From a virus: a stretch of DNA of 20,989 nt. Positions 1 to 20,989 of this stretch are shown here, piece after piece (positions within the stretch are counted from its first letter, which is position 1; every line of letters starts with the position of its first letter). The notes under the pieces are model-generated. The model did no database searches, had not been told where the DNA came from, and saw nothing but the letters and a program-made list of their open reading frames with translations. The stretch spans positions 1 to 20,989 of IMG/VR virus record IMGVR_UViG_3300035430_000282, one strand, 5' to 3'. The position numbers and the translations under genes were made by a program.

Positions 1-876
1 CAATCTGAAGTTGATTCTTTAACTGCCGCAACTTCCTCTTATTTGACTTCTTTACCGAGTGGAACTATTAGTGGTTCGGCACAAATTGATAGAACTTGGA
101 CATTAGGAGCTGATGGTTCAAGTAACTATACATTTACAGGACCAGGTCTAACAGGTACCGAAAACGACCCAACTTTATATTTAACTCGTGGTGAAACTTA
201 TAGATTTGTAAATCAAATGGGAGCTCATCCATTTAGAATACAATCAGACCCAAATGGTTCAACAGGTACTCAGTACAACGATGGTGTTACTAATAATGAT
301 GTAAGTAATGGAACACTTATAATAGATGTTCAGTTCGATGCACCATCGAAAATATATTACCAATGTACTGCTCATGCTTCTATGGGTGGTGTAATTGAAA
401 TACTCGATAAATTACCAGAAGGAGTTGTAAGTGGTTCAGTACAAATAACTTCAGTAATCACAGATACATATATTTCATCTTCGGCCGCTTCAAGTGGATT
501 TGGTAGTGGTGGTTCATCTGATTTTACAACACTTACAAATGTACCAAGTGGTTTAGTAAGTGGTTCATCCCAATTAACATCATCATATGATACAAGATAT
601 CTTAACACGAATGGCGATGGAATCGTTAGTAGTTCTGCACAAATCACAGATGGTAGTGGAATACTTTCAGGTTCAGTTGCGGCACAATTACCAACTGGTA
701 CCGTTAGTGGTTCTACTCAAATAACAAATGGTAGTAATATCATTAGTGGTTCTACTCAAATAGCAAACTTAGGATATGTAAGTTCATCAACAGTAGATAC
801 AATACAAGTAATGACCGCGGTAGCTTATTCAGGTATTACACCAGTTAGTGGTGTATTATATATCATACAAGGATAA
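1..876 (+). CDS. Tail-fibre/adhesion protein with cupredoxin domain (5' end missing)
   Basis: The frame is open from the first base, so this is the C-terminal 291 residues of a longer protein. It is built from short repeats of the form [L/V]P-x-G-x-[V/I]-SGS-x-QI, seen at least seven times and typical of marine phage fibre proteins. Between the first and second units lies a cupredoxin-like domain (about nt 150-408). Its four type 1 copper ligands are in place: His in MGAHPF (codon 226-228), then Cys, His and Met in CTAHASM (codons 364, 373, 382). The C-x2-H-x2-M spacing is that of amicyanin. The protein ends in a hydrophobic stretch, VSGVLYIIQG, and stops two bases before the next adhesion gene. 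Fibre role is inferred from the repeats and neighbour; copper binding is predicted from ligands only. Confidence 0.75.
   Translation, partial: QSEVDSLTAATSSYLTSLPSGTISGSAQIDRTWTLGADGSSNYTFTGPGLTGTENDPTLYLTRGETYRFVNQMGAHPFRIQSDPNGSTGTQYNDGVTNNDVSNGTLIIDVQFDAPSKIYYQCTAHASMGGVIEILDKLPEGVVSGSVQITSVITDTYISSSAASSGFGSGGSSDFTTLTNVPSGLVSGSSQLTSSYDTRYLNTNGDGIVSSSAQITDGSGILSGSVAAQLPTGTVSGSTQITNGSNIISGSTQIANLGYVSSSTVDTIQVMTAVAYSGITPVSGVLYIIQG
52..762 (+). repeat. Coding repeats, SGSxQI units in the fibre gene
   Basis: At least seven degenerate copies of a roughly 11-12 residue unit occur: LPSGTISGSAQI (nt 52-87), LPEGVVSGSVQI, VPSGLVSGSSQL, a GDGIVSSSAQI form, GSGILSGSVA, LPTGTVSGSTQI and GSNIISGSTQI (ending at 762). 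They interrupt or flank longer segments, including the cupredoxin domain. Such units are expected in elongated trimeric fibres and give sites for homologous recombination between fibre genes. Confidence 0.7.
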
Positions 877-878
877 TA

Positions 879-1766
879 ATGGATAGAAGGATTAACACTG
901 CACAGAACATTTATTTCAATAATGTTTCCGTAGATGAGGTTTACTATAACAATGAACTTATCTGGCCAACAGGTAGTGACCCTTGGTCACCAAGTACAGA
1001 TATAACAACCGTTGCTTGGATTGATGCATCAGATTCTTCAAATTATACAAGAAGTGGAACTTCATTACTTTCTGTAACTGATAAAGCAGGAACATATACA
1101 ATGACAGTTGGTGGTAATCCATCAACCAATAACAGTACTCAAAATGGATTAAATGTATTTGATTTTGATGGTAGTAATGAGTATTTACAAAGTACAACTT
1201 ATTCTACTCAAGTATCATCTGGTAATCATTGGGCAATCGGTGTATTTAGATTTGAAGGAACAGATAGTACCCAAGATTCTCTTTGGAGTTATGAAACAAA
1301 TGGTTCACCAAAAAGAGATTATGCAATCAGTAGTGGTAACTCATCAAACTCCTGGCCAGGTGAATTAGACCTCGATGCATCGTTCAACAGAATTAGTACC
1401 TCAATTGGTAATTTAAAATTATGGAACCTAAAAAGTTTAACAAGAAATCAATATCACATCGTTTCTTGTTGGTTTAATAAGAGTGGAAACCAAATCGGTG
1501 TTAGAGTAGATGGTTCAAATGCATTTACACCAGTTAATGATTATGATAATTCATTATCAACAAATCAAGAATTAAGATTGATGAGAAACAGGTCATCACA
1601 AGAATTAGATGGTAAGTTAGCAGAGTTTTTTGCAGTAGCAAATATACCTGGTACAAGTGGTACTGATTTAACTCACTTAGAAAAAGCAGAAGGTTATCTT
1701 GCACACAAATGGGGATTAACAAGTTCTTTACCAAATTCACACCCTTATAAAACTTCAGCACCATAA
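879..1766 (+). CDS. LamG/concanavalin A-like adhesion protein
   Basis: This 295-residue protein is probably a distal tail or receptor-binding protein. Its N-terminus (SVDEVYYNNELIW) is the short beta element often found at the start of phage tail proteins. From about residue 40 it follows the LamG/concanavalin lectin-like pattern: WIDASD, then FDFDGSNEYL, a central beta-sandwich, and the characteristic end EKAEGYLAHKWGL followed by LPNSHPYK. The fold suggests binding to surface glycans; the ligand is unknown. It begins two bases after the preceding fibre gene, so the two are probably translated together and may assemble in the same structure. No strong Shine-Dalgarno sequence is present. The family assignment is firm; the role as fibre tip is inferred. 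Confidence 0.75.
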   Translation: MDRRINTAQNIYFNNVSVDEVYYNNELIWPTGSDPWSPSTDITTVAWIDASDSSNYTRSGTSLLSVTDKAGTYTMTVGGNPSTNNSTQNGLNVFDFDGSNEYLQSTTYSTQVSSGNHWAIGVFRFEGTDSTQDSLWSYETNGSPKRDYAISSGNSSNSWPGELDLDASFNRISTSIGNLKLWNLKSLTRNQYHIVSCWFNKSGNQIGVRVDGSNAFTPVNDYDNSLSTNQELRLMRNRSSQELDGKLAEFFAVANIPGTSGTDLTHLEKAEGYLAHKWGLTSSLPNSHPYKTSAP

Positions 1767-1815
1767 ATTATGCCTTTAACAATAATCAATTTGGTTAAAT
1801 TATATATTTATACTT

Positions 1816-3993
1816 ATGGAATTTGACAAACAAGATTTTTTTAACGGACTTTTAACTGAATTATCATTTAGAGTAGAAGATGGTATACCTGACTTAAAAA
1901 ACCCAAAACACTTAAAAGTTCTTGGTGAAATATTTGACGATATGGAACTGTATTCTGTTGGTGATATTCTTATTAGAAACTTACTCAACGAACAAGATGG
2001 GTATAAACACATCGGTGCAGGTATATTTGTATCTGATAGAGATGTAGATAGTGATGGTAAAGCTAAAGATGGTGCTAAAAAGTATAGAAAAGATGGTGAG
2101 GGTGAAAGTGCTTCTTACACACCTATTTCAGATGATGAAGCAGAAGATATAAAAAAGAAACAAGGAGAGGAAGGAGAGAAAGCCGCATCTTCTTATAACA
2201 AATCCCAAGAAAAAGGTGATGATGGTGAATTAGTGGGTGATGACCAACCAGAAGAAGAGGAACCAAAAGGAGCAAAAGTTCAAGGTTCTGATGTGTTTAG
2301 TCATGCACCAGATGTAAAGAAAGATAAAGAAGGTGAAGAAGGTGGTGATAATTTTGATTATTCAAATACCACTATTGTATTAAACAAAAGTTTAACAAAT
2401 TATCTTTCAACTGAAGATTTAAAAATAGTTAAAAATTTCCAACGAGATTATGATGATTTTGAAAAAAATCCTACACAAGAAAAGGCTGATAGGTTAATTC
2501 AAAAATATCAATTAAGAACAAATAATGCAGATAAACCAAAAATTTACCCTGGTGTAATTGCTAATTCACATAGACATATCTTCAATGGAACCAGTGCAAA
2601 TGGTTCGGGTAGTGTAAAAAACAGAAAAATTGTTGATTTAATCAATCAACACTCAAGTGAAAAAGTACCAACTGCTTCTAAAAAAGATTTAACTGACCCA
2701 TCTAAACCAATGGGTGAAGCAACTAAACCTAAATCATCACAATTTGGTAAAGGTAGAACGGCAGATGAAGATGCTGGTGTTAGTAACATTATGAAACCAG
2801 AAAACAATGTATCATTTGATGGTATGGAAAAGAAATATCTTAAGTTATATGGGCCATTAGATGATAACGGTAATCTTTTAATACCAAGTAATAAACACAC
2901 GGATAAGTATTTAGAACAAGCTCTTGGTGGTTCACTTGATGAGGCAATTGAAAAGGCAAGAGAACTTGAAAAAACAATGAAGTTAAGTCCTGAAATTGGT
3001 AATGCATTGGTTGATTATCAAAATGAGCAAAAGGCTATATTAGAAAAATATAAAGGTAACTTACCTAATGAACAGGCTGCAAAAGAACTTCAAGATTCTT
3101 GGGGTAAATATACTCAAAGAATTATTGCCGTAAATCCAAAAATGGCAAAATCAATGATTAAAAATCAGGCAGAAGTATTCATTTATAGTTATGAACTTGC
3201 AAAAGGAGAAGAGGTATACCTTCCAGCTCATCCATCGTATCCAGCAGCGGATAAAATAGTAAAAACAGAAGATGGTGTAAATGGAGAAAGAGTTACTGGT
3301 GTAAGTGTAAAGGTTGGTGATGATGGTAGTGTAAAGATAATGGGATTCCCAACAGAAAATCAACAAATGTTAAGATACCATGTAAATAAAAAATATAGAG
3401 AAAACACAAGTAGTAGACCAGGTCAAGAAGGTTATGCCATTGGATTAAAAGATGAACTTGTTGATTCTGACCTCGAAATGGATAAGCTTCTAAATGAAAG
3501 TGGTATGGTTGAAATAATTCAAGATAAAAAAGAATACTATAAATTACTCCGAGAATATAAACAGTTTATGAAAGACCTTCAAGATAATAAAAATTATTAT
3601 GGTAAAGGTGCTATGAGTGAAGAGGACAACCAAAAATTAAAGGATAAGAAAAAAGAGTTAGTTGAAAAAATTCAAAAACTTGTTGATATGGATAAACTAA
3701 TTGAAAAGTGTGGTGAGAAAAATGCCAAATCATTAGTTAAGACGAGTCCTGGTAAACTAATACAATATATTAACTACTCTGCAGCGTCAAGTACTAGTGG
3801 TGGTGTTCAAGGTATCACATCACATTCGGAAAGAATTGATAGTGATGGAACCGTGGACATGGCAACAAAAGAATTTCCAAATGATTGTAAAAAACTTGAT
3901 TTTTCAACTTATAGAGAACATGAAACTGTAAGAAATGGTGGTTTATTAGTCGGTGTCACCCATCCTGACAGTAGTAATGGTGAAATCATTTAA
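1816..3993 (+). CDS. Large charged protein of unknown function
   Basis: I do not recognise this 725-residue protein. Residues 1-60 look like a small folded helical domain (FNGLLTELSF, ILIRNLLNEQ). Residues about 65-185 are low complexity and very rich in Lys, Glu, Asp and Gly, probably disordered. The rest is mainly helical, with a likely coiled coil around residues 555-640, and a glycine/serine-rich C-terminal part ending GVTHPDSSNGEII. There is no signal peptide or membrane segment and I see no catalytic motif. It lies between fibre genes and early genes, 49 bases after the LamG gene, with no Shine-Dalgarno and an AT-rich TATATTTATA element 3 bases before ATG. A virion-associated or scaffold-type role is possible but not shown. 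Confidence 0.6.
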   Translation: MEFDKQDFFNGLLTELSFRVEDGIPDLKNPKHLKVLGEIFDDMELYSVGDILIRNLLNEQDGYKHIGAGIFVSDRDVDSDGKAKDGAKKYRKDGEGESASYTPISDDEAEDIKKKQGEEGEKAASSYNKSQEKGDDGELVGDDQPEEEEPKGAKVQGSDVFSHAPDVKKDKEGEEGGDNFDYSNTTIVLNKSLTNYLSTEDLKIVKNFQRDYDDFEKNPTQEKADRLIQKYQLRTNNADKPKIYPGVIANSHRHIFNGTSANGSGSVKNRKIVDLINQHSSEKVPTASKKDLTDPSKPMGEATKPKSSQFGKGRTADEDAGVSNIMKPENNVSFDGMEKKYLKLYGPLDDNGNLLIPSNKHTDKYLEQALGGSLDEAIEKARELEKTMKLSPEIGNALVDYQNEQKAILEKYKGNLPNEQAAKELQDSWGKYTQRIIAVNPKMAKSMIKNQAEVFIYSYELAKGEEVYLPAHPSYPAADKIVKTEDGVNGERVTGVSVKVGDDGSVKIMGFPTENQQMLRYHVNKKYRENTSSRPGQEGYAIGLKDELVDSDLEMDKLLNESGMVEIIQDKKEYYKLLREYKQFMKDLQDNKNYYGKGAMSEEDNQKLKDKKKELVEKIQKLVDMDKLIEKCGEKNAKSLVKTSPGKLIQYINYSAASSTSGGVQGITSHSERIDSDGTVDMATKEFPNDCKKLDFSTYREHETVRNGGLLVGVTHPDSSNGEII

Positions 3994-4043
3994 TAAATAA
4001 TATATACTTCTATATTGCATTTAAACACCTAAATACATATTTG

Positions 4044-4069
4044 TTTAACAGATTAGTATTGTATATTTA
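4044..4069 (+). repeat. 26-base direct repeat, copy 1
   Basis: An exact 26-base sequence, beginning TTTAACAGATTAG and ending TGTATATTTA, lies just before the glycosyltransferase ATG. It recurs exactly at 4819-4844, over the 3' end of the same gene. Read in the gene's frame it would encode LTD then stop, as at the true 3' end, which suggests this copy is the relic of a similar gene end. The last part also forms TTGTA-TATT-TACAA with the next bases. Confidence 0.85.
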
Positions 4070-4072
4070 CAA

Positions 4073-4831
4073 ATGAAAAAAATTTTACTTAACTTTTTTG
4101 GTCAACTAAGATTTTGGGATTTACAAAATACAATTCAACCATTTAAAGAATACTTAGAACAAAATGGATTTGAAGTGGATATTTTTGGTACTTTTTGGGA
4201 TGATACGTATACAAATAAATTTTTAAGGAAAGATAGTTTAAATATATTTGATAAATTAAATTTAATTGAAGAGCCAACTTTAAAACCACAAACTCTTCAA
4301 AAATATTTTTATTCATTAAAAGAATCGGTAAAACTAATAAATTATGAATATGATTTTATAATCACATCTAGACCAGATATATTTCTTGAAATTAATAAAA
4401 AAAGTCATACAATACATGACTTTACTCAAAATATAAAAGATAATCATATATATGTTCAAAAATTACATTATGAAGAAAGAGATAATGATTATTGGATTGA
4501 TGATAAAATTTTTATTTCAAATTTAAACACTCTCAATATAATTTCTAAAACATTTAATTACTTTATAGATGGTAAATTAGATTTTGAACTATTATATCAT
4601 CGTGGGTTATTAAATGTACTTAATTTTTTTAATATAACTGTAAAAAATGATGTCCAATTTTTTAAAATTAATCTGATTAGGCATTATTTGTATTCTAAAT
4701 ATCCATTTGAGGGTGGTTATCTATATAAAGGTGAACTTGTACGAAATATTGAAAAAAAGTTTCAAGATACCTCGGAGTGGATAAAATACGTTGAAAAAAT
4801 ACATAAAATTCAAAATGATTTAACAGATTAG
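4073..4831 (+). CDS. Putative glycosyltransferase
   Basis: The 252-residue product starts MKKILLNFFGQLR, a first beta strand of a Rossmann-like nucleotide-sugar fold. It contains YDFIITSRPDIFL at residues 93-105, resembling the Y-D-[F/V]-I-I-x-x-R-x-D element of uncharacterised and WavE-like glycosyltransferases, followed by WIDDKIFISN (141-150), similar to the D-D-x-[F/I] step in those families. The D in RPD and the DD pair are plausible metal or nucleotide-sugar ligands. The gene is especially AT-rich and is bracketed by the 26-base direct repeat, so it may be a mobile or exchangeable cassette. Possible roles are modification of phage DNA, of virion protein or of host glycans. The family call is moderate; the acceptor is unknown. 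Confidence 0.5.
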   Translation: MKKILLNFFGQLRFWDLQNTIQPFKEYLEQNGFEVDIFGTFWDDTYTNKFLRKDSLNIFDKLNLIEEPTLKPQTLQKYFYSLKESVKLINYEYDFIITSRPDIFLEINKKSHTIHDFTQNIKDNHIYVQKLHYEERDNDYWIDDKIFISNLNTLNIISKTFNYFIDGKLDFELLYHRGLLNVLNFFNITVKNDVQFFKINLIRHYLYSKYPFEGGYLYKGELVRNIEKKFQDTSEWIKYVEKIHKIQNDLTD

Positions 4832-4844
4832 TATTGTATATTTA
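4819..4844 (+). repeat. 26-base direct repeat, copy 2
   Basis: This is the exact second copy of the sequence at 4044-4069, 775 bases downstream start to start. It covers the last codons and TAG stop of the putative glycosyltransferase and runs into the leader of the next gene. The identity ends sharply on both sides (g versus a upstream, c versus t downstream). Confidence 0.85.
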
Positions 4845-4865
4845 TATTGGAATTAAAGTAAATAT

Positions 4866-5264
4866 ATGAAAACACAACTTCTTTGTACCTTTACTAATAG
4901 AGAAAATATACAAGAAACTCTACAATTAATAAGGGAAACTTATTTTATTGTATATAACTACATTTATGTGCTTCAAAATAAAAGTAACTTAGAAGAATTG
5001 TATATAACATTTAACATAGATATATCCAAACGACCAGAAGTACCACTTGAAAACACAATCTTGGTGCACAGAAAAAAACAATCTAATACTCTTTATACTA
5101 TAAATGCCCTCAATGAAACCATTAAATTAGAAAATGGCGGTTCATTAGATAAAAACTTTCAATTAGATTGGAATAAATACAAAAATTCAATTATCGTCAC
5201 CAATACAGAAGGTATCAAAAAAATTACTACAAGAATTTTTGATGTTATTAAATTTAATAATTGA
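4866..5264 (+). CDS. Conserved marine-phage hypothetical protein
   Basis: The 132-residue protein begins MKTQLLCTFT and contains YNYIYVLQNK, a central VHRKKQSNTLYTINALNE segment and a C-terminal KITTRIFDVIKF. I recognise the pattern (N-terminal LLCTFT, the RKKQ-NTLYTINALN element, the late TN..G strand) as that of a conserved protein family of marine T4-like phages with no established function. It looks like a single small alpha/beta domain, with no membrane segment or signal. It starts 34 bases after the glycosyltransferase and its stop overlaps the -35 element of the next promoter, so it probably ends a transcription unit. No ribosome-binding site is obvious. The coding call is firm and the function is unknown. 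Confidence 0.7.
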   Translation: MKTQLLCTFTNRENIQETLQLIRETYFIVYNYIYVLQNKSNLEELYITFNIDISKRPEVPLENTILVHRKKQSNTLYTINALNETIKLENGGSLDKNFQLDWNKYKNSIIVTNTEGIKKITTRIFDVIKFNN

Positions 5265-5289
5265 CATTTGTTTGTAAAAAGTATATATT
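5261..5289 (+). promoter_or_regulatory. Sigma70-type promoter for the DUF1599 gene
   Basis: TTGACA (5261-5266), a 17-base spacer and TATATT (5284-5289) give one of the best promoter matches in the window. The expected start is near 5296, leaving a leader of about 24 bases before ATG at 5320. The -10 lies inside the palindrome at 5281-5312. Confidence 0.65.
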
Positions 5290-5312
5290 AGGTATATACA
5301 CCTAAAATATAC
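5281..5312. promoter_or_regulatory. Operator-like palindrome over the -10 and start site
   Basis: GTATATATTAGGT (5281-5293) and ACCTAAAATATAC (5300-5312) are inverted repeats matching at 12 of 13 positions around a 6-base centre. The palindrome covers the -10 element and the predicted transcription start. Because half of it lies upstream of that start, a DNA operator for a dimeric repressor is more likely than an RNA hairpin. Confidence 0.5.
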
Positions 5313-5319
5313 AAACAAA

Positions 5320-5721
5320 ATGCCGATAAAACAACATAAAACCATAGAAGAAAACGAACCTATTTCGTTTGTTAAGTTTGACCATCCATTAGTTATAAAG
5401 GATATAGAAAAAAAATATCCTGAAATGACTGATGAATTCAAACGAATAATGTGGACACAATATGAAATGTTCTGTTTAAAACAGTCAAATTACGGTCCTG
5501 ACAATATTTCTGTTGGAACTAATCTTGATTCAATTGCTGATATTAAACTAGCTATGCAAGGATTATGGTTCCGTATGAACGATAAGGTTCAACGATTAAA
5601 GCAACTTATCATCAATAGTAAAGTTGATTTAGTAGCAGAATCAGTTCAAGATACACTATCTGATTTGTCTGTCTATGGTATCATAGGACAGATTGTAAAA
5701 AACAAAAAATGGGGTAAATAA
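5320..5721 (+). CDS. DUF1599 / nucleotide modification-associated (Nmad1-like) protein
   Basis: The 133-residue all-alpha protein matches the DUF1599 pattern: a helix ending KQSNYGPDNI (residue 57 on), a serine/glycine stretch, RMNDKVQRL at 85-93, and the helix AESVQDTLSDLSVYGII from 106. The acidic residues E107, D111 and D115 resemble the metal-binding face of MazG-like nucleotide pyrophosphohydrolases, to which such helical families are compared. The family has been linked by gene context to nucleotide or DNA modification in phages, but I know of no settled reaction. It has its own strong promoter with an overlapping palindrome, and lies directly before gp32, so it is probably an early, regulated gene. 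Family call is fairly good; enzymatic role is inferred. Confidence 0.6.
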   Translation: MPIKQHKTIEENEPISFVKFDHPLVIKDIEKKYPEMTDEFKRIMWTQYEMFCLKQSNYGPDNISVGTNLDSIADIKLAMQGLWFRMNDKVQRLKQLIINSKVDLVAESVQDTLSDLSVYGIIGQIVKNKKWGK

Positions 5722-5722
5722 T

Positions 5723-5751
5723 TTGACATTTATCTGTCAATTTATTACCTT
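5723..5751 (+). promoter_or_regulatory. Probable gp32 promoter with -35 inside an inverted repeat
   Basis: TTGACA (5723-5728) is followed after 17 bases by TACCTT (5746-5751), a weak -10. TTGACA also pairs with TGTCAA (5735-5740) as a perfect 6-base inverted repeat with a 6-base centre, so a repressor could cover the -35. Alternative -10 sites in the TA-rich run 5751-5766 cannot be excluded. The short stem could also act as a weak 3' end for the upstream gene. Confidence 0.4.
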
Positions 5752-5766
5752 ATTAATATATATATG

Positions 5767-5785
5767 TACAACCAAATCGGTTGTA
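5767..5785 (+). promoter_or_regulatory. Leader hairpin upstream of gp32
   Basis: TACAACC (5767-5773) and GGTTGTA (5779-5785) form a perfect 7-base stem with a 5-base AAATC loop. It is followed by a G-poor, A-rich single-stranded leader to the AAAGG ribosome site (5811-5815) and ATG at 5823. This arrangement resembles the structured leader plus open A-rich tract through which T4 gp32 represses its own translation. Confidence 0.5.
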
Positions 5786-5822
5786 TTTAAACAATAAACA
5801 TTAAAACATAAAAGGTAAAACA

Positions 5823-6617
5823 ATGGATATAAATGCTATCAGAAGCAGACTGAACAAACTGCAAAACACTCAACGTAAATCTGATTCTCTTTGGAAACCA
5901 ACTCCTGGTAAACATCAAGTTAGAATCGTTCCTTACAAATTTAATCCAGACAATCCATTCATCGAGTTGTATTTTCACTACAATGTGAATAACAAAACTT
6001 ACCTTTCCCCTCAATCTTTTGGTAGACCTGACCCTATTGTGGAATTTTCAGACAAACTAAAAAGAATGGGTGATAAGGAAGACTACAAAGCAGCAAGACA
6101 AATGGAACCAAAACTTCGTACTTTTGTACCTGTTATTGTAAGAGGTGAAGAAGGTGAAGGAGTTAAATTTTGGGGATTTGGTAAAACTGTATATCAAGAA
6201 ATTCTTGGTTATATTGCTGATCCTGATTACGGTGATATTACAGATCCTGTAAATGGTCGCGATTTAACAATCGAATATACTTCAGCTGAAGATGCGGGTA
6301 CAAGTTATCCAACAACAACTATTCGAGTAAAACCAAAAGAAACTCCTTTAGTAGAAGATTCTCAACAAGTAGAAAATCTGTTACAAAATCAAACAGAAAT
6401 TACAGACTTGTATCAAGAGTTATCTTATGATGAACTAAAAGATGTATTGGAAGGTTGGTTAAATCCAAGTGGTGGTGAAGATAGTAGTTCAACATCAGCT
6501 ACACAACAAACTTTATCAACCACTCAACCAGCTCAACAAACAACAACTTCTCAACAAACACAAACATCTAATACAAATGATGTAGCTTCTGCGTTTGATG
6601 AGTTATTTAACGGATAA
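5823..6617 (+). CDS. 32: Single-stranded DNA-binding protein, gp32 type
   Basis: The 264-residue protein coats single-stranded DNA during replication and recombination. It starts MDINAIRSRLNKLQ, the basic N-terminus used for cooperativity in T4 gp32, then WKPTPGKHQVRIVPY, a conserved marker of the OB-fold core. The segment where T4 gp32 carries its zinc ligands here reads KTYLSPQSFGRPDPIVEF, and the whole protein has no cysteine, so the zinc site is absent. Residues about 220-250 are a Gln/Thr/Ser-rich linker, ending in an acidic tip VASAFDELFNG like the protein-interaction tail. It has an AAAGG ribosome site 7 bases from ATG and is followed 7 bases later by UvsX, its recombination partner. 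It is shorter than T4 gp32 (301 residues). Confidence 0.85.
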   Translation: MDINAIRSRLNKLQNTQRKSDSLWKPTPGKHQVRIVPYKFNPDNPFIELYFHYNVNNKTYLSPQSFGRPDPIVEFSDKLKRMGDKEDYKAARQMEPKLRTFVPVIVRGEEGEGVKFWGFGKTVYQEILGYIADPDYGDITDPVNGRDLTIEYTSAEDAGTSYPTTTIRVKPKETPLVEDSQQVENLLQNQTEITDLYQELSYDELKDVLEGWLNPSGGEDSSSTSATQQTLSTTQPAQQTTTSQQTQTSNTNDVASAFDELFNG

Positions 6618-6624
6618 ATAATCT

Positions 6625-7740
6625 ATGGCCAAAAAAGCAAAAGAGATAGATTTAGCTGATGTATTAGCTGAGGCTCTCAATAAACAATCAAAAGGTGAAA
6701 AAGTAGCATTTTTCTTAGACTCCGAAGAAGCACCAACCAATGTTTCTGGTTGGGTATCAACAGGATGTGCAATGTTAGATGTTGCAATTTCGAACAGACC
6801 ATATGGTGGATTACCTGTGGGGAGGATTGTAGAAATAACTGGCCTAGAACAAAGTGGTAAATCTTTACTGTCTGCTCACTTGTTAGCGGAAACCCAAAAA
6901 CAAGGTGGAGTAGCAGTATTGATTGATACCGAAACCGCGGTAAGTAGAGAGTTCTTAGAAGCAATCGGTGTAGATGTTTCAAAACTTCTTTATGTATCAG
7001 CGGACTCAGTAGAACAAATCTTCGATTTTACCGAAACCATAATTGAAAAAGTACGGAATACTGACAAAGATAAATTAGTAACTATCGTGACTGACTCTGT
7101 TGCAGCTGCCTCTACCACAACCGAATTATCGGCTGATTACGGTAAAGATGGGTATGCTACTGACAAAGCCATTATTATCTCCAAAGCGATGAGAAAGATT
7201 ACTAATATGATTGGTAGACAGAAAATATGTCTTGTTTATACCAACCAACTTCGTCAGAAAATGAATGCAATGCCTTTCGGTGACCCTTGGACAACAAGTG
7301 GTGGTAAGGCCCTTGCATTTCACTCTTCCGTTAGGTTACGTTTAAAGGGTACAGGTCAAATAAAGAAGAAAGTGGATGGACTAGATAAGATACTTGGTAT
7401 GAAAGTTAGAGCCCAAGTAGTCAAGAACAGAATGGGTCCTCCACTTCGTTCTACTGATTTTGAAATTTACTTTGATAGAGGCATAGATAACTATGGTTCT
7501 TGGTTAGGAGTAATGAAAGAAAATAAATTACTTAAACAGTCAGGTGCTTGGTATGAGTACGTAGAAACATCTACCGGTGAAATCCATAAGTTTCAAGCTA
7601 AAGATTTTATCAAACTCATGATAGACAATGACGAACTTCGTGATGAAATATACAGACGTATTTGTGAAGAAACTATTTTACAATATAAGTCTGATTCATA
7701 TGACATTGAAGAAATGGAAGTAACAAACGAAGAATCCTAA
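6625..7740 (+). CDS. uvsX: UvsX/RecA-family recombinase
   Basis: The 371-residue ATPase forms filaments on single-stranded DNA and carries out strand exchange, replacing gp32. It shows WVSTGCAMLDVAIS (about 43-56), Walker A GLEQSGKS at 73-80, the DTET acidic turn near 97, Walker B LVTIVTDSVAA, and the L2 loop region QLRQKMNAMPFGDPWTTSGG followed by KALAFHSSVRLRL. The NQLR and TTSGG elements are closer to bacterial RecA than to T4 UvsX. The C-terminus is short and acidic (EEMEVTNEES), a typical inhibitory tail. It lies 7 bases after gp32 and 10 bases before the 5' nuclease, in one recombination-replication operon. Naming as uvsX follows context; recA would be equally descriptive. Confidence 0.88.
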   Translation: MAKKAKEIDLADVLAEALNKQSKGEKVAFFLDSEEAPTNVSGWVSTGCAMLDVAISNRPYGGLPVGRIVEITGLEQSGKSLLSAHLLAETQKQGGVAVLIDTETAVSREFLEAIGVDVSKLLYVSADSVEQIFDFTETIIEKVRNTDKDKLVTIVTDSVAAASTTTELSADYGKDGYATDKAIIISKAMRKITNMIGRQKICLVYTNQLRQKMNAMPFGDPWTTSGGKALAFHSSVRLRLKGTGQIKKKVDGLDKILGMKVRAQVVKNRMGPPLRSTDFEIYFDRGIDNYGSWLGVMKENKLLKQSGAWYEYVETSTGEIHKFQAKDFIKLMIDNDELRDEIYRRICEETILQYKSDSYDIEEMEVTNEES

Positions 7741-7750
7741 TTTTGTTGAT

Positions 7751-8800
7751 GTGAAAAAACTCTATAAGAGTATTTTAGAAACAGTTGAAAAAGAGCACGA
7801 AACTCGTGAAGACAGACATCACAATTCAAGAGTTTTAGTAATAGATGGACTTAACACTTATATTAGGTGTTGGTCATCTATTCCTACAATGAACGATGAT
7901 GGTGACCACGTTGGAGGAGTTTCGGGTACTCTTAAATCTATTGGATACGCTATTAGACAAATACAACCCACACGAGTTGTAGTAGTATTCGATGGACAAG
8001 GAGGTTCTAAAAGACGTAAAAAAATGTTTAGTGGATATAAAGCAGACCGTTCCACTAAAAAACTCAGAGTAAATCGTCAGTACGCTGATATGATGAACGA
8101 TGAGGATGAACGTGAGTCAATGAAAAGACAATACGTTTGGTTAAATGATTTACTCGACCATCTACCTGTTCAAACAATGATATACGATGGAGTAGAGGCA
8201 GATGACATTATGGCTTATATTGCTACTGATATTCTTGGTGAAGATGAACAAGCAGTCTTAATGTCTACTGATAAAGATTTTTTACAGTTGGTAAATGAAA
8301 AAACAATAGTTTGGTCACCAACTAAGAAAAAGATTTATAATAGAAAACGAGTAAAAGAAGAATATGGTATTGATGCATCTAACATTCTTACCTATCGAGT
8401 ATTTGATGGTGATGTAAGTGATAATATACCAGGAATATATGGATGTGGTATAAAAACAATGATAAAAAGATTTCCTGAACTAACTGAAGAAAGGGATGTT
8501 GAGATAGAAGACATCATCAGACTAAGTGAAGAAAGAAAAGGAAAGGTGAAATTATTTGATAAAATCTTAGATGCAAAAGAACAAATTTATACTAATAGAG
8601 ATTTGATGCAACTTAAAGATGTTGATATAAGTGGTCAAATAAAACTTAAAGTTCAAGATAGATTTAGAGAAGAAGTTAAACCACTTAGCAAAATGGATTT
8701 CTTAAAAGTGTGCCTTAAGTACAAAATATCAAATAATTTTGGTGATATAAATTCTTGGTTAAAAGACACATTTGGAAATTTAGTATTTGACAATCAGTAA
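7751..8800 (+). CDS. 5'-3' exonuclease / RNase H-like flap nuclease
   Basis: This 349-residue protein of the PIN/FEN superfamily, equivalent to T4 RNase H, removes RNA primers and flaps. Metal-binding acids occur in order: VLVIDGLNTYIR (D32), VVVFDGQGG (D81) with the basic helical gateway RRKKMFSGYKADR, GVEADDIMAY (E149, D151, D152), STDKDFLQL (D174, D176) and FDGDVSDNIPG (D219, D221, D224), followed by the helix-hairpin-helix GIYGCGIKT that contacts DNA. GTG is the start: no ATG lies in frame before the catalytic core and no other start follows the UvsX stop. It is longer than the T4 enzyme (305 residues), with a basic N-terminal extension of about 25 residues. The 3' end contains the -35 of the helicase promoter. 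Confidence 0.85.
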   Translation: MKKLYKSILETVEKEHETREDRHHNSRVLVIDGLNTYIRCWSSIPTMNDDGDHVGGVSGTLKSIGYAIRQIQPTRVVVVFDGQGGSKRRKKMFSGYKADRSTKKLRVNRQYADMMNDEDERESMKRQYVWLNDLLDHLPVQTMIYDGVEADDIMAYIATDILGEDEQAVLMSTDKDFLQLVNEKTIVWSPTKKKIYNRKRVKEEYGIDASNILTYRVFDGDVSDNIPGIYGCGIKTMIKRFPELTEERDVEIEDIIRLSEERKGKVKLFDKILDAKEQIYTNRDLMQLKDVDISGQIKLKVQDRFREEVKPLSKMDFLKVCLKYKISNNFGDINSWLKDTFGNLVFDNQ

Positions 8801-8815
8801 TATTTTTTGTAAATT
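8787..8815 (+). promoter_or_regulatory. Sigma70-type promoter for the helicase, predicted leaderless
   Basis: TTGACA (8787-8792), a 17-base spacer and TAAATT (8810-8815) lie over the end of the nuclease gene. The predicted start, about 7 bases after the -10, falls at 8822, the A of the helicase ATG, so the transcript would have essentially no leader. There is no Shine-Dalgarno before that ATG. Confidence 0.5.
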
Positions 8816-8821
8816 TATTTA

Positions 8822-10189
8822 ATGAATCAAAACATAGATACACTTAGTAAATACGGACAAGGGTTTCAATCAAAAGTCATCGGTTCATTTTTAACTGATG
8901 ATAAATTTCTATCTCAAATAGAAGATATAGCAACTCCAAAGTTTTTTGAATCTGAAGCTAATAAATGGATTGTTAGTGAAACTTTAGATTATTATAATCA
9001 ATATAGAAAAGCTCCAAGTATGGATGTCTTTAAAGTAAAGATTACAAATATTGATAATGAAGTTCTTAAAACAACCGTAATAGAACAACTTCGTCATGTT
9101 TATACTCAAGTAGGTAATGTTGATTTAGAATATATTAAAGATGAATTTACTGACTTCTGTAAAAACCAAAATCTAAAACAAGTTATTTTATCATCAGTAG
9201 ATTTACTACAAACTGGTCAATATGATAAAATAAAGGAGTTGGTTGATAAAGCAATGAAAGTTGGGGGTGATGCTGACTTAGGAACTGATTATATACAAGA
9301 CTTTGATGAAAGAACAGAAGAAATAGACAGATTTACAGTTCCAACTCAATGGCATGCACTTAATGAATTAATGCAAGGTGGGTTAGGTCCTGGTGAATTA
9401 GGAGTAGTTGTTGCTCCATCTGGTGTTGGTAAAACTTGGATATTATGTGCTCTTGGTGCGGAAGCAGTAAGAAGAGGTTTATCCGTAGTTCATTATACTT
9501 TAGAACTCCAAGAAAATTATGTTGGTAGTAGATATGATACTTTATTTACTCATATCCCATCGAGTGAGCAACGAGATAATAAAGAAACTATAAAAACCAA
9601 AATATCATCACTTACAGGTAAACTACAAATAAAGTATTTTCCACCAAAAGGAATATCGGTAAAGAAAGTAGAACAGCATATTGATAAGATGATTTCCATA
9701 GGAAACAAACCTGACTTAATCATTGTAGATTACGCTGATTTACTCTTATCTTATTCTAATAAGGTCGATAGTACTTATGCTGAACAAGGAGGTGTCTATA
9801 TTGATTTAAGAGGTCTGAGTGGAGAATTAGGGATACCTGTATGGACTGCATCACAAACAAACCGAACTGCCATAGATAGTGAAGTGATTGAAGCTGATAA
9901 GATTGCAGACTCATATGCAAAAGTAATGAACGCAGACTTTATTATGAGTTGGAGTAGAAAGTCAAAAGACAAACTTAATAATACTGCTAGAGCTCATGTA
10001 ATGAAAAACAGATTTGGAATGGATGGTATTACTTTTCCTTGTAAGATGGATACTAACAAAGGTATTATTGAAGTATATGAGGGTAATTCATCTGATGGAA
10101 TTATGGCTACCAAAGAAAGTAAAGATGGTAGTTTGATGGAAAAGAAATTATTACATAAAAAATATGTAGAAAATATGGACTTAGGATAA
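8822..10189 (+). CDS. 41: Replicative DNA helicase, gp41/DnaB family
   Basis: The 455-residue hexameric helicase unwinds DNA ahead of the polymerase. Residues 1-150 form the DnaB-type helical N-domain (VIGSFLTDDKFLSQI, then an FFES/ANKWIV element), followed by the RecA-like motor. Walker A is APSGVGKT at 198-205, the DnaB motif 1a is VHYTLELQENY (223-233), Walker B is LIIVDYADLL at 299-308, motif 3 is PVWTASQTNR, and the arginine-finger region is AHVMKNRFGMDG. The size matches T4 gp41 (475) and bacterial DnaB. It probably works with a primase encoded elsewhere, since no primase domain is fused here. It has its own promoter and is followed by the PspC-type gene after 10 bases. Confidence 0.88.
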   Translation: MNQNIDTLSKYGQGFQSKVIGSFLTDDKFLSQIEDIATPKFFESEANKWIVSETLDYYNQYRKAPSMDVFKVKITNIDNEVLKTTVIEQLRHVYTQVGNVDLEYIKDEFTDFCKNQNLKQVILSSVDLLQTGQYDKIKELVDKAMKVGGDADLGTDYIQDFDERTEEIDRFTVPTQWHALNELMQGGLGPGELGVVVAPSGVGKTWILCALGAEAVRRGLSVVHYTLELQENYVGSRYDTLFTHIPSSEQRDNKETIKTKISSLTGKLQIKYFPPKGISVKKVEQHIDKMISIGNKPDLIIVDYADLLLSYSNKVDSTYAEQGGVYIDLRGLSGELGIPVWTASQTNRTAIDSEVIEADKIADSYAKVMNADFIMSWSRKSKDKLNNTARAHVMKNRFGMDGITFPCKMDTNKGIIEVYEGNSSDGIMATKESKDGSLMEKKLLHKKYVENMDLG

Positions 10190-10199
10190 TTATAAAGAC

Positions 10200-10379
10200 A
10201 TGAAAAAATTTTATAGAAGTAAAACAAACAGAAAATTAAGTGGTATCTGTGGTGGATTGTCGAATCACTTTGATACAGACCCGTTGTTATGGAGATTATT
10301 ATTTGTAATAATGTTCTTTACGGCTGCACCAATGATAATACTTTATATAATAACAACTTTAATAACAGAATCAAAATGA
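10200..10379 (+). CDS. PspC-domain membrane peptide
   Basis: The 59-residue protein begins MKKFYRSKTNRKLSGICGGL and continues SNHFDTDPLLWRLLFVI, the diagnostic PspC signature (basic arm, G-[V/I]-CGG-L, [D/I]DP-xx-[V/L/W]RL). It is followed by one hydrophobic segment (about residues 33-56, rich in Ile, Leu, Phe) and stops with ESK. PspC senses or buffers inner-membrane stress and partners PspA/PspB in bacteria; here the gene is only the minimal PspC core. Its stop overlaps the next start as ATGA, which implies translational coupling to metK. It is too short for many gene callers. A role in protecting the infected cell's membrane or controlling host stress is inferred. Confidence 0.8.
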   Translation: MKKFYRSKTNRKLSGICGGLSNHFDTDPLLWRLLFVIMFFTAAPMIILYIITTLITESK

Positions 10380-11341
10380 TAAGAACCGCAGAATGTGTAT
10401 CACCGATGCACCCCGATAAAATGTGTGATAGAATATCTGATAGTATATTAGATTTTTATTTAGAAAGACACCCACGAGCACGAGTTGCTATAGAAACTTG
10501 TGGTGGAATGGGTAAAGTATTTGTAACAGGTGAAGTAAATTCAAGTGTTTTAATTACTGATGAAGAAATAACTGAAATAGTACATAGTATCACCAAGGAT
10601 GATACCTTAGAAGTCATAACTAATATCAATCAACAATCACCCGAAATATCTAAAGGTGTTGATATAGGTGGTGCGGGTGACCAAGGTATTATGATTGGAT
10701 ATGCTGTAAGAGAAAATCCTTTCTTTTTACCACAAGAATACTTTTTAGCAAGAGAACTTTGTAGACATATCTACAAGAAGTATCCTTACGATGGAAAAAC
10801 TCAAGTTACTATGAATGGTAACTCACTTAAAGTAGTTGCTTCATTCCAAAATGCACCCAAAGAAGAATTAGAAGGAATGGTAAGAGCATTTTTTAGTATA
10901 TTTCCCATGTATGCAATAGATACATTACATTGTAATCCAGCCGGTGATTGGAATATTGGGGGATTTACTGCTGATTCTGGTTTAACTGGTAGAAAACTAG
11001 CAGTTGATAATTATGGCCCACGAGTTCCACTTGGTGGTGGTGCTTTTAGTGGTAAAGATTGTACTAAAGTAGATAGAAGTGCGGCATATATGGCTCGTAG
11101 AATTGCAGTAGATTTATTAGAAGAAGATGAAAATAGATTAGAAGTAATTGTTCACTTGGCTTATGCTATTGGTAAGAAAGAACCTTTACAGGCTACCGCA
11201 GTTATTAATGGAAGATACCATCATATAAAAGGATATGATTTATCACCAAAAGGTATAGGGAACTTTTTAGATTTAAGAAAACCACAATTTGAAAAAACTG
11301 CTCAATGGGGACATATGGGAGCAGGATTTAAATGGAAATAA
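10376..11341 (+). CDS. metK: S-adenosylmethionine synthetase, compact
   Basis: MetK joins ATP and methionine to make S-adenosylmethionine, the methyl donor. The start MIRTAECVSPMHPDKMCD matches the conserved N-terminus (E-x-V-x-x-x-HPDK), so the ATG at 10376 overlapping the PspC stop is chosen over upstream starts. Conserved elements are HPDKMCD (12-18), the ATP motif GAGDQG (99-104), DWNIGGFTADSGLTGRK, the P-loop-like GGGAFSGKD (220-228) and KVDRSAAYMAR. The C-terminus keeps AYAIGKKEP and TAQWGHMG. At 321 residues it is clearly shorter than bacterial MetK (about 384), mainly from shorter loops in the first and last thirds; all motifs I know to be required are present. Neighbour genes include a methyltransferase at 18789 that would consume its product. 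Confidence 0.88.
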   Translation: MIRTAECVSPMHPDKMCDRISDSILDFYLERHPRARVAIETCGGMGKVFVTGEVNSSVLITDEEITEIVHSITKDDTLEVITNINQQSPEISKGVDIGGAGDQGIMIGYAVRENPFFLPQEYFLARELCRHIYKKYPYDGKTQVTMNGNSLKVVASFQNAPKEELEGMVRAFFSIFPMYAIDTLHCNPAGDWNIGGFTADSGLTGRKLAVDNYGPRVPLGGGAFSGKDCTKVDRSAAYMARRIAVDLLEEDENRLEVIVHLAYAIGKKEPLQATAVINGRYHHIKGYDLSPKGIGNFLDLRKPQFEKTAQWGHMGAGFKWK

Positions 11342-11342
11342 T

Positions 11343-11849
11343 ATGACACAGACAGACCTATTTTCAACACCAAGTTTTACTGCAAATGTAGATGGTGTTA
11401 TATACAAAATGAGTGAATTATCAGAAATGAATGTTAAAATTAAAAAACTACATTCAGATGCAATAATACCAGAATATGCCAAAGATGGTGATGCTGGTAT
11501 GGATATAGTTGCAACAGAAATTATCAAAGAAACTGATATTCAAGTAACATATGGAACAGGTATTGCATTAGAAATACCAAAAGGATATGTTGGGTTAGTA
11601 TTTCCACGTTCATCCATACGAAAGAAAGGATTAGAACTAAGTAACTCTGTTGGAGTAATCGATAGTGGTTATCGTGGAGAAATACAAGCCACTTTTAATA
11701 AAACAGTAGATTATCCTGATACATACAAAGTTGGAGAACGAATATGTCAGATTATGATACTACCTTATCCAAGTATTAGGTTCGTAGAAGTAGAGGAACT
11801 TGGTAGTAGTGATAGAGGTGAAGGTGGGTTTGGTTCCACAGGAAATTAA
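11343..11849 (+). CDS. dut: dUTP pyrophosphatase (trimeric dUTPase)
   Basis: dUTPase converts dUTP to dUMP, keeping uracil out of DNA and supplying thymidylate precursor. All five motifs are present: DAGMD (50-54), PRSS (88-91), VGVIDSGYRGE (103-113, with the catalytic Asp and the Tyr that selects against ribose), GERICQI (131-137) and the mobile C-terminal lid RGEGGFGSTG (158-167). The ATG at 11343, one base after the metK stop, gives 168 residues; the usual core begins at MNVKIKKL, so the first 28 residues are an extra N-terminal arm (or the start is at 11409 or 11427). The family identification is secure. Confidence 0.9.
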   Translation: MTQTDLFSTPSFTANVDGVIYKMSELSEMNVKIKKLHSDAIIPEYAKDGDAGMDIVATEIIKETDIQVTYGTGIALEIPKGYVGLVFPRSSIRKKGLELSNSVGVIDSGYRGEIQATFNKTVDYPDTYKVGERICQIMILPYPSIRFVEVEELGSSDRGEGGFGSTGN

Positions 11850-11858
11850 CACTATTTT

Positions 11859-11910
11859 TATAAACAAAAAACAAATTATTAAATAATTATATAAACAAAA
11901 CACAAAGGAG
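11859..11910 (+). promoter_or_regulatory. Leader of the histone-like gene: repeats, palindrome and strong RBS
   Basis: The gap holds two copies of TATAAACAAAA (11859-11869 and 11890-11900), 31 bases apart, with a perfect 7-base palindrome AATTATT-A-AATAATT (11874-11888) between them, then AAAGGAG (11904-11910), 10 bases before ATG. TATAAACA is one base from the T4-type late promoter TATAAATA, so a late promoter is possible. The ribosome site is one of the two strongest in the window. Confidence 0.4.
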
Positions 11911-11920
11911 AAAATTAATA

Positions 11921-12091
11921 ATGTCAACATCACAAGAATTATTTGAACAAATGAAGGAACTATGGACTCAGTTTGAAACTGAACATGATGGTTCTTCAAA
12001 AGCCGCAAAATCAAGAGCTCGTAAAGCAATCGGTGAAATCAAAAAATTAGTAACTGATTACAGAAAAGCTTCTGTAGAAGAAAACAAATAA
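11921..12091 (+). CDS. Histone H1-like nucleoid protein
   Basis: The 56-residue protein (MSTSQELFEQMKELWTQF start) has a helical N-terminus, then the segment SSKAAKSRARKAIGEIKKL and the end TDYRKASVEENK. This matches the short bacterial histone H1-like (Hc1-type) family, in which a helix is followed by K-A-A-x-x-R-A-R-K and a final FRK-[A/V]-S-[V/L]-E element. Such proteins bind and compact DNA; they are common in Bacteroidetes. It has a strong AAAGGAG ribosome site and a following terminator, so it is likely made in large amounts from a short message. Roles could be packaging of phage DNA, reshaping of the host nucleoid, or genome protection. Family call is good; role is inferred. Confidence 0.7.
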   Translation: MSTSQELFEQMKELWTQFETEHDGSSKAAKSRARKAIGEIKKLVTDYRKASVEENK

Positions 12092-12096
12092 TTTAT

Positions 12097-12124
12097 GGGA
12101 TACTTAGTATCCCTATTTTTTTTT
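12097..12124 (+). terminator. Rho-independent terminator
   Basis: GGGATAC (12097-12103), loop TTA, GTATCCC (12107-12113) form a perfect 7-base stem, followed after TA by nine T residues (12116-12124). It lies 5 bases after the histone-like gene stop and ends 2 bases before the thioredoxin ATG. Confidence 0.88.
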
Positions 12125-12126
12125 AT

Positions 12127-12390
12127 ATGTTAGAATTAAAAAAATTCCACGCAATATGGTGTGGTCCTTGTAGAGTTCTCAATCCTGTATTTGACCAATT
12201 AAAAAGTCAAAATGACAACGTATCATTTACTCATATTGATATAGATGAAGAACCACAAGAAGCAAGTGATAGTAATGTTCGTTCCGTTCCTACTATTATT
12301 TTAGAAAAAGATGGTGTAGAAGTTGATAGATTTGTTGGGGTTCAGTCATTTGATACTTACCAAAATTCTATTAACAAACATTTATCTTGA
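12127..12390 (+). CDS. Thioredoxin-like protein
   Basis: The 87-residue protein is a compact thioredoxin fold. It has the redox motif WCGPC (Cys12, Cys15) directly after the first strand, THIDIDEEP for the third strand, the cis-proline loop RSVPTIIL, and the late strand VDRFVGVQS. It lacks the first beta-alpha unit of full thioredoxin (about 105 residues), as many phage thioredoxins do. Possible partners are a phage ribonucleotide reductase (none in this window) or DNA polymerase. Its start follows the terminator T-run by two bases, so expression depends on read-through or processing. It uses TGA as stop, which supports the standard code, and this stop lies inside the -35 of the next promoter. 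Confidence 0.85.
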   Translation: MLELKKFHAIWCGPCRVLNPVFDQLKSQNDNVSFTHIDIDEEPQEASDSNVRSVPTIILEKDGVEVDRFVGVQSFDTYQNSINKHLS

Positions 12391-12422
12391 CTTTTATCTG
12401 ATTATTTATTATATTATAAATA
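12387..12422 (+). promoter_or_regulatory. Promoter for the HD-domain/metabolic run
   Basis: TTGACT (12387-12392), 17 bases, TATATT (12410-12415). The expected start is near 12422, with ATG at 12435. An exact T4-type late element TATAAATA overlaps at 12415-12422, so the site may serve in two phases; the late reading would leave a leader of only about 7 bases. Confidence 0.55.
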
Positions 12423-12434
12423 AAAAGATTTTAG

Positions 12435-13091
12435 ATGAAGAAATATACCGCGGAAGAACTAAAAGACAATTACGATAGATTTATTAAAGCGATAGAAAAG
12501 TCATTCGAAGGAGAAAGACTTGAAAAATTGCTTCATATGTACTCTGAGGAAGAGTTGGGTATAAATCTATTGTTATCTCCGGCGAGTGGTAATAAGAATT
12601 ATCATAATGCATATGAAGGTGGTTATATTGACCATGTAATGAATGTTGCAAGGAACTCACTTCGTATGATGAAACTATATAAAGACGCTGGTGGTATTAT
12701 AGATTTTACACAAGAAGAACTACTATTTTCAGCTTTCCATCACGATTTGGGTAAATTGGGTGATAAAGGAAATTTTTACTATGTTCCAAATGATAGTGAA
12801 TGGCATGTAAAAAATAGAGGAGAGTTCTACAAAAGAAATACCGAATTATCATATTTAACTCACACAGATAGAACTTTCTTTATACTTCAAAAATATGGTA
12901 TTCAATATACCGAAAACGAATACTTTGGTATTAAACTTACAGATGGTATGTATGACGAAGATAACATTAAATATTATAAAGTTTTCGATGTATCTAAATA
13001 CCTCAAATCTAACATTCAATATATTCTCCATTGGGCTGACCACATGAGTACAACCATTGAGAGAGATTTAGAATTAAAAGAATCTAATTAA
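12435..13091 (+). CDS. HD-domain phosphohydrolase
   Basis: The 218-residue protein carries the metal-binding pattern of the HD superfamily: GGYIDHVMNV (His67), FHHDLGKLGD (His103-Asp104) and WADHMST (Asp202). YHNAYEGGYIDHV resembles the entry to the HD domain of YhaM-type nucleases and of nucleotide hydrolases. The N-terminal 50 residues are helical. Substrates in this superfamily range from dNTPs and cyclic nucleotides to RNA ends, so the reaction cannot be named. It is first in the run from promoter 12387 and is separated from the asparagine synthetase by one base, so the two are co-expressed. The superfamily call is firm and the function is open. Confidence 0.75.
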   Translation: MKKYTAEELKDNYDRFIKAIEKSFEGERLEKLLHMYSEEELGINLLLSPASGNKNYHNAYEGGYIDHVMNVARNSLRMMKLYKDAGGIIDFTQEELLFSAFHHDLGKLGDKGNFYYVPNDSEWHVKNRGEFYKRNTELSYLTHTDRTFFILQKYGIQYTENEYFGIKLTDGMYDEDNIKYYKVFDVSKYLKSNIQYILHWADHMSTTIERDLELKESN

Positions 13092-13092
13092 T

Positions 13093-14790
13093 ATGTGCGG
13101 AATTTTAGGAGGTAATCTCATTAGTTCCATAGATGACATGAAAGATGGATTAACATCCATGATGCATCGTGGTAGTGAAGGAAATACAATAATTTCATTC
13201 AAGAACGGAATGAAGATGGCACATAATAGATTATCTATCCAAGACTTATCAGAAACAGCAAACCAACCAATGGTTTCGGAATGTGGTAGATATTATCTTA
13301 CATTTAATGGTGAGTTATGGAAATCTACATTTGATAAGTTTGATAAAGAACTTAGGTCAAAACATAATTTTAAAACCAGTAATTCGGATTCAGAATTACT
13401 TTTATATTTTTTGATTGATAATTATAAAAATTTAAAATCAAAAATGAATGAATTGGAAGGTATGTTTTCTTTTGCATTTTATGATAAAGAAGATGATTAC
13501 TTAATTCTTGGTAGAGATTTTATGGGTAGGTTGCCTCTGTATTATTATATTGGTGATGATGGATTTGTATTTTCAAGTGAAGTTAAAGGTTTGACAGAAT
13601 CTATTGATGATTTAAAATATTATAACATAGATAAAGGTTCTAGATTTAACTCAACTTATAAAAAAGAAGAAAAAATACAGATAGTAGAGCCTGGTACTTT
13701 TATAGGATTTAGAAAAAATAATATACATAACCAATACATACCACATCATGTAGTCTGGTTTGATTTTAAACCAAACCCATTTAATATAAACCACCCAACG
13801 GGTTATTATCCAAGAACTGATTCGGAGTTTGAATCATATGATTCCGAAGATAAAGGAATTGATTATTATTCATCTGAATTTAAAAGATTATTAGAAGCCG
13901 CGGTTGAAGATGAAATGATCGCAGATGTACCTATATGTACTATTTTAAGTGGGGGTATTGATAGTACAATAATTAGTTACATTCTTTCTAAGAAATTAAA
14001 ATCTCAAGGAAAGAGATTAACAGCATTCGTAGTAAATGTTACTAAAAATAGAAAATCCAAAGTAAAAGATGACTTATATTACGCAAGATTAGCAGCTGAA
14101 TTATTTGATATAGACTTAATTGAAGTTAATTATGATGAATTAGATGTAGAACGAAAATTAATACATGCTATTTGGGCATCAGAAACTCATAAATGGACTC
14201 AAGTTTCACCTGCTGTGATTCAACTTGGATTAGCTTGGAGAATTAGAAAAGAAGGATTTAAAGTTGTATTTGGTGGTGAAGGTGCAGATGAAATATTTGC
14301 TTCATATGGAGATGTAAAAAGGTTTTGTTGGCATGAACCAATTTGGTATCATCAAAAGAGAGTAAACTTATTAAATAGTTTACATAAAACAAATTTGATT
14401 AGAACAAACAAAGCAATGATGTATGGTGGTGAGGTAGAACTAAGAACACCTTTTATTAATAAAAAAGTCATCGACTTTGGACTAAGAATACCAACAAAAT
14501 ACAGAGATGATAAAGAAGGTAAAGGTACACGAATGAAATATGTTCTAAGAACGGCCTTTGAAGATGAAATTGGTTCATTAAATGAAGAATTATTATGGAG
14601 ACCAAAGAAAACTTTCCAAGTGGGTGCACATAGTGATTTTCTAAAAAAACCAATTTGGAAAAAAAAAATAGAAGACATATTTGAACAATTATTTATAAAA
14701 AAAGATGCAAATAAAGAATTACGACAATTGCTTGCTCAAGGACAAAGCGGACATAACAGAGGTAGTATTACAGAGATTTCCATCGATTAA
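13093..14790 (+). CDS. asnB: Asparagine synthetase (glutamine-hydrolysing), class II amidotransferase
   Basis: The 565-residue protein has both domains of AsnB. The N-terminal glutaminase starts MCGILGG with the catalytic Cys2 and shows HRGSEG, NRLSIQDLS, FNGEL (71-75) and DSELLL. The C-terminal synthetase has the PP-loop LSGGIDST (285-292), FGGEGADEIFASYGD and RTPFINKKVIDF. The usual reaction transfers ammonia from glutamine to an adenylated carboxylate, normally aspartate; AsnB relatives also amidate other acids, so the substrate is not certain. Differences from E. coli AsnB include HRGSEG for HRGPD and an extra Asp/Glu/Tyr-rich stretch (about 236-256) before the synthetase core. It starts one base after the HD gene and overlaps the next gene by 86 bases. 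Confidence 0.85.
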   Translation: MCGILGGNLISSIDDMKDGLTSMMHRGSEGNTIISFKNGMKMAHNRLSIQDLSETANQPMVSECGRYYLTFNGELWKSTFDKFDKELRSKHNFKTSNSDSELLLYFLIDNYKNLKSKMNELEGMFSFAFYDKEDDYLILGRDFMGRLPLYYYIGDDGFVFSSEVKGLTESIDDLKYYNIDKGSRFNSTYKKEEKIQIVEPGTFIGFRKNNIHNQYIPHHVVWFDFKPNPFNINHPTGYYPRTDSEFESYDSEDKGIDYYSSEFKRLLEAAVEDEMIADVPICTILSGGIDSTIISYILSKKLKSQGKRLTAFVVNVTKNRKSKVKDDLYYARLAAELFDIDLIEVNYDELDVERKLIHAIWASETHKWTQVSPAVIQLGLAWRIRKEGFKVVFGGEGADEIFASYGDVKRFCWHEPIWYHQKRVNLLNSLHKTNLIRTNKAMMYGGEVELRTPFINKKVIDFGLRIPTKYRDDKEGKGTRMKYVLRTAFEDEIGSLNEELLWRPKKTFQVGAHSDFLKKPIWKKKIEDIFEQLFIKKDANKELRQLLAQGQSGHNRGSITEISID

Positions 14791-15562
14791 TGTTTTAGGT
14801 GCGTATGAAAAACCTACTTTAGACAAAGACAAAATTAAAGTTTTATCTGTAAAATTTAGCAAGGTTGGTAAGAAAACATTTACTGATTACAAAAATCTTG
14901 AATGGGTAGTCTGTCGTTCTCATGGTATTGATAATGTTAATATAGAAGAAGCTAGAAAAAGAAATATTGGAATTGTAGCAACTGCACCAACCGCCAAACC
15001 TTGTTCTAATTGGATTTACAATAAAATTAAAGAAGATGATTCTATTTTAATTTTTGGTAATGGTGCAATTTCAAGAGAGTTACAGAAGAAAATTGGAAAC
15101 TTTAATGTTGTAAACTCCAAAACATCACAAGAAGAAATAGATAGATATTTAAAATTTTGTAAAACAATTATTATTACAATACCATATAATAAGAAAACTA
15201 AAAATTATTTTGATAGAACATTCTTCTCTAAGATAAAAAATAAAGTAGACATAATTTCAATATCACGTGGAGAAGTGTTTGATAACGCGGCAATCTTAGA
15301 TTTTTCAGTATCAGGTAAGTTAAGAAAGGGTCATTTTGATATTCTTACCACAGATGGTAGAAATAGATTATTAGAAAGAAAAGAAATACGATATTATGAA
15401 CATTCATCATGGGAGTATAATCAAATAAAAGATTCTCAAGGTAAGTTGGGTGGTTATGTAAATATAGAATTTGCTGATAACTTAAAATTAGTTGTAGATA
15501 GTTGTTTAGAAGATAGAGTACAAGATGCTCACCTCAATAGAATAAAGAATGTATGGTTTTAG
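14705..15562 (+). CDS. Compact D-2-hydroxyacid dehydrogenase-like protein
   Basis: The 285-residue product resembles the SerA/PdxB-type NAD-dependent family. It has LEWVVCRSHGIDNVNIEEARKRNIGI and then VATAPT, the nucleotide loop LIFGNGAISREL (third Gly replaced by Ser), the catalytic-Arg step ISISRGEVFDNAAI, and EHSSW where the catalytic His normally sits. The acidic residue expected in a DVF-x-EP motif is not clear (FDILTTDG). Between VATAPT and the GxG loop only about 20 residues remain, against roughly 50 usually, so the inter-domain helices are missing. ATG 14705 overlaps asnB by 86 bases; it is the only ATG in frame. An ATT at 14786 overlapping the asnB stop is an alternative. The family is likely, but activity is uncertain. 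Confidence 0.6.
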   Translation: MQIKNYDNCLLKDKADITEVVLQRFPSINVLGAYEKPTLDKDKIKVLSVKFSKVGKKTFTDYKNLEWVVCRSHGIDNVNIEEARKRNIGIVATAPTAKPCSNWIYNKIKEDDSILIFGNGAISRELQKKIGNFNVVNSKTSQEEIDRYLKFCKTIIITIPYNKKTKNYFDRTFFSKIKNKVDIISISRGEVFDNAAILDFSVSGKLRKGHFDILTTDGRNRLLERKEIRYYEHSSWEYNQIKDSQGKLGGYVNIEFADNLKLVVDSCLEDRVQDAHLNRIKNVWF

Positions 15563-16386
15563 GATTAACAGAAGATACTCCATTAGAGGAATATAAAATC
15601 AAAGGTCGTTCAGTTTGGGTAAAACGAGATGACCTTATGGGTGATGATATAAACCTACCGCCTTGGGGTAAAATGGCTGCAATTTATCGATTAGTTGATA
15701 AGTATGTTGATAAATCTAAACCTTTAACACATCTTTCAGTAGATGGTTCTTGGAGTGGTTGGACACTTGCAGCAATTTGTGAGGATTTAGGAATAGAGTT
15801 TTATTACTCACATCCAAACTCTAAGAAGATTTCTCAAGAACTTTTGGGTATGGTTAAAGAAAAGTATCCATATTGTAAATTTAATCCTATCAGACCTAAT
15901 ATGATGAGTATTATGTATAACTCATTAAAGAAACAAGCAAAAGAAGAAGGATGGCAAATGTTGCCTTATGCGTTCAACCATGATTTTTATATGGATTATC
16001 TTTCAGATAGAATACAACCTTATACACACTTTAAAAATCTTGTAGTTTCAAGTGGTAGTGGAGTTTCTCTTTCTGGTCTTGCAAAAGGATACTTTAGAGA
16101 AGAATTAAAAGAGTTCTGGCCACAAACAGATAAAACAATCTATACAACTTGTGTATCATCTGAAAGTTCTATTAATAAAATGTTAAAGAAAAATGGATTA
16201 GCACAACTACCTATTAAGGTTAGAAAATCAGAATATGATTTTGATGATAGATTAGATGGATACGAGGCACCATTTCAATGTAATCAATTTTGGGATATCA
16301 AACAATGGCATTGGTTAGAAAATAATATAGATTCTATTGAAGGAGATATTCTCTTTTGGAATATCGGTGGAATTTATAAATTTTAA
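15553..16386 (+). CDS. Fold-type II PLP enzyme, ACC deaminase/D-cysteine desulfhydrase-like
   Basis: The 277-residue protein follows the tryptophan synthase beta/ACC deaminase plan. TPLEEY and VWVKRDDLMG match the family's TPL and KREDL elements; Lys40 in NLPPWGKMAAI is the probable PLP Schiff-base lysine; HLSVDGSWSGWTLAAICEDLG corresponds to the GG-x-QSNH helix start, altered here to DGSWSGW; VVSSGSGVSLSGLAKGY (164-180) is the phosphate-binding glycine loop; the end NIGGIYKF corresponds to HTGG-x-x-GLF. It is shorter than ACC deaminase (about 335). The family works on small amino acids (deamination, desulfhydration, beta-replacement). It overlaps the dehydrogenase by 10 bases and closes the run before the next promoter. 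Substrate unknown. Confidence 0.65.
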   Translation: MVLGLTEDTPLEEYKIKGRSVWVKRDDLMGDDINLPPWGKMAAIYRLVDKYVDKSKPLTHLSVDGSWSGWTLAAICEDLGIEFYYSHPNSKKISQELLGMVKEKYPYCKFNPIRPNMMSIMYNSLKKQAKEEGWQMLPYAFNHDFYMDYLSDRIQPYTHFKNLVVSSGSGVSLSGLAKGYFREELKEFWPQTDKTIYTTCVSSESSINKMLKKNGLAQLPIKVRKSEYDFDDRLDGYEAPFQCNQFWDIKQWHWLENNIDSIEGDILFWNIGGIYKF

Positions 16387-16394
16387 AAAAACAC

Positions 16395-16423
16395 TTGACT
16401 TTAAAAAAATAATTCCGTATTAT
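16395..16423 (+). promoter_or_regulatory. Sigma70-type promoter for the 776-residue gene
   Basis: TTGACT (16395-16400), 17 bases, TATTAT (16418-16423). The expected start is near 16430, giving a leader of about 28 bases to ATG 16458, with no Shine-Dalgarno. It separates the two genes that follow from the amino-acid-type enzymes before it. Confidence 0.6.
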
Positions 16424-16457
16424 ATAGGTGTTATGAGAAACAACAAAATCCTTAATT

Positions 16458-18788
16458 ATGGCGAAAGTATTAGACGAAAAAAAACTAAATCAAGAAAGAA
16501 AAAGAATAGAAGACATCATCCATCTATATAAATCAAAAGATGAATTACATACCACATTATTACAACTTATAAAAGAAAAAATATTTAATGTTTCAATTGT
16601 TTTAACAAGAAAACTATTAAATGATGTATATGTTCTTGACAAAAAATACTTAGAAAGAAATTCTGAAAAATCTAAAATGGATGATGAAAAAAAACAGATA
16701 GAGTTTATTCCATCTCTTCAGCAAAGATATAAGATATCAAGAATATTGAGATGGATTTATGGAAGAGGTTCATATCCGTTTTCATCAACATGGAGTGAAA
16801 AGATGGCAGGTGGGTTCTTGATTGGATGTCTTACCGACTCTGATTCGGGTCAAATAGTAAAAATAAATTTAAAAAACTATTTAACCAATTTTTTAGCTTC
16901 TGTATGGGAGGGGGATTCTAAATCACAAATTAGTAACTTCTTTATTAGAATGAATCATACTAATCCAGAAGAAGGTGTTTTGAAAATTTTAGATGAAAAA
17001 GGTAAAGAAACTAAATGGGTAAGTAAATTAACCGAGAATCCAGAAGTTTTCAAAAATCCAGACCCTCTTATTGAATGTATTGCATTTTGGAAAGAACAAC
17101 AAAAATTAAGTACAACTCCATCTTGTTATTTACATTTTTCATTTATACAAGAACATTATCCTGAATTAGCAAATAGGTTTCTAAATCAACCAATTACTAT
17201 TATTTGTAATAATTATACAGCCGCACAAGAACTGTATGCTTATGTAAAAGAAGCATCGGTCTCTGCAAAACACGAAATACCACAATTACATATGTCTATG
17301 GTTAACACATCATATGGTGCGGATATTAGTGATTGTCATTTAAAAGAAAAAGTATTTAAAGATACTATTTTTATGAATAGGGAATATCCTAATTCTTATC
17401 CTTGGAGTGAAGTGGTTCATCAAATTCATCAAACTAAAAATAAAGGATATACACAAAAAGAAGATTCTTTCTCACATACAATATTTTCATTAGTTCTAAA
17501 TAAACCAGAGGATAATCAGTTCGACCTTAGTCTTTTAAAAAGCTCTCCATTTAATTCAATTTTATGTACACCATTTAATAATGAGGCACTTGATAGAGGA
17601 CAATTTTTGAGTATTTTTTATAATTCATTAACACAAGATAAAAAGGATTTATTTCTTGATTCATTCCTTTTTATATCTGAGTGTTATGGACATTTGCTTA
17701 ATGATGTGTTCATTAACAATAAAATTAACTTAAAAAATTGGTATGAGACCGAACATAGATCTCTAAGAAATTTTATTGAGAATCTATCCAATGAAGGAAA
17801 AATAGAAGTTCCAGACAAATTTTCATTTGATTATACCAATAGTCAATTTAAGAAATTTCAATATACACATAGTGATTATCATATTTTGAATTGGATAATA
17901 GTATGTTCTCTTGGATTCTTATTTAATAATAAAACAAATAAAAATCTTGGAGCTATAAAAATTCAAGAAATATTTGAAACTATGTTAAACCAATTCAAAT
18001 CAAATTGGTTTGTATATCTTTCAAACAAAGATAATGTTAAGTTTTACACAGATACGAAACAATATTTAAAATTTGAAGAAATATTCAAAAGACCTCCATC
18101 ATCTATCATTGAAATGCTTTTACACACAACATGGGATTTAAATGTTTTAAGTACCGCAATAGGTAACTTTATTCAAACAGAAGTTTTGGTAGAGGTACAT
18201 AAGTTGTATGTAGATAATGTGGCTAATTCAAAACTTAGAAATTCATTTGAAACTGTACTAAATAAACCAAACTCTACTATTAAGGTTTTTGATTTTGAAA
18301 TGTACAATGCATATGGTGAAGTTATCAAGTGGAAAGGTGGTATAGATATGGGTCATCCTTTAAATAAAATATTGGGTGGTGATATGAAAAAGAGCGAAGT
18401 TATATTTGAAGATTCTGTCTTGAATCAGAATTCTTCAAAGGAACGAGATATAGTAAAAGACCCTAAGAAATACGAATATATTTTATTCAAAGTTCATCAA
18501 AAAAAACTAGCTGATGTTATTAGTTCAATACCAAATTATACTGATATTATTTCTTTACCTGATGCAATGTTAACACCTGAAGATGTGGTCAACAAAGAAA
18601 GAGTTCAAATTGAAACTTTTAGATTTGATTGTTTTGTAGCTTACATCACATGGAAATATGATGACCCAAATAAAGTACAAGAAATAAAAAAATGGGGAGA
18701 ATTGGAATGTGGTGATTGTAATAATTCTTGGGATTACCTAATAGACCCACCTCAAGAGTACATTGATACATTAGAAAGTTTTATATAA
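16458..18788 (+). CDS. Large unrecognised protein (776 residues)
   Basis: I cannot place this protein in a family. The N-terminus (residues 1-50) is a charged, probably coiled helix with Lys/Glu-rich runs; about 95-125 holds RYKISRILRWIYGRGSYPF and KMAGGFLIGCL; the middle is a long mixed alpha/beta region with many aromatic residues (for example HSDYHILNWIIVCSLGFLF near 475); the C-terminus has a CGDC pair (750-753) followed by SWDYLIDPP. No Walker, nuclease, helicase or transmembrane pattern is convincing. It has its own promoter and its stop directly adjoins the ATG of the methyltransferase, so the two are very likely co-translated and may form one functional unit. Its size and codon use match neighbouring genes, so it is a real gene. 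Confidence 0.65.
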   Translation: MAKVLDEKKLNQERKRIEDIIHLYKSKDELHTTLLQLIKEKIFNVSIVLTRKLLNDVYVLDKKYLERNSEKSKMDDEKKQIEFIPSLQQRYKISRILRWIYGRGSYPFSSTWSEKMAGGFLIGCLTDSDSGQIVKINLKNYLTNFLASVWEGDSKSQISNFFIRMNHTNPEEGVLKILDEKGKETKWVSKLTENPEVFKNPDPLIECIAFWKEQQKLSTTPSCYLHFSFIQEHYPELANRFLNQPITIICNNYTAAQELYAYVKEASVSAKHEIPQLHMSMVNTSYGADISDCHLKEKVFKDTIFMNREYPNSYPWSEVVHQIHQTKNKGYTQKEDSFSHTIFSLVLNKPEDNQFDLSLLKSSPFNSILCTPFNNEALDRGQFLSIFYNSLTQDKKDLFLDSFLFISECYGHLLNDVFINNKINLKNWYETEHRSLRNFIENLSNEGKIEVPDKFSFDYTNSQFKKFQYTHSDYHILNWIIVCSLGFLFNNKTNKNLGAIKIQEIFETMLNQFKSNWFVYLSNKDNVKFYTDTKQYLKFEEIFKRPPSSIIEMLLHTTWDLNVLSTAIGNFIQTEVLVEVHKLYVDNVANSKLRNSFETVLNKPNSTIKVFDFEMYNAYGEVIKWKGGIDMGHPLNKILGGDMKKSEVIFEDSVLNQNSSKERDIVKDPKKYEYILFKVHQKKLADVISSIPNYTDIISLPDAMLTPEDVVNKERVQIETFRFDCFVAYITWKYDDPNKVQEIKKWGELECGDCNNSWDYLIDPPQEYIDTLESFI

Positions 18789-20012
18789 ATGACTAACGGA
18801 GAAGATATATTTGAAAAGTATAAAGGGATGAAACCCTATCTTTACATCTCACCAGAGGAATGGACTGAGATTAAAGAAACATATCCTAAAGATGTGGTAA
18901 AGGAACGATTGGCAGAAGTTTGTATGACCTACCCACTTCCTTACGCAGATATATCAGAACAAGATTGTATTTCCGAATATGGTAAATTAAAAGGAATCAA
19001 ATGGCCAGATTACTTTAAAGAAGGTGAGTGGTTTCCAAGAAAGGCAGTAGAATCTCGTTATCCTTTAACTTACGAAGGAACTCAAAAATACTTTAGTAGA
19101 TTAAATACTGGTAATGATGTATCAAATTATTTCCAACAAGCAAACAGATGGAGTGTCGATGGTTCAGTTTCACCAGGTCCGAAAAGAACTTGGGAATCTA
19201 AGAAGTTTATGACCTCATTAATGGGTTCTGCATATTCTTTGAAACTACCACAGATTGGTAAAAGAGAATTAAGAACAATGATAGGGTTAAGAAAGTATAT
19301 CTGTTCTCAGTTCAAACCATCTATAGCCAAGATGTTTTATGAGTATAGTAATGCAAAGACAGTTTTAGATTTTTCAATGGGATGGGGAGATAGATTGGCA
19401 GGTGCTTTTACTGCAGAATGCGTTGAACATTATGTTGGATTGGATCCTCGTAAAGAAAATCATCCTATCTATGAACAACAAAGAGATTTTTATGAAAAAC
19501 ATACTACTTTCTTTGAATCACCAACTAAAACTGATTTCTATTGTTCACCTGCAGAGGATTTCGATTATAGTGAATATGAAAATTATTTTGATTTAGTTTT
19601 TACTTCACCACCATATTTTTCAGTAGAACGATATTCACATGATGATACTCAAAGTTGGGTTAGATATAAAAATATTGATGATTGGAATGAAAACTTCTTA
19701 CACAAAACTCTTGGTAAAATAATTCCAACTGTGAAAAAAGGTGGTATCATTGCAATAAATATTGCTGATGTATATTCAAATACTAAAGGTGGAAAGGATT
19801 GGTTAGAAATCACCAATCCTATGGGAGACTTTCTAACATCACAAGGTATGATTTATAAAGGATGTATAGGAATGGAAATGGCAAAAAGACCAAATAGTGG
19901 TGGTGCTGGAACTGCTAAAGATACCGAACAATATAAAGATGAAACTCTTCAATTAACAGAAGAAACAAAAGATAAAAGATTTTGTGAACCAATTTGGGTG
20001 TTTGAAAAATAA
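18789..20012 (+). CDS. SAM-dependent methyltransferase, DNA N4/N6 type (TSPPY)
   Basis: The 407-residue protein has a C-terminal Rossmann methyltransferase: motif I TVLDFSMGWGDRLAGA (191-206), then VGLDPRKEN for the acidic ligand of SAM, and motif IV FDLVFTSPPYFSVERYS (268-283). [D/N/S]PPY is the catalytic motif of amino-methyltransferases acting on adenine N6 or cytosine N4. GGIIAINIAD and the late EPIWVFEK strands complete the fold. Residues 1-190 are a separate, Trp/Tyr-rich region (for example KWPDYFKEGEWFP) that I do not recognise; it could contact DNA or another substrate. No restriction enzyme lies nearby. The ATG follows the preceding stop without a gap. DNA is the likeliest target, but other nucleic-acid or small-molecule substrates are possible. 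Confidence 0.7.
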   Translation: MTNGEDIFEKYKGMKPYLYISPEEWTEIKETYPKDVVKERLAEVCMTYPLPYADISEQDCISEYGKLKGIKWPDYFKEGEWFPRKAVESRYPLTYEGTQKYFSRLNTGNDVSNYFQQANRWSVDGSVSPGPKRTWESKKFMTSLMGSAYSLKLPQIGKRELRTMIGLRKYICSQFKPSIAKMFYEYSNAKTVLDFSMGWGDRLAGAFTAECVEHYVGLDPRKENHPIYEQQRDFYEKHTTFFESPTKTDFYCSPAEDFDYSEYENYFDLVFTSPPYFSVERYSHDDTQSWVRYKNIDDWNENFLHKTLGKIIPTVKKGGIIAINIADVYSNTKGGKDWLEITNPMGDFLTSQGMIYKGCIGMEMAKRPNSGGAGTAKDTEQYKDETLQLTEETKDKRFCEPIWVFEK

Positions 20013-20025
20013 TTAATGTTTGAGC

Positions 20026-20054
20026 TTGACTTTTACAAAAAAATTCGTTATACT
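20026..20054 (+). promoter_or_regulatory. Sigma70-type promoter before the metalloprotein and DNA polymerase
   Basis: TTGACT (20026-20031), 17 bases, TATACT (20049-20054) is a very good promoter match. The expected start is near 20061, giving a leader of about 26 bases to ATG 20087. It may also drive DNA polymerase. Confidence 0.65.
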
Positions 20055-20069
20055 ATATATGTAATGTTA

Positions 20070-20084
20070 ATCACCCCCTTTCTA
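20070..20084 (+). promoter_or_regulatory. Leader segment resembling the 16S rRNA 3' tail
   Basis: ATCACCCCCTTTCTA differs at one position from ATCACCTCCTTTCTA, the 3' end of 16S rRNA in many bacteria. It occupies the place where a Shine-Dalgarno would normally lie, 2 bases before ATG. It can pair with 8 of 10 bases of the polymerase ribosome site AAGGAGGTAA at 20478. Function unknown; chance remains possible. Confidence 0.35.
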
Positions 20085-20086
20085 TT

Positions 20087-20479
20087 ATGACTGATTTTCA
20101 AAAAGTTTCACAATGGTTAAAAGAAAATTGTGATGTCGATGTAAAACTTGGACAAACTACCTCTTATATCGGTGGTAGTGTAAAAACTATTTTTATTCAT
20201 CACAATTATAATTTAGAAAAGAATGGATTAATCGCTCTACTTCATGAAGCTGGTCATGCAATACAACCTTCAGAAGATGAAGATGTATTCGGGCCAAACA
20301 GATATAAAGTAGTTGATGATTTAGAACATCCAAAGGAATTTAAGATGTACCAATTTCTAAATGAAGTTGATGCATGGGATAGAGGAGAATCTATCGCTCT
20401 TGAGTTGAATATACAACTTGACAAAAAAAGATGGACAAAAGAAAAAGAAGAAGCTTTATTAACTTATTACGTAGCCTAA
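20087..20479 (+). CDS. HEAGH-motif zinc metalloprotein
   Basis: The 130-residue protein has the zincin motif LLHEAGHAIQ (HEAGH at 53-57) on a helix after a strand, IFIHHNY, and a later acidic helix MYQFLNEVDAWDRGESIAL that could supply the third zinc ligand (Glu or Asp), as in small IrrE/ImmA-type (M78) peptidases, which cut regulators. The length is close to the minimal core of that group. It lacks a signal peptide, so it should act in the cytoplasm. It starts after a strong promoter and its TAA stop is part of the polymerase ribosome-binding site (TAAGGAGG), tying the two genes together. Zinc-dependent protease activity is inferred from the motif; the target is unknown. Confidence 0.6.
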   Translation: MTDFQKVSQWLKENCDVDVKLGQTTSYIGGSVKTIFIHHNYNLEKNGLIALLHEAGHAIQPSEDEDVFGPNRYKVVDDLEHPKEFKMYQFLNEVDAWDRGESIALELNIQLDKKRWTKEKEEALLTYYVA

Positions 20480-20498
20480 GGAGGTAATCTTATTTACC
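20478..20498 (+). promoter_or_regulatory. Strong RBS and hairpin at the DNA polymerase start
   Basis: AAGGAGGT (20478-20485) is the strongest Shine-Dalgarno in the window and lies 7 bases (from AGGAGG) before an ATT codon at 20492. GGTAA (20483-20487) and TTACC (20494-20498) form a 5-base stem with loop TCTTAT, which holds part of the ribosome site in the stem and most of the start codon in the loop. Confidence 0.55.
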
Positions 20499-20989
20499 AA
20501 AACATTTATTTTCAAAGAGAACGAAACCTAATCCATTTGTGGGATTCCAAACTCGGCTATAGGTCTTTTAAGTATACTCGATATGCGTATGAGAAAGCAG
20601 AACGTGGTGAGTATAAATCTATTTATGGAGATAGACTGACCAAGATATACAAGTTTAGTAAAGATGATCCTGATTTGTTTGAGTCAGATGTACCAGAAAC
20701 TACACGAGTTTTGGTAGACCTATATTCTGATTCTGACGAGATATCTAACGGTCATGTAGTCCTAACCTATGATATTGAGTGTGAGATGACCAGTGGACTA
20801 CCAGACCCCCAAGAAGCAAAGAATGAACTAACTTCAATCGCACTACATGATTCCGCAACAAATCAATATTGGGTGTTGGTAATGGATAAGGAAGGATTGA
20901 TGGTAGAGAAAACTACTGACAAAGCAATCGTAATTCCATTTCAAGATGAACGAGATATGTTAATGAAGTATCTCGAATTATATGAGTCT
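20492..20989 (+). CDS. 43: DNA polymerase, family B, gp43 type (3' end beyond window)
   Basis: The first 166 residues of the replicative polymerase are present and the frame is open to the last base. The N-terminal domain reads YQNIYFQRERNLIHLWDS, then RSFKYTRYAYEKAERGEYKS, as in phage gp43 proteins. LTYDIECEM (D94, E96) is the Exo I motif of the 3'-5' proofreading domain. The upstream in-frame stop (20477-20479) leaves no ATG, GTG or TTG before the conserved region; ATT at 20492 follows a near-perfect ribosome site at the proper spacing, so it is taken as the start. T4 gp43 represses its own translation by binding a hairpin at its ribosome site; the hairpin here suggests similar control. Identity is firm; the exact start is inferred. 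Confidence 0.8.
   Translation, partial: MYQNIYFQRERNLIHLWDSKLGYRSFKYTRYAYEKAERGEYKSIYGDRLTKIYKFSKDDPDLFESDVPETTRVLVDLYSDSDEISNGHVVLTYDIECEMTSGLPDPQEAKNELTSIALHDSATNQYWVLVMDKEGLMVEKTTDKAIVIPFQDERDMLMKYLELYES

Follow-up and report, generated by a model that had tools for sequence, protein, structure and literature searches.

The window, meaning here the whole stretch of DNA analysed, is a 20,989-base virus record carrying T4-like phage genes. The six open reading frames singled out by the first-pass annotation were all found there with the coordinates and order it had given, all on the + strand. The first (12435-13091) encodes an HD-domain phosphohydrolase-like protein (HD; phrog_28876, metal-dependent phosphohydrolase, 3e-13; weak Pfam HD match, 0.039) and is followed, after a gap of 1 base, by the gene for an AsnB-like glutamine amidotransferase/synthetase with an altered substrate site (AsnB; 13093-14790; PF00733, 6e-46, plus class-II GATase). 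AsnB overlaps by 86 bp the gene for a diverged D-2-hydroxyacid-dehydrogenase-like protein (DH; 14705-15562; PF02826, 2e-11), which in turn overlaps by 10 bp that of PLP (15553-16386; phrog_7093, 4e-23), a predicted fold-type II PLP enzyme of the phage M6 gp52 family. Beyond a gap of 71 bp lies ORF776 (16458-18788), a rare 776-aa orphan in a variable slot, with no match in Pfam, NCBIfam or phage records; abutting it is the gene for a TSPPY N4/N6 amino-methyltransferase-like protein (18789-20012; PF01555, 2e-5, with TSPPY). The overlapping of AsnB, DH and PLP is real, and chance does not account for such tight packing, since relatives keep the AsnB-DH overlap (74-86 bp in the six loci L002, L014, L015, L036, L037 and L038, 41 bp in L054 and 8 bp in L006). 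The cassette is surrounded by polB, clamp, RFC and RNR genes. The nearby metK (10289-11341) and Nmad1-like gene (5320-5721; DUF1599 score 22.2, just under the cut-off of 25) are also where they had been placed.

Several smaller features of the window were noted in passing. Directly before metK, at 10200-10379, is what appears by eye to be a small PspC-like membrane protein; the metK start at 10289 falls inside its frame, and the true start is probably about 30 codons later. The protein encoded at 20087-20479 (130 aa) contains an HExxH motif (LLHEAGHA) and may be a small metallopeptidase; a homologue with 51% identity adjoins polB in locus L004.

AsnB, DH, PLP, ORF776 and the methyltransferase had been proposed to form a single pathway whose genes would co-occur across phage genomes. 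A first scan, in which the PLP protein was run against 2.9 million viral contigs, returned 14 relatives, eight of which show AsnB-DH-PLP with the order kept. An alignment-based PLP scan then yielded 79 loci, and the ORFs called around them fell into two forms, one having PLP with DH (as AsnB-DH-PLP, PLP-DH-AsnB, DH-PLP and other arrangements) and the other having AsnB and PLP with a thymidylate-synthase-like protein, TSlk (TSlk-AsnB-PLP). Profile search of the loci from PLP, DH and TSlk scans brought the number bearing PLP to 140, of which 77, all from uncultured phages, are distinct (<95% PLP identity). In these 77 the partner of PLP is TSlk in 45 and DH in 32, with no locus having both and none having neither, and partner and PLP are always on the same strand. 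AsnB is near PLP in 54 of the 77; it is absent near about 30%, and is missing from whole PLP-bearing contigs of 17-38 kb and from one of 278 kb.

Scanning in the reverse direction gave the same linkage. PLP is present at 57/67 DH loci, and in the ten that lack it the DH frame is cut by the contig end or stops within about 80 bp of it. PLP is likewise present at 70/78 TSlk loci; the remaining eight comprise four contig-edge loci and four genuine exceptions (L207-L210). Exclusion of one partner by the other holds in long contigs too: those of 221-288 kb with TSlk also carry a canonical thymidylate synthase and no DH, and a search of DH-type contigs of 135 and 202 kb found no TS-family gene. An apparent second TSlk in L007, L009, L011 and L097 was discarded as an unrelated protein that aligns only spuriously. 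AsnB, DH and PLP are thus one form of a conserved, widespread, phage-only cassette that swaps parts; the window has the DH-type form, and TSlk is found in its sister cassettes.

How the parts are swapped can be read from sequence identities. Within one type, where PLP proteins are >60% identical, AsnB identity is 65-100% and tracks that of PLP; across the DH and TS types it is only ~37%, even at PLP identities of 80-89%. When the DH/TS label is mapped on the PLP tree, 6 changes are required, and well-supported branches force at least 4 of them. Together these results indicate that AsnB and the partner are exchanged as a set while PLP stays, as would be expected if the substrate of AsnB depends on the action of DH or TSlk.

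The other proposed members fared differently, and the five-gene pathway was drawn too wide. ORF776 has relatives in just four other contigs (L038, L053, L054 and L095), and its slot, which follows PLP and is bounded on the other side by polB or the methyltransferase, is elsewhere filled by unrelated, partly nuclease-like proteins: GmrSD_N with HNH (L047:7293-8783), a GHKL ATPase (L041:5579-7195), a NERD-like protein with a Dam methyltransferase (L037:8916-9653 / L004), and others belonging to no family. We therefore rejected it as a pathway member. ORF776 itself has a weak HNH-like stretch (GHPLxKIxGGD); its AlphaFold model, with a pLDDT of 37, offers no usable fold, and its profile did not match the GmrSD/HNH protein of the slot. 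Our guess is that this is a nuclease slot, with ORF776 in a nuclease role, which the phage can afford because its own DNA carries a mark. As a feature of these phages, the slot after PLP has the look of a variable, restriction-like hotspot.

The methyltransferase gene is near 68 of the 77 distinct PLP loci, but when the methyltransferase itself was used for scanning, just 9 of the 35 long loci of its close relatives turned out to have PLP. It occurs mostly without the cassette, is not an obligate partner, and is to be regarded as a common neighbour independent of the cassette. HD, which had been seen as leading the run, is indeed upstream of AsnB in the window and in the same place in L002, L006, L014, L015 and L037; being near only 15 of the 77 loci it is a frequent, not a constant, neighbour.

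PLP itself has no match in Pfam up to E 0.1, and a sequence search of the PDB returned nothing below E 0.001. Its structure model is of high quality (pLDDT 93.7), and the best Foldseek match, to D-cysteine desulfhydrase (4d92) / ACC deaminase at 5e-12, leads us to predict that PLP has the structure of the fold-type II enzymes, with Lys40 as the predicted Schiff-base lysine. PLP resembles those enzymes in predicted fold and in the position of this lysine; it differs in having just 12-18% identity to them, a C-terminal WDxKxWxWL motif of its own, and a distribution confined to phages. A bacterial origin was considered and rejected, since two scans covering 84,980 bacterial and archaeal genomes turned up no relative. 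At the chosen cut-offs, 50,697 phage records yielded 62-63 cultured phages with a relative, all of the M6/YuA type (phages of Pseudomonas, Bordetella, Sphaerotilus and Stenotrophomonas, and Pseudanabaena phage Pam3). PLP matches M6 gp52 at 2.5e-20 (phmmer), the two having in common the lysine, the glycine loop and a C-terminal PFxCNxFW/YDxKxWxWL...FWN signature. The M6 enzyme is said, by Lee et al., to be a decarboxylase of the amino acid attached to the base.

This homology brought the M6 thymidine hypermodification system into the comparison. In M6, CN2, SN1 and Pam3 the PLP gene is in a cluster with radical SAM (photolyase in some annotations), TS-family and related genes, and Pfam directly shows the amino acid:DNA transferase (ADDT) and 5-hmdU kinase families in the M6 cluster. 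M6 DNA contains 5-(2-aminoethyl)deoxyuridine, 5-NedU (PMC6449724), and SN1 is described as an M6-like phage that carries this cluster (PMC9476957). The likeness to our cassette lies in the homologous PLP enzyme with its C-terminal signature, in the TS-family hydroxymethylase of the TS-type relatives, and in the closeness of the cluster to a DNA polymerase gene. The difference is that our cassette has an AsnB-like amidotransferase with DH or TSlk: neither the 5-hmdU DNA kinase (PF18748) nor the amino acid:DNA transferase (PF18724) was found in any of ten related contigs, one of them of 169 kb, these records being fragments. Radical SAM (PF04055) gave one match in the same ten contigs (G003) and none in the other nine. 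Because the kinase and transferase were tested for and not found, the cassette is related to the M6 thymidine pathway and not a member of it; and because they are not found and radical SAM matched just once, it is mainly PLP and TSlk that tie the cassette to DNA. To our knowledge, the amino-acid-type hypermodifications described so far (M6/ViI) are on thymidine, and their synthesis involves both a 5-hmdU kinase and a transferase for the amino acid.

The closest relatives of TSlk among solved structures are MilA, a CMP 5-hydroxymethylase (8.5e-9), and then thymidylate synthases. Its catalytic Cys151 is invariant, and the base-selecting position is Asp182 in 9/9 aligned sequences. This position is Asn in enzymes acting on uracil and Asp in those acting on cytosine (MilA Asp186, T4 Asp179; PMC5175136, PMC6400193), and TSlk is accordingly predicted to be a cytosine hydroxymethylase, like MilA and the T4 dCMP hydroxymethylase in both catalytic Cys and cytosine-selecting Asp. 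M6 gp58 apparently has Asn at the same place (by eye, in a GANAV stretch). A TS-family pyrimidine hydroxymethylase with the cytosine-type Asp is thus present in the TS-type sisters and was not found in the DH-type contigs searched. TSlk is unlike MilA and the T4 enzyme in being short (about 232 aa) and in its mixture of sugar-selecting residues: in the same alignment Lys130 is as in MilA (ribose type) and Ser172 as in deoxyribose enzymes, so that the sequence does not distinguish CMP from dCMP as substrate.

MilA belongs to the mildiomycin pathway. That it is the best solved relative of TSlk, and that TSlk has one sugar-selecting residue of each type, would fit a product other than modified DNA: a small molecule that diffuses or a nucleotide acting as a signal, for example a nucleoside-antibiotic-like compound made from hydroxymethyl-CMP. 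We consider this unlikely: M6 has a member of the PLP family in its cluster for modifying thymidine in DNA, the neighbourhood is one of replication genes, and near the loci read nothing was recognised as a gene for transport or self-resistance.

Two peculiarities of TS-type loci may be mentioned here. In L099 (5036-6490) the TSlk frame continues from a GIY-YIG-like stretch (484 aa in all), perhaps a homing-endonuclease insertion beside the gene. In L039 (4552-5724) and L047 (2938-4110) an ABC-ATPase-GNAT fusion (phrog_11143, 1.5e-126) is present between the methyltransferase and TSlk; it looks Mom-like by eye and would fit DNA modification.

The family profile of AsnB matches E. coli asparagine synthetase B (1ct9) at 6.6e-86; the cassette protein has both domains, and the glutaminase Cys2 and the SGGxDS PP-loop are invariant in the 15 sequences compared. 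It departs from the E. coli enzyme at the TTxR stretch, which in asparagine synthetase binds aspartate and ATP (PMC5775275). This motif is absent from 52/52 cassette AsnB proteins read, the corresponding sequence resembling WTQVSPA in DH types and TVQMEVG in TS types. With the aspartate-binding motif lost, cassette AsnB is probably not an asparagine maker, and supply of amino acids to the host, one of the alternatives entertained in the first-pass annotation, is disfavoured on the same ground.

DH is a distant member of its family: its profile matches glyoxylate reductase / phosphoglycerate dehydrogenase at 1e-18. It has the nucleotide-binding GxG and the catalytic Arg188 and His233 of the D-2-hydroxyacid dehydrogenases, all invariant in 20 sequences; it differs from them in being shorter and diverged, and in not clearly keeping the catalytic Glu, for at that position (Glu or Asp) the 20 sequences offer no single aligned acid other than Asp212. 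The family names of the three proteins would suit a form of auxiliary metabolism in which the phage provides the infected cell with asparagine or other amino or hydroxy acids by means of AsnB, the phosphoglycerate-dehydrogenase-like DH and the threonine-dehydratase-like PLP, and papers on auxiliary genes in viral metagenomes do name asparagine synthase. We nevertheless regard this as rather unlikely, for it must accommodate not only the lost TTxR motif but also a PLP protein without bacterial relatives in our scans, a location amid DNA replication genes, and a strict alternation between DH and a nucleotide enzyme that amino-acid supply explains poorly.

Some DH-type phages without AsnB (L057:6866-8044 and similar loci) have a gene for an Asp/Asn-hydroxylase-like 2OG oxygenase (PF05118, 1.8e-12) before PLP, and a weakly glycosyltransferase-like gene after it. 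Both could be further tailoring enzymes.

Scanning with the methyltransferase of the window disclosed a third form, seen at 22 loci (L254:7007-8973, L249, L283 and 19 others), in which another AsnB subtype is followed by an overlapping gene for a GNAT acetyltransferase. It occupies the same place before the methyltransferase, with no PLP, DH or TSlk nearby, and HD is upstream of AsnB in 12 of the 22. The GNAT-type AsnB has WQNxGSA in place of TTxR, and GDLSDE in place of GEGSDE. Members of both groups, the GNATs and the AsnB-like PP-loop enzymes, are known from RNA modification, which could be taken to mean that tRNA, other RNA or protein is the target instead of DNA. That seems to us very unlikely, given that the TSlk family consists of mononucleotide enzymes, that the cultured relatives of PLP are in DNA-modification clusters, and that the window has no tRNA gene.

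On balance we favour the view that pyrimidines of the phage's DNA receive a non-standard group through a phage-specific pathway, which exists in three interchangeable forms, AsnB-DH-PLP being one. Production of a modified base is the best supported of the first-pass readings, PLP having relatives in thymidine-hypermodification clusters and TSlk being a predicted cytosine hydroxymethylase. What was computed in its favour comprises the linkage of PLP to DH or TSlk, the mutual exclusion of these two, the tie of AsnB subtype to partner, the homology with M6, the Asp of TSlk and the motif loss in AsnB. Counting against it are the missing M6-type kinase and transferase, the PLP loci and whole contigs that lack AsnB, the four TSlk loci without PLP, the lack of a TS-family gene in the DH-type contigs searched, and the poorly conserved acid residue of DH. 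In TS-type phages the chain would start from a 5-hydroxymethyl cytosine nucleotide made by TSlk. PLP, by homology with the M6 enzyme, may act on the amino-acid-bearing base or on its donor, and AsnB, from the chemistry of its domains, would convert a carboxylate of the added group to an amide with glutamine ammonia and ATP. In DH-type phages DH might reduce an oxo-acid intermediate, plausibly one released by PLP, as its fold and adjacency suggest. The modified base would protect the phage genome from nucleases.

The best reading is a new pathway, a modular pyrimidine hypermodification with an amidotransferase in place of the M6 kinase and amino-acid transferase. A more specific version is possible, though we hold it only tentatively: a hitherto unknown class of DNA hypermodification in which AsnB gives pyrimidines (5-hydroxymethylcytosine in the TS type) a side chain bearing an amide, with finishing modules (PLP with DH, PLP with TSlk, or GNAT) that can be exchanged for one another at a single site in the genomes of T4-like phages. 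If the pathway is as we propose, retention of the M6 PLP enzyme with replacement of the kinase and transferase steps by an amidotransferase would be new chemistry, possibly on a new base, cytosine, and would yield three defined sets of enzymes with predictable, measurable products. Phage genes that usually go under the names asparagine synthase, threonine dehydratase and dehydrogenase, and are readily taken for helpers of metabolism, would be explained as well.

Two further observations concern proteins outside the cassette. A fibre-like protein with an apparent cupredoxin-type domain (HPFRIQ...YYQCTAHASMGG) is encoded at 1-876 of the window. L004, a phage contig, encodes at 1959-4742 a predicted protein of 927 aa whose start resembles a Bacteroidetes outer-membrane receptor (ITGTVVDASTSERLPG), a likeness that suggests either a Bacteroidota host or gene capture.

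What the first reader, a model, noticed from the sequence alone, without database searches (positions are those of the whole stretch)
16458..18788. 776-residue orphan fused in operon to a methyltransferase
The gene takes over a tenth of the window, has its own promoter, and its stop adjoins the methyltransferase start, yet shows no familiar motif apart from a C-terminal CGDC pair. A large unknown protein next to a methyltransferase is the layout of several defence, anti-defence and modification systems.
Basis: partly seen in the sequence, partly recalled or inferred. Interest (0 to 1): 0.6.

Follow-up and report, generated by a model that had tools for sequence, protein, structure and literature searches.

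The report
Swappable phage gene beside a methyltransferase
A large unknown phage protein sits in a slot next to a conserved DNA-methyltransferase gene where related phages carry different genes, several of them nucleases; short motifs hint, without proof, that it is a much-changed DNA-cutting enzyme related to known anti-phage enzymes.

Summary
The 776-codon ORF is real (16458-18788). Its stop codon adjoins the methyltransferase ATG, a promoter-like site precedes it, and no family library, phage record or PDB sequence matches it. The "CGDC pair" is not conserved.

Only one relative was found: a 756-aa protein in three freshwater viral contigs (identical copies). It is 21% identical over 619 residues and sits at the same place; neighbouring genes there are 49-62% identical.

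The pairing with the methyltransferase is not fixed. Across 74 methyltransferase lineages with readable upstream DNA, 30 gene families occupy the position. Near-identical phages (95-99% flanks) carry different genes there, exchanged cleanly up to the methyltransferase start. The cassettes include Pfam-detectable GmrSD_N+HNH proteins and a GIY-YIG protein, but also GroEL.

The ORF and its relative share spaced GmrSD-like motifs: QR...W...(D/E)G.SK near the N-terminus and H-x6-GG-x14-N near the C-terminus. These motifs were chosen after inspection. Profile, HMM, Smith-Waterman and AlphaFold tests did not support the link, and DGQQR, FxxxN and the middle HNH Asn are missing.

Best reading: a fast-evolving GmrSD/SspE-like nuclease in a hot-swap effector slot. 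It is not filed as a member of that family. Main rival: a free-standing homing nuclease.

The parts
16395..16423 (+). promoter-like site (TTGACT-17-TATTAT) in front of the orphan
   Evidence: the longer motif CTTGACTT..TATAT occurs twice in the window, here and at 20025
16458..18788 (+). orphan CDS, 776 aa
   Evidence: homologue P0001 in L053
16695..17327 (+). putative ParB/Srx (GmrS/DUF262-like) N-terminal domain, residues about 80-290: Q89-R90, W112, E151-G-D-S-K155
   Evidence: motif spacing shared with L053 and GmrSD-like neighbours; profile and structure tests did not support it
16722..16727 (+). QR pair (residues 89-90), equivalent to the QR of GmrS
   Evidence: motif definition from PMC4619093
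16908..16922 (+). EGDSK (residues 151-155; DGESK in L053), at the place of DGQQR
17415..18257 (+). putative mainly helical middle region, residues about 320-600
   Evidence: secondary structure of a very low-confidence model only; weak
18345..18425 (+). putative degenerate HNH motif, residues 630-656: D-x-G-H633-x6-GG-x14-N656, middle Asn absent
   Evidence: pattern in 5 of 105 ORF clusters, all GmrSD-like or orphan family; HMM test negative
18708..18719 (+).
18789..20012 (+). conserved N6/N4-type DNA methyltransferase (TSPPY motif), 407 aa; constant neighbour of the variable slot
   Evidence: PF01555 E 2e-5, just under its cut-off; phrog_12517; DNA-methyltransferase PHROGs; at least 589 relatives in viral contigs
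13093..14790 (+). asparagine-synthase-like enzyme; upstream block syntenic with L053
14705..15562 (+). 2-hydroxyacid-dehydrogenase-like enzyme; among fetched loci found only where the orphan family is found
15553..16386 (+). pyridoxal-phosphate-type (threonine dehydratase-like) enzyme, left-hand neighbour of the slot

Best explanation
The orphan is an exchangeable effector cassette in a slot that ends at the start codon of a conserved phage DNA methyltransferase. Shown: the slot, its clean exchange between near-identical phages, and the presence of GmrSD_N+HNH proteins in it. Inferred: the orphan works like a GmrSD/SspE/BrxU-type enzyme. A ParB/Srx-fold N-terminal domain (QR ... (D/E)G.SK) would bind NTP and sense the state of the DNA, and through a helical middle drive a C-terminal HNH-like (H-x6-GG-x14-N) nuclease or nickase. 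The methyltransferase would mark the phage's own DNA so that the cassette acts on host or competitor-phage DNA. Rapid loss of sequence identity and swapping of cassettes would reflect an arms race. Separate estimates: exchangeable slot 0.9; GmrSD-like architecture of the orphan 0.55; nuclease whose target choice depends on DNA modification 0.35. It is not filed as a GmrSD member, because defining motifs were tested and not met.
For: Slot: 84 methyltransferase lineages at 97% identity from 255 full-length loci, 74 with upstream DNA, 81 lineage-neighbour combinations over 30 families; 7 lineages hold two different neighbours. L016 against L018: flanks 97.9% (5.7 kb) and 98.1% (3.9 kb) identical, with an unrelated cassette between (500-aa-type family against GmrSD_N+HNH). 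L028 against L036: 95.3% and 99.2%. L053 (orphan homologue) against L049: 90% and 89%. The right-hand border lies within about 20 bases of the methyltransferase start in the four pairs compared. Cassette content: GmrSD_N + HNH in L018 and L069; similar proteins close by or elsewhere in the same records: L244, L259, L266, and L267 (GmrSD_N only). Motifs: 'H.{6,7}GG.{14}N' hits orphan 633 and L053 643 and 5 of 105 ORF clusters, all GmrSD-like or orphan family; single-sequence shuffle rates (x6 form) 0.0013 and 0.0024, joint column shuffles 0 of 20,000. 'QR.{40,75}[DEN]G.[QHS][RK]' hits 7 of 105 clusters, all GmrS- or ParB-like or orphan family; the stricter version with W hits 5 of 105; joint column shuffles 0 of 10,000 for each. 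An alignment tool put QR, W and DG in register without anchors, though I chose the fragment ends. Fast divergence: orphan 21% identical to L053 while syntenic AsnB, dehydrogenase, PLP enzyme and methyltransferase are 49, 61, 55 and 62%.
Against: No statistical similarity to GmrSD: hhalign of the orphan pair against 105 clusters gives no GmrSD hit above noise; HMMs of neighbouring GmrS and HNH domains miss the orphan (E 21, 2.1 and 14 with three GmrS models; not among the 60 rows listed for the HNH model); Smith-Waterman Z at most 1.6 for the orphan and 2.9 for L053 against GmrSD-like proteins, no better than unrelated proteins; PF03235 finds nothing in the window. DGQQR is EGDSK, FxxxN is YVKEA, the middle HNH Asn is absent. 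Some Pfam-type GmrSD proteins of the set themselves miss the loose N-terminal pattern (L265, L266), so it is neither complete nor decisive. Patterns were chosen after seeing the sequences. AlphaFold failed (pLDDT 32.8 and 41.8), and a PDB fold search with the second model gave no fold. Some cassettes are plainly not nucleases (GroEL; by eye), and many lineages have an ordinary phage gene at the position. No methylation or cleavage data exist.
Confidence: 0.45

Rival explanations
1. The cassettes, the orphan included, are mainly free-standing homing endonucleases or other selfish elements that insert next to a conserved gene in a replication-gene region; the methyltransferase is a landing place, not a partner.
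For: One cassette is a GIY-YIG protein (L019; Pfam E 0.0049, PADLOC homing endonuclease E 6e-5). Cassettes switch cleanly at one border between near-identical genomes. The slot lies between metabolic and, in relatives, ribonucleotide-reductase-like genes (by eye) and DNA polymerase B; homing endonucleases are reported near DNA polymerase and ribonucleotide reductase genes and clustered in favourable loci (PMC10448857, abstract and passages).
Against: The GmrSD_N proteins in the slot belong to NTP-dependent restriction families, GroEL is neither, and the PMC10448857 main text has no occurrence of DUF262, ParB, GmrSD or methyltransferase. No homing-nuclease domain was found in the orphan by Pfam or PADLOC.
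Confidence: 0.25
2. The orphan is a dedicated restriction enzyme of a fixed type II-like restriction-modification pair with the adjacent methyltransferase.
For: Adjacent co-directional genes with the stop next to the start; the same order in L053.
Against: The partner is exchanged while the methyltransferase stays 97% or more identical; the methyltransferase has hundreds of relatives, but the orphan family was found in only one further lineage.
Confidence: 0.07
3. The orphan belongs with the AsnB - hydroxyacid dehydrogenase - PLP enzyme block as part of a small-molecule or DNA hypermodification pathway, not as a nuclease.
For: The dehydrogenase gene was found in 15 of 268 fetched loci, exactly the 15 that hold the orphan family (these are three contigs with identical proteins), and the block that differs between L053 and L049 covers all four genes.
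Against: Only two independent lineages; AsnB and PLP genes occur widely without the orphan (124 and 55 of 268 loci).
Confidence: 0.1
4. A phage protein of unrelated, truly new fold and function; the GmrSD-like motifs are chance.
For: All unbiased similarity tests are negative; motifs were picked after the fact.
Against: Two independent motif sets, in the order seen in GmrSD, conserved in the one homologue, and rare in background.
Confidence: 0.13

Closest known systems
GmrSD / BrxU / SspE (DUF262 + HNH/DUF1524 modification-sensing enzymes; PMC4619093 and PMC10952713, passages read)
   Same: Possible N-terminal ParB/Srx-type domain with a QR pair and (D/E)G..K, long middle region, C-terminal H-x6-GG-x14-N motif; lies beside a DNA-modification gene; true GmrSD_N+HNH proteins occupy the same slot in related phages.
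   Different: No HMM or profile match; DGQQR replaced by EGDSK/DGESK, FxxxN and the middle HNH Asn missing; encoded by a phage; part of an exchangeable slot.
Free-standing phage homing endonucleases (PMC10448857, abstract and passages read)
   Same: Nuclease-like genes placed beside conserved replication genes and exchanged between near-identical phages.
   Different: No homing-endonuclease domain found in the orphan; the slot also takes GmrSD_N proteins and GroEL.
Type II restriction-modification pair
   Same: Large ORF adjacent to a DNA methyltransferase.
   Different: Partner not fixed.

Membership tests
GmrSD (DUF262 + HNH) | match to the GmrSD_N (PF03235) profile | tested here: not met
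   no hit at E<=10; same for the homologue P0001
GmrSD (DUF262 + HNH) | QR pair upstream of the nucleotide-binding motif | tested here: met
   Q89-R90, conserved in L053
GmrSD (DUF262 + HNH) | (I/V)DGQQR motif | tested here: not met
   EGDSK in the orphan, DGESK in L053; only [D/E]-G and a basic residue kept
GmrSD (DUF262 + HNH) | FxxxN motif | tested here: not met
   aligned stretch reads YVKEA (orphan) and YHREG (L053)
GmrSD (DUF262 + HNH) | C-terminal HNH nuclease motif | tested here: inconclusive
   H-x6-GG-x14-N spacing present in both homologues, middle Asn absent, HMM negative
GmrSD (DUF262 + HNH) | ParB/Srx fold of the N-terminal domain | tested here: inconclusive
   model of low confidence (pLDDT 41.8), no PDB match with E<=0.001
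GmrSD (DUF262 + HNH) | NTP-dependent cleavage of modified DNA | not testable with these tools
   needs purified protein
Fixed restriction-modification pair | cognate nuclease and methyltransferase inherited together | tested here: not met
   different neighbours beside methyltransferases at least 97% identical
Free-standing homing endonuclease | recognisable homing nuclease domain | tested here: not met
   none in Pfam or PADLOC for the orphan
Free-standing homing endonuclease | insertion at a conserved site next to an important gene | tested here: inconclusive
   sharp right-hand border at the methyltransferase start; cleavage of a cassette-less site not tested

The most novel reading that the evidence does not exclude
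Hundreds of large environmental phages may share a modular system in which one conserved DNA methyltransferase serves a slot where unrelated effector genes (GmrSD-like HNH, GIY-YIG and other nuclease-like proteins, and this highly divergent orphan family) are swapped like cartridges. That would be a phage-borne restriction repertoire with constant self-marking and an exchangeable weapon.
Probability: 0.3. Interest if true: 0.8.

Novelty: new variant of a known kind. Interest (0 to 1): 0.58.

Why it matters
If the reading holds, phages keep an interchangeable set of DNA-attacking effectors beside a constant self-marking enzyme, a mirror image of bacterial defence islands. It would give a defined slot, delimited at one end by a start codon, for harvesting unknown phage nucleases, and would explain why some large phage 'orphans' have no relatives: they evolve far faster than their syntenic neighbours. 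The swap itself (near-identical flanks, different cassette) is directly visible and can be counted in existing data.

Tried and rejected
Fixed pairing with the methyltransferase: rejected. CGDC zinc site: rejected, not conserved. PADLOC Csm3 hit to the orphan (E 0.0062, 61 residues): treated as chance, as were the PHROG hits at E 0.06-0.08 and an HrpA hit to P0001 (E 0.0031).

Searches for more relatives of the orphan that found none beyond L053: viral contigs by peptide patterns, genome contigs, phage records by tblastn, whole viral records with the two-sequence profile in two calls of 50 handles (2 of 50 matched, both the known protein; 0 of 50), and all ORFs of the fetched loci. The pattern-based contig scans need short exact peptide patterns, so they do not prove absence. 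The 756-aa homologue P0001 likewise has no phage-record relative, and only identical copies turned up in viral contigs.

Similarity tests of the GmrSD idea that failed: hhalign, HNH and GmrS HMMs, Smith-Waterman Z, two AlphaFold jobs, PDB fold search on the second model. Positive control: the same GmrS HMM recovers L030 at E 5.5e-5, and L018 recovers the other Pfam-type GmrSD proteins at Z 7 or more, but neither recovers L264. The tests therefore have limited reach for very divergent members.

Literature: eight searches were run. None of the listed titles or abstract openings describes this slot. Three papers were read in part (PMC4619093 and PMC10952713, passages; PMC10448857, abstract, outline and passages); for all others only the search listing was seen. 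No claim of first description is made beyond these eight searches.

Full report
What is there. The ORF at 16458-18788 is 776 codons long, runs ATG to TAA, and its stop is directly followed by the ATG of a 407-aa methyltransferase. It is far longer than chance (longest stop-free run 210 codons in 200 shuffles). A promoter-like TTGACT-17-TATTAT precedes it, and a longer form of the motif occurs just twice in the window, before this ORF and after the methyltransferase, so the two genes may form one transcription unit. The window is a fragment of a large tailed phage (RecA-like, helicase, dUTPase-like, amino-acid enzymes, DNA polymerase B). The product names of some of these come from my reading of the sequences, not from a call.

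Family searches. Nothing in Pfam or NCBIfam, nothing convincing in PHROGs or PADLOC, nothing in the PDB by sequence, and no phage record matches the orphan. Among all ORFs of the fetched loci one relative of the orphan appears: a 756-aa protein just before the methyltransferase in L053, L048, L082 and overlapping loci, 21% identical over 619 residues (BLASTP E 7e-9 as a single comparison; 5e-6 in the locus database; phmmer only E 3.5e-4 with a large composition bias). It lies in three contigs whose copies are identical, so it counts as one lineage. Synteny backs homology: AsnB-like, dehydrogenase-like, PLP-type, orphan, methyltransferase in the same order, with identities 49, 61, 55, 21 and 62%.

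The slot. For 255 loci with a full methyltransferase I grouped methyltransferases at 97% identity: 84 lineages, 74 with upstream DNA. Thirty families of genes occupy the position directly upstream, and seven lineages show two different neighbours. Many are ordinary phage genes (an acetyltransferase-like family, an HD-like family, a PLP-type family, a clamp-like family; names by eye). Others are large cassettes: GmrSD_N+HNH proteins (L018, L069), a GIY-YIG protein (L019), a ResIII-helicase-like protein (L057), GroEL-like proteins (L030; by eye), and several without any convincing library hit that look ParB-like or GHKL-like to me (L044, L093, L012, L013, L081; by eye only; Pfam gave nothing convincing for those scanned). 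DNA comparison shows the exchange: L016 and L018 are 98% identical on both sides with different genes between; L028 and L036 are 95.3% and 99.2% identical; L053 and L049, which hold the orphan homologue and an unrelated 600-aa protein, are 90% and 89% identical; L009 and L014 are a less clean case (82-93%). In all four pairs the right-hand border is within about 20 bases of the methyltransferase start. Further GmrSD-like proteins sit one gene away, downstream of the methyltransferase or elsewhere in the same records: L244, L259, L266 and L267 with Pfam hits (L266 over the GmrSD_N cut-off, the others under it), and L031 and L264 by motif (L031 also by HMM). A family search for PF03235 over 50 records found it in 5.

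What the orphan may be. The GmrS signature motifs are a QR pair, (I/V)DGQQR and FxxxN, followed by a long helical linker and an HNH motif (PMC4619093, passages; the same domains in BrxU and SspE, PMC10952713, passages). In the orphan and in L053 I find QR (89; 84), a W and then EGDSK/DGESK where DGQQR would be, and at the other end D-x-G-H-x6-GG-x14-N (H633; H643). I tested the specificity of both patterns on 105 clusters of ORFs of at least 250 aa from the fetched loci: the C-terminal pattern hits 5 clusters, the N-terminal one 7 (5 with the W), and all hits are GmrSD-, GmrS- or ParB-like families or the orphan family (the ParB-like label of L093 is by eye). Shuffling aligned columns of the pair never reproduced either pattern (0 of 20,000; 0 of 10,000). 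These patterns were written after looking at the sequences, and the tolerances were set wide enough to include the orphan. The tests measure rarity, not a blind prediction.

What speaks against it. Every blind similarity test failed: profile-profile comparison, HMMs trained on the neighbouring GmrS and HNH domains, Smith-Waterman Z-scores, and two structure predictions that were unusable (pLDDT 32.8 and 41.8), the second giving no fold in the PDB. The catalytic details differ: R to K and QQ to DS in the nucleotide motif, the Asn of FxxxN absent, the middle Asn of HNH absent. So the family claim is 'works like, perhaps', not membership.

Mechanism. The best-supported explanation is an exchangeable effector: NTP-driven DNA sensing by a ParB/Srx-type domain coupled to an HNH-type cutter or nickase, with the constant methyltransferase marking self. 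Shown: slot, exchange, presence of true GmrSD_N+HNH proteins in it, fast divergence. Inferred: fold, nuclease activity, dependence on methylation, target (host or rival phage). The closest rival is a homing endonuclease locus, since homing nucleases are reported beside DNA polymerase and ribonucleotide reductase genes (PMC10448857, abstract and passages), and at least one cassette here is GIY-YIG. A second rival ties the orphan to the AsnB-dehydrogenase-PLP block, because the dehydrogenase was found only where the orphan family is (15 of 268 loci, one lineage).

Verdict. It is a new variant of a known kind, interesting for the swap slot and for the extreme divergence of its cassettes.

Noticed in passing
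13093-16386: AsnB-like, 2-hydroxyacid-dehydrogenase-like and PLP-type genes overlap head to tail just before the slot; the dehydrogenase was seen only with the orphan family (15 of 268 loci), which may point to an amino-acid or DNA-decoration pathway.
   Followed up: partly
L013:9215-10435, L080:2449-3666, L046:9131-10363: A second, clearly related methyltransferase lies directly downstream of the first in many relatives; tandem copies could differ in specificity.
   Followed up: no
L030:6391-8013, L031:1394-3016, L033:6351-7970: The same slot holds a full-length GroEL-like chaperonin gene in some phages (by eye).
   Followed up: no
L049:6184-7986 and L264:1719-3644: Two more large proteins without Pfam or NCBIfam hits carry GmrS-like stretches (DIEHR, NGGHR), and L264 also an HNH-like spacing; a 2-sequence profile of L049 aligned to the GmrSD group at E 0.001.
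   Followed up: partly
20087-20479: 130-aa protein with an HEAGH stretch (zinc-peptidase-like by eye; weak M3-peptidase hit) behind the second promoter-like site; a homologue also sits in the slot position in L014:7573-8001.
   Followed up: no
L033:9828-11297, L031:4345-5673: GmrSD-like proteins also sit downstream of the methyltransferase, so there may be a second variable slot before DNA polymerase.
   Followed up: partly
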